DNA of 64,000 bases from Streptomyces phaeolivaceus. GTDB taxonomy: Bacteria > Actinomycetota > Actinomycetes > Streptomycetales > Streptomycetaceae. Below, one piece after another: positions 1 to 64,000 of the stretch. The translations under genes and the position numbers were made by a program. Below the pieces are notes generated by a model. It saw only the letters and a program-made list of their open reading frames with translations, ran no database searches and was not told the origin of the DNA. Location: contig NZ_CP045096.1 in the NCBI RefSeq assembly GCF_009184865.1, forward strand, positions 3,224,001 through 3,288,000, in the 5' to 3' direction. Within the stretch, counting starts at the first letter, position 1. Each line of letters begins with the position of its first letter.

Positions 1-470
1 CGACGGTCACCGTGGCGTTCGCGCTCACCGAGGACCTGCCGGCGATGGGGTGGGCGCCGCACCTGTACAACGCGAGCGGCGAGGTGCTGGGCAAGGTGGT
101 CGCCGATCACGGGATGTTCCCCGAGGGAGGCGAGTTCACCACGCTCCGGCACCCGTATGGCGGGGAGACCGCGTCCACCGGCGTCACCGTCGCCGTGGTG
201 ATCGCCGACTCCGACGGACGCGCCGACCGGCGGGGCGCCACCGTCATCAGCATCGGCGCCGCGGGCATCACGCCACTGCGCGTCACCGAGCACGCCGAGG
301 CCGGCCAGAAAACCAAGCGGCAGGAGGAGACCCTGACCGACCTGGTGGCAGCGGCAGCCGGCCTGATCCTCGGACAGCGCGGACGCGGCGCCCCCGTCGC
401 CGTGGTGCGGGGCATCGCCTACGAGCGCGGCGACGAAGGCGTTGCCGCCGTGCTCCACCACGCGCCGTGA
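1..470 (+). CDS. CofE/F420-0:L-glutamate ligase-like protein, 5' partial
   Basis: The frame is open to the left window edge, so the N-terminus is missing; the GTG at 12 is only the first visible start codon. The visible part has IADSDGRADRRGA, then IGAAGI, then LTDLVAAAAGLILGQ and PVAVVRG, which is the C-terminal pattern of the coenzyme F420-0:gamma-glutamyl ligase (CofE) family. These enzymes add glutamate to a phospholactyl-type substrate using GTP. The stop overlaps the start of the next gene (GTGA), so the two are probably translated together. Pairing with a shikimate dehydrogenase is not the usual F420 context, so the substrate may differ. Family fairly sure; exact function inferred. Confidence 0.7.
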   Translation, partial: TVTVAFALTEDLPAMGWAPHLYNASGEVLGKVVADHGMFPEGGEFTTLRHPYGGETASTGVTVAVVIADSDGRADRRGATVISIGAAGITPLRVTEHAEAGQKTKRQEETLTDLVAAAAGLILGQRGRGAPVAVVRGIAYERGDEGVAAVLHHAP

Positions 471-1294
471 CACGGCTGGCCCTGCTGGGTGCCCCGGTCG
501 ACGGCGCGCTGTCGCCCGTTCTGCACCGGGCGGCCTACGCAGCGATGAGGCTGCCCTGGACCTACCACGCGATCGAATGCCAGCCTCAGGACCTGCCACG
601 CTTCCTGGGCACACTCGACGACAGCTGGCGCGGCTTCTCGCTGACCATGCCCCTCAAACAGACCGCCGTCCCGCTCCTGGACGAGGTGTCCGAAGCAGTC
701 GAGCGGCTCGGTGTGGCGAACACCATCGTCGTGACGCCGAACGGCAGCCTCGCCGGAGAGAACACCGACCTGTACGGCATGGTGCAGGCACTGCGCGAGG
801 CGGGCGTGACAACCGCCGCTGGCGTCACCGTCCTTGGCGCTGGTGCAACGGCCCGCACGGCTCTCGCCGCCGCGCGCGAACTGGGCTGCGACCAGGCAGT
901 CGTGATCGCCCGCGACACCAACCGGGCCAGTTCCCTCCTCAAGGCAACGGCCGAACGACTCGCCATCACAGCCACCGTCGAGCCATGGACAGCCGCCAGT
1001 CACCACCTGGCCACCGACCTCGTCATCTCCGCCTTGCCACCTCACGCCGCGGACGTTCTCGCACCGCAGTGGACACGCGGCACGGGCACCCTCATGGACG
1101 TCGTCTACCGTCCATGGCCCACCCGTTTCGCGCACGCCGCCCAGAAAGCCGGGAGGCGCATAGTGGGCGGGCTGCCGATGCTCCTCCACCAAGCCGCCCG
1201 ACAAGTTTCCCTCCAGACCGGGCGCTCCCCTGCTCCGGTCACCGAGATGCTGCTGGCCGGTCAGTACGAGATCCGCACGGCTGGGCGAGTCTGA
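467..1294 (+). CDS. aroE: Shikimate dehydrogenase (AroE-type)
   Basis: A 275-aa protein of normal AroE length. AroE reduces 3-dehydroshikimate to shikimate with NADPH in the cytosolic chorismate pathway. Visible motifs are the substrate-binding LSP (residues 15-17), the catalytic Lys in LTMPLK (K64), Asn85 in ANTIV and Asp101 in ENTDL, which align with K65/N86/D102 of the E. coli enzyme. The nucleotide loop GAGATA is at 124-129 and a GLPMLLHQA segment lies near the C-terminus. The GTG start overlaps the TGA of the upstream CofE-like gene by the GTGA arrangement. Because it is coupled to that gene, it may be a pathway-specific paralogue rather than the housekeeping copy. Confidence 0.92.
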   Translation: MTRLALLGAPVDGALSPVLHRAAYAAMRLPWTYHAIECQPQDLPRFLGTLDDSWRGFSLTMPLKQTAVPLLDEVSEAVERLGVANTIVVTPNGSLAGENTDLYGMVQALREAGVTTAAGVTVLGAGATARTALAAARELGCDQAVVIARDTNRASSLLKATAERLAITATVEPWTAASHHLATDLVISALPPHAADVLAPQWTRGTGTLMDVVYRPWPTRFAHAAQKAGRRIVGGLPMLLHQAARQVSLQTGRSPAPVTEMLLAGQYEIRTAGRV

Positions 1295-1760
1295 CCAAGC
1301 CCGCCAAAGTGATAGCCGCAGATCAAACTCCGGAGAGAGCAGACAAGTCTGCGGCGCTGCGTGAACTCTGTGCTCTGCTCGCGGGAGCGATCCAGGCGCC
1401 GACGCCGAGAACACCCTGCCCGGACACCACCGCGCACGCCCTCACACCAGATCGCCCGCCAGTCTGCCATCCTGCGTGCGGCCCTCGAACACGGCGACCT
1501 GCTCGGCACCGCGCAAGGGCCCTGACGCCCCGGTACGCCGTAGTCCTGTGTCCCTGGGGAGCGACCGAGCCGGACGCCCACGCTTCGTGCGGACTACTCT
1601 CGTCCCTGTGCGGCCCCCCGTCCGCACCTGCCGTCCCACCGGAGGCGTCCGACACGCGCATGGCCGCCCGGACGGGAACGTCGTGGGGCCACAGTCCGGT
1701 CGGCGGTCGCTTTCACTCCCCAGCCTTATCCGGAAGCCGGTAAGCGGGAGGGGACTTGAC
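1295..1760. other. Intergenic stretch without a convincing gene
   Basis: About 470 bases follow aroE. Open frames here have no recognisable protein pattern. A good ribosome-binding site (GGGAGGGG) lies at the right edge, just before the next gene. Confidence 0.5.
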
Positions 1761-2420
1761 GTGCGCGAGCGTACAACTGGCGCACACCGAAGGGATGGTA
1801 GAACAGTGACCGCCGCCGAGCCGAACCCGGCCCAGCAACTGCCCCGCTCACGCTGGGAGTACTGCCTGGCCTGGGCCGATCTACTCATGGCCAGACACAT
1901 CGAGCGCCCTCGCACCGACGGCACTCAACCCACGGAAGCCGAGATTGCGGCCTTCCACGGGGACGACCGCCCGCTGATCGTGGTCCTCATCGCCGCGGCC
2001 CTGCACGAACGCATGGACCACTTCGCGCTGCCCGACGAGGAACTGCATCTGGTGCCCCTCGGCGCACCGGGCGAGGAAGGCGTCACCGGTACCCTGCGCC
2101 GCCACCCCTACCACGCCCTGGAGAACACCTCCGTCCCCGCCGGCCCCGGCCAGGCGGAAGTACACCGGCTGCTGAACGCCGCCCGCTCGGACCACCCCGA
2201 TGAACGAGGGCTGTGGGACCGCATCCGCTGTGCCGCGCGCGAGATCGTCATCGACGTCGCCACCTTCGCCGGCAGCCCTCACCAGGGGCGCTGCCATCCC
2301 CTCGCCCAGGACTCCGGCACCTACTGGGAACGCGGCGTGATGATGGCCGACGTCCTCCTCGGCGAGCAGCACCGACACCAAGCAGCGCGCCTGGCCGCCG
2401 TGTTCGGCGAAGAGGACTGA
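1761..2420 (+). CDS. Hypothetical protein, 219 aa
   Basis: I do not recognise the family. The GTG at 1761 is chosen because GGGAGGGG sits about 8 bases upstream; a second in-frame GTG at 1806 has only a weak ribosome-binding site. The protein is soluble and acidic, without signal peptide or membrane segment. It contains an HERMDHFALPDEE segment and a C-terminal region with many His residues (SPHQGRCHP, GEQHRHQ). It stands alone: aroE lies 466 bases upstream and an interrupted Cys-containing gene follows. Confidence 0.6.
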   Translation: MRERTTGAHRRDGRTVTAAEPNPAQQLPRSRWEYCLAWADLLMARHIERPRTDGTQPTEAEIAAFHGDDRPLIVVLIAAALHERMDHFALPDEELHLVPLGAPGEEGVTGTLRRHPYHALENTSVPAGPGQAEVHRLLNAARSDHPDERGLWDRIRCAAREIVIDVATFAGSPHQGRCHPLAQDSGTYWERGVMMADVLLGEQHRHQAARLAAVFGEED

Positions 2421-2533
2421 GCCCCGCAAGACGCGGTGAACGGGGCAAGGTGACGACGGCTTCTGGGCTCGAAGTCCCTTCCCAGCCAGACCACCAATCG
2501 CATACGCCCTGAGCGTCGCTATCGTCAACAACC

Positions 2534-3115
2534 GTGGACGACAGAACGACGGTACTCCGCGACGACCAACGCCTGACATTCGGCAGGTGCGGGCAACAGG
2601 CGTATGCCGGAACACTGACCGACGGCCATATGGTCACGCAGGTGTTCCGGCACCGGCGGAGCGAGGCAACGGCCGGACACGAGGTCGAGCCGGTCTGGGG
2701 CGAGATCCTCCACCAGTGCGACTTCTGCGATCCGGACATCCAGGCCATTTAGTTCTACCAGGTCCTCCCCGTGGAAACCCGGGTCGGTCTGATCGCAGGA
2801 CTCCGGCCAGGAGAAGTGTCCACCACCAGGGGCCTCAACGACACGCCCTGGTACGCGTGCGCGCATTGCGCGGACCTGATCGAGGCCAAGCAGTGGCGAG
2901 AGCTGCAGAAGCGGTCGTTGTCCCTGTACGAAACGCGAACGGGGCTCAGACCCTCGACAGGATTGCGGATCCACACCCACGAGACGCACCAGCAGTTCGT
3001 GCAGATGACGACCGGGCACCGACTGCCCCCTGGACAAGGCACGGTGATCGCGCTGTCCCTGCGGTGCTCCGTGACCAGCTTCAGATCCTGGCTGAGCGTG
3101 CCGAGCGTCGGGTAG
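2534..3115 (+). pseudogene. CxxC-containing protein interrupted by an in-frame amber codon
   Basis: Two halves lie in the same frame. The first (GTG at 2534) ends in CDFCDPDIQAI and a TAG at 2750-2752. The frame then continues as FYQVLP and on to YACAHCADLIEAKQW, ending at 3115. Small actinobacterial and phage proteins of this type have a first CxxC, a short linker, then a second CxxC and the LIEAGD-like helix, so both halves belong to one zinc-ribbon protein of about 193 codons. TAG differs by one base from TGG, and Trp would fit before FYQ. It is either a point-mutated pseudogene or a readthrough gene. No strong ribosome-binding site is visible. Confidence 0.6.
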
Positions 3116-3541
3116 TCAACGCTCCTGTGAGGAAGCGCCGTTCGGCTCCCCGGTGGCTGGTTCCGGCAACCGTGCGTCCCGGGGGACGACGACGACTTCG
3201 CTGCCGTCGAACAGACGCCAGTCAAGAGGTATCCCGGCGGCTTTCCGCGCCCGCCGGTACGTCAGGGCCCAGCCCATGTCCCGCTGGGTCTTCCCGTCTG
3301 GTCCGATCCGGGTACGCCACCACAGCCAGCCGACCCAGGACTCCCGCTCCTTGAGGAGAGGTGCCGCGAAGGCATAGGCGCTGGTCGTCATCTGCGCCAG
3401 CGCGCCGGTGAGCTGCTGCATCTCCCCCAGCGACACCAGATCTTGCCGGATCGAGACCCGGGCCGCGCGTACAGCTCCGCGTACGACGGCCGCGACGAAC
3501 AAGGCGACGATGACCCCGAACAGGGCCCAGAGCACGATCAC
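3116..3541 (-). CDS. Hypothetical membrane-anchored protein, 141 aa
   Basis: Starts at a GTG. One hydrophobic helix covers about residues 2-24 (IVLWALFGVIVALFVAAVV), followed by a basic stretch, which suggests an N-in membrane anchor. The rest is soluble and Trp-rich (WVGWLWWRTRIG). The family is not recognised. It converges on the interrupted zinc-ribbon gene with no space between the stop codons, and lies in the same direction as the next two genes to the right, with a 128-base gap. Confidence 0.6.
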   Translation of the reverse strand: MIVLWALFGVIVALFVAAVVRGAVRAARVSIRQDLVSLGEMQQLTGALAQMTTSAYAFAAPLLKERESWVGWLWWRTRIGPDGKTQRDMGWALTYRRARKAAGIPLDWRLFDGSEVVVVPRDARLPEPATGEPNGASSQER

Positions 3542-3669
3542 CGCGAAGCCCGTATGGATGCGCGTCGCCCTCGGTATCGATGTGGGAGAAGACGGGGGCG
3601 CAGTCGCCCGTGCTCGGCGGGTGCCTCGGCATCGGTGTCGGTCGGGTTCACGGGAGTCTCCGCCTCCTT

Positions 3670-4536
3670 CTACTTGCCCTTCCGTTTCCGCTTCGGCGTT
3701 CGTTTGGGCTGTGTCCGCTTGCCGACCGTGCGTACTGAGGGCTTCGTCCTCTGTGTGGCAGCGGCGGCCTGCAGGACGGTGAGGAGCCTGGTCTTGAGCT
3801 CCTTGGCCTGGTTGGGACTGGTGGCATCCGCGGGGGTCTCAAGTAGGTGGGTCTTGAGGACGGCCAGCATGTCCCACTCCCAGGGGCCGCGCTCGCGGGG
3901 GCCGGGGATGAGGTGAGCGTAGTCCTCGTCGTACAGATCGGCCAGCAGTGCGAGGGCGTCCTCGTCGCTGACCTGGTCTACCCGCTCGCGTTCGGGGGCG
4001 CCGGTCGCGGTGCTCTCCGCGTTGCGGACCTGCTGCAGCAGCATCAGCCGGATGTTCTCCAGCGTCGCCATGCGTCCGCCTGCCCCGCCGCACAGCCATG
4101 CGCCCGCCGCCGCGGCGATGACGAAGTCCACGGGGCCGGCGTCCTCGCCACCGGAGATGTCCATCGGCTCCGACCCGGCTGGGAAGGCCGCCATCTTCGC
4201 CAGAGCGTCTTCGCGGTACTGGGCGGGCGCGAGCCGCTTGATCAGGTCGCACGCGCCTTCCACCAAGACCTCGTTGGGCAGGGGGCTTCGCTCCTCGATG
4301 GCGGTGAGAGCGTCGTTGACGATCCGCAGCGCCTCCCGGATGGCGAACTGGTAGCGCGGCAAGGGCATCGGGGTCCGGCCCGGATCGTCGTCCCAGGTGC
4401 CGATCCGCTCCACGAGGGCGGCGAAGGTGTCTGGCTGCTCGTCGATCAGCGCGATGATGCTCCGCAGCGCCATGCCGCTCATACGCCCGATCCGCTCCAC
4501 CATCGGACGCGGAAGCTGCTCCATCAGATCGTTCAC
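3670..4536 (-). CDS. Hypothetical protein with Lys/Arg-rich tail, 288 aa
   Basis: Unrecognised soluble protein with ATG start. The N-terminal two thirds are mainly helical (IIALIDEQPDTFAALVERIG; ALRIVNDALTAIEE). A Gly/Ala-rich hydrophobic patch (VIAAAAGAWLCGGAGG) is near the middle. The last 25 residues are almost all Lys, Arg, Thr and Pro, which could bind nucleic acid; this is inference. It is codirectional with the membrane protein gene downstream. Confidence 0.6.
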   Translation of the reverse strand: MNDLMEQLPRPMVERIGRMSGMALRSIIALIDEQPDTFAALVERIGTWDDDPGRTPMPLPRYQFAIREALRIVNDALTAIEERSPLPNEVLVEGACDLIKRLAPAQYREDALAKMAAFPAGSEPMDISGGEDAGPVDFVIAAAAGAWLCGGAGGRMATLENIRLMLLQQVRNAESTATGAPERERVDQVSDEDALALLADLYDEDYAHLIPGPRERGPWEWDMLAVLKTHLLETPADATSPNQAKELKTRLLTVLQAAAATQRTKPSVRTVGKRTQPKRTPKRKRKGK

Positions 4537-4634
4537 AACTCGTACCCTCCAAGGCCGTGTTGGCCAACGCTATCAGCGGGGCGTGGCAAGACCCTGGCCT
4601 GAGCCGCGCTCGTGGTCAGAGCGTGGAGCGCGCG

Positions 4635-4905
4635 TTACGGGGCTTCGAGCAGCTGGTGCCATCTGTCTTCCGTGAGCGCGGCCTTGAGCTCCCGGACGAG
4701 CTGTCCCCGGGACCTGGGAGTTACGTCCCTGTGGAGCTGGGTCGTTCCGGGGGCGCAGAGCGACGTGGCCCCCGCGACAAGAGCGGCGACCTGTTCCGGG
4801 TGGCGCCGGCCCAGTTCCTCACGCGCGTCGTGTCCCGCTGCATACCAGCCAGGGCTCGTGGAGTTCTTCGGCGCGCTAAAGCTCTTGAAAGGTCATGCCC
4901 CGGAT
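4635..4905 (-). pseudogene. Gene fragment without a start codon
   Basis: On the minus strand one frame reads GWYAAGHDAREELGRRHPEQ and continues as good-looking coding sequence to a TAA at 4635. There is no ATG or GTG before it, and a TGA closes the frame at about 4905. A short open stretch just upstream, MKISDIRGMTFQEL, ends in its own stop in another frame. This looks like the decayed 3' part of a gene with at least one frameshift. The rest of the 4537-5039 gap holds nothing I can identify. Confidence 0.35.
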
Positions 4906-5039
4906 GTCGCTGATCTTCATGTACTGGGCATCGCGTGAGTCTCTCCCCGGTCTTGGTCAGGATGGCCGGCCGGGGGTTGCATCCCGCCGTTGAGCGCTCT
5001 CCGCCGAATGGGGCGGCCGGTCCTGGTTGGCTTCTGTGG

Positions 5040-6875
5040 TCAGCGGTTTTCGGGATGGAGGTTGCCGAACGGGGGCGGGGATGTGGGTGCGATCGCGCTG
5101 GTGACGGCGCCGATGGTGGCATAGTCGCAGAGAGGGTGCGCGAGGAGGTCGGCGACGCGGCAGATGACCGTGGGCGGCTTGCCGTCCCCGCTGTTGGTGG
5201 GGGTATGCCTGATCTGGTCGAATTCCTCGTCGGTGAGTTTGACAGCGGCCAGCACGCGTGTGGCGGCCAGGAGGGAAGAGTCGTTGCGCTCGCGGAAGGG
5301 GCGGACACGCTCGGATTCGACGCTGAGGCCGAGCATCCGCTGCATGATCGGCGCAGTCATCGCTGCGGTGCCTCCCGGCGCCCACTGGTCGAGGGTGGCG
5401 GTGGGCAGGTGCAGGAACTTGGTCTTCTCCAGCCCGTAGTTCGTTGCGCCGGAGAGACTGTTGTCGCCTTCGACCAGGACGACTTCGCTGTCCGTCCAGC
5501 GAGGGCTGCTGCGGTACGCGACGATGCTGACCACCCTGGCGCGGGTGACGAGTAGTTCGGTGGTGATGTGGTGATCGGGGTGCCGGATCCGGGCGCTCAT
5601 CGCCCACCAGGTGACGGAAGGCTCGGCGGTGTCGTCGTGCTGGACCCATTGGATGTCTGCGGCCTCCAGGGTCATGCGTGCATCGCGCAGTGCCCGGTGC
5701 CAGTCGACGAAGCCGCTGGTACGGGCCACCACCAGGGGGACCTGGCGGAAGCCGCCCTTGCGTTCGATCCCTCCGCGGATGCGGTCCAGGACGGTGGCGG
5801 CGGCTTCGGCCGGCGCGGCGGCCACCGGGATGCTGTTGCGGCGGGCCCATGAGCGCAGACCTGAGGAGTCCTTGGTACACGTGAGCAGGAGGGTGAGCCG
5901 GAAGGGGACGTCGCGCGCGTCTGTGGCCCGGTTCGGGAGGAGCCTGGGCGGGAGGGGGCCGGTGGACGGCACCCGGGCGATGATCTCGTCGGCGCAGGCA
6001 AACGCCTGGTCCATCCACTCGTCGTGCTCCTCGCTCATCGGCTTTCTGCCTGCAGGCTCGGGAACGAGGACGACAAGACGCTGGTAGCTCTTCCAGCCCT
6101 CACGCAGCGCGTCGATCGCCTCCTGCTGCCAGACCTGCTCCCCGTCCGTATCGCTCAGCAGGACACAGGCGGCCCACTCGGTGGGCAGCGGCTCGCCGGC
6201 TTGGACGACCACGAACTTCGGGTCCCACTCGGGCAGCATCACCAGCTCGCCGGGGGCCATGTCGGCCGCCTCGTAGGTATCGCTGAACTCGACCTGGAAG
6301 GAGAGGGGGACCGGCCCGATCGCACGCTGTTCGTGGTCCATCGGCCACGCGACTGAGTTGACCCGGCCGGATCGCCCGGTGTGGACGCCTGCCGTGGCTT
6401 CCACGGTGGACGACAGGAGAATGCCGCCCGCTGACTCCAGCAGCGTGCGGTCCAGGTGCACGCGAAGTCCCTGGGCGGCGTGTTCGAAGTGGCTGTCCGG
6501 GGTGGCGCGTTCGATGCCGCGGACGTCGTCGGCCGCCTCGGACGGCACGACGTCTTCGAGCATTTCGTGCCGCGTGAGGTTGGCCACCGACCACGCATGC
6601 CGGATGGCGGAGACGGCCTTGGGCGTCGTCACGGCTTCAGCGGAGTGTCCGGGTCCGCCCAGGAACTGGACTATGTCCTGCTGCAAGGAGACCAGGTCGT
6701 CGAGCCGGTATCGGACCTCGTACGGGGAAACGCTGTCCACCTCGCGGTCGGCCTGCAGGGCGATGAGGTAGTAGATGAGAGCGACGGCCCTCTCCTTCTC
6801 ATAGCCGTAGATCTTGAGTTCGCGAACCTTCGCGTGTGCGGCCGACCAGCGTCGTGCCACCGTGTCCTCGGTCAT
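5040..6875 (-). CDS. Hypothetical protein, 611 aa
   Basis: A long soluble protein with an ATG start, no signal peptide and no membrane segment. I do not recognise a family. The N-terminal part is helical (VRELKIYGYEKERAVALIYYL). The middle alternates strands and helices (WQQEAIDALREGWKSYQRLVVLVPEP). A compact region around residues 455-500 (SIVAYRSSPRW, EVVLVEGDN, TKFLHLP) resembles a beta-rich fold, but no Nudix box is present. Codon use and length say it is a real gene. Its neighbours are a gene relic and an unrelated unknown gene, so context does not help. Confidence 0.6.
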   Translation of the reverse strand: MTEDTVARRWSAAHAKVRELKIYGYEKERAVALIYYLIALQADREVDSVSPYEVRYRLDDLVSLQQDIVQFLGGPGHSAEAVTTPKAVSAIRHAWSVANLTRHEMLEDVVPSEAADDVRGIERATPDSHFEHAAQGLRVHLDRTLLESAGGILLSSTVEATAGVHTGRSGRVNSVAWPMDHEQRAIGPVPLSFQVEFSDTYEAADMAPGELVMLPEWDPKFVVVQAGEPLPTEWAACVLLSDTDGEQVWQQEAIDALREGWKSYQRLVVLVPEPAGRKPMSEEHDEWMDQAFACADEIIARVPSTGPLPPRLLPNRATDARDVPFRLTLLLTCTKDSSGLRSWARRNSIPVAAAPAEAAATVLDRIRGGIERKGGFRQVPLVVARTSGFVDWHRALRDARMTLEAADIQWVQHDDTAEPSVTWWAMSARIRHPDHHITTELLVTRARVVSIVAYRSSPRWTDSEVVLVEGDNSLSGATNYGLEKTKFLHLPTATLDQWAPGGTAAMTAPIMQRMLGLSVESERVRPFRERNDSSLLAATRVLAAVKLTDEEFDQIRHTPTNSGDGKPPTVICRVADLLAHPLCDYATIGAVTSAIAPTSPPPFGNLHPENR

Positions 6876-7192
6876 GAACGCATCGTAGGCGGCTCCTCAC
6901 CCGCGTGCTCAAATAGTCTGCTGACACGAAGGCGTTGATGCGTGCCTGCTGCTGGCCCTGGCCGGGGTGCCGGCCCGGCCATCTCTAGTGACAGCGCTCC
7001 CTTGCCGGATACCGGCTGCGCCGGGTGGACGGCTGCTGTGACGGGCAGGCTGGAACACGGCGGCCGGGACTCCGAGGCCGCCGCGAACGGTTGGACGGAA
7101 GCTTCTGCAGCACGCAGCACCGCTGACTGGCGGCCGGACGGGGAAGGTACTTGCCCGAGTCGGGGCACGCCGCGAGGTGGTCCGGCGTCAGA

Positions 7193-7375
7193 TCACGGCG
7201 GCGTCTCCGGGCCAGGGAAACCCGCTCCAGCGGCCTGAGCCGCCCCTGGGGCCTGCTCTTCCGCTGGCACCCGTAGCCCGGACTCGGCCAGGCCACTGGC
7301 CAACCAACGTTCCGCCGGCTCGGGGGCCATGAGAGTCCAGGCGAAGTCCCACAGGGCCGCCTCCGGCTTCGCCAC
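7193..7375 (-). CDS. Small hypothetical ORF or gene remnant
   Basis: The GTG-started frame gives a 60-aa peptide with natural composition (AKPEAALWDFAWTLM, then APEPAERWLASGLAESGL). A TAG lies four codons upstream in the same frame, so it may be the tail of a broken gene. The surrounding interval 6876-7478 shows nothing else I can support. Confidence 0.3.
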   Translation of the reverse strand: MAKPEAALWDFAWTLMAPEPAERWLASGLAESGLRVPAEEQAPGAAQAAGAGFPGPETPP

Positions 7376-7478
7376 GTGGTCGGTCTAGGCAGCCAACAAT
7401 GCCGCGTCTGCCGACCGAGTCGAATGACCGCCCTGACCGTCATGAGCCTGACCGACTTGCCGAGGTCTGGGGCAATGA

Positions 7479-8207
7479 TCACTGAGAGGCGGAGACAGGT
7501 TCCTCGGGTTCCAGGTCCTTGGCCCGAATGATCACGTGCTCGCCGTGCGAGCCCGGGGCCTCGATTCTGATTTCACCGTCCCTGATGGGCATCACAGCAC
7601 GCCGCGCCACGCCTTGCCCCGGCGGGATGGTGAAGACCACCTCGTAGCCGGTTGGAGGCCCTGCCATGACGGTGCGGTTCTCGTCGTCCATCAGCCAGGC
7701 CGGAGCGACGACCTCACCGGTTCGTCCCTCGTCCTCGCCGCCGATTACCTGTACCCGCGTGCGTGGTGTCAAGCCTGCCGGCCGCTCAGTTGCGAGCGCC
7801 GCCTGCACAGCCGAACCGGCCCAGTGCGTCACCACATCCACCGCAGGAAGCGGCGAACCACGGCCGATGCCGCGCGGCATCCCGTCGCTGTTGGCCAGCG
7901 AGGGCTCCCTCGGCCACGAGCGGATCAGCCAAGCCCACTCGGCGCGTGTCACGTCTGCGGCCAACTGCAAACCGTCGCCGAGTTCGTACACCATCGTGGG
8001 CCCCTGGGCGAGGTGCCACAGCGCGCTTCCGGTGTCCACTTCCTCAACGGGGCGTTTCTGCCGCGTGGCCAGGACCAAGAGGGTCACCGCGAGCACGCCG
8101 CGAATCGCACGCCCATCCCACGAGTCCGCCGGATGATGTCCGAGAGCCGCGATCTCGTCGGCGCGTTGAACCGCCTGTGCCCAGACCACGAGACGTTCCT
8201 CCGTCAT
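7479..8207 (-). CDS. Hypothetical protein, 242 aa
   Basis: Unrecognised soluble protein. The ATG at 8207 is preferred over the one at 8222 because GGAGG lies 8 bases before it. The N-terminal third is helical (VVWAQAVQRADEIAALGHH; VLAVTLLVLATRQ). The C-terminal half contains RVQVIGGEDEGRTGEVVAPAWL, which looks like a small KOW/SH3-like beta segment, and ends in a strand-rich region. It is a single gene with unrelated neighbours. Confidence 0.6.
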   Translation of the reverse strand: MTEERLVVWAQAVQRADEIAALGHHPADSWDGRAIRGVLAVTLLVLATRQKRPVEEVDTGSALWHLAQGPTMVYELGDGLQLAADVTRAEWAWLIRSWPREPSLANSDGMPRGIGRGSPLPAVDVVTHWAGSAVQAALATERPAGLTPRTRVQVIGGEDEGRTGEVVAPAWLMDDENRTVMAGPPTGYEVVFTIPPGQGVARRAVMPIRDGEIRIEAPGSHGEHVIIRAKDLEPEEPVSASQ

Positions 8208-8930
8208 GCTGCGAGCCTCCATGCGGTCTCGAACGAGTAACCCCTGTCGGCGACTTCTGAGACCCCCAGACCGGGGGCCGGTGGACGAGGGGTCATGGGC
8301 TGGCTCCTGCTGGACAGGTCGGCGCGGGCCTAGAAGATGAACTCCGCGAACTTACCTGCTCGCTCTGCGAGCTCAAGTCGAGCGCGGCCTCCCAGTGCTT
8401 CGGCGGGCACAGGATACCCAGGAGGGGCCGTGCGCCGCCGTGCCACAGGCCGGGATCCAGCGGCTCCCCCCAGTCCACCGTGCCCGCCCGGCCTCACACC
8501 GCACGGGCACGGCTGAGCCCCGGACATTGCGGCAGACGCGGAGCTGTAGGTCTCAAGGAAGCAAGGCCCACCTGCGTAAAGCCCGTGCCCCAGAACCGTG
8601 CCTCTCCACATGAGGACCGTCTTGCGAAGGCTCGCCGAACAGTTGATTCATCCGGGCGTGCCGACAGACACGGCGATTTCCGGGAACGCGAACAGCGAGG
8701 TGTGCCCAGACCTCCAAGCCTTGGTCGGACGTCGACCGCAACAGAGGCGTACCCGCATCGAGAGGGACGCCGACAGTCTCCTCGTACGAAACCGATCAGC
8801 GCGGTACGGGTCGGCAAAAGGCGCGAAAGACGTGCACCAAGGCGTGAGTCGCCTTGGTTCCGAAGTGGGTTCCCACTAGCGTGGCCATCAGCTCTCTTTT
8901 TGTATGAGGGCATACCGAAGCCCCCTTCTG
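8208..8930. other. Gene-poor interval with a possible coding relic
   Basis: No intact gene is visible up to the IS. On the minus strand around 8330-8480 one frame gives GILCPPKHWEAALDL, and a neighbouring frame continues as ELAERAGKFAEFIF to a stop, as if one frameshift had broken a small gene. The support is weak. Confidence 0.25.
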
Positions 8931-8933
8931 GTA

Positions 8934-10342
8934 CTACAGCCGTGACTCGTGATCTCGTCTGTCGCGGGTGGTGTAGTGGCAGCGTTGTGCGCGGGTCTGG
9001 TGGGTGCGGCGCCAGCGTGACTGCTTGATCACGGTTGCCGGCGGTGGGGGTGCGGTGGCCCAGAGGAGCCGGTTGAGCAGGCGGCGGATCTCTTCGGCGG
9101 TGTAGCGGATCAGCTTTTCAACAGCCCTCGGTGTTCCCCCTTTTCGGAGGTCCTGGCCGGATCGGTCGGCGTGGGCAGGTCGGCAGTGCTGTCGGGTTCT
9201 GGGAGGTGGCGGGTGCGGGTGTCGGTGATGGTCAGGAAGGCGAGGGCGGCCATGGACAGGGTGATGTGGCGGTGCCAGGCGTCCCAGGTGCGGACTTCGT
9301 AGTGGTCCAGGCCGCAGTCGGACTTCGCGGTCTCGAAGCAGTCCTCGATACTCCAGCGCAGGCCCATCACGCGCACGATCTCGCCGATCGGGGTGCCGGC
9401 CCTGGCGTGGACGGCGAAGTAGGCGATCCGGGTGGGGTCGGTGACCGAGCGCCGCACCAGCAGGAGATGGACGTAGCCGCGGCGGGGGCCGCCCTCGGCG
9501 CCGCCGGGCCAGGTGACCTCGGCCAGTGCCCAGTCGTAGGAGCGCGGCCCCTTGGCGCCGGCTCCGCACGAGCGGCGCTCGAACAGGAGCGGGACGGCGG
9601 CGGCGAACGCATCCACGCGCAGGTTTCCGGTGCCGCGGGTGTGCACGGTCTCGTCGACCGGGACGGCCATGACGTAGGGGATGCGGCGGCGTTCGAGGGC
9701 GGCACGGAGCTTGCGGTCCTGGCCGTAGGCACTGTCGGCGGCCACCCATCCGAACGGGACCCTGGCCCGGCGGCACCGTTCGACCATGCGCCGCCCCAGT
9801 TCGGGCTTGGTGACCACGGCCTTCGCGCGGGGGCGGGGGATGCGCTGGAGCTGGCAGCGACCGGCGTCCTCGCACCATGCGGCCGGCAGGTACAGCTCGC
9901 GGTCGATCAACGCCCTGCCGGTGTCGGTGGCGTAGGCACAGAACACCGCGACCTGGCAGTTCTCGATCTGCCCGGTGATCCCGGCGTACTGCGGGGCCAC
10001 CCCGGCCGACATCCGGCCCTTCTTCAAGAACGCTGTCTCGTCCAGCACCAGCACCCCGTCCGGGCGGGCCAGGAACTGCACGACGAACAACCGCAGAGCG
10101 TCGCGGAGTTGATCCGCGCACCAGGTCGAACGCGCCAGGAACCACTGCACCCGGTCCGGCGTCGCGTGCCCGACATGCTCAGCGATCTGCCAGCCGTTTT
10201 TCCGCTCGACCGGCGCGATCAACGCCTTCACATACGACATCGCCATCCGGCGCGGCTCGACCCGCCCGAAGACCCCCGCCAAAGAGGCGAAGAAGTCATC
10301 GAACCAGCCCGCCCAGACCAGCACCGCCCGTTCCGTATCCAC
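8934..10342 (-). pseudogene. IS701-family transposase with a -1 frameshift
   Basis: The first frame runs from 10342 and ends at 9110. It has the DDE pattern of the family: VLVLDETAFLKKG, WVAADSAYGQD, and the RWSIEDCFETAKSDCGLD segment carrying the Glu. The typical C-terminal part (LIRYTAEEIRRLLNRLLW, RRTHQTRAQRCHY) is in the -1 frame and ends at 8934, inside the left repeat. The switch falls at AAAAGGGGG (9136-9144). In the zero frame this is A AAG GGG, where a -1 slip would re-pair AAA GGG. It may be a simple deletion or a slippery site. Confidence 0.8.
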
Positions 10343-10396
10343 GAACCGGACAACGCGTCACACACGGACCGGACACGGGAACGAGTCACGGCTGTA
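8935..10396 (-). mobile_element. IS701-family insertion sequence
   Basis: A 1,462-bp element. The terminal inverted repeats are TACAGCCGTGACTCG at 8935-8949 and its exact complement at 10382-10396. The palindromic tetranucleotide GTAC flanks both ends (8931-8934 and 10397-10400), matching the 4-bp target duplication of the IS701 family. It encodes one transposase on the minus strand, with a frameshift near its 3' end. Confidence 0.9.
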
Positions 10397-10435
10397 GTAC
10401 TGGGACTCAGTCCCTACGTGGTGGGTGGACGGGGA

Positions 10436-10477
10436 GGCCCTGGCGGTGAAGACGGCTAACTCTGTACCGCCAGGGCC
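10436..10477. repeat. 11-bp inverted repeat (hairpin)
   Basis: GGCCCTGGCGG (10436-10446) is followed after 20 bases by its exact complement (10467-10477). It lies between the right end of the IS701 element and the broken gene at 10613. It could be a terminator or the end of an old element. Confidence 0.45.
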
Positions 10478-10612
10478 CCACTTTCGGGGGTGCTTCTCAG
10501 AAGGTGCTGTCTTTCCGGACGTGATCCACGCGTTTCCGCTGGTCGGGGATAGGTGTGATGGTTCCGTGAGAGTGGTCGCGGTGTCGGGTCGTCGTTCCCC
10601 GGGAGGTCGCGG

Positions 10613-10940
10613 ATGCCGTCGGTTGTTGGACTGCTGGAACAGCACGAGCTCGCCGCTCGGCGTCGAGTCGACGGGCCGTGTGAGGAGGCCGGCCGCATCC
10701 AGGCCGAGCTGGCTGCGGCCGAGCAGGAATGACAGGAGAGGGCAATCGCCCGCCGGCGGGTCGATACGGTGCCAGCTCCGGACGACGGCGCCACCGCCGA
10801 GCCGGAGGCCACCCCGGATCCGCGGGATGCTCAGATTCCCCTGAGTCATCGCCTCTCATGCAAGCCGCGCCGTTTTCGCATTTCGCGGCAGCGTCTCTCC
10901 ATGCCCAGCGACGCCCTGGCCCGCCAGAAGGGTGCTGGGT
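10613..10940 (+). pseudogene. Broken coiled-coil (HTH-associated type) gene
   Basis: The ATG at 10613 gives VVGLLEQHELAARRRVDGP and a helical segment ending in LAAAEQE and TGA (10730-10732). The same frame continues as QERAIARRRVDTVPAPDDGA and stops at about 10940. Streptomyces proteins of this pattern have an N-terminal coiled coil, a Pro/Ala linker and a C-terminal winged helix. Here an in-frame stop interrupts the coiled coil and the winged helix is missing, so the gene is dead. The layout resembles the passenger gene of the ISL2-like elements at 34441 and 40052. Confidence 0.5.
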
Positions 10941-10951
10941 GAGCGCGGACC

Positions 10952-11758
10952 CTATGCGGGGATGATGACCATCATACGGCAGGAAGGCAACTCCATCGGT
11001 GTCAGCGCGATGAGTCGAATGGCGAACTCCCTGCCACCTTGCCGCGGCAAATATAGGCGGCGGGGTTGACCTGATACGGGGTGGGTGATGGCGGGAAGAC
11101 TGGGCGAGTCCCATAGCCTGCGAGCCTCGGGATTCGCACGGACAATTTCAATGACGGCACTTAGGCGTTCGTCGTGGCGCCACTGTTCGGCATGGACGCG
11201 AAGCTGAGCAATCATGGGTAACGCCCACTCGTCCTGCCAGTTAATGAGCTGGGCGCGGGCCTCCGGCCAGGTGAGAGCCCACTCCATGACATTGAGGCCG
11301 TACTTCATCCAGGGGAAGTACTCCAACGTCATGGGGTTATAGGACAGAATATCCCAGCGGTGATCGCTGAGATAGACGGCCCACGTGGCACTCTGCTCGA
11401 CGAGGGTACGGATGGGATCGGGCAGCGATCCATCGGGGAGGACGACCGGCGCCGCCGCGGGGGAATGCCCACGCGTGAGGCGGTAGACGATATCCCACTC
11501 TTCTGCGTTGAGATCGAGGATACGGCGGACGGAATACAGGAAGGCGTCGCTGTAGTTGGCGGGCCTGCCGGCCTCCAGCGCGTTGTACCAGCGGCGGCTG
11601 ACGCCGGCCAGATGCGCCGTCTCGGCTTGAGTGACGCCAAGACGGGATCGGCACCCGAAAACGGCCTCGAAGCCCGCGATGTCCGAGGGATTTCGTCGCG
11701 CCCGCGCCCGCTTCAGGGTGCGGGTGACGAGCGGGGACTGCACTCCACGTTCACCCAT
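10952..11758 (-). CDS. XRE-family regulator with MmyB-like ligand domain
   Basis: A DNA-binding transcription regulator of about 268 aa. The N-terminal helix-turn-helix is clear: RLGVTQAETAHLAGVSRRW followed by YNALEAGRP. The C-terminal part has the MmyB-like (MLTR) pattern: a DHRWDILSYNPM segment, then an aromatic FPWMKYGLNVMEW region and several helices. In this family the C-terminal domain is thought to bind a small, possibly lipid-like, ligand. An in-frame GTG three codons upstream (11767) is an alternative start; neither has a strong ribosome-binding site. No target gene is evident; divergent neighbours are far away. Confidence 0.8.
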   Translation of the reverse strand: MGERGVQSPLVTRTLKRARARRNPSDIAGFEAVFGCRSRLGVTQAETAHLAGVSRRWYNALEAGRPANYSDAFLYSVRRILDLNAEEWDIVYRLTRGHSPAAAPVVLPDGSLPDPIRTLVEQSATWAVYLSDHRWDILSYNPMTLEYFPWMKYGLNVMEWALTWPEARAQLINWQDEWALPMIAQLRVHAEQWRHDERLSAVIEIVRANPEARRLWDSPSLPAITHPVSGQPRRLYLPRQGGREFAIRLIALTPMELPSCRMMVIIPA

Positions 11759-11808
11759 AACGATCACATAACGACACGGCTGGGACTCAAGTCACAGAAC
11801 CATTTCAT

Positions 11809-11937
11809 TCAACATTCCATCAAAGATCGAACCTCACCCCATCGCGACGCCCAGCCAAGGGAGTTGACCCGAATCAATCCGTCCGTGATTTCGAACGTGA
11901 AGGTCCAGTCCGGGCGGTGGGAACTGCCAGTTCTCAT
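11809..11937 (-). CDS. Possible 42-aa small protein
   Basis: ATG at 11937 with AGGGAA about 8 bases upstream, ending just before the MmyB-like regulator in the same direction. The peptide (PDWTFTFEITDGLIRVNSLG) has plausible composition but no known family. It could be a leader or a relic. Confidence 0.3.
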   Translation of the reverse strand: MRTGSSHRPDWTFTFEITDGLIRVNSLGWASRWGEVRSLMEC

Positions 11938-12339
11938 TTTGAGGATTCCCTGAGGTGCCGGGAACCTGCGACGTCGCCTTACGGCCCTAAGGTCACTGGC
12001 ACTCCTGCTGGATCGATTTCCTGCAGCGCGTTCCTCATTGGCTTCACTGTAAAGGATCTTCATGTCCCGCTCCATTACGACCAGCGGAGGCGCGTGCGAA
12101 ATCGGCCCCGCCCCAGCGCACAACCCCACCAAGCTTGAGCACAAGGTTGACCGGACCCCCCGGAGGTACAGGCCGAAGCGGCGGCGGCCACGAGCGCTCG
12201 GGTCAACGCCACGGGGGGGAGCTTCGGATGTGTGCGCGGCGTTGCGCCACAGCACCGGCACTGGGCTCGGCCCGTCTCACCGCCGTTCTCTCCGCAGCTG
12301 ACAGGGCCGACGAACCTACGGCTGGATAGAGGAAGCGTG
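11938..12339. other. Intergenic stretch before the ImmA gene
   Basis: About 400 bases between divergent transcription units. No gene was found. It probably carries the promoters for the minus-strand regulator and the ImmA operon. A GAGGA ribosome-binding site precedes the ATG at 12340. Confidence 0.4.
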
Positions 12340-12984
12340 ATGTGGTGGTCTCCAGGGCGAGGCGGCTGGCGCTGGTACCCAGGCTGCCGGGCGGGTAAGG
12401 AAACGTCTGAGGCAAGGGTCAGTCGGCGGACCGTACGCGAGGAATGCCGGACGTTGCTGGCGCAGATGCCGTTGCCCCGGCCGTTCAGCCTGGAGCGGCT
12501 GATCGCCGCAGTCGAGGCTGAACGCGGTCGGCGGATCAAGCTGGTGCCTATCCCTGACTACCTGCTGGCTCAAACCGACGTTTGCGGACTTTGCCTGCAG
12601 TTGAAAAATGCACCAGTCGATTTGATTTTCTTCGTGGACGGCACCACTGCATTTCACCGGTTGCGGATCATCCTCCACGAGTTGGCTCATCTGTGGTGCG
12701 ACGACGATGTAGAGGCCGGCCCCGAGGAACTGGCCGGGCTGATCCCTGATTTTCCGTCCGATGCTCTGCGCGGACTGACAAGCGCAGGCCGGGTCATGGC
12801 CCGCCACCGTTACGACTCCCATGCCGAATTGCGTGCCGAGATGCTGACCGATCTTCTGCTCCAGGAAGCCTACGCAACCGACTATTCCGATGACGCCACC
12901 CTCCGGCACCTTGACGAGGACTTTTCCCTACCCCGCTTCGCCCCCCGCCCCCGCGCTCCTTGGAAGAACCATGTCCGTCGCTGA
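12340..12984 (+). CDS. ImmA/IrrE-family metallo-endopeptidase
   Basis: 214 aa with ATG preceded by GAGGA. The zinc-peptidase motif HELAH is at residues 113-117 (RIILHELAHLWC). N-terminal helices match the Streptomyces subfamily annotated as toxin component or ImmA/IrrE protein. Family members cleave or inactivate a repressor in ICEBs1 and Deinococcus; the partner here is unknown. The 3' end overlaps the next membrane-protein gene by 14 bases, a pairing commonly seen in Streptomyces. Confidence 0.82.
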   Translation: MWWSPGRGGWRWYPGCRAGKETSEARVSRRTVREECRTLLAQMPLPRPFSLERLIAAVEAERGRRIKLVPIPDYLLAQTDVCGLCLQLKNAPVDLIFFVDGTTAFHRLRIILHELAHLWCDDDVEAGPEELAGLIPDFPSDALRGLTSAGRVMARHRYDSHAELRAEMLTDLLLQEAYATDYSDDATLRHLDEDFSLPRFAPRPRAPWKNHVRR

Positions 12985-14254
12985 TGCGATCGTCTCGCTG
13001 ATCATCGCGCTCCTGCTCCTGCAGGCCGTCATCCGTATCCCCGCCGCTCTGCTGGGACGGCGCCGCGCACGCTCTCTGTGGGGCGCGTTCGCCGCATTCT
13101 CCTTGTCCTGGTGCCTGCGCACCGATGCCGGTCGCGCCGTGATCGACGTGCTCGGGGTCAACGACCTGCCCACTCTGCTCAAGCACGTTCTGGGGATCAC
13201 AGGCATATGCGTGCTGCTGACTTACGTCACGGACGTCTACAGCAGCGAGGACGCCACCGCCCTCCATATCCGCATCACTTCGGTGGTGCGACGCGCAGCG
13301 GCCCGCACTTCGCTCGCCACGATTCTGTGCCTCGCCGGCGTCTTCTTCTTCGCTCTGGACCGGTCGAAGACGGCCGCGGACAGCCCGTACTTCATGGGCC
13401 GGCACGCCGGCGAGCCGGGCCTGGCCGTGTACATGGGCCTTTTCTACCTCTATACCGCCGCAGCCGCCGCGGTTTGCGGATACCAGTGGGGCAGGGCCGC
13501 ACGGCACGCCCACCGGTGGGCCTTGCGGATCGGGCTGGCATTGATGGCTTCGGGTATGGCGCTGGTGGCCGTCTACGCCGTTGTGCGCATCTCCTATGTC
13601 GTCGTGACCACCATCCGCCCCGTATCCCTCGCGACCTCCATCGAGCAGGAGAACTTCACCGATGGCCTGCTGTACGCAGGATTCCTGTTGTGGGCACTTG
13701 GCTCGATCACTCCCGCGACCCGGGCTCTCATCGGCCGGATCCAGAGCACGAAGGACGTGTTCGGCCTGTATCCGTTGTGGCGTGATCTCGCCGTCGCCTT
13801 GGACGGGATCGCTCTGTACGCGCCCAGCAACATGTTGGACGGACACCGAGCTGCCGCATTCTTCAACACGGCCCGGGACGTCATTTCCCAGTTCGTCACC
13901 CCGCAGGTCCGGCTCGGCCGCTACGTGACCGAAATTCGGGACAGCATCCAGCAACTGCGGCGGCGCGCCCCGGCTGACCTCTTCGTGCGGGCCCGGCAGC
14001 TTGCCGAATCCCAAGGCCACACCGGAGCAGACGCCGATGCCGTTGCCGAGGCGTACTGGATCAAAGCGGCCTTGACCACCTTGAACCACCCGGCCGGGGC
14101 ACCGACCGCCTTCGAAACAGAAGGGTCCGACTTCGCCACCGAGGTCTCCTGGCTGCTGCGTGTCGCCGACGCCTACCGTCGGGCCAGCCCAGATACGGCC
14201 ACCAAGCTTCTCGTACCCACCACCACGCCAGCCTCCCACCTCACCAGGAACTGA
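12971..14254 (+). CDS. MAB_1171c-like membrane protein (putative transporter) with DUF6545-type tail
   Basis: 427 aa from the ATG at 12971, inside the end of the ImmA gene. About seven hydrophobic helices fill residues 5-250 ([43 protein letters not shown]). A cytosolic C-terminal domain begins near [19 protein letters not shown], the mark of DUF6545. Function is not established; such proteins are named putative transporters. It is translationally coupled to the peptidase upstream and is followed two bases after its stop by a Nudix gene. Confidence 0.8.
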
Positions 14255-14256
14255 GT

Positions 14257-14718
14257 ATGAGTACCCCACGCCCTGCCACCCTGAATGCCTCGGCCGCCGC
14301 GCTCTTCTTCAACAACGAGGGCAGCGCGCTTATCGTCAACCCCACCTACAAGGACCACTGGAACCTTCCCGGCGGCGGGGTCGAGATCGGCCTGGGTGAG
14401 ACGCCGTACGACGCCGCTGTCCGCGAGGTCCGTGAGGAAATCGGTATCACCCCGCCGATCGGCCGCCTGCTCGTCACCGCCTGGCTCTCGCTCGGGACCA
14501 AAGGCGCCCAGCTGCTGTACATCTTCGACGGCGGGGTGCTGAGCGCCGAGGACGAGGCCGCGATCACCCTGCAGGAGAGCGAACTGAGCGAATACCGCTT
14601 CTGCCCGCCCCACGGCCTGGAGCCTGGTCTGATGCCCCCTCACCTCACCGAAGTGTGGCAGGCCGCTCTCGCCGCCCGCAGTGAATGCCGGACCGAGTTC
14701 GTCTCCGTGCGCCTGTAG
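14257..14718 (+). CDS. Nudix hydrolase
   Basis: 153 aa. The complete Nudix box GX5EX7REUXEEXGU is present at about residues 40-62 ([10 protein letters not shown] then [12 protein letters not shown]). Nudix enzymes cleave nucleoside diphosphates linked to another group and need a divalent metal bound by the box glutamates. The substrate cannot be read from sequence. It starts two bases after the stop of the membrane-protein gene, so it is the third gene of the ImmA operon, and ends at a strong palindromic terminator. Confidence 0.9.
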
Positions 14719-14725
14719 CCCTCAA

Positions 14726-14765
14726 GGCCCGGGCGCCGAGGGAACGTTCCCTCGGCGCCCGGGCC
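14726..14765. terminator. Perfect 40-bp palindrome, bidirectional terminator
   Basis: GGCCCGGGCGCCGAGGGAAC is followed immediately by its exact complement. It lies between the convergent Nudix and double-HTH genes. A perfect 20-bp stem could stop transcription from both sides. Confidence 0.75.
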
Positions 14766-14799
14766 TCAGTCTCGCCTCAGCCACCCACGCAACAGCCCG

Positions 14800-15663
14800 T
14801 CACGGGGCGGACTGGTCCGGCTGCCCCCGGAACTCCTCACCAGCTTTGCCGACCTCGCGGCTCACGAACGCCAGCAGCTCCGCCGACAGCCCTTCCTCGC
14901 CGCCGCCACGTGCGGCAATCGCGGCAATCTGCCCTCGCAGTACCAGCGTTTCCGTAATGATCCGCTGCACATCGGCATCCTCGGACCACATCAGCGACGT
15001 GGTGTCGAGAGCCTCTGCAAGTGCCTCCCCTGCCGCCGGGGAGACGCTGGTCACCCGACCCGTACGAAGCCCGCACACGAGGTCCCCGGTCAGGACGTGC
15101 CGCCCGATCATGGCGTTGCCACGCGCGGCGATCTCCGTATCCGACGGCCGCACCGGCATCTGGTCCAACACATAGGTGATCTTGTCGGCGAGGGTCCTCG
15201 GCTCCGACAGGGTGCCCCCGCTCCGCGCGCCCGGCTCGGGCACATCAATACCGAAGGACCGCTCCTGGGCGCGCCGCAAAGCTTCCCGGCTTACTCCGTA
15301 CGCGTGAGCGAGGCGCTCTTCATACTCCTGCGCAAGCCGTCGCTGGCCATGCTCTGCAGCAGCAACCGGACCCGCCGTCCGCGTCCCGATCAGCTCCCGG
15401 GTCGCTGCCTGCGAGTATCCGGCATCGGCGCGCAGATCCGCGAGATCCGCCCACCCCTCACGGGGGAACAGCACATCCAGATCCTGCCCAAGCGCCTGGG
15501 CGAGCCCCGGCAGCCGCTCCGGATCGGGGGCCGAGCGCCCCGTCTCCCAGGCACTGACGCGGGCCCCGCTGACCCCTAGGGCCTGGCCGATGTCACTCTG
15601 CTTCAGGTGGGCATCCCGGCGAGCGAGCAGAAGACGCTCAGCGTCAAACCGGCGAGCCGGCAT
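14800..15663 (-). CDS. XRE-family regulator with two HTH-like domains
   Basis: 287 aa from the ATG at 15663 (GGAAGG upstream). The first HTH is residues about 9-60 (LKQSDIGQALGVSGARVSAW). A second, weaker one follows (LRADAGYSQAATRELIG then VAAAEHGQRRL). The C-terminal half has no recognised ligand domain. A palindrome in its promoter region (15727-15744) is a candidate self-regulation site. It converges on the Nudix gene. Regulation of the ImmA operon is possible but inferred only from location. Confidence 0.8.
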   Translation of the reverse strand: MPARRFDAERLLLARRDAHLKQSDIGQALGVSGARVSAWETGRSAPDPERLPGLAQALGQDLDVLFPREGWADLADLRADAGYSQAATRELIGTRTAGPVAAAEHGQRRLAQEYEERLAHAYGVSREALRRAQERSFGIDVPEPGARSGGTLSEPRTLADKITYVLDQMPVRPSDTEIAARGNAMIGRHVLTGDLVCGLRTGRVTSVSPAAGEALAEALDTTSLMWSEDADVQRIITETLVLRGQIAAIAARGGGEEGLSAELLAFVSREVGKAGEEFRGQPDQSAP

Positions 15664-15726
15664 CCAACACGTCCTTCCAGGTCCGACAGGGGGCGGGGCC
15701 ACTCTAGCCACTTGCCCGATGAACTA

Positions 15727-15744
15727 AACGAGGATATTCTCGTT
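15727..15744. promoter_or_regulatory. Candidate operator of the double-HTH regulator
   Basis: AACGAGGATATTCTCGTT has 6-bp inverted arms (AACGAG/CTCGTT) and an AT-rich centre in otherwise GC-rich DNA. It is 63 bases upstream of the regulator's start codon, where an autorepressor would bind. Confidence 0.4.
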
Positions 15745-16360
15745 CCATCGTTTTGGCCAGAAGGCATGCACGCTATCCGGCCGACACATACGTGCACCCG
15801 GCAGCCGCTGGCGCGCAGCGACACTCACACCCCTTGCCCAGGACGGGGCGCCACCTCCCACGGCGTTCCCTGCATCCCAGCTCCAGGACCGCCCATGATC
15901 GCCCGGCCCTCGTCGCGCCCAGTCGCGCGACTTCTACAGAGTTTAAGAACCAACTCTGGATCTTGACGCAGGGTCGTGCGTATGTTCGTCGTCACCCGGG
16001 CAGCCTGCCCGGCACGAGGATTGCGAGGAGCAGCACCATGCTCGCGCTCCGGGCCTCGTAGGTCCACATAGAGCGACGGCGCCCGAGAGCGGCAACTCCC
16101 GGACGCCGGACGCTTCACGGCTCCATCCGCCCCGGCAAGGGCTGACATCGCCACCATCACCACGCTGATCCCTTCCGCGGGGCATCTCAGCGTGGTAACA
16201 CCAAGGGAGAATCGTACATGTGCTCTGCCCTGCGCAAAAGGCCCGAGAACCGGGCCCGCGCGGCAGCCGCCTTCGGTCCCACCGTCCCTCGCCTCGCCTG
16301 CGAACATCCCAGGGCCGCCGAGCAGGCACCCACCTCGCGGCAGCCGATCGGGGGCGGCCG
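15745..16360. other. Long leader region upstream of the mobilisation module
   Basis: No gene is supported. It contains an AT-rich inverted repeat CAGAGTT/AACTCTG at 15937-15943 and 15952-15958. A seven-codon peptide frame (16038-16061) has GGAG before its ATG. The region could hold the promoter, or part of an origin, for the next gene. Confidence 0.35.
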
Positions 16361-17248
16361 ATGAGCAGCGAAGCCCGCGAGTGGGTGTGGGAGCACAGCT
16401 CCAGCCGGGGAACCGCGCGTCTGGTCCTGCTGTCGATCGCCGACCGTGTGGCCGATGAGCAGTGCGTCTCCTGGGCCTCGCTGTCGAGCCTGGCCCAGCG
16501 CACTCACGCATCCGTCTCCACGGTGCGCGAGGCCATCGACCGTCTGGTCCACGCCGGTGAGCTGGAGCAGCTCGACGACCTCACCGGTCCGCAGCGCAGC
16601 ACCGTCTACCGCCTCCCTCTCGCTGCCCAGGCAGAGGCTCGGGCATCAGAGGACCAGGACGCCGACCAGGGGTCGGCGGATGACCCCGAGGCCACCCCAG
16701 CGCTCCGGATCTCGGCCTTGCGGCGGTACGGAATCCGCCCGCGTGAGGTGCCGGAGTCCGCCGCGAGGGCCCGGAAACCGGCAGTACCGGAAACCGGCAG
16801 GTCAAGGCGGAAACCGGCACGTCGACGTACCGGAAACCGGCACAGCGATGTACCGGAAACCGGCACACAGAACCGTAGTGAACCGGATTTGAACCGTAGG
16901 TACAGCAGTGGTGGTGCTGCCGTCACCTTGGCTGCCGAGTGGCAGGTCGACGCGGCCACCCACACCTGGGTCCGCCAGCAGGGGCACCTCGACCGACTCG
17001 GCGAGCAGGGCCTGCAGGCCGCCGATGCGAAGTGGCGTGCCCACCGGGCGGGCCACACGCCGAGGCCGGCGGAAGCCTGGGCTGCCGACTGGCGCTCCTG
17101 GATCGTCCGGGAGCACGCCCCCAGCCGCCCGAACCTCTCCGCCGTGCCCGGCAGGGCCACCGCCGCACCGAGCGGCATGACGCGGGCCGAGGCCCACACC
17201 GCTGCCCTTCTCGCCGCCCTCGACGAGCCGACCGGAACGGAGGGCTGA
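16361..17248 (+). CDS. HTH-domain protein, replication-initiator-like
   Basis: 295 aa. The N-terminal 95 residues are a winged-helix/HTH_36-type domain (GTARLVLLSIADRVADEQ, SWASLSSLAQRTHASVSTV, REAIDRLVHAGELEQLDD), as found in plasmid Rep and primase-like proteins. The middle is a low-complexity linker encoded by five direct repeats. The C-terminal region is helical (WVRQQGHLDRLGEQGLQ). It heads a row of closely spaced genes leading to MobC and the relaxase. A role in replication or control of the element is inferred; a pure regulator is also possible. Confidence 0.65.
   Translation: MSSEAREWVWEHSSSRGTARLVLLSIADRVADEQCVSWASLSSLAQRTHASVSTVREAIDRLVHAGELEQLDDLTGPQRSTVYRLPLAAQAEARASEDQDADQGSADDPEATPALRISALRRYGIRPREVPESAARARKPAVPETGRSRRKPARRRTGNRHSDVPETGTQNRSEPDLNRRYSSGGAAVTLAAEWQVDAATHTWVRQQGHLDRLGEQGLQAADAKWRAHRAGHTPRPAEAWAADWRSWIVREHAPSRPNLSAVPGRATAAPSGMTRAEAHTAALLAALDEPTGTEG
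16771..16866 (+). repeat. Five iteron-like direct repeats
   Basis: The core CGGAAACCGGCA starts at 16772, 16788, 16808, 16831 and 16854, with spacings of 16, 20, 23 and 23 bases. Three copies extend to TACCGGAAACCGGCA. The core contains the palindrome CCGG twice. They lie inside the coding region of the HTH protein, as iterons do in some rep genes. Confidence 0.65.
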
Positions 17249-17250
17249 CC

Positions 17251-17967
17251 GTGGACCGCCGCGAAACCGCTGCCCTGCTGGCCTACATCGGCCGACTCGA
17301 CCCCCGCACCATCCGCACCGACCAGGGCGAAGCCCGCGACCAGCTCGCCCAGTGGCACGAGCTGCTCGGCGACATGCCGATGGCCACTCCACACGGCTGG
17401 GACGCCCGCGTCGCCGCCCGCCAACACATCCGCACCTCGCCGTACCAGATCCTGCCCGCGGACGTCGTCCGTCCCTGGGAGAGCTACCGGCGCGACCGCC
17501 TGGCCCGGCACTCCGATCCGACACCGTCCGCCGACCCGGACGACCAAGCCGCCTGGACCGCCGAACTGGTCGGCACCCGCCGCGCCGTCGCCGCCGGCAC
17601 CGCGCAGCCCGCGCAAGCCCGGGCGATCACCAGCGGTCGCGACGGACTCGACCCGAAGCTGGAGGCGCGGCTGCGGGAGATCGGCTCCTGCATACCGCCC
17701 GCAGCCCGAGCCGCCCTCGCGCCCTACCGGCCCGCCCGAGCAGCCCGCGAAGCCGCCGTCGCACAGGCGCTGCCCGACGCCCTGAGCGTTCGCTGCGAGT
17801 GGTGCCTGGCCCAGCCCGGCGAGCCATGTCGCCGCCGCCGGATCGGCCCCGACGACGGGGTACGCGGAACTGCCCCGCGCGCCACCCCACACCCAGGCCG
17901 CATCGACCTGGCCGCCGCCCAACAGGACCGGCAGAACGAGCAGGCTCAACAGCCCGCCATGGCCTGA
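17251..17967 (+). CDS. Zinc-finger protein of the mobile element
   Basis: 238 aa, GTG start two bases after the HTH gene. Most of the protein is helical. Near residue 190 it has CEWCLAQPGEPCRRR followed by an HPGR segment, a Cys3-His arrangement seen in phage and actinobacterial DNA-binding zinc fingers (CxxCx6Cx~20H). The position between a Rep-like gene and whiB suggests a DNA-binding role within the element. Confidence 0.65.
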   Translation: MDRRETAALLAYIGRLDPRTIRTDQGEARDQLAQWHELLGDMPMATPHGWDARVAARQHIRTSPYQILPADVVRPWESYRRDRLARHSDPTPSADPDDQAAWTAELVGTRRAVAAGTAQPAQARAITSGRDGLDPKLEARLREIGSCIPPAARAALAPYRPARAAREAAVAQALPDALSVRCEWCLAQPGEPCRRRRIGPDDGVRGTAPRATPHPGRIDLAAAQQDRQNEQAQQPAMA

Positions 17968-18129
17968 CCTGCTCATCCGGCGCGTGGTCCCCGTCCCACG
18001 CACCGCCTCCCAACATCACCGTCCCGCCCCGGCTGCGGCGCACGCCCGCGCGCCGCAGCCAGCACCCCGACGCCGCGCCCGCCGAGCACCGCCACGGCCG
18101 CCCGACGCGGCAGCACATCGGAGACCGCC

Positions 18130-18771
18130 TTGCGCCACATCACCACCCACGACGCGCCGCCCACCGGCCTGCGCGGCATCGGAGACACCGGCTGGCACAC
18201 CCGCGGAGCGTGCCACGGCATGGACGTCGAGGACGCCGACGCGGTGTTCTTCCCCGGGCCCCGGGATCACGAGGAGATCGCGGAGGCGAAGGAGCTGTGC
18301 GGCTGGTGCCCCGTACGCCGCGCGTGCCTGGACTTCGCCCTGGAGAACGTCCTCAAGGAAGGCGTCTGGGGCGGCCTCACCGAAGCCGAGCGGCGCCCGC
18401 TGCACGACAACCTGCACCAGCGCCTCGACTACCGGCGCGTGACCGCCTTCTTCCAAGGGCGCGACGTGCACCTGACCGAGGCCGAGCGGCAAGTCGTCAT
18501 CGACCACGCCTACGTCCGAGGCTGGCTGCCTAACCGGCTCGCCGCCGCCCTCCAGATCAGTCACAAGCACGCCCGAGACCTGCTCCGGCAGGCCGCCAAC
18601 AAGGTCTTCGACCGCGACCGCACCTACGGCGTGCCCCGCCCCAAGAAAAAGCGGAAGAAGACCACCGCGGCAGCAGGCAGCCCCGCTCCCACTGCACCCG
18701 GCACACAGCAGCCGGTAACCCGCCCGGCAGCGTCGACTCCGGCGCAAGCCCCTCTCGGAAAGGCCGCATGA
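18130..18771 (+). CDS. WhiB-family iron-sulfur regulator with basic tail
   Basis: 213 aa from a TTG start. The four cluster-binding cysteines are C28, C57, C60 and C66 (LCGWCPVRRAC), followed by the GVWGG turn near residues 78-82, so the WhiB core is complete. Such proteins bind a 4Fe-4S cluster and act with sigma factors on promoters. After the core there is an HTH-like segment (LPNRLAAALQISHKHARDLL) and a Lys/Pro-rich tail, which makes it longer than chromosomal WhiB proteins. WhiB genes are common on Streptomyces plasmids. Its end overlaps the next gene (ATGA). Confidence 0.9.
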   Translation: MRHITTHDAPPTGLRGIGDTGWHTRGACHGMDVEDADAVFFPGPRDHEEIAEAKELCGWCPVRRACLDFALENVLKEGVWGGLTEAERRPLHDNLHQRLDYRRVTAFFQGRDVHLTEAERQVVIDHAYVRGWLPNRLAAALQISHKHARDLLRQAANKVFDRDRTYGVPRPKKKRKKTTAAAGSPAPTAPGTQQPVTRPAASTPAQAPLGKAA

Positions 18772-20609
18772 CCCACCCTGTCCTGGCCCTCAGCGCCGCT
18801 CCGGATCTCCCTCTCCTCCTCGCCGCCTGCGTGCCCGCCGCCCTCGTGCTGGTGCTGACCGCCTGGGCGTTCCGGCGCCGCGGAAGCCGCCCGCAGAAAC
18901 GTCTCGGCGGCCCGGCGGTCAAGGTCGCCGCCCTTGCCGCTCTCGGCTGCACGGCCTACAGCGCAGACACGAGCTGGCGCTTTGCCGCCGACTACCTCGA
19001 CATGGCCGGCACCGCTGAACGAGCCGGGATGTTCGCCGCGGCCGAGCTGGCGCTCTTCGCGACCGCGCTGATGGCACGGCAAAACCTGGCCGTTCAGGGC
19101 GCCCCCGGCCTGCCGGGCACGCTGGTCTGGGTGATCACCGGCGTGCAGGTGATCCCCGCCTACGCCGAGAGCGGCCCTGTCGGCGGCACGGTCCGGGCCT
19201 TCGTCGGGCCGGTCATGGCTGCGATGCTGTGGCACCTCGCCATGGGAATCGAGCTGCGCCTGCGGACCCCGGGCGCCGCCTCCCACGGACTGATCGCCGT
19301 CCTGGGCAGGGAACTGCGCGAGCGGCTGCTGTCCCGCCTCGGCATCGCCGCGCGAGACCGCGACGCCGCGCAGATCACCCGGGACCGGGCCACCACCCGC
19401 GCGGTCGCCCTGGCCGCCCGTCTTGCCGAGCGCACACCCGAGCAGCAGCGGAGTTGGAGCGGCCGTCGGCTCACCCGGCGCCTGTCGAAGGCGGTCGGCA
19501 GGGCCTCGGTCGGGACCGACGCCCGCCAGCGCGCGCAACTGCTCGACCAGCTCGCCGCCCGCCGACACGCACTCGCGCTCGCTACGGTCCCGCTGCCCTC
19601 CCCCTGGTCCCCGGTGCGCAGCCCCGCCACGGCAGCCACGGTCCCCTCGCAAGCGCCGGTCCCCGTAGCCGGTCCCGACAAGTCGGGCGGGGACCGGGGA
19701 CCGTGCAACCCGAGGGGACCGGTCCCGGAAAACGTGGACTCGACGGAGTCGTCAAGCGCGGGGACCGAAGGCAACGACGAGGGGACCGGCGTGGGGACCG
19801 AGGCAGAGAGGGACGCGGTCCCGGGGACCGGTCCCGCCGATTCGGAAGCCTCGGCGGGAGACGCCGGAAGCGTGGGGACCGACCTTCCTGCGCGAGAAGT
19901 ACCTGCTCAGGGCCCTGATTTGCATCGGGGACCGACCACCACCGAGTCGGGGACCGAGCCCACCGGGGACCGGGGACCGACCACCACCGACACGGGGACC
20001 GAGCCCACCGGGGACCGGGGACCGACCACCACCGACACGGGGACCGAGCCCACCGGGGACCGGGGACCGACCACCACCGACACGGGGACCGAGCCCACCG
20101 GGGACCGGGGACCGACCACCACCGACACGGGGACCGAGCCCACCGGGGACCGGGGACCGACCACCACCGACACGGGGACCGAGCCCACCGGGGACCGGGG
20201 ACCGACCACCACCGACACGGGGACCGAGCCCACCGGGGACCGGGGACCGACCACCACCGACACGGGGACCGAGCCCACCGGGGACCGGGGACACAAGGCC
20301 CCCCTCCGGCGGAAGACGACCACGAAGTCCAGGGCGAAGAACAAGGGGAAGCGCGGCCGGTCCCGCAGCCCGCAGACACAGCGCCCGCCACGCGAGCTGG
20401 AGCAGTCGGTGGACCAGCTCGTCCAGCAGGTCCGCCCCCACGTCCCCGCCCTGCTCGAACGGGACGGCAACGAGTCCGTCACCCGGGTCCAGCTGCGGGA
20501 GATCCTCCGCCGCGAGGGCCTGAGGGGCGGCCGGAACGACCGGCTGAGCCTCGTCCTCCAGGAACTGCGGAGCGACGACACCACGAAGACAAGGAGCACC
20601 ACCCGATGA
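18768..20609 (+). CDS. SpdB/DUF2637-like membrane protein with tandem-repeat domain
   Basis: 613 aa. About four to five hydrophobic helices occupy residues 14-165 (LLLAACVPAALVLVLTAWAF; LALFATALMA; VGPVMAAMLWHLAMGIEL). This resembles the membrane proteins found beside transfer genes on Streptomyces plasmids. A cytosolic helical region follows, then a low-complexity stretch with eight 15-residue repeats of GPTTTDTGTEPTGDR, then a basic segment and a short C-terminal wHTH-like part (TRVQLREILRREGLRGG). Start and stop both overlap neighbouring genes, so it is in the middle of an operon. Confidence 0.7.
   Translation: MTHPVLALSAAPDLPLLLAACVPAALVLVLTAWAFRRRGSRPQKRLGGPAVKVAALAALGCTAYSADTSWRFAADYLDMAGTAERAGMFAAAELALFATALMARQNLAVQGAPGLPGTLVWVITGVQVIPAYAESGPVGGTVRAFVGPVMAAMLWHLAMGIELRLRTPGAASHGLIAVLGRELRERLLSRLGIAARDRDAAQITRDRATTRAVALAARLAERTPEQQRSWSGRRLTRRLSKAVGRASVGTDARQRAQLLDQLAARRHALALATVPLPSPWSPVRSPATAATVPSQAPVPVAGPDKSGGDRGPCNPRGPVPENVDSTESSSAGTEGNDEGTGVGTEAERDAVPGTGPADSEASAGDAGSVGTDLPAREVPAQGPDLHRGPTTTESGTEPTGDRGPTTTDTGTEPTGDRGPTTTDTGTEPTGDRGPTTTDTGTEPTGDRGPTTTDTGTEPTGDRGPTTTDTGTEPTGDRGPTTTDTGTEPTGDRGPTTTDTGTEPTGDRGHKAPLRRKTTTKSRAKNKGKRGRSRSPQTQRPPRELEQSVDQLVQQVRPHVPALLERDGNESVTRVQLREILRREGLRGGRNDRLSLVLQELRSDDTTKTRSTTR
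19929..20288 (+). repeat. Eight 45-bp tandem repeats rich in GGGGACC
   Basis: The 360-bp array is exactly eight 45-bp units; the first differs (encoding ES for DT) and the other seven agree. Each unit holds three GGGGACC heptamers. The same heptamer recurs about nine more times, irregularly spaced, between 19688 and 19928. Confidence 0.9.
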
Positions 20610-20797
20610 AGACCTGCCACGAGTTCGACACCGTCCGTGCGGAGTATGAGCGGGAGATCGGCTTCATGCTCGCCCACTCCAAGCGGCACGAGGGCAGGCC
20701 GGCGGCAAAGTCCAGCGCAAAGCAGGCTGCCTCGACGAAGCGGCGGATGGCCCGGGCGCTCAACACCCACGTCGGGCGCTGCCCCGAGTGCGGCTGA
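20606..20797 (+). CDS. Small hypothetical protein, 63 aa
   Basis: The ATG overlaps the stop of the membrane-protein gene (ATGA). The peptide is basic and helical, with a C-terminal CPECG after TRHVG-like sequence (THVGRCPECG) and an early CHEFD, so it may bind zinc. No known family. Coupled translation and composition support a real gene. Confidence 0.65.
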   Translation: MKTCHEFDTVRAEYEREIGFMLAHSKRHEGRPAAKSSAKQAASTKRRMARALNTHVGRCPECG

Positions 20798-20883
20798 ACC
20801 GGCAAAGACCCAGCTCAACGCCCTATCGGCAAAGGGTGGCCCGGCTCCGTGCCGGGCCACCGCCCCGCTCCAGGAGACACGTA

Positions 20884-21120
20884 GTGATTTCTCGTTCCCC
20901 TCGCTCTTCCGAGCCCACCGCTGCCGAGGCCGGCGCCTGGGCGGACGTCCTCGTCCGCCGGCGGCTCCTGCACGCCGCCGTCCTCGCACCGACCGGGCAG
21001 TGGCTCGTCCAGGACCGGCCCGACGGACCCGTCCGTGTCCTCCCGGGACCGGCCGACGTCGTCGCGCTGGCCGCGACCATCCAGCACCACACCCGAACCA
21101 TGAGGCCCGAAATCCGATGA
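20884..21120 (+). CDS. Small hypothetical protein, 78 aa
   Basis: GTG start with GGAGA about 6 bases upstream. The sequence is mixed helix and strand (AGAWADVLVRRRLLHAAVL; QWLVQDRPDGPVRVLPG) with no known family. The stop overlaps the ATG of mobC, so it belongs to the mobilisation operon. Confidence 0.65.
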   Translation: MISRSPRSSEPTAAEAGAWADVLVRRRLLHAAVLAPTGQWLVQDRPDGPVRVLPGPADVVALAATIQHHTRTMRPEIR

Positions 21121-21743
21121 CGAACCCCACTCAGAACGGCACCACCCCGGAACGTGCCCCCGACTCCAACTCGCTCTCAAGGCCAGCAAGTTGGGGCGGA
21201 AGCGTAGCTTCCGCCAACCCCGCCCCCAAGGGGGACGGGGAGGGCCTGCACCAGGGGGCGCAGGTCCATCAGGCTTCGACCGAGGGCGGATCGAAGCCGG
21301 GACAGGAGGAGAAGCCGACCTCCCGTCGCGACCGCCGTGAGCGCGCTGACCGCGCCCGTCAGCGCCCGCGTCAGCCGCGCGCCACGAAGCGACTGCACCA
21401 GCCCAACACCCGTTTCAACGAAGAAGAGTTCGCCCTGATCAAGTCCGCCGCCGCCCGGTGCAACCTGTCCGTCGCCGGCTTCCTCGCCCGCGCCGCGCTC
21501 GCCGCAGCCCGTGACCTCGACCGCACCAGCGCCGAGATCGCCGACGAACGCGAAGTGATCACCGCGCTATTCGACAGCCGCCGCAAGCTCGGCTGGGCCG
21601 GCAGCAACCTCAACCAGGCCGTGAAGGCCCTCAACTCCGGTGCCGAAGCACCCCATCTGGAAGCGGCGATCGCCGCCGTCCACCGCGCGGCCGAGAGCGT
21701 CCGCGACGCCTCCGCCCGCCTGATCGACCAGCGTGCTACGTGA
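21117..21743 (+). CDS. mobC: MobC-like mobilisation accessory protein
   Basis: 208 aa; ATG overlaps the upstream stop and its own stop overlaps the relaxase start (GTGA). The N-terminal 85 residues are low complexity. The conserved domain begins at RFNEEEFALIKSAAARCNLS, then VAGFLARAALAAA, a ribbon-helix-helix-type start typical of MobC/relaxosome proteins, and continues with the family's GSNLNQAVKALN segment. MobC helps the relaxase open the origin of transfer. The low-complexity 5' part coincides with several inverted repeats, so it may double as oriT. Confidence 0.85.
   Translation: MTNPTQNGTTPERAPDSNSLSRPASWGGSVASANPAPKGDGEGLHQGAQVHQASTEGGSKPGQEEKPTSRRDRRERADRARQRPRQPRATKRLHQPNTRFNEEEFALIKSAAARCNLSVAGFLARAALAAARDLDRTSAEIADEREVITALFDSRRKLGWAGSNLNQAVKALNSGAEAPHLEAAIAAVHRAAESVRDASARLIDQRAT
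21190..21365. promoter_or_regulatory. Candidate origin of transfer (oriT)
   Basis: Three inverted repeats lie close together in the 5' part of mobC. One is GTTGGGGCGGAAGC/GCTTCCGCCAAC (21190-21218, loop 3, two-base bulge). The second is GGCTTCGA/TCGAAGCC (21272-21279 and 21291-21298). The third is GCGCTGAC/GTCAGCGC (21343-21350 and 21358-21365). Relaxase nick sites usually lie next to such repeats, near mobC. The nick base cannot be named from sequence alone. Confidence 0.45.
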
Positions 21744-23485
21744 TCCCCAGCGTCAACAACACCGGATCGAAGACCTTCGGCCTCCTCAAATACCTCTACG
21801 ACACCGGCAAGTACGAGGACCACACCGACCCCCACCTCGTCGCCTCCTTCGACGGCATGGCCCCCGACCCCGGCCGCGACCCGAACGCCACCCTCGAAGA
21901 CCTCCAGCAACTCCTGGACCAACCCGTGATGGCCCTGCCGAAGCACACCCGTCCGGCCAAGCACGTCTGGCACACCTCCGTCCGCGCGACGGCGGACGAC
22001 CGGATCCTGTCCGACGAGGAATGGGGTGAGATCGCCCGGCGGATCGTGGCCGCCACCGGCATCGACCCCGGCGACGGGCAGCCCGGCTGCCGCTGGGCCG
22101 CCGTACGCCACGCCGACGACCACATCCACATCGTCGCCACCCTGGTGTGCGAGGACGGCAGCCGCCCCGATGACTTCCGCTCCGGCAAACGCGCCCAGGC
22201 CGAGTGCCGCCTCATCGAGAAGGAACTCGGCCTCCACCAGGTCGCCCCCGGCGACGGCACCGCCGCCCAGCGGCCCACCAGCGCCGAACGCCACAAGGCC
22301 GAACGCCAGGGTCGCGAGCGCACCGCCCGCGAGGAGCTGCGGGAGACGGTACGGCGCGCGGTGTCCGGTGCGGGGAGTGACGAGGAGTTCTTCGACCGGC
22401 TCGCCGCTGCCGGCGTCCTGATCCGTAAGCGCGCCGCTCCCTCCGGAGACCTCCTCGGATACAAGGTCGCTCTGCCCGGCGACCTGAACAAGGACGGGGA
22501 GCCGGTGTTCTACCCCGGCGCGCGTCTGGCCCCCGACCTGTCGCTGCCCCGCATCCGGGAGCGTTGGTCCGGCGGCACCGGGGCCGAGCCGACGCCGCGG
22601 CAGGAGGACACGGTCCGTACGGGGCCCGGCGCCCCGACCTCTGCCCGCCGCGGGACGGCATCGGCCGCGTGGCAGGCCGTGCTCATCGTCGAGCACGGCG
22701 ACGACGCGGTCGCCGCCGCCCACATCGCCGCCGCCGGCGAGGTCCTGGACGCGCTCGCGAAGACCTCCGCCGCCCACACCCGCCGCGAACTGCGAGACGC
22801 CGCAACAGCGTTCGAGCGGGCCTCCCGCTCCCACGTCCGCGCCGTACGCGGGCACGACCGCGCGCTGCGGCAGGCCGCCCGCGACCTCGTCCACGCAGGG
22901 CCCGCCCTCGGCCGCGGAGAGGACGGTGCCACCACCGCGATGGCGATCGACATGCTGTTCTTCCTCATCACCGCCGCCGCCCACTGGCACGCGAGAAAGG
23001 GCCACGCCCAGCAGGCCGAAGCCGCCGCCCAGGCGGCCGGGCACCTGCGCACCGCCTACCAGGCCGCCGCCGCCCAGCCGCTCGGCGTGCTCTACCAGCG
23101 CGGCCGACGTCTGAGCCGGCCGGTGCTCCAGCGGCAGACCGTGCTGCTGCGCGAAACGCTGCCGGGGCTCGCCGAGCAGATCCTCGCCGAGCCCGGCTGG
23201 TACGCCCTGGCCACGACCATCGCGGAAGCCGAAGCCGCCGGCCACGATCCGGCCGATCTTCTCTCCGCCGCGGTCGGGCGTCGTGAACTCGACACCGCGG
23301 AGTCGGTGAGCGACGTGCTGGTGTGGCGGATGCGACGGACGGCCGATCTGCCCGCCGACGCCTCGCCCCTGTCCGAAAGCGGCACCGCTGGGGTCCAGCC
23401 CGCAACGCGCAGGACGGCCCCCCAGACCTCCGCACCCGGCCGCCGCCGCAGCAGCAAGGAGGAGACATCGAGCAAGACCCGGTGA
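21740..23485 (+). CDS. mobA: Relaxase/mobilisation nuclease (MobA/VirD2-like)
   Basis: 581 aa, GTG start coupled to mobC. The N-terminal domain has the histidine triad HADDHIH (H124, H128, H130) that binds the catalytic metal, and candidate nucleophile tyrosines Y18/Y20 (LLKYLY). This enzyme nicks oriT and stays attached to the transferred strand. After residue 200 come a helical region and a long Ala-rich C-terminal part (residues 300-480) with one hydrophobic stretch, then a basic tail. No conjugation ATPase is in the window, so the element is probably mobilisable rather than self-transmissible. Confidence 0.88.
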   Translation: MIPSVNNTGSKTFGLLKYLYDTGKYEDHTDPHLVASFDGMAPDPGRDPNATLEDLQQLLDQPVMALPKHTRPAKHVWHTSVRATADDRILSDEEWGEIARRIVAATGIDPGDGQPGCRWAAVRHADDHIHIVATLVCEDGSRPDDFRSGKRAQAECRLIEKELGLHQVAPGDGTAAQRPTSAERHKAERQGRERTAREELRETVRRAVSGAGSDEEFFDRLAAAGVLIRKRAAPSGDLLGYKVALPGDLNKDGEPVFYPGARLAPDLSLPRIRERWSGGTGAEPTPRQEDTVRTGPGAPTSARRGTASAAWQAVLIVEHGDDAVAAAHIAAAGEVLDALAKTSAAHTRRELRDAATAFERASRSHVRAVRGHDRALRQAARDLVHAGPALGRGEDGATTAMAIDMLFFLITAAAHWHARKGHAQQAEAAAQAAGHLRTAYQAAAAQPLGVLYQRGRRLSRPVLQRQTVLLRETLPGLAEQILAEPGWYALATTIAEAEAAGHDPADLLSAAVGRRELDTAESVSDVLVWRMRRTADLPADASPLSESGTAGVQPATRRTAPQTSAPGRRRSSKEETSSKTR

Positions 23486-23910
23486 GCCCTGCCAGCCGGG
23501 GTGTGCAGCCTCAGCACACGACCAGGAGCAGGCGCACCGCCACCGCCCCGCTCGCGCCCCACAGCATGGCCGTACGCCACAGCGGACCCCGGCAGCGTTC
23601 AGGCCCGCGTTGTGGGTCACGGACGCTACGCACACTCAGGAGTAACGCAAGGGCGCAGGTGCGGCGACTCGAGCCAGTAGGCGACGCGAAGTCGGGCGGC
23701 CGAAGCCGACGTGACGTGTTCGGGCACGCCGAGGGGACATCACCTATCCGCTCGGAGACACGCGCCGTGCCCACTCATCCGCGCCCCCAGGAGGCGGAAA
23801 AATGCCTGATGACCTGCCCGAAGGCGGCTGTGGAATTTGTGAATTGAAACCGTCAGGGGCGTAAGGCACGATCATGAAGCGAGCAGGACGAGGCACAGGA
23901 GGACGCCAGG
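23486..23910. other. Intergenic stretch downstream of the relaxase
   Basis: No gene is supported. An AGGAGG ribosome-binding site for the next gene is at its right end. Confidence 0.4.
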
Positions 23911-24354
23911 GTGTTTCACCGAATACGCCGACGGGCCAAGGAGCCCAGCGAGGAACAGCGCCGATTCTTCGAGCTGTCGGCGCGGCTGCAGAACCAGGTC
24001 CCGCCCGGGATCGGGGTGCCGCCGGCCGAGCCGGAACACATCGAGCCGACCGCGGTGGTGGACGACTTCCTTCCGCCGGAGCTTCGGGTACCCAGCCACG
24101 ACCAGGTCGACGGCACCATGATGCCGTGGAAGCAGCCGCTCGTCCTCGACGGCGAGATGGTCGCCTGCTCCGAGTGCGGCGCGTACCGGGACTGGCTCAT
24201 CCTCTCCACCCGCGACCAGGTCTGGCTGCGTTGCCGGGTCGGCCACCAGCAGCAGGAGACCCGCCTCGACACCGCCTGGTTCAACCGGAACCGCGGGCCG
24301 GCGGACGCGACGCACGCCTCGTTCGAGGAATGCCTGCGCCACCTCGGGCACTGA
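23911..24354 (+). CDS. Hypothetical zinc-ribbon-like protein, 147 aa
   Basis: GTG start with AGGAGG upstream. The C-terminal half holds ACSECGAYRDW and, after a strand, LRCRVGH, a Cys3-His set that could bind zinc. The N-terminal part is helical and charged (FHRIRRRAKEPSEEQRRF). Function unknown. It is the first gene after the relaxase in the same direction. Confidence 0.6.
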   Translation: MFHRIRRRAKEPSEEQRRFFELSARLQNQVPPGIGVPPAEPEHIEPTAVVDDFLPPELRVPSHDQVDGTMMPWKQPLVLDGEMVACSECGAYRDWLILSTRDQVWLRCRVGHQQQETRLDTAWFNRNRGPADATHASFEECLRHLGH

Positions 24355-24433
24355 CCCCAACTCCTACGACCCCACCGGGCCTGCGGGTCCGCACTGACCA
24401 CCCTTCGCCTAGCACCAAGGGGTCAGTTCCGTC

Positions 24434-25129
24434 ATGCGCGTTCGCGTCGCCACCACCGTCCTCGGCATCACCGCCGCCCTCCTCGTCGTGTCCGCCTGCT
24501 CCACCGACACCAGCGGCACCAAGCCCGATACCGCCGCATCCGCCCGTAGCGGGAAGCCCGCCGACGCCGCTCAGCAGGCTGCTCCGCTCACGTCGGCCGC
24601 GCTGGAGGCGCGCCTGCTCGACGAGAGCGACCTCGGCAGCGGCTACCTGCGCAAGCCGGAGCGCCCCACCCAGCACAACGACGTCACAGTCATCGGCTGC
24701 CCTGCCCTGAGCGAACTGGGCGGCGACGCGGCGACCGGCGGCACGCTCACCTTCCCGCACAGGGCGAAGGCCACCTTCACCTACGGCGGCAGCTCCTCAG
24801 AGCTCTCGGAGGAGCTGTACAGCGACGGCTCGAACAAGCTGTCCGACGGCATCGGCCAGATCTTCGACGCCATGACCGGCTGCCCGACCTATCAGGTCGT
24901 CGCGGGCGGCACCCCGATCGGCATCGCCTCGCAGAAGCTGCCCGCGCCCTGCGACCTCGGTGACGAGCAATGGAGCCAGCTCCTGACGTTCTCCGCCGGA
25001 GGACGAAGCACCGTGGTCAAGCAGACCGCGATCCGCGAAGGCAGCCTGCTGCTGATCGTCTCCGGCTCCCCGGCCCTCGTCGACCGCCACCTCGACAAGG
25101 CCCTCACCAAGGCCACGGCAGCCAGCTGA
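24434..25129 (+). CDS. Lipoprotein of unknown function
   Basis: 231 aa with a signal peptide of 21 residues ending in the lipobox VVSAC (C22), so it should be lipid-anchored on the outer face of the membrane. The mature part begins with a Ser/Thr/Ala-rich linker, then a folded region with two cysteines (VIGCPALSEL and MTGCPTY) and two strands typical of PknH-like sensor domains. That domain match is tentative. A strong hairpin terminator follows. Confidence 0.75.
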   Translation: MRVRVATTVLGITAALLVVSACSTDTSGTKPDTAASARSGKPADAAQQAAPLTSAALEARLLDESDLGSGYLRKPERPTQHNDVTVIGCPALSELGGDAATGGTLTFPHRAKATFTYGGSSSELSEELYSDGSNKLSDGIGQIFDAMTGCPTYQVVAGGTPIGIASQKLPAPCDLGDEQWSQLLTFSAGGRSTVVKQTAIREGSLLLIVSGSPALVDRHLDKALTKATAAS

Positions 25130-25144
25130 CCGGCCCCGACACAC

Positions 25145-25179
25145 TGCTGCCCCCGACCAAGAGGTGGTCAGGGGCAGCA
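25145..25179 (+). terminator. Rho-independent-type hairpin after the lipoprotein gene
   Basis: The stem TGCTGCCCCCGACCA pairs with TGGTCAGGGGCAGCA with one mismatch, around the loop AGAGG. It starts 16 bases after the stop codon. Confidence 0.7.
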
Positions 25180-25202
25180 ACGCTGTGCGGCTCGCCTCAC
25201 TG

Positions 25203-26997
25203 AGCGACTCTGTCGGGGATCTTGAGGACGGGCGTCACTTCCCTTGGCGCCACCACAGCGGCCGGGGTAAGTCGCGTGCGTCGAGGTACTGCTGGAATGC
25301 TGTGGGAGGGCGGGGCCGGTACGAGCTGTCGGCGGGTTCTTGAAGGCTCAGCCGCTCGATGTTGATCGCGAGTGCGGTCAGGACGTGCTGGACGTGCGTC
25401 TTGGCCAGGCCGCGGTAGCGGCACCGGCGTCCGCGGTGGCCGTCCGCGAACTCCTCGATGGTGCCCTCGGCCCCCGAGCGCCGCCTGTAGAGCCGGCGCC
25501 AGTCCGCATCCTGCTGATCGGCCCGGTTCTTGACCTGGAGTTCGTACAGGCGCCGTGTCGGGAAGTACAGGCTGCGAAACCGGCCCGGAGTGCACTTGGC
25601 CCGCTCGGGGCAGCGGCCGCACTGGCGGGCGTCGAACCGGACTGTGACCTTGGTCGGCTCGACTGTCGGCAGGTCCTGCCAGTTGCCGCTGACCTGCCCG
25701 TTGGGGCAGGTCACCTCGCGCTGGTCGAAGTCGATGATGAAGTTCTCCCGGCCGAAGCCGTCCCCTGCCCGGTGCTGCGGGGTGGTGCTGGGCGGAAGCG
25801 GCCCGATCAGGGTGACGCGGTGCAGGCGGGCGGCTTCGTCCATGCCGGCCACGGAGGTGTAGCCGCCGTCGACCAAGTGCCGATTCGGCAGTAGACGCCG
25901 TCGCCTGAGGCGGGCGTGGATGCCGGGCAGCGCCTGGCTGTCCGCGCTGGAGACGGCCGTGGCCACGTCGGTGATGATGTTGACCCGCTTGTCGTCGCAG
26001 GTCTCGGTCAGGTGCACGAGGTAGCCGGTCCAGCGTGTGTCACCGCGCATGGTGCAGCGGGCCTCGGTCTCGTACGGGGATTCGATTCGGACTCGGGAGG
26101 GCGGCTGGCCGTCGCGTTTCGTGCGCGGCCTGAACCGCCCCTTGGCATCCACCAAGAAGTGCTGCACCAGGATCGTTCGGAGCACGTTCGCCTGCGCCGG
26201 AGCGCCGCCGGGGAACCGGGCGTCGAGACGGTACAGCAGTTCGCGGGCGTCGTTGCCCACCTGCTCCAGGCGGGCGACGGGGTGGCTGGGCTGGGAGCAC
26301 AGGCGAACCGGCCGGCCGTAGCGTTGGGCCCATTCGGCGGTGACCAGCTCGTCCAGCACCTCTGGCGCGTCGCGGGCCGCCTCTTCCAGCACGGCGCGGA
26401 CCGCCTCGCACGCCAGCTCCAGGCGGGTCAGCTCCCGTGCGGCGGACAGGACGTGGGTGGAGTCGGTGCGCTGCGTGACCCGCCCTTTGAGCAGGCCGGC
26501 CCGTCGGATCCGGGTGAGTGCGAGGCCCAGTAGCCGGTCGGCGCGGTCGCCTTCGGCGAGCCGGTCGCGGAAGTCGGACAGGACGCTGTGGTGGAAGCCG
26601 GGATCGTCCAGGTCCAGGCCGAGGGCGTACTTGAAGTCGATTCGGCAGCGCACTGCCTCGGCGGCCTGGCGGTCGGAGAGGTTCATCGCGTACTGCAGCA
26701 CGCAGACGGTGGCGAGTTGGGCGGGTGAGAGCCCAGGTCGGCCGTCACGCGGGTACCAGGCGGTGAAGTCCTCGTCGCTCCAGAGGCCGTCGAGGCGGTC
26801 GCGGATCCACATCGCGGTGGTGCCTTTGGGGTTGGCCGCGCGGGCAACCCGGGCGGTCAGCGGCGGGATCTCGGCTCCGGAGTGAGGCTGGAGGGACACA
26901 TCGGGCTCCTGGGGAACGAGGGCGGAACGTTCCAACGAGCCTGACGCAACGTCACGATCGTTAACTGCCCATCCTCAAGATTCCCGACAGAGTCGCT
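25203..26997 (-). mobile_element. IS1182-family insertion sequence
   Basis: A 1,795-bp element. Ends begin AGCGACTCTGTCGGG and match over about 31 bases with two mismatches (left copy from 25203, right copy ending 26997). CACTG flanks both ends (25198-25202 and 26998-27002), the apparent target duplication. It carries one intact transposase. Confidence 0.88.
25235..26935 (-). CDS. IS1182-family transposase
   Basis: 566 aa, full length for the family. The N-terminal DUF772-type region (LSPAQLATVCVLQYAMNLSD, RQAAEAVRCRIDFKYALGL) is followed by the DDE catalytic core: TQRTDSTHVLSA for the first Asp, HLVDGGYTS for the second, and the Glu in RRRSGAEGTIEEF. A CGRCPERAKC zinc-knuckle-like stretch lies before the last motif. 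No frameshift was seen, so the enzyme is probably active. Confidence 0.93.
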   Translation of the reverse strand: MERSALVPQEPDVSLQPHSGAEIPPLTARVARAANPKGTTAMWIRDRLDGLWSDEDFTAWYPRDGRPGLSPAQLATVCVLQYAMNLSDRQAAEAVRCRIDFKYALGLDLDDPGFHHSVLSDFRDRLAEGDRADRLLGLALTRIRRAGLLKGRVTQRTDSTHVLSAARELTRLELACEAVRAVLEEAARDAPEVLDELVTAEWAQRYGRPVRLCSQPSHPVARLEQVGNDARELLYRLDARFPGGAPAQANVLRTILVQHFLVDAKGRFRPRTKRDGQPPSRVRIESPYETEARCTMRGDTRWTGYLVHLTETCDDKRVNIITDVATAVSSADSQALPGIHARLRRRRLLPNRHLVDGGYTSVAGMDEAARLHRVTLIGPLPPSTTPQHRAGDGFGRENFIIDFDQREVTCPNGQVSGNWQDLPTVEPTKVTVRFDARQCGRCPERAKCTPGRFRSLYFPTRRLYELQVKNRADQQDADWRRLYRRRSGAEGTIEEFADGHRGRRCRYRGLAKTHVQHVLTALAINIERLSLQEPADSSYRPRPPTAFQQYLDARDLPRPLWWRQGK

Positions 26998-27083
26998 CAC
27001 TGCGCGGTGCGGAAGGTGGTCTTGCAGCTGGGGCAGTGCGCCTCGCGCACCGCGCGTATGGGTTCGCCGTACCGATTCGTCAT
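26997..27083 (-). CDS. Small CxxC peptide next to the IS1182 element
   Basis: ATG at 27083 with AGGA upstream gives TNRYGEPIRAVREAHCPSCK and a short end, 28 aa. The IS lies exactly at its stop codon: the last base of the IS supplies the T of TGA on the other strand, and the pre-insertion sequence had the same stop. An ATG at 27119 would add 12 residues. The CPSC suggests zinc binding. Too short to be sure. Confidence 0.35.
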   Translation of the reverse strand: MTNRYGEPIRAVREAHCPSCKTTFRTAQ

Positions 27084-27220
27084 ATCGGCATCCTGCCGGA
27101 CGGGTCCGATTTCCCTCATCAAGGGTGGTCGGCGGTTGTTGAGGGGCCGGGTCTTGAGTGTCCCGGCTCATTTGAGCTTGCCCGCGGCCGAGGCTGTGAC
27201 CAGGGGTGATGTAAAGACAG

Positions 27221-27250
27221 GTTGAGACGGATCTTCGGCGGAGTCTCAAC
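27221..27250. repeat. Inverted repeat with GTCTCA motifs
   Basis: GTTGAGAC (27221-27228) and GTCTCAAC (27243-27250) form perfect arms. Further GTCTCA/TGAGAC motifs lie at about 27292 and, on the far side of the methyltransferase gene, between 28080 and 28120. They could be transposase or regulator sites. No gene is supported in 27084-27337. Confidence 0.35.
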
Positions 27251-27337
27251 TGGTGTTGTCTGCCAGCCGCACTTCCACAGAGTTGTCTCACTTGATGTTG
27301 TCGGTCAGTCGTCTTCGACCGCGACCGGGAAGGGACA

Positions 27338-27970
27338 TCAGCGGCGTCGGGCCCAGAACAGGGCGTGCCCGCCCTCGCCTTCGGGCACGAACTCTTCCTG
27401 CTCGACCATCAGGCCGGCTTGAGTGATCCAGGTCCGGTTCGTGGCGGCGTCCGCGTGGCTCCACCACATAGCGGTCCCGCCGCCCAGCCAGTCCTCATCG
27501 ACGCCAGTCCAGCTCCGATAGCCGGTGGTGCCCAGGAACCAACCGCCAGGTCGCAGCCATCCGGCGACCTTCTCCAGTAACGGAAGCTGTTCCTCAAGCG
27601 GGATGTGGATCAGTGCGTAGAAGGAGACGACCGCGTTGAAGGAGGCCGGCCCGAAGTCCACGGCCGTGGCATCGGCGCGGATGAACTCGGCCTGCGGCAC
27701 GAGCTCCCGGGCCCTGCGGATCTGCACCTCACTGATGTCGACGCCAGTGACACGGTGACCTACGGTCGCCAGGGCGCGGGCGACGGGAACCCCGCTTCCG
27801 CACCCCAGATCCAGCACCGTGCCTCCAGCCGGGATACGACTAGATAGTTCGCTGATCCAGGGCTGGTACTTCGTCTCGGCGCCGTACGCCTGGTCATAGC
27901 GAAGGGAGAGCGCGTCGTACCCGCGCCGGACCAGCTCTTTGGGATCTTCGATGTCCACGCCGGTGGACAT
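27338..27970 (-). CDS. Class I SAM-dependent methyltransferase
   Basis: 210 aa from the ATG at 27970; in-frame starts at 28039 and 28048 (TTG) would add up to 26 residues, but family members begin near STGVDIEDPKELVRRGYD. Motif I is VLDLGCGSG, the acidic loop is VTGVDIS, and FNAVVSFYALIHIP is the motif IV region. The substrate is unknown; a small molecule is usual for this type. GTCTCA-containing repeats flank the gene on both sides, which may mean it was carried in. Confidence 0.82.
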   Translation of the reverse strand: MSTGVDIEDPKELVRRGYDALSLRYDQAYGAETKYQPWISELSSRIPAGGTVLDLGCGSGVPVARALATVGHRVTGVDISEVQIRRARELVPQAEFIRADATAVDFGPASFNAVVSFYALIHIPLEEQLPLLEKVAGWLRPGGWFLGTTGYRSWTGVDEDWLGGGTAMWWSHADAATNRTWITQAGLMVEQEEFVPEGEGGHALFWARRR

Positions 27971-28178
27971 TAGCCGCCCATGGTGAGAGGCCGCGAACCG
28001 TTTTCCCACGCGCCCCAGCAGGACAACAAAGCCCTCCATCTCACACAAAGTTGCCCGCCCGACGCAGATCCGAGAACTTCTCCTGAGACACCGGCAAAGT
28101 CACGTGAGACGAGACATTGAGGGAGTTGTTGAAGGGGCTGGAGCCCCGTTTCGGTGATCGTCGGCTGATCCTCAGAAA

Positions 28179-28433
28179 ATGTTGGTCATTGAGGGCAGAC
28201 TGGCCCGCGTGACGCCCTTGGCCGACGCGCTCGGCACCGACGACGACCTCCTCGGGATCTTCCCGTCTCGTCCGAGATCCGCATCGGCTCCGCCCTGGAT
28301 CTCCACCAGCGGACAGAATCCCGACCGGCAGATCGACACGCCGCCCCTCGCGGGGTCTACAACCACATCCTCGACCTCAAGGAAATGCGGACCTCCCCCG
28401 TCCCTCGCCCAGCTCGAAGGCAGCACCCGGTGA
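28179..28433 (+). pseudogene. Frameshifted gene remnant ahead of the NYN gene
   Basis: The frame from 28179 gives RLARVTPLADALGTDDDLLG and then loses natural composition. A second frame takes over with SSEIRIGSALDLHQRTESR and VYNHILDLKEM. Together they look like one reading frame broken by an indel near 28265. The first frame's TGA overlaps the GTG of the next gene, but this may be chance. Confidence 0.35.
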
Positions 28434-29116
28434 CCACCAAACACCCGCACAAGACCGCCCTGGTCCTCATCGACGTCGAGAACGCCTTCGGTACCCTCGC
28501 CCAGCGCTCCGTCGCCGTCACCCGGCTGGCCGCTCTGCTCGAACACGTCCCCGCGCAGGCCCAAGTGGTCGCCGCCTGTCCGCCCGCACGTATCCGGCCC
28601 GACGTCAAACAAGCTCTGGCCGACCAGGGCGTCAAGGTGCTGTCGGCCGGGATCGGGCCCAACGCTGCCGACAAGGTCCTACTCAACCGTGCCCGCCAGG
28701 CCGCCGCCAACGGCGTCACGCACTTCACCGTCGTCTCCGCCGACGCCGCCTTCGCCACCCTCGCCGCACTCGGTGAACTACACGTCCTCGCGTGGGATCG
28801 CCAGCCTGTCGGCAAGACGCTCGCCAAGGCGGCGACCGTGCACCGCATTTCCCGTCACCACAGCGCCCCTGCCTCGGCCTCTGCCCAGCCAGCGGCCATA
28901 CCCAGGGTGCCGCGCCCCGCACCCCAGCGCTTCGCTCCAGCACCGGCTTCCCCGCCACCTTCCGCGCCTGACTCCCCGCCCATACCGCGCTGGAGCACGG
29001 CAGCCTTCGGTGTCGGTGCTCTGTTCTGCGGCGGCCTCGCCTTCGGCACAGGCACTGCACTGGGCAGCCGACTGGTACACCTCGCCCTCGACGCCGCCAC
29101 CCGACCGCGCCCCTGA
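28430..29116 (+). CDS. NYN/PIN-like domain protein with C-terminal hydrophobic segment
   Basis: 228 aa from GTG with GAAGG 9 bases upstream. The first 125 residues fit the NYN (PIN-fold) RNase pattern: TALVLIDVENAFG with the first acidic cluster, the middle GPNAADKVLL, and FTVVSADAAFATLAAL with the late Asp. A Pro/Ala-rich linker follows, then a Gly-rich hydrophobic stretch near the end (FGVGALFCGGLAFGTGTALG) that may anchor it in the membrane. RNA cleavage is inferred from the fold. Confidence 0.6.
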   Translation: MTTKHPHKTALVLIDVENAFGTLAQRSVAVTRLAALLEHVPAQAQVVAACPPARIRPDVKQALADQGVKVLSAGIGPNAADKVLLNRARQAAANGVTHFTVVSADAAFATLAALGELHVLAWDRQPVGKTLAKAATVHRISRHHSAPASASAQPAAIPRVPRPAPQRFAPAPASPPPSAPDSPPIPRWSTAAFGVGALFCGGLAFGTGTALGSRLVHLALDAATRPRP

Positions 29117-29145
29117 CCGCCCCGCCCGGCAGAAAGCATCCGCTC

Positions 29146-29934
29146 GTGAGCGACCCCACCCTCTTCGCCCCGGCACCCGCGCCCCTGAAAGCGGACAAGC
29201 CCGTGCCGGCTGCCTGGGCGGCCGAGATGCCGCCGACCGCGCCGGTCGTCCACGGCGCGGTCATCATCAGCGCGATCGAGACCGCCTGGCGCGAGATCCG
29301 TCGCCGCTTCGACGGTGTACCGGACATCTGTGTCACCACCCCGCCCACCACGGGTGCGCAGGACCCCACCAAGTGCACCGCCCTCCGTACCGGTCGGCGC
29401 TTCGAGCGCTACGGGCACCTGACCATGCAGCTTCAGGTCTCTTCCGGCACTCTCGGGCTCGGCGGCCGACCGATGATGGAAGGACTGCTCCATCACGCCG
29501 CGCACGGGCTGGCCCTGACCCGGAGAATCGTCGACGTCAGCGGCGGTGACCGGCGCTGGCACAACAAAAAGTACGGAAGCCTCGCCCGCGAGGTCGGCCT
29601 GGTCCCGCCCGCACGCGCCGCCAAGGTCATCGGCAGGGGCCGGTGCCCCCTGCCCGACTCCGAAGCGGAGAAGTGGGCCGAGGTGATCGCGGCCCTCGAC
29701 GCCACGGCCGCCGTACAGCTGAAGGCCACCATCCAGGCCGTCGCACCGCCGCGCGGCGGACGTTCCGGCTCCCGCTTCGCGATCGTCTGCGAGTGCACCC
29801 CCGTTCCCCGTCGCCAGCAGGTCACCCCGCACTTCTACGAACAGGGACCGCTGCTGTGCGGGCTGTGCCTGGCCAAGTTCCGCCCCGCCGACTCCGTCGT
29901 GCTGTCCGCCCAGGCGGCCGGGGAAGATCTGTGA
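29146..29934 (+). CDS. SprT-like protein with altered active site
   Basis: 262 aa, GTG start. The central part matches the SprT-like peptidase fold: LLHHAAHGLALTR, then GDRRWHNKKYGSLAREVGL, and a C-terminal zinc ribbon (CECTP and CGLC). In active SprT proteins the helix reads HExxH; here the Glu is replaced by His (HHAAH), so proteolysis is doubtful while metal binding may remain. Such genes occur often on Streptomyces plasmids. It ends at a hairpin terminator and follows the NYN gene by 29 bases. Confidence 0.6.
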   Translation: MSDPTLFAPAPAPLKADKPVPAAWAAEMPPTAPVVHGAVIISAIETAWREIRRRFDGVPDICVTTPPTTGAQDPTKCTALRTGRRFERYGHLTMQLQVSSGTLGLGGRPMMEGLLHHAAHGLALTRRIVDVSGGDRRWHNKKYGSLAREVGLVPPARAAKVIGRGRCPLPDSEAEKWAEVIAALDATAAVQLKATIQAVAPPRGGRSGSRFAIVCECTPVPRRQQVTPHFYEQGPLLCGLCLAKFRPADSVVLSAQAAGEDL

Positions 29935-30106
29935 TCCCCGCACCGGATGAAGGGCGCCCCCGCCCAGAGAAAGCATGGTCCGCGCACCACTCGGCTCCGT
30001 CGCAGTCGGTGAAAGTCCGCTGACGGCAGGCCCGACACCTTGTACTCGTCGCCCGGGTCGCCTTCCTCCGACTCGATGGCTCGCGCGAACCTTGGAGGGA
30101 AATGCC

Positions 30107-30142
30107 AGAAGCCCGGCCCCTTCGGCGGAGGACCGGGCTTCT
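30107..30142. terminator. Hairpin terminator between convergent genes
   Basis: AGAAGCCCGG (30107-30116) pairs with CCGGGCTTCT (30133-30142), and TGTTT follows on the plus strand. It separates the SprT-like gene from the DUF317 gene. Confidence 0.7.
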
Positions 30143-30166
30143 TCTGTTTGGCTGGGGGCGCCGTCG

Positions 30167-30985
30167 CTAGGCCGGCGCTCGCAGCAGTCGCTCCCGGGTG
30201 GCCTCGGGCAGGATCCGGCGCAGGACCGGTGCGGTCGAGCTGAGGGAGTCGGCGAATGCTGCCACGAGGTCGTGCGGAACGCTGGAACCGAAGGAGGCCG
30301 CCCACAGGCAGGGGGAGCCGAGCGCGGGCTCGGCCCATGCCTGCCATCCGGTTGGTCCCGGCTCGTCGGCCTCGGTCGTCAGGGCGCGCGGGTCGGCGTC
30401 CTGGATGAGGGGCGGTACCTCGCCGAGGCTGATGTGCGAGGTGAACGTCGGGTCCGTCGCTGCCGCGTCGGGCTGGTCGATGTCGCGGAGCCAGCCGTGG
30501 GCGGCGACGGCGTCGAGGACCAGTTCGGGGCCGGCGAACGGCACGGTGGGCTGGTCTCGGGCGTCGAGCGCGACGAGGAAGTCGGCCACTGCCTCGCCGG
30601 GGACGTCGGTGGTGAAGTAGCACGACCACGACGCGAGCGGGCTGCTGGTGTCCGCGCGGGCGGAGATCTGCCAGGCGATCGGCAGGTCTCCCAGGTGGAA
30701 CGGCTCGTCCGCCAGGCTCCACTGCGCCCATCGAAGGGTGTCGGAGCTGATGTGCAGAACAGTGCTGCGCAGGACCTGGCGGTCCTCCAGTGCCTCGTCC
30801 GGCTCATGACGTCCGCGGACGATCGTCAGGCTCGTCCAGCCCAGACCGGAGAGCGTGTCGGCAACGCCGTCGTAAAGACGCCCGTCGTCACCGGCCAGAT
30901 ACCGGGGACCGACCCAGAACGCGGGCTGGCCGCCGGGCGGAACGGACGGGTCGGGCGGGAAGTCGGGGTACAGGGGCGCCTCCAA
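30167..30985 (-). CDS. DUF317-domain protein
   Basis: 272 aa, probable TTG start 15 bases after the stop of the gene upstream; no good ribosome-binding site, so the start is uncertain. DUF317 proteins are almost confined to streptomycetes and have no proven function. Visible family signs are VGPRYLAGD at the N-terminus, the WSCYFTTDVPGEAVADFL strand-helix, and the C-terminal WAASFGSSVPHDLVAAFADS followed by PVLRR. It follows two small related genes in the same direction. Confidence 0.8.
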   Translation of the reverse strand: MEAPLYPDFPPDPSVPPGGQPAFWVGPRYLAGDDGRLYDGVADTLSGLGWTSLTIVRGRHEPDEALEDRQVLRSTVLHISSDTLRWAQWSLADEPFHLGDLPIAWQISARADTSSPLASWSCYFTTDVPGEAVADFLVALDARDQPTVPFAGPELVLDAVAAHGWLRDIDQPDAAATDPTFTSHISLGEVPPLIQDADPRALTTEADEPGPTGWQAWAEPALGSPCLWAASFGSSVPHDLVAAFADSLSSTAPVLRRILPEATRERLLRAPA

Positions 30986-31000
30986 GGGGTCGGTGCGGGT

Positions 31001-31291
31001 CTAGTTGCCGCCGGCACTGCGGCGGGGGCGGCGCGGGGGTGCCTGAACGGGGCCCTGCCAGGTCAGGGCGATGGCGACCTCGGGCGGCAGATGGCCGAGC
31101 TGTGCGTCCTCGTCCCGCCCCTCGGCGAGGTAGACGACGGTCCGGCCGGTCTCGTCCACGGACTGCACGACCTGCGCCAGGCGGTGCGCCATCGGAAAGA
31201 AGGGGTTCATGGCCTGGCGGACCGGAGCATCCCGGTCACAGGCGGACAGCAGGTCGATGAGGTTACCGACGGTCATCTCCGGGGTCGTCAC
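31001..31291 (-). CDS. Hypothetical protein, 96 aa
   Basis: GTG start with AGGAGG six bases upstream, an ideal site. The sequence (VGNLIDLLSACDRDAPVRQA, then LPPEVAIALTWQGP) matches a small protein type often found beside DUF317 genes in Streptomyces. Function unknown. It ends in a basic Pro/Arg tail. Confidence 0.7.
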   Translation of the reverse strand: MTTPEMTVGNLIDLLSACDRDAPVRQAMNPFFPMAHRLAQVVQSVDETGRTVVYLAEGRDEDAQLGHLPPEVAIALTWQGPVQAPPRRPRRSAGGN

Positions 31292-31368
31292 GAACAGCCT
31301 CCTGGGGTGAGGGGAATCGGTGAGCGGTGAAAAGGACAGAGCCCGACAGCCGGCCGTCCGAGCGAGAA

Positions 31369-31749
31369 CTACTCGTGGGCGCTTGGCTGTCGTACACGAC
31401 GTGAGGTCTCCAGCACGCGCGCCACTGCGGCGGCGACAATGTCGGCCGGCGTCTCGGTGTCGAATGACAGGTGATAGCCGCGCACCTTGGCCGTGCCGGA
31501 CACGGCGATCTTCCATCCCTCGCCGCCCGTGCCGGGACGGCCGAGCGGGAACCAACCGAGGTAGAAGCGGCCGTCCTTCGAGCTGACGTGCACGTCCGCG
31601 CGGTCGTCCACAATCAGGTGGAAGTCCTCTGCGGAGAACTGGTCCATCACGAGCGTGGGCTGGCCGGGGCCGAGCTGCCACTCACGCAGCCGCAGTGCTT
31701 CGACGGTGGTGGAGAAACCGGAGTCCACGGGCGCTACGGTCACGGGCAT
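31369..31749 (-). CDS. DUF317-related small protein, 126 aa
   Basis: ATG start with AGAGAGG upstream. The core FYLGWFPLGRPG followed by GWKIAVSGTAKVRGYHLSF and PADIVAAAVARVLE resembles one half of a DUF317 unit. It is the first gene of a three-gene minus-strand group ending with the full DUF317 protein, suggesting a common role. Confidence 0.7.
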   Translation of the reverse strand: MPVTVAPVDSGFSTTVEALRLREWQLGPGQPTLVMDQFSAEDFHLIVDDRADVHVSSKDGRFYLGWFPLGRPGTGGEGWKIAVSGTAKVRGYHLSFDTETPADIVAAAVARVLETSRRVRQPSAHE

Positions 31750-32144
31750 TCACCTCTCTGACCTGGCGTTTCTTGCAAGGTCGTCTACGTTGACATGCCC
31801 CCGCCCGCGTTGGCCAGTCATTCCGCGATCTTTCCTGTCTGCCCCCGGCGAACTGCCGTTGCGAGTCATTTTGTAGGGTTTCAATTTCGGCTTCATAATC
31901 TCTGGCTCGACTGCACACGCGCCGCACATATGAAGCGGTCTTGAGATTCCCCGCTCAGAGGATTCTGTCTTTCGAGTGACGGCAGTCGCTCGAAGGCCAC
32001 TTCTCCGGCAGTGGGAGCATCGTGGTGATACGGCCCTACTCAGGCGCAGGAGCGGACCTGGCAACGGTTGCTAGCACTGGCTCCCGACGCGGTGAAGAGG
32101 ATCAGCCCGTATGTGCGCCGGGAGCAACCATGACGGCGCAACGG
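31750..32144. other. Intergenic stretch, no gene seen
   Basis: The interval is less GC-rich than its surroundings. It lies upstream of the DUF317 group and downstream of the pentapeptide gene, so it probably contains the DUF317 promoter. Confidence 0.4.
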
Positions 32145-32516
32145 TCAGCTCGGCCGAACAATGTCTGGAGAGGGAAGGAGAAGCCCTGTGGGTGGGGCGG
32201 TCAACACCATGTCGTCGAAGTGAGGTGGCGAATCCCACGAGGCGACAGATTGGAAGTCCACGCTGCCGCCGGGGAACGTCGCGCCGTGGAAGCTGACATC
32301 TCCGCCAGAGAACGTCGCATCATCAAACCCGACCGTGCCACCGGAGAACACCGCGTCATCGAAACTGACCCTGCCTCCGGAAAACACTGCGCGGGTGAAC
32401 CGGACCGCACTGCCGGAGAACGTCGCATCATCAAATCCGACCTTACAGCCAGAGAAATCCGCTTCGTCGAAGCTGACGAGGCTGCCGCTGGCGGAGAACG
32501 TCACGCTGGTGTTCAA
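32145..32516 (-). CDS. Pentapeptide-repeat-like protein
   Basis: The frame has repeated units of the type SFDEADFSGCKVGFDDATFSG, about nine units of F-x-x-A-x-F spacing, which fold as a right-handed beta helix. There is no ATG; the TTG at 32516 overlaps the TGA of the membrane gene upstream (TTGA). In similar Streptomyces proteins a hydrophobic N-terminal part precedes the repeats, so this and the next entry may be one protein split by a frameshift. Confidence 0.6.
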   Translation of the reverse strand: MNTSVTFSASGSLVSFDEADFSGCKVGFDDATFSGSAVRFTRAVFSGGRVSFDDAVFSGGTVGFDDATFSGGDVSFHGATFPGGSVDFQSVASWDSPPHFDDMVLTAPPTGLLLPSPDIVRPS

Positions 32517-32710
32517 CAGATCACTGCGGCCACGGCCGCAGTGACGGCGCACGCGAGGGTCAGGACCGCAGCGAAGGTAGCGGCGGCGCGCATAAGGCTG
32601 CCGGGGATCGTGGCACCGTCGGCGCGAGCGAGGATTCCGGCCACAGTGGCGGCCAGCAGTGCTACAGCCATCATGAGCGCGGCGGCGAGGAGGACGATGG
32701 TGACGATCAC
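32513..32710 (-). CDS. Small membrane protein upstream of the pentapeptide gene
   Basis: 65 aa, GTG start with AAGGGAG upstream. Two hydrophobic helices: VTIVLLAAALMMAVALLAAT and AAATFAAVLTLACAVTAAVA. It stops where the pentapeptide frame begins. It is either a separate anchor protein coupled to the next gene or the N-terminal part of it. Confidence 0.6.
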   Translation of the reverse strand: MIVTIVLLAAALMMAVALLAATVAGILARADGATIPGSLMRAAATFAAVLTLACAVTAAVAAVIC

Positions 32711-32828
32711 GGCAGGCTCCCTTGAACGGGCGGGCGTTGACGTGACTGTTGTCCTGGAATCGGCGTACATCAGGGTCCGTTCGAACGATGATGGACGCTG
32801 GCGGACACCGAACCCCTGGGGAACGCGC

Positions 32829-34263
32829 GTGCACGATGAACAGACGGGGCCTGAGCAGGCGTTAGCGGAACTGCGACGCAGGCTTGAGGATGGGCTGGCC
32901 CGCTCCCGGTGGAGCAAGACGCAGTTGGCAGCGAAGGCAGAGTTGGCACGTACCACCGTGTACGAGGCCATGCGAAGCGAGGCTCCCGTGCCGTCGCCGG
33001 AGACGGTCGCAGCCCTGGCCCAAGTACTGAAGCTGCCCGTAGCGGTGCTCCTGGAGCTGCGACGCCACGCTGCCACGCCCATCGGTCCAGACGCTGGGGA
33101 TGTCTTGGCGCCGGGGCGGCCGTTGTCGGAGTGGGATCCGCACGACCTGGAGGTCCACCCCGCTGGCGATGCTGCGGGCTGCGGCGTGCCGGGACAGCGA
33201 GTGCTGCCAGGGTACGTGCGGCGGGAGCACGACGAGACACTGACCGGTGAAGTGCGAGAGGCCGCTGCGGGCAACAGCCGAATGGTGGTGCTAGTCGGCA
33301 CGTCCTCGACGGGCAAGACGAGGGCCTGCTGGCAGGCAGTCCAGCCGCTGGCCGATCTAGGCTGGCGGCTGTGGCATCCCTTCGACCCCACTCGGGCCGA
33401 CGCCGCCCTGGCCTCCCTAAACCGTGTCGGGCCGAAGACGGTGGTGTGGCTAAACGAGGCCCAGCACTACCTCGGAGATGCCGCCCGCGGCGAACACATT
33501 GCGGCCGCCCTGCACACACTGATCACCGATCGGGAGCGGGCACCAGTCCTCATCCTGGGCACTCTGTGGAAGGAGTACGCAGACCGTTACACCACCTTGC
33601 CTTCCCCAGGCGGACCGGACCCGCACAGCCGCGCGCGCGAACTGCTCAGCCGACGGCGCGTCCCGGTCCCAGACACCTTCGACGAGACAGCGTTGGCAGC
33701 GGCACGATCGCTGGCGGCCGCTGGTGACCGCCAGCTGGCCGATGCACTGACCCGCGCCGATGGCCACGGCCGCCTCGCCCAGGACCTGGCCGGCGCTCCC
33801 GAACTCCTGCGGCGCTACGAGGACGGATCCCCGCCGGCCAGGGCACTGCTCCAGGCGGCGATGGACGCCCGACGCCTTGGCGTCGGGCTGCACCTGCCGC
33901 AGGCATTCCTGACCGACGCCGCACCCGACTACCTCACCGATGCCGACTATCAGGGGCTCACCGAAGACTGGGCGGAGGTGGCCTACGCCGAACTTGCGAA
34001 ACTAGTCCACGGCAAACAGGCCCCGCTCAGCCGCATTCGCCAGCGCCCCCTGCACCGGCCACCCGCACCCCAGCCCAGTGCGCCATCCGCGCCAGCAGGG
34101 CTGGTGTTCCGGCTCGCCGACTACCTCGAACAGCACGGCCGCGCCACTCGCCGGGTTCTGTGCCCACCCGCCTCCTTCTGGCACGCCGCGCACAAACACC
34201 TGACTCACCCCGACGACCTCCAAAACCTCGCCCATGCAGCTGGCGACAAGCACCGCATCCAAT
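32829..34263 (+). pseudogene. HTH/P-loop NTPase/repeat protein, 5' part (split by IS)
   Basis: Start GTG at 32829 with GGGGA upstream. Residues about 10-80 are an XRE-type HTH (SKTQLAAKAELARTTVYEAM). A P-loop ATPase follows: Walker A GTSSTGKT at 157-164 and Walker B-like VVWLNEAQ near 205. A helical domain and a Pro-rich linker come next, up to CLASSIC-like FWHAAHKHLTHPDD. The IS copy A interrupts the codon after HRIQ. Joined to 35978-37149 (one AAT copy removed) the frame continues as QWARHLQQRAAKAG and gives 868 aa. The family is common in Streptomyces; its role is not established. Confidence 0.85.
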
Positions 34264-34440
34264 GAGCCTTCGCCAAGTTCGTTTCCGCAGTTCAGTGGGG
34301 CTGGTGTGATGCGCGGGTGAAGTCCTCGCGCTGGCAGGCGGGGTGATCGTTAGCACGAGATCGTCCGGCGCGGGCGTTCTCGCGGGTTCTGGCGTGAGGT
34401 TCGGGGCTGCCGCGTAGGTTCCGCGTCGGGAGGGATGTTC

Positions 34441-34953
<513 letters not shown>

Positions 34954-35026
34954 CCAGCGGTGCTGACGGACGGACGGTCCGATTCCTGCCGTAACGCGAG
35001 GGCCCCCGGCGGGAGTTGGTTGATGT

Positions 35027-35860
35027 GTGACGAAAAACCAGCCCGCCGAGGGCGCTCAAGAAGTTGTCTACCAGGTCCGCCTCCCGCTGTCGAAGCGGAC
35101 CATCGACCTCGTCGCCGACCTGATACGCCGGCGCCGGAACCAGATGCGCTCGCCCTGGCGCAAGGCCGAACCCGGTAAGCAGGCCGTCATCGTGCTCGCC
35201 GTCCTGCGTCACGACCAGCGCCTGGCCGACATGGCCGGCGGCAACGGTGTCGGGGAGTCCACCGTCCGCCGCTGGGTGAAGGAAGTCGTCAGGCTGCTGG
35301 CCGCCCGCGCCCCGCGCCTGGACCGGGCATTGAAGAAGATCGCCCGCGGCGGCGGGGTCGTGGTCCTCCTCGACGGCACCCTGATCCGCACCCGCCGCCG
35401 CACCGGGAAGGACGACCGGAAGAACTACTCAGGCAAGCACAAGACCCATGGCCTGCTGTTTCTCGCTCTGACCGACGAGAAGGGCAACCTGATCTGGATC
35501 TCCGCGGCCAGGCCCGGCCGGTCCAGCGAAATCACCACCGCCCGCCACAACAAGATCACCGAACACCTGCGGGAAGCCGGCCTCGGCGCCCTGGCCGACC
35601 TCGGCTTCGTCGGCCTCGACGACAAACCCGACGACGACCCGGTGATCATCACCGGCCGCAAGGCCACCCGAAACCACCAGCTGACCGCCGCCGAGAAGGA
35701 GACGAACCGCCTGGTCAGCCGCGAACGCGCCGCCAACGAACACGGCTTCGCGGACCTCAAGAACTGGCGGACCCTGACCAAACTCCGCACCGACACCCGG
35801 CAGGCCACCACGCTCCTGCGGGCCCTGCTCGTCCTGGCGAACAGCGAAGTACAGCGGTAA
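35027..35860 (+). CDS. IS5/ISL2-like transposase (copy A)
   Basis: 277 aa. An N-terminal HTH_4-like region (LADMAGGNGVGESTVRRWVK) precedes the DDE_4-type core: VVLLDGTLIRTRRR with the first Asp, GLLFLALTDEKGNLIWIS, LADLGFVGLDD, and the Glu-bearing RAANEHGFADLKNWR. No frameshift. Starts at GTG. Identical to the transposase of copy B, which implies recent duplication and probable activity. Confidence 0.92.
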   Translation: MTKNQPAEGAQEVVYQVRLPLSKRTIDLVADLIRRRRNQMRSPWRKAEPGKQAVIVLAVLRHDQRLADMAGGNGVGESTVRRWVKEVVRLLAARAPRLDRALKKIARGGGVVVLLDGTLIRTRRRTGKDDRKNYSGKHKTHGLLFLALTDEKGNLIWISAARPGRSSEITTARHNKITEHLREAGLGALADLGFVGLDDKPDDDPVIITGRKATRNHQLTAAEKETNRLVSRERAANEHGFADLKNWRTLTKLRTDTRQATTLLRALLVLANSEVQR

Positions 35861-35977
35861 CCAGACAGGGCGGACGATCTCGCCCCGATGATCACGCCAC
35901 CGGCCAGCGTGAGGACCTCATCGACACATCACACCAGCCCCACTGAACTGCGGAAACGAACTTGGCGAAGGCTCAAT

Positions 35978-37149
35978 GGGCCAGACACCTCCAACAGCGT
36001 GCTGCCAAGGCTGGCAATGCAGACGCATTGCTCGAACTGGCCCACCTCCGGGAAGTCGCTGGAGATCAAGAAGGCGCTGAAACCTTGCGGCGGCGGGCCG
36101 CCGACAACGGCGGCCCAGACATCCTTCTCGAACTGGCCCACCTCCGGGAAGTCGGTGGAGATCAAGAAGGCGCTGAAACCCTGCTGCAACGAGCCGCCGA
36201 CAACGGCTCTACGGAAGCACTGCTCCGACAAGCCGAACTCCGGGCAAACGCCGGAGACCTAGAAGGCGCTGAAACCCTGCTGCAACGAATCGCCGGCGCC
36301 GTTGGCCTACGTCAGCTTGCTCAACTCCGGGTATTCGCGGGAGACCAGCAAGGCGCCGAAGCCCTGCTGCGGCGGGCTGCCGACGCTGGCGACACCGACG
36401 CCCTGCGACAACTGGCCGAACTCCGGGAAGATGCCGGAGACCGGGACGGTGCTGAAATCCTGCTGCGGCAAGCTGCTGACGCTGGCGACGCCGACGCCCT
36501 ACTCCAGCTAGCCGAGCTGAAGGAATACGCCGGAGATCCGGAAAGCGCCGAAAGCCTGGCCGGGCAGGCCGCCGACGCCGGCGCTACCTACGCCCTACTC
36601 CAGTTGGCCACGCACCGGGAATACGCTGGAGACCGGGCCGGTGCTGAAACCCTGCTACGGCGGGACTCCGGCAACGACGGCGTCCTTCGACTGCTGGCCA
36701 GCTTCCGGGAAGACGCCGGAGACCGGGACGGTGCTGAAGCCCTGCTGCGGCAAGCCGCCGACGCTGGCGACACCGTCGCCCTGCGCCGACTGGCCGATCT
36801 CCGGGAAGATGCCGGTGACCGGGACGGTGCTGAAACTCTGCTGCGGCAAGCCGCCGACGCTGGCGACAAGTTCGCCCTGCGACAACTGGCCAGCTTCCGG
36901 GAAGACGCCGGTGACCGGGACGGTGCTGAAGCCCTGCTGCGGCAAGCCGCCGACGCTGGCGACAGCTTCGCTCTGTGCCAACTGGTCCGTCTCCGGGAAG
37001 CCGCTGGAGACCGGAGCGGTGCTGAAGCCCTGCTGCGGCGGGCTGCAGACGCCAGCAACGGTTCCGAGCAGCGAGTCGTTGAGAAGTGGAGAGGCTTGTG
37101 GCCGTACGGGCTGGACGCGGACGGTACACCGGCCGCCCCCTGGACGTAG
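35978..37149 (+). pseudogene. HTH/P-loop/repeat protein, 3' part (split by IS)
   Basis: Continuation of the gene beginning at 32829. It consists of about twelve helix-pair repeats of 32 residues (AADAGDTDALRQLAELRED, then AGDRDGAE), a TPR/Sel1-like solenoid likely to bind protein partners. An ATG inside the IS end could start translation of this half alone (frame from 35962), which would give a repeat-only protein. Several repeats are nearly identical at DNA level (96-bp period). It ends 90 bases before the end of a convergent gene that was also broken by the same IS. Confidence 0.85.
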
Positions 37150-37239
37150 GCACCACACCGCTTGCGCCTCGGGGACCACACGGGAGGGACGTGTCCTGCA
37201 TTTTGTTACCGCCCAGAATCACATTTCGTTGCTTCCCAC

Positions 37240-39027
37240 TCAGCCGAAGAGGTGACCGTCGGCCTCGACGTATCCGAAGCGCTGGACCATGTGCACGAGA
37301 GCACGACGAAGGCGCCCGTGACGCTCGGTGGTCTCCAGCATGGGAGAACCCTTGATCGTCACCGCCATCTCGGACAGCGAGCTGCGGTCAGTCCGCCCGA
37401 GCGCGCGGACATCGATAAGGGTGCCGAGGCCGGCCCGGGGCTGGTCGTGCGGTCCTTCGGCACTCAGTCGCAGCTCAACGGTAGGCGCGCCTGCCCATCG
37501 TATCGTCGTTTCATCACGCACGACCGCTGGCAGGAGATCGGCGGCGGTTTCCCAGGCTGCCAGCAGGACTGCCTCCACTTCCTCAAGTGTGAGTTTCGTC
37601 GAGGAGCCCGAAGGGAGAACGGCAGCCCAGGCAGCGGCGTCCTGGATCGTGATCTCAGCGCAGGTCACGGTGTGCGACTGCAGCGCGCCAGGCAGAGCGA
37701 CCATGACCGCCCCGGCCAAAACCGGCCGGCCGCCCTCGGCGGTGATGGTTGCCGAGTAGCTCAGCGAGTCGCTCGCGTTACGGTGCGGTCCCAACTGCCA
37801 GTCCGAGGCAGGGAGGTCCGCGCCCCTCCTCAGCGACAGCATGGTCACCGCGCCAGCGAAGCGGCTGATGGGCAGCGCCTGGGCAAGTTCGCGGCGACGT
37901 GCCGGGGTGATCTCCAGCCCCCCGGCCTGGTCCCAGGGCAGCGTCACCACAGCCCGCACCCGCAACTGGGGTGCGGGCTGGAGGGCCATCCAGTTCCTGG
38001 CGGAGGGCGTCTGGTTGAATCCCACGTCTTCCTGGGGCTCCCACCGCCAGTCGCGGTCCGTGCGCACCAGGCAGCCTGGGCCCCAGTCTCCTCCTTCAAG
38101 GGCGAAGCGTTCGACGTCGGAGCCAAGCACCACGCTGTCGGTCCCCGCAGCAGTGGGGTATCCGACAGCCGCAAGGGGGTCGCCGTTCCCTGCTGGGTGT
38201 CCCGCGGTCAGCAGGGCCCGCCACAGTGGTTCACTCACGGCTATGGCTCGGCCCTTTCGCAGGGTGAGCACCCAGCCTGGCCCGGAACCTTCTCTGGCGG
38301 CAAAGTGCTGCACAGCGGTGACGCGGTGCAGGTATGCCCCGGTGGTCGGCTGACCGAGCCCCGCGGACCGCAGTTGGTAATGCGCCCCGAGCAGGTCGTG
38401 TTCGTGCAGCGGCAAACCTTGGCCCACGCGCGGTTGCGGGCCGACAGTGTCGGGCACCGCGACGGACTCGGCCACGGCCGCTGACGTGTCCGGTGCGGTG
38501 GGGGCGGCTGCTTGTCCGGGCGCGAGAAGGCGCTCGTTGAGGAGGCACACCAGGATGTCGTATGTCTCGAAGAAGTCGTTGCGTAGCGTGTGCAGACGGC
38601 GTTCGTCCTCGCCGGGCTGGTGCTCGCCGACAACGAACCTCCAGGCGTCCTCTTTCTCCTGCACCGACAAGCGTTCATACGCCTCGGTTTCTGCCCTGTC
38701 GGCAAAGAGAAGGTTGATCATCTCCTCGCTGAGCTGCACGGCGGCCTGGCTGAACGCCGCCGCCGCCTGCTTCAGTTCGAGGTCGATGAACCCGAGGGGG
38801 TCATTCCTGAGCGCGTCAGCTGCCTCGTGGATGAGCCTGTTGACGCGGCCACTGACGACAAAGAACTGCTGCGTGCGCAGCGTCTTGAGCCAATCGGCGT
38901 ACGGGGGCAGTACCTCCAGAATCCGCGCAGCCTTTGCCTTGTCTCCCCACGGTTCGGGCGCGCTCGCGATCACAGGGAGACTCGCGGGAACGGAGGTGGT
39001 CGGGTCCGCGGCAACTACGAGGAGCTG
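37240..39027 (-). pseudogene. Alpha/beta-hydrolase fusion protein, 3' part (split by IS)
   Basis: 595 codons that continue the gene starting at 41446. The first part is helical (ILEVLPPYADWLKTLRTQQF; LKQAAAAFSQAAVQLSEEM). The later part alternates strands and helices with several Trp (GGDWGPGCLVRTDRDWRW) and ends FGYVEADGHLFG. No known domain is recognised. The IS end supplies an ATG at 39117 in frame, so this half could still be translated with 30 foreign residues. Confidence 0.75.
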
Positions 39028-39144
39028 AGTGAGCCTTCGCCAAGTTCGTTTCCGCAGTTCAGTGGGGCTGGTGTGATGTGTCGATGAGGTCCTCACGCTG
39101 GCCGGTGGCGTGATCATCGGGGCGAGATCGTCCGCCCTGTCTGG

Positions 39145-39978
39145 TTACCGCTGTACTTCGCTGTTCGCCAGGACGAGCAGGGCCCGCAGGAGCGTGGTGG
39201 CCTGCCGGGTGTCGGTGCGGAGTTTGGTCAGGGTCCGCCAGTTCTTGAGGTCCGCGAAGCCGTGTTCGTTGGCGGCGCGTTCGCGGCTGACCAGGCGGTT
39301 CGTCTCCTTCTCGGCGGCGGTCAGCTGGTGGTTTCGGGTGGCCTTGCGGCCGGTGATGATCACCGGGTCGTCGTCGGGTTTGTCGTCGAGGCCGACGAAG
39401 CCGAGGTCGGCCAGGGCGCCGAGGCCGGCTTCCCGCAGGTGTTCGGTGATCTTGTTGTGGCGGGCGGTGGTGATTTCGCTGGACCGGCCGGGCCTGGCCG
39501 CGGAGATCCAGATCAGGTTGCCCTTCTCGTCGGTCAGAGCGAGAAACAGCAGGCCATGGGTCTTGTGCTTGCCTGAGTAGTTCTTCCGGTCGTCCTTCCC
39601 GGTGCGGCGGCGGGTGCGGATCAGGGTGCCGTCGAGGAGGACCACGACCCCGCCGCCGCGGGCGATCTTCTTCAATGCCCGGTCCAGGCGCGGGGCGCGG
39701 GCGGCCAGCAGCCTGACGACTTCCTTCACCCAGCGGCGGACGGTGGACTCCCCGACACCGTTGCCGCCGGCCATGTCGGCCAGGCGCTGGTCGTGACGCA
39801 GGACGGCGAGCACGATGACGGCCTGCTTACCGGGTTCGGCCTTGCGCCAGGGCGAGCGCATCTGGTTCCGGCGCCGGCGTATCAGGTCGGCGACGAGGTC
39901 GATGGTCCGCTTCGACAGCGGGAGGCGGACCTGGTAGACAACTTCTTGAGCGCCCTCGGCGGGCTGGTTTTTCGTCAC
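39145..39978 (-). CDS. IS5/ISL2-like transposase (copy B)
   Basis: 277 aa, identical in protein sequence to the transposase at 35027-35860, with the same DDE_4-type motifs (VVLLDGTLIR; NEHGFADLKNW) and no interruption. It reads in the same direction as the gene it interrupts, as copy A does in its own target. Confidence 0.92.
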   Translation of the reverse strand: MTKNQPAEGAQEVVYQVRLPLSKRTIDLVADLIRRRRNQMRSPWRKAEPGKQAVIVLAVLRHDQRLADMAGGNGVGESTVRRWVKEVVRLLAARAPRLDRALKKIARGGGVVVLLDGTLIRTRRRTGKDDRKNYSGKHKTHGLLFLALTDEKGNLIWISAARPGRSSEITTARHNKITEHLREAGLGALADLGFVGLDDKPDDDPVIITGRKATRNHQLTAAEKETNRLVSRERAANEHGFADLKNWRTLTKLRTDTRQATTLLRALLVLANSEVQR

Positions 39979-40051
39979 ACATCAACCAACTCCCGCCGGG
40001 GGCCCTCGCGTTACGGCAGGAATCGGACCGTCCGTCCGTCAGCACCGCTGG

Positions 40052-40564
<513 letters not shown>

Positions 40565-40741
40565 GAACATCCCTCCCGACGCGGAACCTACGCGGCAGCC
40601 CCGAACCTCACGCCAGAACCCGCGAGAACGCCCGCGCCGGACGATCTCGTGCTAACGATCACCCCGCCTGCCAGCGCGAGGACTTCACCCGCGCATCACA
40701 CCAGCCCCACTGAACTGCGGAAACGAACTTGGCGAAGGCTC

Positions 40742-41446
40742 AGTGTCCAGTAGGCGTTCGCGAAGAGCGAGGTAGGCGGGGGCCTTGTGTGAGTCGGGCT
40801 CGATGATGCTGAAATGGTCTCCTGGCAGCATGAAGACGCGGGGAAAGACACCCTGAGCGGAGGCTCGGACGACGACATTGTCCTCGATGCCCCCGAAGAC
40901 CCAGAACGGGATGGGGCACATGGCCGGCCCGACTTCCGGAGCCTCAACGACCTGTCTGAGTACGGTGCGTTGTGCGTCCTTCACCTCGGAATCGAGCGGC
41001 GCGAGTGCGCGCACTTGAGGGTTGCTCCGCCACCACGCATTGCGAAGCGGACGTACGAAATCGGAGCCGTCGTTGGGACAGGCAAACAGCACGACGCCTT
41101 GGATCTTGGTGAGCGCCTCGCCCTGCCCGTCGTTGAGCATCCGCGCAAGGTAGCGCTGCACGATCAGCCCGCCTTGGCTGTGAGCGACCAGGACCAGGCG
41201 GTCGTATTCGGATGCCTCGAAGTGCAGGAACGTCTTCAATCGCTCTGCGAGATCGTTGTAGTCGGGCGTGCGGCGGTCAGGTCTGAAACGGCGGAGTTTG
41301 GGCGACGCGTAGGCAAACCGCGTCACCGTGACTGAAGCCAACTCCTCATCGGATTCGATGAGACCAGCGAACGTGTCCCACGTCTTCTCGGACGAGAAGA
41401 GCCCGTGGATGAACACCACTCCCAGGTTGGTGGTGCCTGAGCTCAC
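40742..41446 (-). pseudogene. Alpha/beta-hydrolase fusion protein, 5' part (split by IS)
   Basis: The N-terminal 235 residues are a lipase-like alpha/beta hydrolase: VVFIHGLFSSEKTWDTF (oxyanion-hole strand), the nucleophile elbow VAHSQGGLIVQRYL with Ser in GxSxG form (HSQGG), and PGDHFSIIEPDS with the likely catalytic His. The IS follows RERLLDT. Removing it with one AGT copy continues as QLLVVAADPTTSV, so the intact gene encoded 830 aa. A hydrolase joined to a large unknown C-terminal region suggests an effector-plus-sensor design, but this is inference. Confidence 0.82.
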
Positions 41447-42088
41447 TACGCCTCCGTGTACTCCTCGCGATGCCTGCGTGCGACTGATTGTCGCGCACCG
41501 ATGACGCTGCTCCGAGCCCGTTGCACACAGAGACGCTCAACCGTTAGTGCCGTGACTGCTGGTGGAGGACCGACGTCGGGACACTACCGGCCAACAGGCC
41601 GCGGAGACACTCACTCATCCCGGCACGTCAAGCTGGTTCCCTCAAGGCTTGGACCGCCGTATACCGTCCCGCTCCGAAGGTGTGAAGGCGACGGGTGCCA
41701 TCACAGCAAAGGCTCAATAGGTGGCTCTCATGGTCCATCGTGGGATTGATGAACGTGCACGTCGGCTGGCCCAGCGTGGGGAGAAACGGGAACTCCACCC
41801 CGCCCAGGCTGAGTGCGGGGCCCTTCAATCGACGTCAGCGCCTTCTCTACGGCTCGCGCTGATAGCTCATTCCGAAGACCAGCTTCGCGGTGGGCCGCAC
41901 CATCGGATGTACTGCGAGTGCTAACGGCTTCGGTCCGAAGCTGCTTATCAGCCTGGGCGTCCTTTTCCTTGGCCCGCCGAAGACGTGCGGCCTTCTCTTG
42001 CTGTGGTGTTTCCGCTTCCGTGAGACCTACCCCCCGCCCGCGCCTAGTCCGGCCCCTGACGTGCCGCCTCTCATGGTGGCGAGGCCGG
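41447..42088. other. Gene-poor interval with a possible relic on the minus strand
   Basis: Between about 42050 and 41705 one minus frame reads LTEAETPQQEKAARLRRAK and a neighbouring frame continues as LGGVEFPFLPTLGQPTCTF to a stop, as if a small gene had been frameshifted. There is no supported start. The rest shows nothing identifiable. Confidence 0.3.
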
Positions 42089-42820
42089 TCATGATGTGCC
42101 CTTCCGCCACGAGGCACCGAGTTCGGCGAGCCGCCCTCGAAGGGCGCCGCGCTGTTCCTCCAGGTCCTGCGAGGCGGGCGAGAGGAGATAGACGTTGTCG
42201 TGGAAGAGGCGGAACCCGAGGCTCTGCCATCCCTGGGCGATCTTGGTGTTCACGCGGTCCCACTCGCCCTGGTCTGTCAGACGTCGGCTGCTGAGGTCGG
42301 TGATGCCAGGTGAGCAGGCGATGGCCCGGCATCCGGTCATGAGCCGGTGGATCGCCTCGATGGCGAGTGCAGGGGCCAGGCCGTGTCCGCGCCAGTGTGG
42401 CTCAAGGGTGACCCGGTCCATGACGAGCAGGGCGGAGCCGACGTACTCCAGCCTCTCGCTGACCTCGCTGGTGAACGAGCCGGTCTCGGGATCGAGGAGG
42501 ACCTGGGCGGTCTCGTACAGGTCCTCGGACTCCTCTTCCATGGCCCGGAACGCATTCCGGCCACGGTCGAGGTGCACCCGGTAGAACGTCATCGACCCCA
42601 CGGTGACGTCCTCGACCGTGCACGCGGGGCACTCCACGGTTACGCAGCTGCTCGTGGCCGCCGGCCCCTGGCCTCCGTCGTGCACCCGCCGGCGGTGGAG
42701 GACGGACACGCTCCATCGCTCCAGCGTGTCTGCCTGCGGGGTGTCCCAGAGTTCGTCGTCGTAGGAGATGCGCAGGTACAAGTCGGAAGGATCCCCTGGA
42801 AGCTGAGGCCGCTTGCTCAC
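42089..42820 (-). CDS. GNAT-like acetyltransferase domain protein
   Basis: 243 aa from a GTG that overlaps the stop of the gene upstream (GTGA). The region VMDRVTLEPHWRGHGLAPAL followed by AIEAIHRL is the acetyl-CoA-binding motif A of the GNAT fold (R-x-x-G-x-A variant RGHGLA). The N-terminal 110 residues are strand-rich and specific to this protein. The acceptor is unknown. Confidence 0.7.
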   Translation of the reverse strand: MSKRPQLPGDPSDLYLRISYDDELWDTPQADTLERWSVSVLHRRRVHDGGQGPAATSSCVTVECPACTVEDVTVGSMTFYRVHLDRGRNAFRAMEEESEDLYETAQVLLDPETGSFTSEVSERLEYVGSALLVMDRVTLEPHWRGHGLAPALAIEAIHRLMTGCRAIACSPGITDLSSRRLTDQGEWDRVNTKIAQGWQSLGFRLFHDNVYLLSPASQDLEEQRGALRGRLAELGASWRKGTS

Positions 42821-43347
42821 CCGGCAAGGTCCTGCACGATGGCTTCAAGGACCGCATCCGAACCCTCGATCGACGTGGGCATCACGACACCGACCACCGT
42901 TCGGTGCGCGGCACCGCCCGACAGCAGCGACGGCTCGGGCTTCTTGGTCACGATCCGCAGGATCCCGTGTCCGGGAGCCCCCTCGATCCGGTAGCCGGGT
43001 TGGAGGCGAGAGAGCCACCCGTGGTCCACGGCCACCGCGGCGCCCTGTAGCGCGCCAATACGCAGGCCGCGGGTCACCCAGGCCGACCAGGCGACCTCGC
43101 TCCAGTCCGCGCCGTCGGCCGGGTCCGGGATGACGTCCGAGAGGTCGGGGTGCTGCTCAGACACCCAACGCGAGGGCTGCGCCTTGCGGAGGACCCACTG
43201 TCCGTCCCGGCCGACCTCGCCAGGGTCGAGCCCTGGGGTGAGGCGCATGTCGAGAGCGACGTGACCGTCGGTGATCCGGTCGCCGTGAACCCAGACCTTG
43301 TCCTTATTGACGACCCAGTCGCAGAGCCGCTCCATTGACGCTGTCAC
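42817..43347 (-). CDS. Hypothetical protein, 176 aa
   Basis: GTG at 43347 with GGGAG upstream; ATG at 43335 is the alternative. Soluble, mixed secondary structure (DKVWVHGDRITDGHVALDMR; GADWSEVAWSAWVTRGLRIG). No family recognised. Translationally coupled to the GNAT-like gene, so the two likely act together. Confidence 0.65.
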   Translation of the reverse strand: MTASMERLCDWVVNKDKVWVHGDRITDGHVALDMRLTPGLDPGEVGRDGQWVLRKAQPSRWVSEQHPDLSDVIPDPADGADWSEVAWSAWVTRGLRIGALQGAAVAVDHGWLSRLQPGYRIEGAPGHGILRIVTKKPEPSLLSGGAAHRTVVGVVMPTSIEGSDAVLEAIVQDLAG

Positions 43348-43517
43348 TCGTTGTGCTCCCAGGAGAGATCGTTGCCCTCCCACAGTAGGACGGTGAGCAC
43401 GGAAAACCCCTTTGGATGTGACTGAGCGCGCCAGCTGGCCATCGACTACCTCAGTTGGCGGCGCCGATCAGCAGCCTGCGTGACACGACTGGCCTCGGTC
43501 GGTCTTCGCTACACGGC

Positions 43518-43853
43518 TTAGTAGTCGAGATTGATGCGAAGCCTAAGGAGTCTGCCGAGCGCGAACTCAACCTGAGCCATGTCCGTACCTGTCAAGTGAT
43601 CTACGGGATCCCCGCACACGAACTGTGTGTCGATGGTGCGGACCTGGTCCGCCAAGGCCGCTGTCTCCCGGCCGGCAATGACCAGACGGGGACGGAAGAT
43701 CGCTTGCTGTGCACTGGTCGACGTCGGCACGATGACCACCGTCGACCAGGTGTCGGGGGTGTCGCTGAGAACGATGCCGAACCGCTTGCCCCGTTGTTCG
43801 TGTCCCCGTTTCGCGTCGCCGAGATCAACGGGGTACACCGAGCCGCGGATCAC
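43518..43853 (-). CDS. MazF/PemK-like toxin
   Basis: 111 aa. The fold signature is present: RGSVYPVDLGDAKRGHEQRG, KRFGIVLSD, VVIVPTSTS, and DQVRTIDTQFV. MazF toxins are sequence-specific endoribonucleases that stop translation. The ATG overlaps the stop of the gene upstream (ATGA), the usual layout with an antitoxin first. Confidence 0.87.
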   Translation of the reverse strand: MIRGSVYPVDLGDAKRGHEQRGKRFGIVLSDTPDTWSTVVIVPTSTSAQQAIFRPRLVIAGRETAALADQVRTIDTQFVCGDPVDHLTGTDMAQVEFALGRLLRLRINLDY

Positions 43854-44551
43854 CGCTTGCGGGCCCGGCGGGCGGCGGCGCGGGCGGCGCGAAGACGTGC
43901 CAGTTTGAGGCGGGTCAGGTTCCAGGACGCAGCACGAGCCTCGCCGGAATGCTGCCGGACCAACGTCTCGGAACCCTTCACAGACACGGGTATCAGCGCA
44001 TCGGCCTCCCGGACTGCCTCCGCAATGTCCATGTCCACGAGGGCGCAGTCAGAGGCAGAGAACACAGGCAGGGCAAACGACGAGTGCCACCCAAATAGCC
44101 GGGCCTGCTCCGAAGGGGCGTCGGTGATCTCTGCGAAGCCCCTGATCAGCTCGGCGGTCTTCGCGGTGTCAGGCACGCGCACGGAGAGAGGGGAAAGGAG
44201 CAATGGGGTGGTGTGCTCGAAGGGCTTGAGGGAGAGGGCCGCCTTCAGGGTGTCATGGTGGAACCAATGAACCGTGCCGGTTCCAGTGTTCTCACCAGTC
44301 ATCTTGGTGGTGCGCCCGCGAAGATCGGTGGCGCGACCGTCCTCGTCGTATCCCCACTCATCTTGCTCGTCGGAGAGGTCTTCACCACTCGCAGCGATTC
44401 GCTCCATGTCCTCGCGCGCCTGCTTGTCCCACCGCTCACGGTCAAGCGCGCGCAGCGCCCGACGAAGCACATCGGAGGTCGACTCATCGGGACGCTTGTG
44501 GGCCTGGATTATCTCGTTGTCCTCCTGTGAAGGACGGAATCCAACGCTCAT
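43850..44551 (-). CDS. MazE/ParD-like antitoxin with long C-terminal extension
   Basis: 233 aa from the ATG at 44551. The first 80 residues match a ribbon-helix-helix antitoxin: VGFRPSQEDNEIIQAHKR, STSDVLRRALRAL, and then an acidic stretch (DLSDEQDEWGYDEDGR) that could cover the toxin's active site. A further 150 residues with strands and helices (FGWHSSFALPVFSASDCALV) have no known match and end in a basic Ala/Arg tail. Simple antitoxins are 75-100 aa, so this is a fusion or a distinct type. It is coupled to the toxin gene. Confidence 0.65.
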   Translation of the reverse strand: MSVGFRPSQEDNEIIQAHKRPDESTSDVLRRALRALDRERWDKQAREDMERIAASGEDLSDEQDEWGYDEDGRATDLRGRTTKMTGENTGTGTVHWFHHDTLKAALSLKPFEHTTPLLLSPLSVRVPDTAKTAELIRGFAEITDAPSEQARLFGWHSSFALPVFSASDCALVDMDIAEAVREADALIPVSVKGSETLVRQHSGEARAASWNLTRLKLARLRAARAAARRARKR

Positions 44552-44681
44552 GATTCGAGCGTACAACGTTTGTTCAACATGGGGGGGATCTTCACTAGTG
44601 CCGTATCAGGCAACGTTCGCCCTGTTGTGACGCGCTGTCCGGGTGTCGGTCCGGGCGGCGCGGGCAGGTCATGCTGTTCTC

Positions 44682-45543
44682 GTGGCAGAACGAGTGCGGG
44701 TCCGGGAGATCGACGATGACGAGGGCCGGCGGCTGCTGCGGATCATCCGCAGGGGCACCGGATCGGTGGTGACCTGGCGGCGGGCCCAGATGGTGCTGCT
44801 GTCCGCCCAGGGCATGCCCGTGGTGAAGATCGCCGAGGTGTCGTTCACCAGCGACGACCGGGTCCGCGATGTGATCCACAACTTCAACACCGACGGCTTC
44901 GACTCGCTCTACCCGAAATACAAGGGCGGGCGGCCCAGGACGTTCACGCTGCCCGAGCGCCGCGAGATCAAGAAGATCGCGAAGTCCAAGCCGACCGAGC
45001 ACGACCTGCCCTTCTCGACCTGGAGTCTGTCCAAGCTGGCGGACTTCCTGGTCGCCGAGGGGGTGGTCGACGACATCAGCCACGAGGGCCTGCGCATCCT
45101 GCTCCGCGAGGAAGGCGTCTCCTTTCAACGCCTGAAGACCTGGAAGACCTCCCGCGACCCCGACTACGCGGCCAGGAAGGCCCGCGTCGAGCACCTCTAC
45201 GCGATCGCCGACGGCGAAGTCCTACCCGAGGAGGGCGAGCCCGAAGTCATCTTCTGCATGGACGAGTTCGGCCCGCTCAACCTCATGCCCCACCCCGGGA
45301 AGCAGTGGGCCGAACGCGGCGGCAAAGGCAAGGACCCCGACCGTGAGCCGCGCCGCAGACGGCGGGCCACCTACAACCGCTACGGCGGAGTAAGGCACCT
45401 GTTCGCCGCCCTGGACCTGGCCAGGGACAAGCTCTACGGCCACATCAAGCTGGTCAAGCGCCGCACCCAGTTCCTGGAGTTCTGCCGCTACCTGCGAACC
45501 CTCTACCCGCCGACGGTGCGGATCGCGATCATCTGCGACAACT
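44682..45543 (+). pseudogene. IS630-family transposase, 5' part
   Basis: Starts at GTG 44682. N-terminal HTH (VVTWRRAQMVLLSAQGMPVV, KIAEVSFTSDDRVRDV), then the DDE core with the first Asp in VIFCMDEFGPLN and the second in IICDN, where the IS110-type element cuts it. The 3' part is at 46883-47154; together they give 1,134 bases, 377 codons plus stop, in frame. Confidence 0.9.
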
Positions 45544-45560
45544 GTGAGGATCATGGTGTG

Positions 45561-45731
45561 CCGCAGGGGGCCGGAGCCTGACCCGTGCGACAACTGGCCG
45601 CAGCTGCCTTGGAGTAGAACTGTCGGCCCCGGCCTCCTGCGGTGCGTACTGCCGCCGGCCCGGTGAACGTGTCCCGATAGGGGCTTTGCTGCACAAAGCA
45701 CCGTCACAGTTCTGACCGTCCACCGGACCGG
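45561..45731 (+). ncRNA. IS110 bridge RNA with target- and donor-binding loops
   Basis: Target loop: a 14-bp stem (45561-45574 with 45629-45642, one G-U pair) encloses the left guide TGCGACAACT (45586-45595), identical to the left flank 45534-45543. It also encloses the right guide GGAGTAG (45611-45617), which pairs with CTATTCC at 46881-46887 using one wobble pair. Donor loop: an 11-bp stem (45655-45665 with 45721-45731, one mismatch) encloses ATAGGGGCTT (45677-45686), identical to the element's right end at 46871-46880. It also encloses TCACAG (45704-45709), complementary to CTGTGA at the left end. A GCTTTG/CAAAGC hairpin separates the donor guides. Transcript ends are not defined. Confidence 0.85.
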
Positions 45732-45763
45732 TGTCAGCCACCAGACCCAGTCCAAGGAGCCTC

Positions 45764-46864
45764 GTGACCGTCACCAGCATGCCCCAGCCGACGCTGCCCG
45801 CCCAGCGGGTCCCCGCCCCGGCCCAGGAGGCCGAGGACGTGATCCTGGGGGTGGACACCCACAAGGACGCCCATGTTGCTGCGGTCATCACGACCCTGGG
45901 TGCCTCGCTCGCTCAGCAGGAGTTCCCGACAACCGCCATCGGCTATCGCCAACTGCTCACCTGGGCAAGATCGTTCGGCTTCCTGCGTCGGGCCGGTGTC
46001 GAGTGCACCGGCTCCTTCGGAGCCGCGCTGACCCGAGTTCTGCGCCGGGAGGGCATCGACGTCATCGAGATCAACCAACCCGATCGTGCCACCCGGCGCA
46101 AGCGCGGCAAGACCGACGCCATCGACGCGGACGCGGCCGCTCGTGCAGTGCTGTCCGGACGGGCCACCACCGTGCCGAAGAGCGCGGACGGGCCCGTGGA
46201 GGCCATGCGGGTCCTGCGGCTGGCCAAGGAATCGGCGGTCAAGGCTCGCACGCAGGCGCTGAACCAGCTCAAGGCTGTCCTCATGTCCATCGACCCGGAC
46301 CTGCGTGAGGTGCTGTCCGGCCTGAGTAACCCTGCGCTGGTCGCCACCTGTGCGGCCCTCGACGTCGATGACCGGGGCGAGGCTGTCTTCACGATGCGCC
46401 TGCTCGCCCGCAGGGCCCAGCACCTGTCCGACGAGGTCAAAGAGCTCACCCGCCGCACCACCAGGGCCGTTCGTGTCTGTCGGCCCCAGATGCTGGACCT
46501 GGTCGGCGTCGGGCCCGACAGCGCCGCTGTCCTCCTCATCGCCGCAGGTGACAACCCCGACCGGCTCGTCGACGAAGCGTGCTTCGCCGCTCTGTGTGGT
46601 GTCAGCCCGGTCGAACAGTCCTCCGGCAAGACCCAACGCCGACGCCTGAACCGCGGAGGCCACCGCCAGGCCAACGCCGCCCTCTACCGCATCGTGCAGA
46701 CTCGCATACGCTGGGACGAACGCACCCAGTCCTACCTGCAGCGACGCACCGCCGAGGGCATGTCCAAGCGCGAGATCATCCGGTGTCTGAAGCGGTACGT
46801 CGCCCGCGAGCTCTACCGGTACATCCAGCCCCGAGTCACCAATCGGGTCCCTTCTGCGGCTTGA
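45764..46864 (+). CDS. IS110-family recombinase (transposase)
   Basis: 366 aa from a GTG with AAGGAG five bases upstream. The N-terminal DEDD/RuvC-like domain has ILGVDTHKDAHVAAV (D31) and the later KTDAIDADAAARAVL acidic pair. The C-terminal Tnp domain has VGVGPDSAAVLLIAAGD, and SPVEQSSGKTQRRR that carries the candidate catalytic Ser. These enzymes recombine donor and target DNA guided by the bridge RNA in the leader. The reading frame is intact and the RNA guides are well matched, so the element may be active. Confidence 0.93.
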   Translation: MTVTSMPQPTLPAQRVPAPAQEAEDVILGVDTHKDAHVAAVITTLGASLAQQEFPTTAIGYRQLLTWARSFGFLRRAGVECTGSFGAALTRVLRREGIDVIEINQPDRATRRKRGKTDAIDADAAARAVLSGRATTVPKSADGPVEAMRVLRLAKESAVKARTQALNQLKAVLMSIDPDLREVLSGLSNPALVATCAALDVDDRGEAVFTMRLLARRAQHLSDEVKELTRRTTRAVRVCRPQMLDLVGVGPDSAAVLLIAAGDNPDRLVDEACFAALCGVSPVEQSSGKTQRRRLNRGGHRQANAALYRIVQTRIRWDERTQSYLQRRTAEGMSKREIIRCLKRYVARELYRYIQPRVTNRVPSAA

Positions 46865-46882
46865 CGAAACATAGGGGCTTCT

Positions 46883-47154
46883 ATTCCCCGCACCTGACCA
46901 CGAAGAAGTGCCAGCGGGTCGGCACCTGGGCCGCCGCGAACAACGTCGAGATCGCCTACACCCCGACGAACTCCTCCTGGCTCAACCGCATCGAAGCCCA
47001 GTTCACCGCCCTGCGCTACTTCACCCTCGACGGCACCGACCACGCCACCCACAAAGAACAGGGCAGCATGATCCGCCGCTACATCATCTGGCGAAACCGC
47101 CACGCCGACGACCGGCACCTACGCGCCGTCGTCGACAGGGCCAACGTTGCCTGA
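46883..47154 (+). pseudogene. IS630-family transposase, 3' part
   Basis: Continues the frame of 44682-45543 as SPHLTTKKCQRVGTWAAANN and includes PTNSSWLNRIEAQFTALRYF, the conserved end of IS630 transposases with the final catalytic acidic residue (E in RIEAQ). It stops at 47154, just before the right terminal repeat. Confidence 0.9.
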
Positions 47155-47303
47155 TGCGGCACTAGCTACCTGCCGCCGCACTGAGCGTCAAAGCAGCCAT
47201 CTGAACCACTCAAGGGTCACGTCAGGCGCTTAGTCACATCGGACAGCCGGGTCAGCAGCGTTCGCACTGGCAGCAGAATTCGAACACATGATTGAATCTG
47301 AGC

Positions 47304-47507
47304 ATGCGCCCCATGCCAACCGACCTCGCCCATTGCCTCGAAGCGCGGCAGAGCGCCTACCGCCAGCTCGCCACCCGGCCGTGCACTTCGCTGCGACGCG
47401 AACTCATCCGGCTCTCGACGACGGGGCTGTTCCACCCGTACTGGGAGGGCCGCCTGACGACCGCCGCACGGTCGGCGATGTACGCGGGGAGGGGCACAGG
47501 AAGCTGA
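47304..47507 (+). CDS. Small hypothetical protein, 67 aa
   Basis: ATG at 47304. The sequence (LAHCLEARQSAYRQLATRPC, then LSTTGLFHPYWEGRLTTAAR) has natural composition. It precedes the DUF6233 gene by 35 bases in the same direction. No family recognised. Confidence 0.4.
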   Translation: MRPMPTDLAHCLEARQSAYRQLATRPCTSLRRELIRLSTTGLFHPYWEGRLTTAARSAMYAGRGTGS

Positions 47508-47542
47508 CTGTGCGACGCCCCCGTACAGGGATGGTGCACTTC

Positions 47543-47962
47543 ATGTCCCAGCTGCCACCTGATCAGCTCCGGCTCCGGGCGATCCTTGCCTACATCGACC
47601 GCCAGATAGCGGAACACCAGGCTGTGGCCGTCTATCTGCGGCTCCAGCGGGACGCTGTGCTGGCCGCGCTCGCAGACTCCGAGGGCCGTCGTCCGCAGCG
47701 GCCGGCACGCAGGCCGAAGGGCGGGGGCCATCTCCCCGCCCTCGCCCCGCCGTCGGCGAGGGATGTGGGCTTCGTCGTACAGCAGAAACGCACCCCGACG
47801 GGGCCCGAGCCCGCCGTGATCCACTTGGATGACTGCACCATGGTCGAGGGCACTCCGCATCGGATCAGAGCGGACGAGGCGCGGGCGGCACTGACTGATC
47901 CGAGTATCGAGCCGTGCCAGTTCTGTCGGCCGGACACCGAGCTGGGCGTTGACGTGGCGTGA
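47543..47962 (+). CDS. DUF6233-type protein
   Basis: 139 aa from the ATG at 47543 (an ATG at 47531 is also in frame). Helical N-terminus (LPPDQLRLRAILAYIDRQIA), a Pro/Arg-rich linker, and the conserved end AVIHLDDCTMVEGTPHRIRA, then CQFCRPDTELGV, which marks this Streptomyces family. The Cys residues may bind zinc. Function unknown. Confidence 0.75.
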   Translation: MSQLPPDQLRLRAILAYIDRQIAEHQAVAVYLRLQRDAVLAALADSEGRRPQRPARRPKGGGHLPALAPPSARDVGFVVQQKRTPTGPEPAVIHLDDCTMVEGTPHRIRADEARAALTDPSIEPCQFCRPDTELGVDVA

Positions 47963-48129
47963 CCGGCCTGACCACTGTCCGGCCTGTACGAGGAATGGGC
48001 GTGCTCTTGGGCGCATGGGTGAGATGTGTCAGCGCATCGCCTCCGTGACGGATCGGAGCGCCGTCACCCTGGACGTGGGCGTCTACGGAGAGAGGTCCGA
48101 GGGGGAACGTGTCCAGCCGCCGGTGTCGG

Positions 48130-48580
48130 TCAGTCGTCAGTCTGGGTCGTGCCCTCGTCGAATGCTGGTACGTCGCCGGGCCTCATGTCGTGGCGGATCC
48201 GGAGAACCCCGACCGGGTGTCTCCACGCTCCTCGGTCCCGGGCGGTGTCCACGTCGATCTCGGTGACGGTGTCCGGCTCGACGAGTATCACGTCGAGCGG
48301 GGTCCGCGATCTCCACGACGTCGTGAAGCGCACGCCCGCCCAGGGGTGAGCGGGCCCGGCCGCGGTCAGCCGCTCGCCGAGGCTGCGGGCCACTTCGGGA
48401 TGCAACGGCATAGTGCGGGCGACGAGCCGCAGCGTCCCGCCTTGGTCGTAGCGGCCGAGGAGTGCGGTCCGGGGACGGTCCAGGGCTCCGGTGATGCCGC
48501 CGACGATGGCCTCGGTCGTGTCCCTGCGGCGGATCTTGTACCAGCCGCGCACCCCGGGCAGGTAGCGTTGCGCCCCGCCC
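48130..48580 (-). pseudogene. ATP-dependent DNA ligase, C-terminal piece
   Basis: Encodes GGAQRYLPGVRGWYKIRRRD, TTEAIVGGITG, PLDVILVEPDTVTEIDV and WRHPVGVLRIR, the OB-fold end of actinobacterial ATP-dependent DNA ligases. It is joined on its 5' side to the recombinase-trio element. Rejoined with 55379-55694 and 59867-60122 it completes a 340-aa ligase exactly in frame. Confidence 0.88.
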
Positions 48581-48649
48581 TTCAGCTTCCCTGTCAAGTT
48601 CAGCGTGTTGAAGCGAGGCCGGCGGACGGACAGCGTCAAGGACCACGCC

Positions 48650-49051
48650 TCACCTCCTCGCGATGACGTGCACCTTGCCCCCGGCCTCTGCCAGCTGCTG
48701 GCGAAGCTCTTCGTTTTCAAGTTGTGCGAGATGGAGGGCGCCGACGAGAGCTTCATTGTCTGCCTTCAACTGTCGGATCTCTTCCGCATCATCCTTCCGT
48801 AGTCGCTTCAACCTGGCGACCTCCCGGCGGAGGCGTTGTTCGCTGTCTGGAGTGCCGCCGAGGGCTCGCACCTTCTGGTAGAAGAGGTTCTTGAGGTCGA
48901 GGTGCCGTTGGGTGAGCGCGTTTCTCGGAACTCCTGCCTCTACTGCCAGAGCGACGATGGTTAGAGCGCCGCTTGAGTTCTCCGATTCTCCAGTGAGGAT
49001 TCGTTCCATGGCCGCTTTAATGCGGATGCGCTCGTCGTGTGTGGGACTCAC
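48650..49051 (-). CDS. TnpC-like (DUF6262-type) coiled-coil protein
   Basis: 133 aa, GTG start with AAGGAA upstream. The N-terminal 60 residues are an HTH-like helical domain (ALTIVALAVEAGVPRNALTQ). The C-terminal half is a long coiled coil (RLRREVARLKRLRKDDAEEI; ADNEALVGALHLAQLENEEL). This is the layout of TnpC, the accessory protein of Tn554-type transposons, which influences orientation and efficiency of insertion. It lies at the left end of the element, separated from the recombinases by the methyltransferase gene. Confidence 0.75.
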   Translation of the reverse strand: MSPTHDERIRIKAAMERILTGESENSSGALTIVALAVEAGVPRNALTQRHLDLKNLFYQKVRALGGTPDSEQRLRREVARLKRLRKDDAEEIRQLKADNEALVGALHLAQLENEELRQQLAEAGGKVHVIARR

Positions 49052-49252
49052 TCTGTTTCCTTAAATTTCTGTTTGGGATCCCGGATTCGGCGGGACCCGG
49101 TGGGCGCAGTTGCGCAGTGATTCTCGAAGCCGACGAAACGACTCACCGTCTCGCTGCCCAGCCACCAGGGCCCGGGCAACTGCACGCGCTTAGGCGCCGA
49201 TCTCGCTGTGCACCGTTGGCAACTCCACCCTCCGCCCGCAAAGATCGCGGGT

Positions 49253-50011
49253 ATGGCATCCCACGTGAACCAAGCCCGCGCCCTGTCCTTTGATACCGTT
49301 GCCACGCAGTACGCTGCGACCCGCCCGGGCTATCCACCAGCCCTTTTTGACGCCGTAGAGGAACTCGCCGGCCGAGCGCTGGCCGACGCCGACGTGCTGG
49401 ACTGTGGGGCTGGCACCGGCATCGCCACCCGGCTGCTGAGCGAACGCGGCGCCCGCGTCGTCGCCCTGGAGCCGGGCGCCGGTATGGCCGCGGAGCTGCG
49501 CCAGGCCGAGCTGGAGGTTCCGCTGGTGCGGGGTGAAGGGAACCGACTGCCCTTCGCCGCCAGCAGGTTCGACGTGATCACCTACGCCCAGGCTTGGCAC
49601 TGGACCGACCCGGCCCGCTCCGTCCCCGAAGCACTGCGTGTGCTGCGCCCGCACGGCGTGTTGGCCCTGTGGTGGAACCAGGCCGACGTCAGCGTCCCGT
49701 GGATCGCGGCGGAGGAGGACCGGCTCGCGCCCTTCACTCGCGGTTTCCCGACGACTGTGGCCGAGCTCTTTGCTTCGTTTCCGGTCAGGGTGGCTACCCG
49801 CGAGATCACGTGGTCGCGCCGGATCACCGTCGAAGAGCACGTCCGCAACCTCGCCACCCACTCGCACTTCGTGGTCATGGACCCCGTCGAGCGGACAGAA
49901 CTCCTCGACGCGAACCGTACCGCGCTTGCGCGGCTCTTCCCCGATGGCGAGCTTGATGAGCCGTACCGGTGCGGTCTGACCGTCGTACGGCCGGCCACCA
50001 CTCATGCCTGA
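49253..50011 (+). CDS. SAM-dependent methyltransferase, element cargo
   Basis: 252 aa from the ATG at 49253. Class I signature: ADVLDCGAGTGIATRLLSER (motif I), VVALEPGAGM, and FDVITYAQAWHWTDPARSVP. The N-terminal SFDTVATQYAATRPGYPPAL is typical of methyltransferases acting on small molecules. It is the only cargo gene of the 6.8-kb element, reads opposite to the recombinases and its end overlaps the third recombinase by 10 bases. It might give resistance or modify a metabolite; the substrate is unknown. Confidence 0.85.
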   Translation: MASHVNQARALSFDTVATQYAATRPGYPPALFDAVEELAGRALADADVLDCGAGTGIATRLLSERGARVVALEPGAGMAAELRQAELEVPLVRGEGNRLPFAASRFDVITYAQAWHWTDPARSVPEALRVLRPHGVLALWWNQADVSVPWIAAEEDRLAPFTRGFPTTVAELFASFPVRVATREITWSRRITVEEHVRNLATHSHFVVMDPVERTELLDANRTALARLFPDGELDEPYRCGLTVVRPATTHA

Positions 50012-52065
50012 TCAGAGCTGGAACTCAAAGGGTCACTGAGGATGACGCGAGAGCGGTCGTGGTGGTCGGCTTGGGCGCGAAGAAGGTCGGCTCGGGCGCG
50101 CATTCGATGACCGAGTGGATCTGGAACGTTGAGGGCTTGCCCGTTCAGGGATTCTGCCTCCTTCCTCATGAGCCGGGCATGGCTATCGAGCCGTGCCACG
50201 TTCGAGCATGACGAGACGCATCGGTCCAGGCGAGGCGATTCTCTGTTGGTGACACGATTGCAGAGCGCCCGGTCGGGTTTATAGACACACATGAGCATGG
50301 CCGATGGGTTGTCATAGACCGCCAGTGATGGGTTCTGAAGAAGTGCACGAGCCTGCCGTGCGGTGACCACGGATCCGGAGAATTCAGGGGCATGCTGGGC
50401 CGCGTTGATCGCTCTCCGAGCTGCTGAACCAGATACTCCTTCACCGTTCGCCAAGTCATCGTTGAGCGCGGCGAGAGTGTCGGCAACCGACAGGGCCGTT
50501 TCAACGTCCAGGAGGTCATGGATCCCGTCCCGACTTCGGGATGCGTATCCGACGCTCATGGCAGTACGCATATGTCCGTACTGAATAGCGAGTGCGACCA
50601 GGCCGCCCGGACGCCTTGCTATATGCCAGGCCAACGTTCGACGAAAACGTGATACCCCGACAGCTCCGTACTTGTCAGCTGGGATCACCTCATGAGGGCG
50701 CCCAAAACGCTTGGCAAGGTCCGAAGCCCACATGGTGAAGTTTTCGATCCTCTTGTTCATCGTTTCTGGTATAACGCCGCCGAACAAATATCCCTCCGGG
50801 GTCAGGCGCTCAACGATGCGAATAGCCTTGACCACCGGGTCAATTGCAACCCACGGCACATCGCGTAGGACACCTTGAGGAACGTGATTCCCCTCGTCGT
50901 CGAGTGCCGTCTTGAAGACGCGGCTGTAGATTAGGTGCCGTCCTGACCTCGGATCGGGGCAACATCCCTTTTCGAGTCCCTGAACTTCGCGGGGGCGCAT
51001 TCCGGTCAGGTACGAGACCGCTACGTAAGCGGCAGTGAGCAGATGGCGCCTTAGGGCCTCAACCTCCGAGTAGTCGATGAATTCCGTCCATGGAAGTCCA
51101 TCGATTTGTCCAACTACCTCAGTGAGGACTGGAGCTGGTCCGCTGGCAGACAGAAGATGATCCCTCCAAGACCCTTCGATAACCTGACGGTGGACCTGGC
51201 GAATCGAAGCACCTGTCACGAAGGAGATGTACTTTGCCGCGAGGCCACTCCGGTTTCCGGCAGCCATACTGGGCGGCGATATTCCGGCAGTTATCAGCCC
51301 TCTTAGATATTCCTCAAGCGCAGCCCCACCCGCTGGAGTGGAAGGTGTCAGTTCACTTTGGGTCAGTATCTCTTCCCTCCTGTCGATGGCGCGAAGGATG
51401 TCGTCGGAAAAATCGTCGACCACGCGGAGGGCCCAGATGAGCAATGGGCCCATGGTTTGAGGTGTGATCGGGGCGGTGACGTTCTCGCCAGTGGACGATC
51501 CGGCTGGAAGGAAGTCATCGGCTCCTTCACTGAGCCACGGTGGTTCGCAGATCCCGATAGGCAAGGGATTCGAAGAGTCGAGAGCCCACAGTCGCGTGAT
51601 AGAGGCCAGCACCTTCTGGACGGAAACGCGTGGCTGGCCTCGGCTTCCAAGATGGAGGGCATACGCTCGCAAATTCTCAGGAGTGCAATCGCGCAGCGAG
51701 GCATGACCTGATTCCTCCAGCCACTGGCAGAAGGCCCGCCATTTCATAGCCATGGGATAGACCTGGCCTGGAGACACCGTGGTTCGCCAACGGGATGGCT
51801 TTCCTATCAGAAAGCTTGTGGGCAGCGATGTGTTGATCAGCAACCAGACCAGATAACGCAGCTCTGATTGAAACGAGACAGGGAAGCGATCCCAATGAAT
51901 CGTCTCGATTGATGTCCCTGGCCCGTGCGCCAGGCCAGCCAGATTCCAGGACCGGTCTCCGAAGCGGGGTATCGGTCCGGTGAAACCCTCGGCTATCAGA
52001 CCGGGGAGAATGGCATCAGCATCCGGAGCCGGATAGAAGTAGACCTCTTGAACGGAAACGGTCAC
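50002..52065 (-). CDS. Tyrosine recombinase, third of the trio
   Basis: 687 aa; GTG start overlaps the stop of the second recombinase (GTGA). The catalytic domain has YLTGMRPREVQGLEKG (Arg I), VSRFRRTLAWHIARR (Arg II region), and YGHMRTAMSVGYASR with His and the nucleophile Tyr. A C-terminal extension of about 150 residues has Cys and His pairs (CVYKPDRALC; LDRCVSSC) that may bind zinc. It should act with its two partners in moving the element. Confidence 0.85.
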   Translation of the reverse strand: MTVSVQEVYFYPAPDADAILPGLIAEGFTGPIPRFGDRSWNLAGLAHGPGTSIETIHWDRFPVSFQSELRYLVWLLINTSLPTSFLIGKPSRWRTTVSPGQVYPMAMKWRAFCQWLEESGHASLRDCTPENLRAYALHLGSRGQPRVSVQKVLASITRLWALDSSNPLPIGICEPPWLSEGADDFLPAGSSTGENVTAPITPQTMGPLLIWALRVVDDFSDDILRAIDRREEILTQSELTPSTPAGGAALEEYLRGLITAGISPPSMAAGNRSGLAAKYISFVTGASIRQVHRQVIEGSWRDHLLSASGPAPVLTEVVGQIDGLPWTEFIDYSEVEALRRHLLTAAYVAVSYLTGMRPREVQGLEKGCCPDPRSGRHLIYSRVFKTALDDEGNHVPQGVLRDVPWVAIDPVVKAIRIVERLTPEGYLFGGVIPETMNKRIENFTMWASDLAKRFGRPHEVIPADKYGAVGVSRFRRTLAWHIARRPGGLVALAIQYGHMRTAMSVGYASRSRDGIHDLLDVETALSVADTLAALNDDLANGEGVSGSAARRAINAAQHAPEFSGSVVTARQARALLQNPSLAVYDNPSAMLMCVYKPDRALCNRVTNRESPRLDRCVSSCSNVARLDSHARLMRKEAESLNGQALNVPDPLGHRMRARADLLRAQADHHDRSRVILSDPLSSSSDQA

Positions 52066-53807
52066 AGATCGTACTGTCCTTCCAGGAGTCGCTTGACGAC
52101 TTCCTTGTCGCCTGACGAGACTCTTGCCGACGCATCAGTCCAGATAGCGTCACCCAGCCGAGCCTTCAAGTCCTCCAGGCGCATAAAAGGAGAGCCCCAC
52201 TCCTCTGCCCATATTTCGTCTCCCAGAACGGAGCGCAGACTGGCTATCGAGCGATGCAGATATCCCAAGCGGGGATGATGTTTTGGGTGTATCCGCGCGT
52301 TCGGGCAGGCCGTACACATCAAGAACGAGGCATTGCAGCCCATTCCCGGTGTGCTGAACGGACTGTTCTCGTAGTCGGAGCAGTCCGCGGTGGGCGTCTC
52401 CTGCCCGCCGGCCTCGGCGGACGCGGCCAGTTGCGCACGCAGGACGACCTGCTGAGCATGGGCGAGGGCGCTCTCGGCCCCTTTCGCGATGATCGGGACG
52501 GAGGCTTCCTGAACCTGGGGCTCGGGGAGGACGTAGACGCTGTCGTGGGTTTCCTGGCTGTTCTGACCGGGCTCTCGACGATGCAGTGCATTCACTGTCT
52601 TGCGCATCCTGCGCAGGGGCGCACCAGTCAGGCCGGTTTCGTTCAGCCAGCAGTCCGCAGCATTCTTCGTGAGTCCGATGCTGAACGGTGTGACGGGAGA
52701 TAGGTTCCTCGACCCCGGCTGGGAGTTTCGCCAGACGAGGAGGAAGTCGAGGCTGTTGTCGGCAGCAGTGACGAAAGCTCTAGCGTGAGACGTCGCCTCC
52801 AGTGCCTGTGTGATCAGTCTCCCCGGGGTGTCGGCACCGCCGTCCGTGACGTTCCTCGTCTCGAAATGACGCCCCGCGCCCCGTCTTGGCTTTTCCAACT
52901 CCATCCGGTAGGTGGGGAATCCCCCGGATCCGCTGTCGGACATGGCCCGCGGTGTGCACATGTCTGATACGACCGTCGCGTTCAGCCCGAACTCCATGAC
53001 AAGCAGAACAGACAGCGCATATGCTTCGGCGCGGCTCAGGAATAGGCGCATCCAGGTCCACTGGGCGTTGTCGCCCCCGAGCGCGGTGACGTACTGCGGA
53101 AGATTGCGCTTCCAGCCATTGTCGCGGCGGATGTGAGGAACGTAGCCGGTCCGGGTAAGGGCGTCCAAGGCTTCCCCGATGAGCCAATCCCGGCTCTGCG
53201 GTTCGAAGGCACCAGCGCGCCACTGATGAAGATGTGCAGTGTTGGATTGGATCCTGAGGTGGGCGGAGCGGAATATCTTCCGGGCCGCCGCACGTACCTC
53301 CTGAAACTCGTCCGGGGCCAGTGCTTGCTCCTTGGTCCTGACAGTTGGAAGCCGCTTGGCCATCGCGGATCTCGTCGCCTCGCTTAGGTCCGCTTGTTTG
53401 CGCAGGAAGCCGCCCAGAGAGGTGACTTGGTGGTAACCGTAGATGCCCTCAGGCCGACGCATCCGCCATCTGTTCCACAGAGCTGGCGTGAGGTCTTCAA
53501 GTCTCTGAGGCGGGATATCCTGTCCGGCGCAGAAGCGACCGAACGCGAGAAGGTAGAACCACATGGCTCGGCTGGACTTGAGGGAGTCCCAACCGCCCCC
53601 TGGAGCACACTTCTCGGAGAACCACCGTGCGAAGGCGTGTTGCAGCTCAGCGCTTACCGGAAGCTGGTCGAACTCGAAGGTGTCGATGTTTCCTTTCTTG
53701 TCGCGATGCTCGACTTTCAGCCCATCGTGCTGACGAGGGGCTGGCCGGTGATGTGACTCCGTCGGCAACGCGGCCTTCCGCCCTCGCCGGCTCACAGGAC
53801 TGCCCAA
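52062..53807 (-). CDS. Tyrosine-recombinase-like protein, second of the trio
   Basis: 581 aa, overlapping both neighbours. The N-terminal region has a SAM-like core-binding pattern (FYLLAFGRFCAGQDIPPQRL). The central part resembles an integrase catalytic fold (AYALSVLLVMEFGLNATVVS), and LRRMRKTVNALHRREPG holds a possible Arg II, but a complete R-H-R-H-Y set is not evident. A C-terminal Cys cluster (MGCNASFLMCTACPNARIH) is shared in style with the third protein. It is probably a structural or partly active partner. Confidence 0.75.
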   Translation of the reverse strand: MGSPVSRRGRKAALPTESHHRPAPRQHDGLKVEHRDKKGNIDTFEFDQLPVSAELQHAFARWFSEKCAPGGGWDSLKSSRAMWFYLLAFGRFCAGQDIPPQRLEDLTPALWNRWRMRRPEGIYGYHQVTSLGGFLRKQADLSEATRSAMAKRLPTVRTKEQALAPDEFQEVRAAARKIFRSAHLRIQSNTAHLHQWRAGAFEPQSRDWLIGEALDALTRTGYVPHIRRDNGWKRNLPQYVTALGGDNAQWTWMRLFLSRAEAYALSVLLVMEFGLNATVVSDMCTPRAMSDSGSGGFPTYRMELEKPRRGAGRHFETRNVTDGGADTPGRLITQALEATSHARAFVTAADNSLDFLLVWRNSQPGSRNLSPVTPFSIGLTKNAADCWLNETGLTGAPLRRMRKTVNALHRREPGQNSQETHDSVYVLPEPQVQEASVPIIAKGAESALAHAQQVVLRAQLAASAEAGGQETPTADCSDYENSPFSTPGMGCNASFLMCTACPNARIHPKHHPRLGYLHRSIASLRSVLGDEIWAEEWGSPFMRLEDLKARLGDAIWTDASARVSSGDKEVVKRLLEGQYDL

Positions 53808-55333
53808 TCATCGCGCAGGTCCTGAATCCGGCTAGTTTCCGCTGCGAGTTGGGCGAGAATCCAGGATACGTCGTCAACTGCCGAGTCAGTCGAGTCGTCT
53901 GATGCTCGCCCAGGCGTGGCAATCAGAGAGTGCAATTGCAGGTCGGAAACGGGTGCCAGATAGATCTTGCGGGTGGTTTCGACGTCCGCGTGCCCGAGTA
54001 GGTCCTGGACCATGCGCCACGGATCTCCATAAAGGAGAAGGAAGTCCCGGCGCTCTTGAGGTGTCAGGCCGAGACGGACGTCCATGACATGGTGAAGCAC
54101 AACCAGCATGTAGAGAGCGAAAGAATGCCGACACATGTGTGGGGTGCAGAAAGGAGGTTCAGCGATCGTTTTGGCCAGAACCTTCTGGCACCGGTCCGTA
54201 GCGGTGCGGAATATTCCCTCCCACGACGACGGCTGAAACGGTAGCCCTGACTCGTTGAGCCATACCCAAAGAGGCTCGGGACCGTCGGGTCCTTCCGTGA
54301 AAAGAAGAGCCCGCTCTTCGACACCTGCCTGTGCCAGTGCCGTCTTTCCGACCGTTCCGTCACGGTCGCGCCAGTGGAGAACCTTCATGCGGTGCCCCGA
54401 GACCGAAGTCACAAGACGCAGCTGCGGAAGTCTTTCATACCTTCCCTGACGTTGGGCCCGGCGGATGCTTGCCGCCCGGGTCGATTCACAGTACGTCTCT
54501 ATCTCACCCACGACCGGGCTCGCGACGTAAAAGGTTCGAGCACGTTTCGACTTCGTTACCACCGGAGCAAGCCGACTTGCATAGTACCGGCGCTCGTCCA
54601 TCGTCAAATTCGGGATCTCCAGTGTCAGTAGAGAGGCCCCCTCGGTAAGCCGAACCCCGGACGAGAACAACAGATTGGCGAAGGCCGAATTTCGATCCGC
54701 CAAGCGACCAGCCCAGGCCGCGTCGGGAACCCCGTCGGCAGAGAACCCGCGCAAGCCAACGTCTACCCACCGACGGAACGTCCTGGGCGTCAGCCAGCGC
54801 ACATTACTGGACCTCGCGTCTTTGGCCCGGGCGGCAGGCACCTCCACGATCTGCCCGTGCCGCCCGATCGCCTCACGCGTCTCAATCGGACTCACGGACA
54901 CGTACTGCTGCTTGACCGCCCACGAGTACAAGCGACCCAAAGCAGCGAGGCCACGGTTCCAACGTGCGCCGCCGACCTTCTCCGGATTGCGAATAGACCT
55001 CGTCCGCCAGTCCTCAAAGTCCCACAGATCGCTGGAAGTTGCCTCATCCCAGTTCTTGCCCCGGACCCACAGGAAATCGAAGAAGACGCAATAGTCGGTC
55101 GTATAGTTCCGCTTTGACTCCGGCTCAAGCCGGGAAAACGACGAACGGGCCAGAAACTGGCTCAGCCGTCCGTCGACCTGGCAGTTGGGCGACAACAGAA
55201 TCGGAGTCCCTGGCCGGATCCCCGCACGTGTCTCGCGCTCCTCCAAGTCCTCCCAGCCGCCCAGCGCCGACACTCGGGTCGCCTCGACGACCCGCCTCGC
55301 CGACACCCAGTAGACACGCCACCCTGACACCAC
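53792..55333 (-). CDS. Tyrosine recombinase, first of the trio
   Basis: 513 aa, GTG start 45 bases inside the right end of the element. The catalytic residues are clear: LFSSGVRLTEGASLLTLEI (Arg I), TPHMCRHSFALYML (H-x-x-R), and LLGHADVETTRKIYL (His and nucleophile Tyr). The N-terminal core-binding domain is YTTDYCVFFDFLWVRG. Its end overlaps the second recombinase by 16 bases, so the three are translated as one unit. Confidence 0.9.
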   Translation of the reverse strand: MVSGWRVYWVSARRVVEATRVSALGGWEDLEERETRAGIRPGTPILLSPNCQVDGRLSQFLARSSFSRLEPESKRNYTTDYCVFFDFLWVRGKNWDEATSSDLWDFEDWRTRSIRNPEKVGGARWNRGLAALGRLYSWAVKQQYVSVSPIETREAIGRHGQIVEVPAARAKDARSSNVRWLTPRTFRRWVDVGLRGFSADGVPDAAWAGRLADRNSAFANLLFSSGVRLTEGASLLTLEIPNLTMDERRYYASRLAPVVTKSKRARTFYVASPVVGEIETYCESTRAASIRRAQRQGRYERLPQLRLVTSVSGHRMKVLHWRDRDGTVGKTALAQAGVEERALLFTEGPDGPEPLWVWLNESGLPFQPSSWEGIFRTATDRCQKVLAKTIAEPPFCTPHMCRHSFALYMLVVLHHVMDVRLGLTPQERRDFLLLYGDPWRMVQDLLGHADVETTRKIYLAPVSDLQLHSLIATPGRASDDSTDSAVDDVSWILAQLAAETSRIQDLRDDWAVL

Positions 55334-55378
55334 GAACCTCCCTGCTGACCTGCTTCAACACGCAGATTCAACAGGGAA

Positions 55379-55694
55379 TTCAGCACGATCCCTTCCACAC
55401 CGGACACCTCGGTCCATGACGTTAGCCACTCCTGGGTGGTCTTCACCTCGCTGGTCTGGGGGCAGAGCGTCCACGGCGCGGTCAGCCGGTGTCTGGTGAA
55501 GAGCTCCTCCAGGGCCGCGCGCCGGGCGGCGTACGGTTCGCGGAGCAGCTCGGTGCCGTCGATCTGGAGTACGTCGAAGGCGATGAAGTGTGCGGGGAGC
55601 CCCTCGGCGAGCCGCTGGGCGGTTCGTCCGCTGGAGGCAGCCCGGCGTTGCAGCGCCTCGAACGACAGCTGGTCTCCACCCCAGACGACCAGCT
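55379..55694 (-). pseudogene. ATP-dependent DNA ligase, middle piece
   Basis: Minus-strand reading gives GELVVWGGDQLSFEALQRRA, HFIAFDVLQIDGTELL, APWTLCPQTSEV and SGVEGIVL, covering ligase motifs III-IV and the start of motif V. It lies between the STAND cassette and the recombinase element and is open at both ends. Confidence 0.88.
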
Positions 55695-55767
55695 CGCCGT
55701 TTATGTGAGTTGCCGCTCGTGTCTCATGCCAAGCCCAAGTAGGGCGCGGTGATGTGCATTTCCTGTG

Positions 55768-58700
55768 TCACCACTCCTGCAGCTGCTGGCGACAGGAGGC
55801 TGCCTGCTGGACCATCCCGATTTGCTCATACAGCGCGGCTGCCTCTGCCAGAGTGCGGCGCCCGGTCCGCGTATCGCCGCGCTGGCAGGCAGCGTCCGCC
55901 AGGAGCCATAGGGCGGTGGCTTCTCCGCTCGGATTGCCGAGGGAGCGGTGGATGGTGAGGGCTTGGCTGGCGAGTTCCTCGGCCGTGTCGAGGTCGCCGC
56001 GCTGGCGGGCGGCATCTGCCAGGAGCCCGAGTGCGCTAGCTTCTCCGAGCTGGTTGCCGAGGGTGCGGTTGAGGGCGAGGGCCTGGTCGGCGAGTTCTCT
56101 GGCCCGGCCGGGGTCGTCGCGCCGGAGGGCGGCATCCGCCAGGAGCCCGAGTGCACTGATTTCTCCGAGCCGGTTGCCGAGGGTGCGGTGGAGGGCGAGT
56201 GCCTGGCTGAGGAGTTCCTCGGCCGTGTCGAGGTCGCCGCGCTGGCGGGCGGCATCTGCCAGGAACCCGAGCGCGGCGGCTTCTCCGCGTTGGTAGCCGA
56301 GGGTGCGGTGGATGGTGAGGGCTTGGCTAGCAAGTTCCTCCGCCCGGTGCAGATCGGTGCGCTGGAGAGCGGCGTACGCCAGGAGCCCCAGGATGTTGGC
56401 TTCTCCGAGCCGGTTGCCGAGGGTGCGGTGGAGGGCGAGTGCCTGGTTGGCGAGTTCCTCGGCCGTGTCGAGGTCGCCGCGCTGGCGGGCGGCATCTGCC
56501 AGGAGCCCCAGGATGTTGGCCTTTCCGCGTTGGTCGCGGAGGGTGCAAAAGAGGGCGAGGGCCTGGTTAGCGAACTCCTCCGCTCGGCCAGGGTTGGTGC
56601 GCTGGAGAGCGGCGTGCGCCAGGGTCTCCTGCATGTTGGCTTCTCCGCGTCGGTCGCCGAGGGTGCGGTGGAGGGCGAGTGCCTGGTTGGCGAGTTCCTC
56701 GGCCGTGTCGAGGTCGGCGCGCTCACCGGCGGCATCAGCCAGCACCTCTAGGGCGGCGGCTTCCCCATGCCGGTCGCCGATGGCGCGATAGACGGTGAGG
56801 GCGGCTGCTGGATCGCGTAATGCGATGGCCTGTGCGTGCAACTGAGAGTGGTTGAGCTGAGCGGCAAGACCCTCCGCAGCGGCTTGTTGCCTGTCGGCGA
56901 GTTCGCGCTGGTGGGCTGATTCAGCGCGCTGCGTGAGAGACATGCTGGTCGTCGGCGCGGCGGATGGCGCAGCAGCATTGACCTCTGGAGTGGGCGACTG
57001 ACGTCCGATGCCCGACGGTGCCCACACTGCTCGGCGGCCGGCGAGGTTGGCATCGGTCAGAAGTAGTTGGACCATACAGCCCTGGTCTGGGCAACGTCGG
57101 GCTGCGGTAAGGCCACGGCGAGTGTGTTGGCGGGCCTGCTCCAAATCCCAGGAGCTGTAAGCAACGAGGGCCAGGACGTCGTGAGCGAGGGCTGTGTGAT
57201 GGTCGCTGGTCTTCGACTGCTCCAGGACGTGGAGGGCATAGGCGGCAGCCTCGTCATGGTCGTTCAGAGCGTAAGCGGTACGGGTACGCAGGAGGAGCAT
57301 GTCGCCAGGGAGGGCGCCGGGCAGTGGGTACGCGGACAGCGCCTCTGCGACTGCGGCTGCGACCGTGAGCGTGCCAGTGTCCACCTCGCTGAGGGCCTCG
57401 TTCGTTGTGGGATCGGGCTGGGCGGTGGGAGATGTTTCGGGGAGTGCTGCGAGGAGTGTGTGGGCCCGGAGTGCGTCGCCGGTTGCCAGCACGGCTTCAG
57501 CGAGAGCCACCCGAAGCGCGTAGGTGTCACCGTCGGCGGTTGTTCCACGCTGCGTTCCCTCCAAGACCTCTGACCCGTGCGTGTGCGGTGTGGTTGCGGT
57601 GGTCCAATGGGTGACGGCGTCTTGGTAGCGGGGCCGCTTCCAGGCGGTGTGGCCTGCGAGGCGGGCTGCTGTGCGGACTGCCTCACTGTGGCCGTCAAGG
57701 GACTCGTAGAGGGCGAGGGCCTGTTCGGCGTGGTGTTGCGCGGCGGGGTAGCGGGCGCGCTGGAAGTCCAGCAGGCTGCTGGCGAGGTGAGCGTCGGCGA
57801 AGACCGCGGACAGTGTGTCCGAAGGGCCGGGGACGGCTAGGGCGGCGTCGGCCAGCGCCTGGATCCGCAGCGTGTCCAGCGGCTGGGTACTCAGCGCGCG
57901 GGTCAGGCGGGCGGTCCACGCGGCGCTGTGTCGGTCGTCGCCGGTGGCGAAGCGGTGGTGGGCAGCGTGCAAGGACCATCGGTTGTCTACGGCGAGGGCT
58001 TCGTGGTAGTCGGCAGCCGCACGGTGCAGGGACGGAAGGACGCGTTCGGGCGGTGGCCGCCGTGCGTCGTGATCGCGCGCGGCCTCCAGGAGCCAGTTGC
58101 GCAAAACGGTGTGCACTCTCCACTGCCCGGTATCTGCGTCCAGGGGACGGATGTAGGAGCTGTGTTCCACGCGGGCGAAGGCGGCTCGGCCCGCCGCTTC
58201 GTTAGAGCCGCCGTCGCGTGCCACGGTAAGCAGGACGTCAGGAGTGAAGATTTCCAGGACGGCGGCGGCGTACAGCAGGCGCAAGGTGCCGTCGCTGATC
58301 CGCTCCAGGACGTGGCTGCGCAGCCATGCCCTGCGGGCCGGACCTGCCTGCTCGGCCAGGCCAGCGACCAACGCCCCGAACGCGGACGCCGGCTCGCGGC
58401 CGTCGGTGAGGATGTCCATGAGCCAGCTGATCTCGACGGGCAGCCCTCCTGCGGCGTCGGTCACCGCCACCGCGGCCTGGGCATCGACGGACAGGCCACG
58501 GCGGGCGAGGTACCTGCCGGTGTCCTTGGGTGCCCACGGCTCCAGCTCCACCCGGGCGATCCGGCCGAGGTCACGACCGTCGGCTGCCACCGAAGCGGGA
58601 GCGGTGGTACCGGCGAGCACCACACGAAGTCCCGGCATCTGGTCCAATAACTCCTCAAGGACGGTGACGAACCAGCTGGCGACACCGTAGGGGCGTCCGG

Positions 58701-59271
58701 GACGGGGCTGCTCGACGGCGACATCGTCGAAGTAGGCCAGCAACTCGCTGGTGTCGACCAGCAGCAGCAGCTGGCGCCGCCGCACCGCGCGGGCCACCTT
58801 GAGTAGCTGGCCGGTCCACTGTCTGCGCCGCTCGCCCTGCGTGAGGGGCCCGGCGGACACCTGCACAGGGGAGTGGCTGATATGGCCACCGAACCCGGCC
58901 CATTGCCGCACATTGACCCGCCACGGCCGCACGCTGCCGATTACCGCAGCCTTCTGCCGCAGCCAGCGCCTGCGCCACCACGGCGCCACTGCGGCCAACC
59001 TGCCGCCGACCTGGCGCAGCAGTTCCAGCGCGGCATCCTCCCCGCCCTCGGCCCGCACCACCATTCCCGACACCAGTACCTCGGCGTCGACCACCGCGCA
59101 CGCCCAGCGGCTCGGCGGATGTGCAACCAGGCGGGCCAGTACGGTGGACTTGCCCATCCCCGACACACCCGTCAGCACGAGGAACCGCCCCGTGCCGCCC
59201 TCGGCCACCAGGGCGTCAACAGCTCTCAGCGCTGCCTCACGGTCGGTGAACAGCTCTCCGACATCTCTCAT
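55768..59271 (-). CDS. STAND-type ATPase with C-terminal TPR array
   Basis: 1,167 aa from the ATG at 59271. Walker A GVSGMGKST at 35-43; Walker B-like LLLLVDTSELL near residue 185; an Arg-rich sensor region follows. A helical middle part is followed by a long solenoid whose last 330 residues contain eight 40-residue TPR units (AEELANQALALHRTLG then GEANILGLLADAARQRGD). The units are nearly identical in DNA (120-bp period). STAND proteins are molecular switches that sense a ligand through repeats. No separate effector domain is visible; the divergent small membrane protein may serve that role. Confidence 0.88.
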   Translation of the reverse strand: MRDVGELFTDREAALRAVDALVAEGGTGRFLVLTGVSGMGKSTVLARLVAHPPSRWACAVVDAEVLVSGMVVRAEGGEDAALELLRQVGGRLAAVAPWWRRRWLRQKAAVIGSVRPWRVNVRQWAGFGGHISHSPVQVSAGPLTQGERRRQWTGQLLKVARAVRRRQLLLLVDTSELLAYFDDVAVEQPRPGRPYGVASWFVTVLEELLDQMPGLRVVLAGTTAPASVAADGRDLGRIARVELEPWAPKDTGRYLARRGLSVDAQAAVAVTDAAGGLPVEISWLMDILTDGREPASAFGALVAGLAEQAGPARRAWLRSHVLERISDGTLRLLYAAAVLEIFTPDVLLTVARDGGSNEAAGRAAFARVEHSSYIRPLDADTGQWRVHTVLRNWLLEAARDHDARRPPPERVLPSLHRAAADYHEALAVDNRWSLHAAHHRFATGDDRHSAAWTARLTRALSTQPLDTLRIQALADAALAVPGPSDTLSAVFADAHLASSLLDFQRARYPAAQHHAEQALALYESLDGHSEAVRTAARLAGHTAWKRPRYQDAVTHWTTATTPHTHGSEVLEGTQRGTTADGDTYALRVALAEAVLATGDALRAHTLLAALPETSPTAQPDPTTNEALSEVDTGTLTVAAAVAEALSAYPLPGALPGDMLLLRTRTAYALNDHDEAAAYALHVLEQSKTSDHHTALAHDVLALVAYSSWDLEQARQHTRRGLTAARRCPDQGCMVQLLLTDANLAGRRAVWAPSGIGRQSPTPEVNAAAPSAAPTTSMSLTQRAESAHQRELADRQQAAAEGLAAQLNHSQLHAQAIALRDPAAALTVYRAIGDRHGEAAALEVLADAAGERADLDTAEELANQALALHRTLGDRRGEANMQETLAHAALQRTNPGRAEEFANQALALFCTLRDQRGKANILGLLADAARQRGDLDTAEELANQALALHRTLGNRLGEANILGLLAYAALQRTDLHRAEELASQALTIHRTLGYQRGEAAALGFLADAARQRGDLDTAEELLSQALALHRTLGNRLGEISALGLLADAALRRDDPGRARELADQALALNRTLGNQLGEASALGLLADAARQRGDLDTAEELASQALTIHRSLGNPSGEATALWLLADAACQRGDTRTGRRTLAEAAALYEQIGMVQQAASCRQQLQEW

Positions 59272-59408
59272 GCCCACCCCAGACCGCGCATCTCTCCATC
59301 TTCACAGCTTCTATGCCGGTAATCTGACATAAAGTCAGGCGCTGCAGAGGGTGAACAACGTGGAGAGTCTGACAGCCCGGCGACGACGGCACGAGGCGAA
59401 AGGCCATC

Positions 59409-59795
59409 ATGGTGACAACGATGCAGAAGACCGTGGCCGTCGGAGGCGTTCTCACTACGGTCGCGACCGGCGTGGTCACCAACCAGATCACCGATCAGTG
59501 GAGTTGGACCTGGGCCGCAGCCCTGGCCGTCCTGGTCGCAGCTGGGGCCTGGCTGGCAGTCCTGACACTCGGTGGCAGCTCCTCCACCGGCCGCACCCGG
59601 CATCACATCCGTGCCGACCACAACGGCCGTATCGAGGCGTCTGGGGCCACCGGCCGCGACGGAGCCGTCATCGAGCAGACCGCGACGCGGGGCGGCACCA
59701 TCACCGGATCCCCCGTCTCCGCCCGCAACGCCGACGTCGAGCAGACCACCGACCATGGCGGCCAGATCACGGACTCTCCCAGCGATATCCGGTAG
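59409..59795 (+). CDS. Small membrane protein paired with the STAND ATPase
   Basis: 128 aa. Two hydrophobic helices, about residues 9-25 (VGGVLTTVATGVVTNQI) and 35-55 (AAALAVLVAAGAWLAVLTL), then a soluble tail with Gly/Thr/Asp repeats (RIEASGATGRDGAVIEQTAT; GGTITGSP) of beta-helix style. It is transcribed away from the ATPase gene, with 131 bases between them. Similar small proteins neighbour TPR-ATPases in Streptomyces. It may be the membrane effector, by inference. Confidence 0.65.
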   Translation: MVTTMQKTVAVGGVLTTVATGVVTNQITDQWSWTWAAALAVLVAAGAWLAVLTLGGSSSTGRTRHHIRADHNGRIEASGATGRDGAVIEQTATRGGTITGSPVSARNADVEQTTDHGGQITDSPSDIR

Positions 59796-59866
59796 CCACC
59801 CTCGGGCATCCCACCCGGCGCCCAGCGCGACACCCCCGACCTGAGACACAGCATCAGGTCACATAA

Positions 59867-60122
59867 CGCCGTCAAGGACCAGTCCCTCCGGCAGTCGGTC
59901 GGCAGCACGGGCCAGGTCGGGGAAGCGGGACTGGATGAGGCTGCCTCGGCGGGACTGGATCAGCACGGGGCCGGGCCCCGGGAACGGGGTGAAGACCAGC
60001 GCCCGGTAGCCGTCGAACTTCGGCTGCACGACCAGGTCACCGGGCAGAGTGCCTGGCGTGGGCAGCTGGTCGCGGGCGTAGGCGCGGGCCAGCATCGGTT
60101 CCACCGGCGGTCGCAGCACCAT
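59867..60122 (-). pseudogene. ATP-dependent DNA ligase, N-terminal piece
   Basis: ATG at 60122. It starts VLRPPVEPMLARAYARDQLP and contains the adenylation motif QPKFDGYRA with the nucleophile Lys35, then LIQSRRGSLIQSRFPDL and LPEGLVLDG where the STAND cassette begins. A chance stop two codons into the cassette leaves an 87-aa fragment. Confidence 0.88.
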
Positions 60123-60256
60123 ACGCCCGGTCTACGGTCTGGCCGCCGAAGGCGCGACTTGAGCTGGCCCGGTCAGGAGTTATCCACAGGCACGAGCGGG
60201 GACCGGCGGCGGTCTCTACCGTGGTGCTCCAGCCGATCATGAGGACGGGGCAGCCG

Positions 60257-60481
60257 ATGATGTACAGGGTGGATCTGGCGGTCCGGGTGGAGGATGCGCT
60301 GGACGAGCTTCCCGAGGAGGGTCGGCGCGAGGTGTTGGAGATGATCGCCGCGATCCTGGTCCGGAAAGAGTCCTGGCCGGCAGCGGGTGGATGGGACGTG
60401 CGGTTCGCAGCCCGGTCGTGGGTGGCGTTCACCGCGTACAGCGACGGGATCGACGTGTACGACCTGGGCTGGGCAGGCTGA
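60257..60481 (+). CDS. Small hypothetical protein, about 74 aa
   Basis: Two adjacent ATG codons (60257, 60260) follow GAGGACGGGG. The protein (YRVDLAVRVEDALDELPEEG, REVLEMIAAILVR, WVAFTAYSDGIDVYDLGW) has the helix-helix-strand order of small RelE/ParE-like toxins, but the key residues cannot be confirmed and no antitoxin gene adjoins it. Divergent from the ligase N-terminal piece. Confidence 0.55.
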   Translation: MMYRVDLAVRVEDALDELPEEGRREVLEMIAAILVRKESWPAAGGWDVRFAARSWVAFTAYSDGIDVYDLGWAG

Positions 60482-60596
60482 GCACGACAGCCCACCCCCG
60501 TCCTGCGGGCCTCCAAATGCCCTGCACATCCCCCACGCCGCGAGGGCGGCGTGCGCCAGTGCTTGTCGTGAGCAGGATCCGGGGACTGGATACGCG

Positions 60597-60631
60597 CCAG
60601 GCCCCCGAGAGTGCGCGTCTCGGGGGCCTGG
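60597..60631. terminator. Hairpin terminator after the Cna-B gene
   Basis: CCAGGCCCCCGAGA (60597-60610) pairs perfectly with TCTCGGGGGCCTGG (60618-60631) around a 7-base loop. It is 20 bases beyond the end of the minus-strand surface-protein gene. Confidence 0.8.
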
Positions 60632-60650
60632 GTGTAGGGGGAAGGGTCGG

Positions 60651-61655
60651 TCAGTTGGTGTCGGTGTTCTCGTCCTGCTGGGGCTCGGGGGTCGTGCGGC
60701 GGTGTGTGGCGACGACTGCGGCGATGCCGCCGACGAGCAGGACGCCGGCGCCACCGATCAGCCATGGGGTGGCGTCGGCTCCCGTGCGGGCGAGGGAGCC
60801 TGCCGGGGCCGACGGCGACGCCGACTCCGCCCCGTCCCTGGCAGGGGTGAGCGAGGACTCGCTGGCCCGAGTGCCGGTTGCCGTCAGCTTCGGCTTCGAC
60901 CCGCCGGAGGTGCTCTCCGACGGCGTGTCGGTCTGCTTACCCGAGGGCGGCCTGGTCGGGGTGGGCTGGGACTTGGGGGCGGTCTTGGCGTTGGTGATCG
61001 TGACGGTGACCGGAGACCCGGGCCCGGCGGTGAAGGTCTTCGCCTGTGTGTAAGGGTCGTAGCCCGCAGGAGCTGTGACCTGTTTGACCCAGAATTCGGC
61101 CCTGCGGTTGAGCACGGGGAGTTCTCCGGTGGTGGTGCCCTTGTGGCCGGTGGTCAGGGTGAGCAGGGTCGTGTCGCCGCTGCCGATGTTCACCGTGGAG
61201 CCGGGCAGCAGCTTGCCGGTCTTGTTGTCCCGGGCCTTGAGGGTGACGTGGGCGGGCTTGATTGGGTCGACGACCGTCACCCGGGCGGTGGCGCCGGGGG
61301 TGACGATGACGTCCTGGTCGGCCGCGGTGTCGTGCAGTGGGCTGCCGCTGGAGATTTCTTTGAGGCGGTAGACGCCCGGCGCGAGGTCGGAGAAGGTCAG
61401 TTTCCCCTGTGCGTCGGTCTTGCCGCGTCCGGCTTCTTGGCCGGCGGAGTCGAGCAGGAGGAACGTGGCGCCGGGGAGCACGTCCCCGGCCGGGTCCTTG
61501 GTGGTGATCTCGACGCTGCCCGGGTCTGGGGCCGGTGTCTGGGCGGGGGCCGAGGGGGTGGGTTCGGAGGGCTGGGCGCTCGCGGCCGGTGCCCAGGTGA
61601 GGGTGCCGGTCACCGCGACGGCGACGGCGGCGGATCGGACGAAGCGTGCGTGCAC
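60651..61655 (-). CDS. Sortase-anchored Cna-B/SpaA-like surface protein
   Basis: 334 aa from the GTG at 61655 with AAGGAG upstream. Signal peptide about residues 1-27 (ending PAASA). Two Cna-B-type beta domains follow (VEITTKDPAGDVLPGATFLL; VTLKARDNKTGKLLPGSTV). Then come a Pro/Thr/Ser spacer and the sorting signal LARTG at about 288-292 with a hydrophobic segment (PWLIGGAGVLLVGGIAAVV) and an Arg-containing tail. LAxTG is the motif of class E sortases of streptomycetes, so it should be linked to the cell wall. Confidence 0.88.
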   Translation of the reverse strand: MHARFVRSAAVAVAVTGTLTWAPAASAQPSEPTPSAPAQTPAPDPGSVEITTKDPAGDVLPGATFLLLDSAGQEAGRGKTDAQGKLTFSDLAPGVYRLKEISSGSPLHDTAADQDVIVTPGATARVTVVDPIKPAHVTLKARDNKTGKLLPGSTVNIGSGDTTLLTLTTGHKGTTTGELPVLNRRAEFWVKQVTAPAGYDPYTQAKTFTAGPGSPVTVTITNAKTAPKSQPTPTRPPSGKQTDTPSESTSGGSKPKLTATGTRASESSLTPARDGAESASPSAPAGSLARTGADATPWLIGGAGVLLVGGIAAVVATHRRTTPEPQQDENTDTN

Positions 61656-61692
61656 GAGGAGGAGGACTCCTTGGGTCAGCGGGTGGGGAAGG

Positions 61693-62478
61693 TCAGCGGG
61701 TTCGGCCGGCAACTGGGGCGGGAGGTGGCGGGGCGACAGGTGTGCTGCCGTGAGGCTGCTTGGGTGTCGTGGTGGCGATGTAGAGGGCGCTGCGGGTGTG
61801 GACGGGGACGTCCTGGACGGTGCGGTGCAGTGGCTCGGTGGAGATCAGCGAGGTGGTGAAGGCCGTGACGAGCGTGGTGGGCGTGCCGAACGAGAAGCGG
61901 GCCGTCCAGTGCGGCTCGCTGGGGTATCCGCCCCAGGCCCGCCAGGCCGGCCCGCTGGAGTCGCTGATGGCGTAGCGGTGGCGTACGACGCCGAGTCCTT
62001 CCGGGGCGAGGAACGTCTGTGTGCCGTCGGTCTTGACGTCGTGGCTCCACCCGCGGGTGAGCAGCGACGCATACGCCTCGTGCGGTGCCGTCTCGTCCCG
62101 GAACAGCCGGTCGTGGTCGCTGTGCCGGTCTTCGAGGTAGAGGTCGAGCAGTTCGGTGTGGACGTCGTGCAGCAGCTCGACGGGGGTGGTGGCATCGAAG
62201 GTGATCCGCCAGGCCGGCGGGGTGAACGGGGCCCGGTGGGCGCTGACGGTCCAGGTGCCCTTGCCGCGCTGGTCGGGCTGGGGGTCGTAGGTCGTCTGCA
62301 GTCGCAGGCACGGGCTGAACGCCGTGGCCGTGCCGTCGTCGGTCTGGGCGAACGTCCAGCCCTCGTCGTAGGGGAAGGCCCATGCGGTACGCGGGTCGAC
62401 GGCGCCGGGCCCGGCGAGGTGGCGGGGAAGGACCTGCACAGTCTGGGCCGGGTCGAGGTTTACAAAGGGGTGGATCAT
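61693..62478 (-). CDS. DUF317-domain protein
   Basis: 261 aa, ATG start. Family signs: VLPRHLAGPG near the N-terminus, GWTFAQTDDGTATAFSPC, PPAWRITFDATTPVELLHD, and the C-terminal half-repeat WTARFSFGTPTTLVTAFTTS followed by PLHR. The tail is Pro-rich. It stands between the surface-protein gene and two more genes in the same direction. Confidence 0.82.
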   Translation of the reverse strand: MIHPFVNLDPAQTVQVLPRHLAGPGAVDPRTAWAFPYDEGWTFAQTDDGTATAFSPCLRLQTTYDPQPDQRGKGTWTVSAHRAPFTPPAWRITFDATTPVELLHDVHTELLDLYLEDRHSDHDRLFRDETAPHEAYASLLTRGWSHDVKTDGTQTFLAPEGLGVVRHRYAISDSSGPAWRAWGGYPSEPHWTARFSFGTPTTLVTAFTTSLISTEPLHRTVQDVPVHTRSALYIATTTPKQPHGSTPVAPPPPAPVAGRTR

Positions 62479-62538
62479 CGGGGGCAGGGCTCCTGCTGGA
62501 AGAGTGCGGAATGCCGGGGCGCGCGGCGGGGGTGCGGC

Positions 62539-63027
62539 TCAGCGGGCGCGGGCGCCACTGCGGGTGACGGGCATGGCGAGGGACGTGTGCGCGGACCGGC
62601 CTGCGGCGCGGCTCGGCGTGGACGCGGTCCAGGCGCCGGGGAACCAGACGGCGGTGTACTGCTCGATGGCCTCGTGCAGCCCGGTGGTGACGGCTCCCTC
62701 CCACGGGGGCCGTCCGGGGCGGTGGTATGTGTCGAAGGTGCCGTGGTGCTTGGTGTTCGGCCGGGTGTTGGTCGCTTCGTCGCGGCGGTGGAACGTGCCG
62801 TGGTCGAGGAAGCTGAGGGCGACGGCGTCAGTCTCGCCGTGCTCCGGGTGGACGACCGCCAGGCGCAGGCCGCCGTAGGTGTCCGCGTGGATGGTGCGGG
62901 TGAAATCGATGCGCAGCCGCAGCGGTGCGCCGGGGACGGGGGCGGCGAAGTAGGTGTTGCCCACGACGGTGCTGTCGTGGAAGGGGAGGCACAGCTCGGC
63001 GAAGAACTCGGGGGCCTGCAGGGACAA
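62539..63027 (-). CDS. Hypothetical protein between two DUF317 genes, 162 aa
   Basis: TTG start with GGAGA upstream. Strand-rich soluble protein (PGAPLRLRIDFTRTIHADTY; HGETDAVALSFLDHGTFHRR). No known family. Spacing to both neighbours is 30-60 bases, so the three genes are probably one transcription unit. Confidence 0.65.
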   Translation of the reverse strand: MSLQAPEFFAELCLPFHDSTVVGNTYFAAPVPGAPLRLRIDFTRTIHADTYGGLRLAVVHPEHGETDAVALSFLDHGTFHRRDEATNTRPNTKHHGTFDTYHRPGRPPWEGAVTTGLHEAIEQYTAVWFPGAWTASTPSRAAGRSAHTSLAMPVTRSGARAR

Positions 63028-63057
63028 GAGGGGTCTCCGGTAGGGGGCGGGCCGGGT

Positions 63058-63915
63058 CTATCGGCGTGGACCGGGCAGGGCCGGTCGGCTGGTGGTGCTC
63101 CAGCGCGGGACGCTGGCCGCGGGGAGCGCGGCCGGGCGGGACGAGAGTGCCCGCTGCACGTCGAGCGGGGTGGGGGCCGGCGGTCCGGGTGGAAGGATCG
63201 GGGTGAGCTGGGCCATGCCCTTGATGTAGCTGAAGGTCTCCTCGCGCCACCGGGGCAGCGGAGCCGGATCGGCGACGCACTCGGTGACGGCGGTGAGCAG
63301 GGCGACGGGCGTGTCGGTGCTGGCCGTGGCGTACCAGACGGGCTGGTCGATGGACTTGCCCGCCCACAGCTGCCAGCGGGCGTCACGTGTGGTCAGTTCG
63401 GTTTCCGGATCGAGGTCGCCGGTGGTGAACTCCATTCCGGCGTGTCCGTCCGGGGCCTGGACCGCGAAGACGCCCCAGCGCGGACGGTCGATCTCCCAGC
63501 CCTGTTTCAGGAGCGGGACGACGGCGAGGAAGGGGTCGTGCTCGTCGGTCCCGGAGACCGGCCGGGCGAGGTAGGTGTCCGGACCCTGCTCGTACGCCGT
63601 GGCGAGGACGGTGGTGAACGCCTGGACGAACTCGGTGGGGACGCGGTCGTTGAAACAGACGCCCCACGCCGGCGTGCCGAACGAGTCCTTGTAGGCGTTG
63701 ATACGCCACAGCCCGTCGTCCTCACCCTCGGGCAGGTAGCCCAGGCGAACGCGCCGGTCGGGAGCGCTCAGGTACACGTTGGAGTCCTCGTCGTACCGAA
63801 GGTCCCAGCCGAGGCCGAGCAGCGGGGCGAGAGCGGGGTCGCCAGTCCCGGTGGTGGAGGCGAGATGGCGCGGGGAGACGTAGACGTCGCCGTAGATCTC
63901 ATTGGTGTCGGGCAC
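63058..63915 (-). CDS. DUF317-domain protein
   Basis: 285 aa, GTG start. VYVSPRHLAS at the N-terminus, LGWDLRYDEDSNVYLSAPDR, PAWGVCFNDRVPTEFVQAFT, and a second unit ending PVALLTAVTECVADPAPLPR fit the two-unit DUF317 layout. It is the first gene of the minus-strand group at the right edge. Confidence 0.82.
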   Translation of the reverse strand: MPDTNEIYGDVYVSPRHLASTTGTGDPALAPLLGLGWDLRYDEDSNVYLSAPDRRVRLGYLPEGEDDGLWRINAYKDSFGTPAWGVCFNDRVPTEFVQAFTTVLATAYEQGPDTYLARPVSGTDEHDPFLAVVPLLKQGWEIDRPRWGVFAVQAPDGHAGMEFTTGDLDPETELTTRDARWQLWAGKSIDQPVWYATASTDTPVALLTAVTECVADPAPLPRWREETFSYIKGMAQLTPILPPGPPAPTPLDVQRALSSRPAALPAASVPRWSTTSRPALPGPRR

Positions 63916-64000
63916 GAAAGTCCAGGGGGTCGGGGCGGTGGTGGGTGGCGCGGCATGAGTGTCAGGCGCAGTGGTTGTTGACCGGGGCGGGCAGCAACTG

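Follow-up and report, generated by a model that had tools for sequence, protein, structure and literature searches.

Which kind of element interrupts an IS630 transposase gene of Streptomyces phaeolivaceus, and does it carry the address of the site that it occupies? In the window, i.e., the whole stretch of 64,000 nucleotides analysed, on whose forward strand all features described here lie, the IS630 transposase gene is divided into a 5' part (44643–45541), recognized by NF033545 (112.8 bits, cut-off 100) and broken after the codons I-C-D-(N), and a 3' part (46883–47154), with a DDE_3 match (E 6.9e-5) below the Pfam cut-off and 97% identity to an intact IS630 (L127). The interrupted IS630 still has both 31-nt terminal inverted repeats, left (44595–44625) and right (47135–47165), 94% complementary to each other; inverted repeats were sought at a length of at least 14 nt, the sub-terminal repeats of the IS1111 group being 7–17 bp long. 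The inserted element (45542–46880), delimited by comparison with intact IS630 genes, has ends that are kept in relatives and is followed by a second core CT (46881–46882). It encodes a 366-residue recombinase (45764–46864) preceded by a ribosome-binding-like AAGGAG (45754–45759), read directly from the sequence, and the matches of this protein to PF01548 (84.2 bits), PF02371 (61.7 bits), corresponding to a DEDD RuvC-like domain and Transposase_20, and NF033542 (162 bits, cut-off 140) assign the element to the IS110 group. The TIGR-Tas endonuclease profile NF052498 scored 28.2 bits, below its curated cut-off of 100. Candidate catalytic residues, placed by eye on an alignment to ISCro4 (9t56), are Asp31, Glu80, Asp118 and Asp121 for the DEDD motif and Ser287 for the serine. 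A sequence-only reading of this DNA had named both the host gene and the element type correctly, and its start at 45542 holds, but its span up to 46887 does not: the element ends at 46880, a second copy of the core follows, and the longer span takes in five right-target bases.

The region upstream of the recombinase gene, i.e., the left end of the element, is predicted to encode a bridge RNA (45556–45737); the modelled RNA lies upstream of the gene and not in the right end, where the IS1111 group has it. The covariance model, built on 24 sequences, matches this region at 185 bits, a score obtained on one of its own training members. The fold of 45542–45770 is better than those of all 200 shuffles (z −2.80), and in the A3 fold 95.8% of the cells are paired over the 24 sequences, with both sides changed in 22 of 49 pairs, compared with 34.7–43.7% paired in slid controls. 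An Rfam search of 45000–47500 gave no family, only two weak miRNA matches, both below their cut-offs. Two stem-loops were delineated, with positions hand-counted from the alignment: a target-binding one (45557–45646, helices 1–3 of the A3 fold) and a donor-binding one (45653–45733, helices 4–6). In the first, the left target guide (LTG) TGCGACAACT (45586–45595) is identical to the left flank (45534–45543), formed by the left target TGCGACAA and the core CT, as defined by the sequence and by uninterrupted relatives, one of which (L127) reads TGCGACAA-CT-TCTCC with no insert. The right target guide (RTG), GGAGT plus the core complement AG (45611–45617), pairs with CTATTCC (46881–46887), the right core CT and right target ATTCC placed with the help of intact IS630 genes, with one G:T wobble. 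In the second, the left donor guide (LDG) ATAGGGGCTT (45677–45686) equals the right end (46871–46880), which was also recognized in relatives, and the right donor guide (RDG) TCACAG (45704–45709) pairs with the left end CTGTGA (45542–45547). CT is the core at both junctions (45542–45543 and 46881–46882). All these strings stand where the sequence-only reading had placed them, and the two loop-enclosing stems that it described are borne out by the covariation of the enclosing helices among the 24 sequences, the window's included. It did not mention the handshake guides AA (45618–45619), which pair with donor TT (46879–46880), and TT (45710–45711), which pair with target A6-A7, nor a promoter-like pair across the circle junction. 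The latter is composed of a −35-like TTGACG (46861–46866) at the right end, overlapping the stop codon, and a −10-like GAGGAT (45546–45551) at the left end, 18 nt apart across the junction; at the level of sequence only, TTGAC is present at the right end in 39/39 loci, followed by GAGGAT-like hexamers at a spacing of 17–18.

Could this leader be merely a structured 5' untranslated region, its guide matches being duplicated target DNA or the product of string picking? In its favor, the start codon of the recombinase follows closely on the leader and has a ribosome-binding-like site before it. We nevertheless regard this explanation as very improbable. Shuffling seldom yields an exact 10-base match: in 20,000 shuffled versions of the leader (45544–45763) with dinucleotides kept, the 10-base left flank occurred in six and the 10-base right end in one, and none had both left guides at 9/10 or better. 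Intact target genes hold no extra copy, the guides change with the targets while the neighboring bases remain fixed, and the handshake bases match the other partner.

Our comparison covered 59 insertion loci, one of them that of the window, taken from among the matches listed in a search by similarity to one IS630-targeting element; these contain near copies and are thus not 59 independent events. A tally of 299/392 genomes includes every match, however partial, and we do not take it as a prevalence. With wobbles counted, the LTG pairs with its own flank at 8/8 positions in 42 loci, 7/8 in 15 and 2/8 in one (58 loci, L111 being dropped since it has no readable LTG), a mean of 7.64 against 5.88 in shuffled pairings (maximum of 2,000 shuffles, 6.31). 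The single poor match belongs to L102, which has an unrelated left flank, and we guess that its left end is rearranged. The right junction was located in 39 of the 59 loci, in which the mean RTG pairing is 4.33/5 (shuffled 2.87, maximum 3.51). These shuffle statistics, like those for the handshake below, ignore the relatedness among loci. A register with the right end ATAGGGGCT and the flank TCTATTCC was rejected for the right junction, since intact IS630, IS5 and IS3 genes place the end at ATAGGGGCTT or ATAGGGGCAT, with the core directly after it. Such uninterrupted target genes, homologous genes at other chromosomal sites, indicate that insertion is scarless, with no target duplication beyond the core. 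The target-loop handshake guide pairs with donor bases 6–7 in 39/39 loci, in one with a wobble, and the donor-loop handshake guide pairs with both target bases 6–7 in 52 of 58 loci (L058 skipped; shuffled 40.3, maximum 47); changes in the handshake bases mostly coincide with clades, so that independent events are few. In the Rhodococcus locus L123, RDG and left end are both altered (TCTCAG/CTGAGA).

Several observations were counted against the preferred explanation: RTG pairing is below 5/5 in 21/39 loci, LDG and right end disagree at one or more positions in 27/39, the RDG does not follow the left-end variants of L102 and L112, and the genome of the window has a single copy of the element and so gives no sign of movement in this strain. 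To these we add the sister clade L077–L093 (55–61% protein identity), where the covariance model finds RNAs in 15 of 17 loci but none of the 16 matches in these 15 loci has a guide–flank match of 8/10 or better; this clade was excluded from all counts, and three of its members served as the outgroup of the tree, which has 52 rows after the removal of several relatives that were short or truncated. Identical recombinases at separate loci of one genome (L003, L004 and L005; L097 and L098) suggest that these elements moved recently. A search of a phage collection gave one partial relative (58% covered, 32.6% identity).

Guides track their own targets across relatives, as expected for the RNA-programmed insertion that the sequence-only reading had proposed; the two-loop fold is conserved in the covariance-model search, and the guide and flank comparison in homologues agrees. 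We conclude with high confidence that the element at 45542–46880 is an insertion sequence of the IS110 group and that its mode of movement is RNA-guided recombination. What the sequence itself provides is the anatomy, the guide–target and handshake complementarity, the covarying fold, the uninterrupted target genes and the repeated retargeting in relatives; that the RNA is transcribed and bound and that a circle forms is taken by analogy from IS621, as is the strand chemistry. In the excised circle, the joined ends would make the promoter TTGACG-N18-GAGGAT, from which the bridge RNA would be transcribed. At the Cys-Asp-Asn-(Tyr) codons of the IS630 transposase gene, LTG and RTG would each pair with one DNA strand; the donor guides would pair with the joined ends of the element and, after strand exchange, the handshake guides with bases 6–7 of the other DNA, and the DEDD/serine recombinase would insert the element with no target duplication beyond the core.

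Beyond RNA-guided insertion itself, which is well supported here and already known for the IS110 family, two features go further: the targeting of transposases with retargeting, and a variable target base 9 combined with a CT left junction. To account for both we propose, tentatively and at somewhat less than an even chance, that this largely actinobacterial clade forms a guild that hunts transposons by RNA guidance, whose guides were rewritten several times to conserved, often catalytic, codons in five transposase types, so landing in multi-copy, harmless and mobile targets and disabling competitors, and whose crossover lies one base earlier than in IS621, so that the RTG sets base 9 freely while the donor keeps CT.

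Regarding the targets, 51 of the 59 loci among the matches listed are inside transposase genes (IS630, IS5, IS3, IS256 and DDE_Tnp_4), mostly at fixed motifs; no transposase was assigned at L002, L005, L052, L056, L075, L102, L106 and L110, of which L056 and L106 share targets, as do L061 and L105, and may not be independent. Over those 40 rows of the tree that carry a transposase label, the target label changes at least nine times (at least seven with IS630 and IS256 subtypes merged), which implies that transposases were targeted again after guide change. Both the spread over several transposase types and this renewed targeting speak for specialization and against mere abundance and survivorship, according to which any guide matching a transposase gene multiplies and is sampled. 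That explanation has nearly an even chance of being right, in our view: there are many transposase genes, which are both conserved and dispensable, the loci were sampled, among the matches listed, by similarity to one IS630-targeting element, and the same type of element, with the same or near-same guides, is also present at guide-matching sites outside recognized transposases, in L005 (LTG 8/8 with one wobble, RTG 5/5) and L002 (LTG 8/8, RTG 4/5). Since these two sites match their guides, we do not take them as a case of one guide at unrelated targets. Nor do the IS630 insertions simply mark the best-conserved part of the gene, an expectation only partly borne out: for conservation, the target ranks 31st among 886 windows across 30 mixed genes, 117th among 1,066 across 21 C-type genes and 593rd among 993 across nine F-type genes. 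Survivorship and specialization are not mutually exclusive, and the former may be a route to the latter.

Regarding the core, target base 9 is T in 17, A in 11, C in 10 and G in one of the 39 loci, window included, and every one of them has CT at the left junction. The window itself has a CT core in target and donor, and L067, with 94% DNA identity, has the core CC. In all 22 loci with a base other than T, the RTG carries the complement of that base and the left junction is still CT. A crossover before base 9, as in the preferred reading, must be weighed against an exchange of the IS621 type, with the top strand cut after base 9 and the core mismatch resolved in every case, by repair or inheritance, in favor of the bottom strand; we consider this just short of evenly probable. 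The IS621 cut site is placed between positions 9 and 10 in excerpts of PMC11208158, and bottom-strand inheritance would yield the same outcome, with CT at the left junction and the base of the target at the right one. However, that outcome would have to be identical in all 22 loci, in which the RTG complements target base 9; with an IS621-type exchange, the RTG would be mismatched to the donor T wherever the target has A or G (12 loci), while in the 10 with C its G could still form a wobble.

The clade offers a natural experiment in guide rewriting, with guides, targets, handshake bases and donor ends comparable over 59 loci (among the matches listed) and intact forms known for the main target genes, and it lends natural support to handshake pairing. 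It suggests that bridge recombinases may exist with a target core less restricted than that of IS621, and hence with a wider range of addressable sites, and it raises a testable question, namely what leads RNA-guided elements to the conserved codons of transposases that rival them.

Among the closest described parallels is IS621 (PMC11208160, PMC11208158), which shares the DEDD and serine recombinase, the bridge RNA at the left end, target and donor loops with LTG, RTG, LDG and RDG, handshake guides, a promoter across the circle junction and the CT donor core. It differs in its distant sequence, in its targets, named as REP elements in the IS621 paper, here mostly transposase codons, and in its preference for CT, with a T9 that excerpts of PMC11208158 describe as almost invariant, whereas base 9 is variable and RTG-matched in the relatives studied here. 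At E 0.001, no PDB sequences other than ISCro4 (9t56) and IS621 were matched; both are remote (phmmer E about 1e-11), with low overall similarity for ISCro4. The lineage is thus far from IS621 by sequence, as the sequence-only reading had supposed, but the name IS110 itself comes from an element of Streptomyces coelicolor, according to a title cited in PMC11187229. Its description of a natural example of RNA-programmed insertion is supported as well, but such insertion is already in print, including into transposase catalytic codons (PMC11187229): ISEc21, an IS110-group element studied under the term seekRNA, is guided to the codons around a catalytic Asp of the IS3 transposase, and natural redirection was reported for its relative ISMch6 (PMC11187229). 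For ISEc21, certain IS3 members are named as target, whereas one largely actinobacterial clade here targets IS630, IS5, IS3, IS256 and DDE_Tnp_4. IS4321/IS5075 and the IS1111 attC group are likewise IS110/IS1111-family specialists on other mobile DNA, directed, judging by the titles cited in PMC11187229, to transposon ends or attC sites and not to transposase codons.

All guide strings that the sequence-only reading had named in the leader of the element (which holds the predicted bridge RNA, 45556-45737) were found at their coordinates. On the target side, the left guide (45586-45595) is identical to the left flank and the right guide (45611-45617) is complementary to the right flank except for one wobble pair. 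On the donor side, the left guide (45677-45686) is identical to the element's right end, and the right guide (45704-45709) pairs with the element's left end. The start proposed in that reading, 45542, stands; the proposed end, 46887, takes in the right target, and the true element spans 45542-46880, followed by the second core copy (46881-46882). When the leader was shuffled 20,000 times with its dinucleotides preserved, six of the shuffled sequences contained an exact copy of the 10-base left flank, one contained the exact 10-base right end, and none held both at 9/10 or better. The stretch 45542-45770 folds better than every one of 200 shuffles. The recombinase gene (45764-46864) codes for a protein with both IS110 domains, above the NCBI cut-off for RNA-guided IS110 transposases. 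Placement by eye sets its D31, E80, D118, D121 and S287 against similar residues of ISCro4; for IS621, the accessible part of PMC11208158 describes what residues of this kind do. The element, present in one copy in its genome, belongs to the IS110 group, and the match between guides and occupied site is real and had been correctly read; the outline of RNA-guided insertion is already known.

The interrupted host gene is an IS630 transposase gene, with a 5' piece above the family cut-off and a 3' piece 97% identical to an intact relative. Since the inverted repeats of this IS630 are still present, the nested pair might be movable in trans. In L163, another IS630 of the same genome, the site is intact (TGCGACAACTACGCC) and agrees with the left guide at 8/8 bases, which makes it a candidate unoccupied site for the element. 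Intact target genes were compared as homologous genes at chromosomal sites other than the inserted ones, and in 10 of 11 IS630 loci (L127-L130, L132-L137) the sequence is GACAA-CT and then TCTCC or ACTCC, with no insert or duplication at the site; the remaining locus, L131, differs there. Two intact tryptophan-type IS630 genes (L139, L141) have GACAA-CT and GACAA-TT at this place. Intact IS5 genes (L138, L143) have CGA-CA-AGCT and intact IS3 genes (L140, L142) TTCGA-CA-ACGCC. These genes fix the register of the junctions and weigh against the guide match having come from a duplicated target. Elsewhere in the window, we also noticed a PemK/MazF-like toxin of a toxin-antitoxin pair (43518-43853, minus strand; PF02452, 56.8 bits), adjoined by a 238-residue open reading frame without Pfam match, and a 687-residue frame (50002-52065, minus strand) that looks tyrosine recombinase-like by eye, with no Pfam match at E 0.001.

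Relatives were collected from genome contigs (28 loci), the best matches of 392 genus and 297 family genomes, plasmids (10 of the 20 matches listed) and fetched regions; loci whose match started at most 6 bases from the element start were kept and exact duplicates removed, leaving 59 loci including that of the window. Their leaders align well, with two variable guide segments in the target loop and most of the remainder conserved. Left guides were readable in 58 loci (18 distinct guides) and their eight non-core bases pair with the own flank, wobbles counted, at 8/8 in 42 loci, 7/8 in 15 and 2/8 in one (L102), with a mean of 7.64 versus 5.88 for shuffled flanks (top of 2,000 shuffles 6.31). 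For the five bases of the right guide, in the 39 loci with both junctions, the mean is 4.33 versus 2.87 (top 3.51), with all five paired in 18; shuffles in both comparisons ignore relatedness. On the donor side, a Rhodococcus locus (L123) combines the left end CTGAGA with the right donor guide TCTCAG, a case of donor covariation; the right donor guide does not follow the left-end variants of L102 and L112, and in 27/39 loci the left donor guide and the right end disagree at one or more positions.

The search of the flank pieces used reference transposases, of which some were annotated and intact and others came from the loci themselves, and was combined with Pfam and NCBIfam checks. Transposase genes are interrupted in 51/59 loci (IS630 33, IS5 11, IS3 4, DDE_Tnp_4 type 2, IS256 1). 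L010 and L061 were each searched against themselves as reference, so Pfam gives their class, and only the right flank places L041 and L105. In IS naming, the DDE_Tnp_4 type may belong to IS5. Where it reaches the junction, the best left alignment has a fixed end residue in each family (IS630, 260 in the cysteine-type reference and 87 in the tryptophan-type; IS5, 271 or 270; IS3, 227), within the motifs C/W-D^N (IS630), R-Y^D-K (IS5), C-F^D-N-A (three of four IS3; S-Y^D-N-A in L059) and C-C^D-G (IS256). We take the Asp of the IS630 and IS256 motifs to be catalytic. Over the 40 transposase-labelled rows of a 52-row tree, the target label changed at least nine times, or at least seven with IS630 and IS256 subtypes merged, and by parsimony tryptophan-type IS630 targeting has two origins inside the cysteine-type clade. 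Two model-found loci beyond the 59, both below the cut-off, point the same way (L074, IS256, E 2.4e-8; L018, IS3, E 7.1e-32).

No recognised transposase was found with these references, Pfam and NCBIfam at the site in 8/59 loci, among which L005 and L002 still match their own left guides. The genome of Streptomyces sp. NBC_00154 has three copies with identical recombinase, of which L005 lies at the 3' end of a reading frame with an NmrA-like match, has both guides matched and is a putative natural off-target. In a Catellatospora relative (L012, 3670-3720), guide TAACGCAACT equals the own flank, and the upstream open frame contains an IS6 transposase (NF033587, 205.1 bits), with the break beyond the matched domain. 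A sister clade (L077-L093, 55-61% protein identity) has fairly uniform guide letters (TGAGATCTAT-like, with a AGTCACGGGC-like right guide in many) and no match to its own flanks in the register used for the main set; this clade may have a different arrangement of ends or targets.

The two-loop structure has standard pairs in 95.8% of cells over 24 leaders, and in 22/49 pairs both partners have changed. When the partner was shifted by 1-3 columns, pairing fell to 34.7-43.7%, a control that favours this structure, since it was drawn from the same alignment. The covariance model matched the window, part of its training set, at 185 bits. A search of 53 loci with it returned 44 matches at E 0.1 or lower, some of them in loci of Novosphingobium, Aureimonas and Acidimicrobiia, with weak ones in Gordonibacter. 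The target-loop handshake (the two bases after the core) is paired with donor bases 6-7 in 39/39 loci (AA/TT 12, AT/AT 26, AT/GT 1, a wobble); the AA form is restricted to the nearest relatives of the element, so this handshake amounts to about one change. In the donor loop, the dinucleotide that follows the right donor guide is paired with target bases 6-7 in 52/58 loci (TT/AA 33, TC/GA 19; exceptions L047, L061, L075, L102, L105 and L113), versus a shuffled mean of 40.3 and top of 47. All 39 loci also have TTGAC in the right end and GAGGAT, GAGACT or a similar hexamer 17-18 nt downstream in the joined left end, a putative promoter, as such hexamers serve as promoters in Streptomyces; the -35-like TTGACG of the window's element shares bases with the stop codon. 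The handshake pairings support the handshake model in the accessible part of PMC11208158.

The core is CT at both junctions in the window, and the left junction is CT in 39/39 loci. Base 9, the second core base, varies at the right junction (T 17, A 11, C 10, G 1), where A is backed by intact IS5 and IS3 genes and C and G by right junctions alone. The right target guide partners this base in 39/39 loci, two by G:U; the left guide, which reads CT in 36/39, does not follow it, and the left core is CT in all 22 loci with a base 9 other than T. The simplest reading is that the crossover would lie left of base 9, the core being in effect a single C; a biased repair of the mismatched core, the rival, would also explain CT on the left with a variable base 9 on the right. 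For IS621, the accessible part of PMC11208158 places the top-strand cut between bases 9 and 10.

Targeting of transposase codons is already in print, since ISEc21 was reported to target, in IS3 transposases, the codons surrounding the second Asp, and ISMch6 was reported as a natural redirection (PMC11187229, accessible part). A literature search, made over listed records and the openings of their abstracts and with most subscription papers and bioRxiv outside its scope, found neither a series spanning several transposase families within one clade nor a freely varying position 9. The present clade adds repeated retargeting onto transposases, handshake matches changing together with their partners, and a target core departing from the IS621 rule in close kin. 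T9 is almost invariant in IS621 (PMC11208158), and core reprogramming is given as AT, GT and TT only in PMC11208160, where one natural survey filtered out guides without a CT core, as far as the accessible parts of both papers go; in contrast, the target core of this clade departs from the CT rule in L067, 94% identical in DNA to the window's element, where it reads CC.
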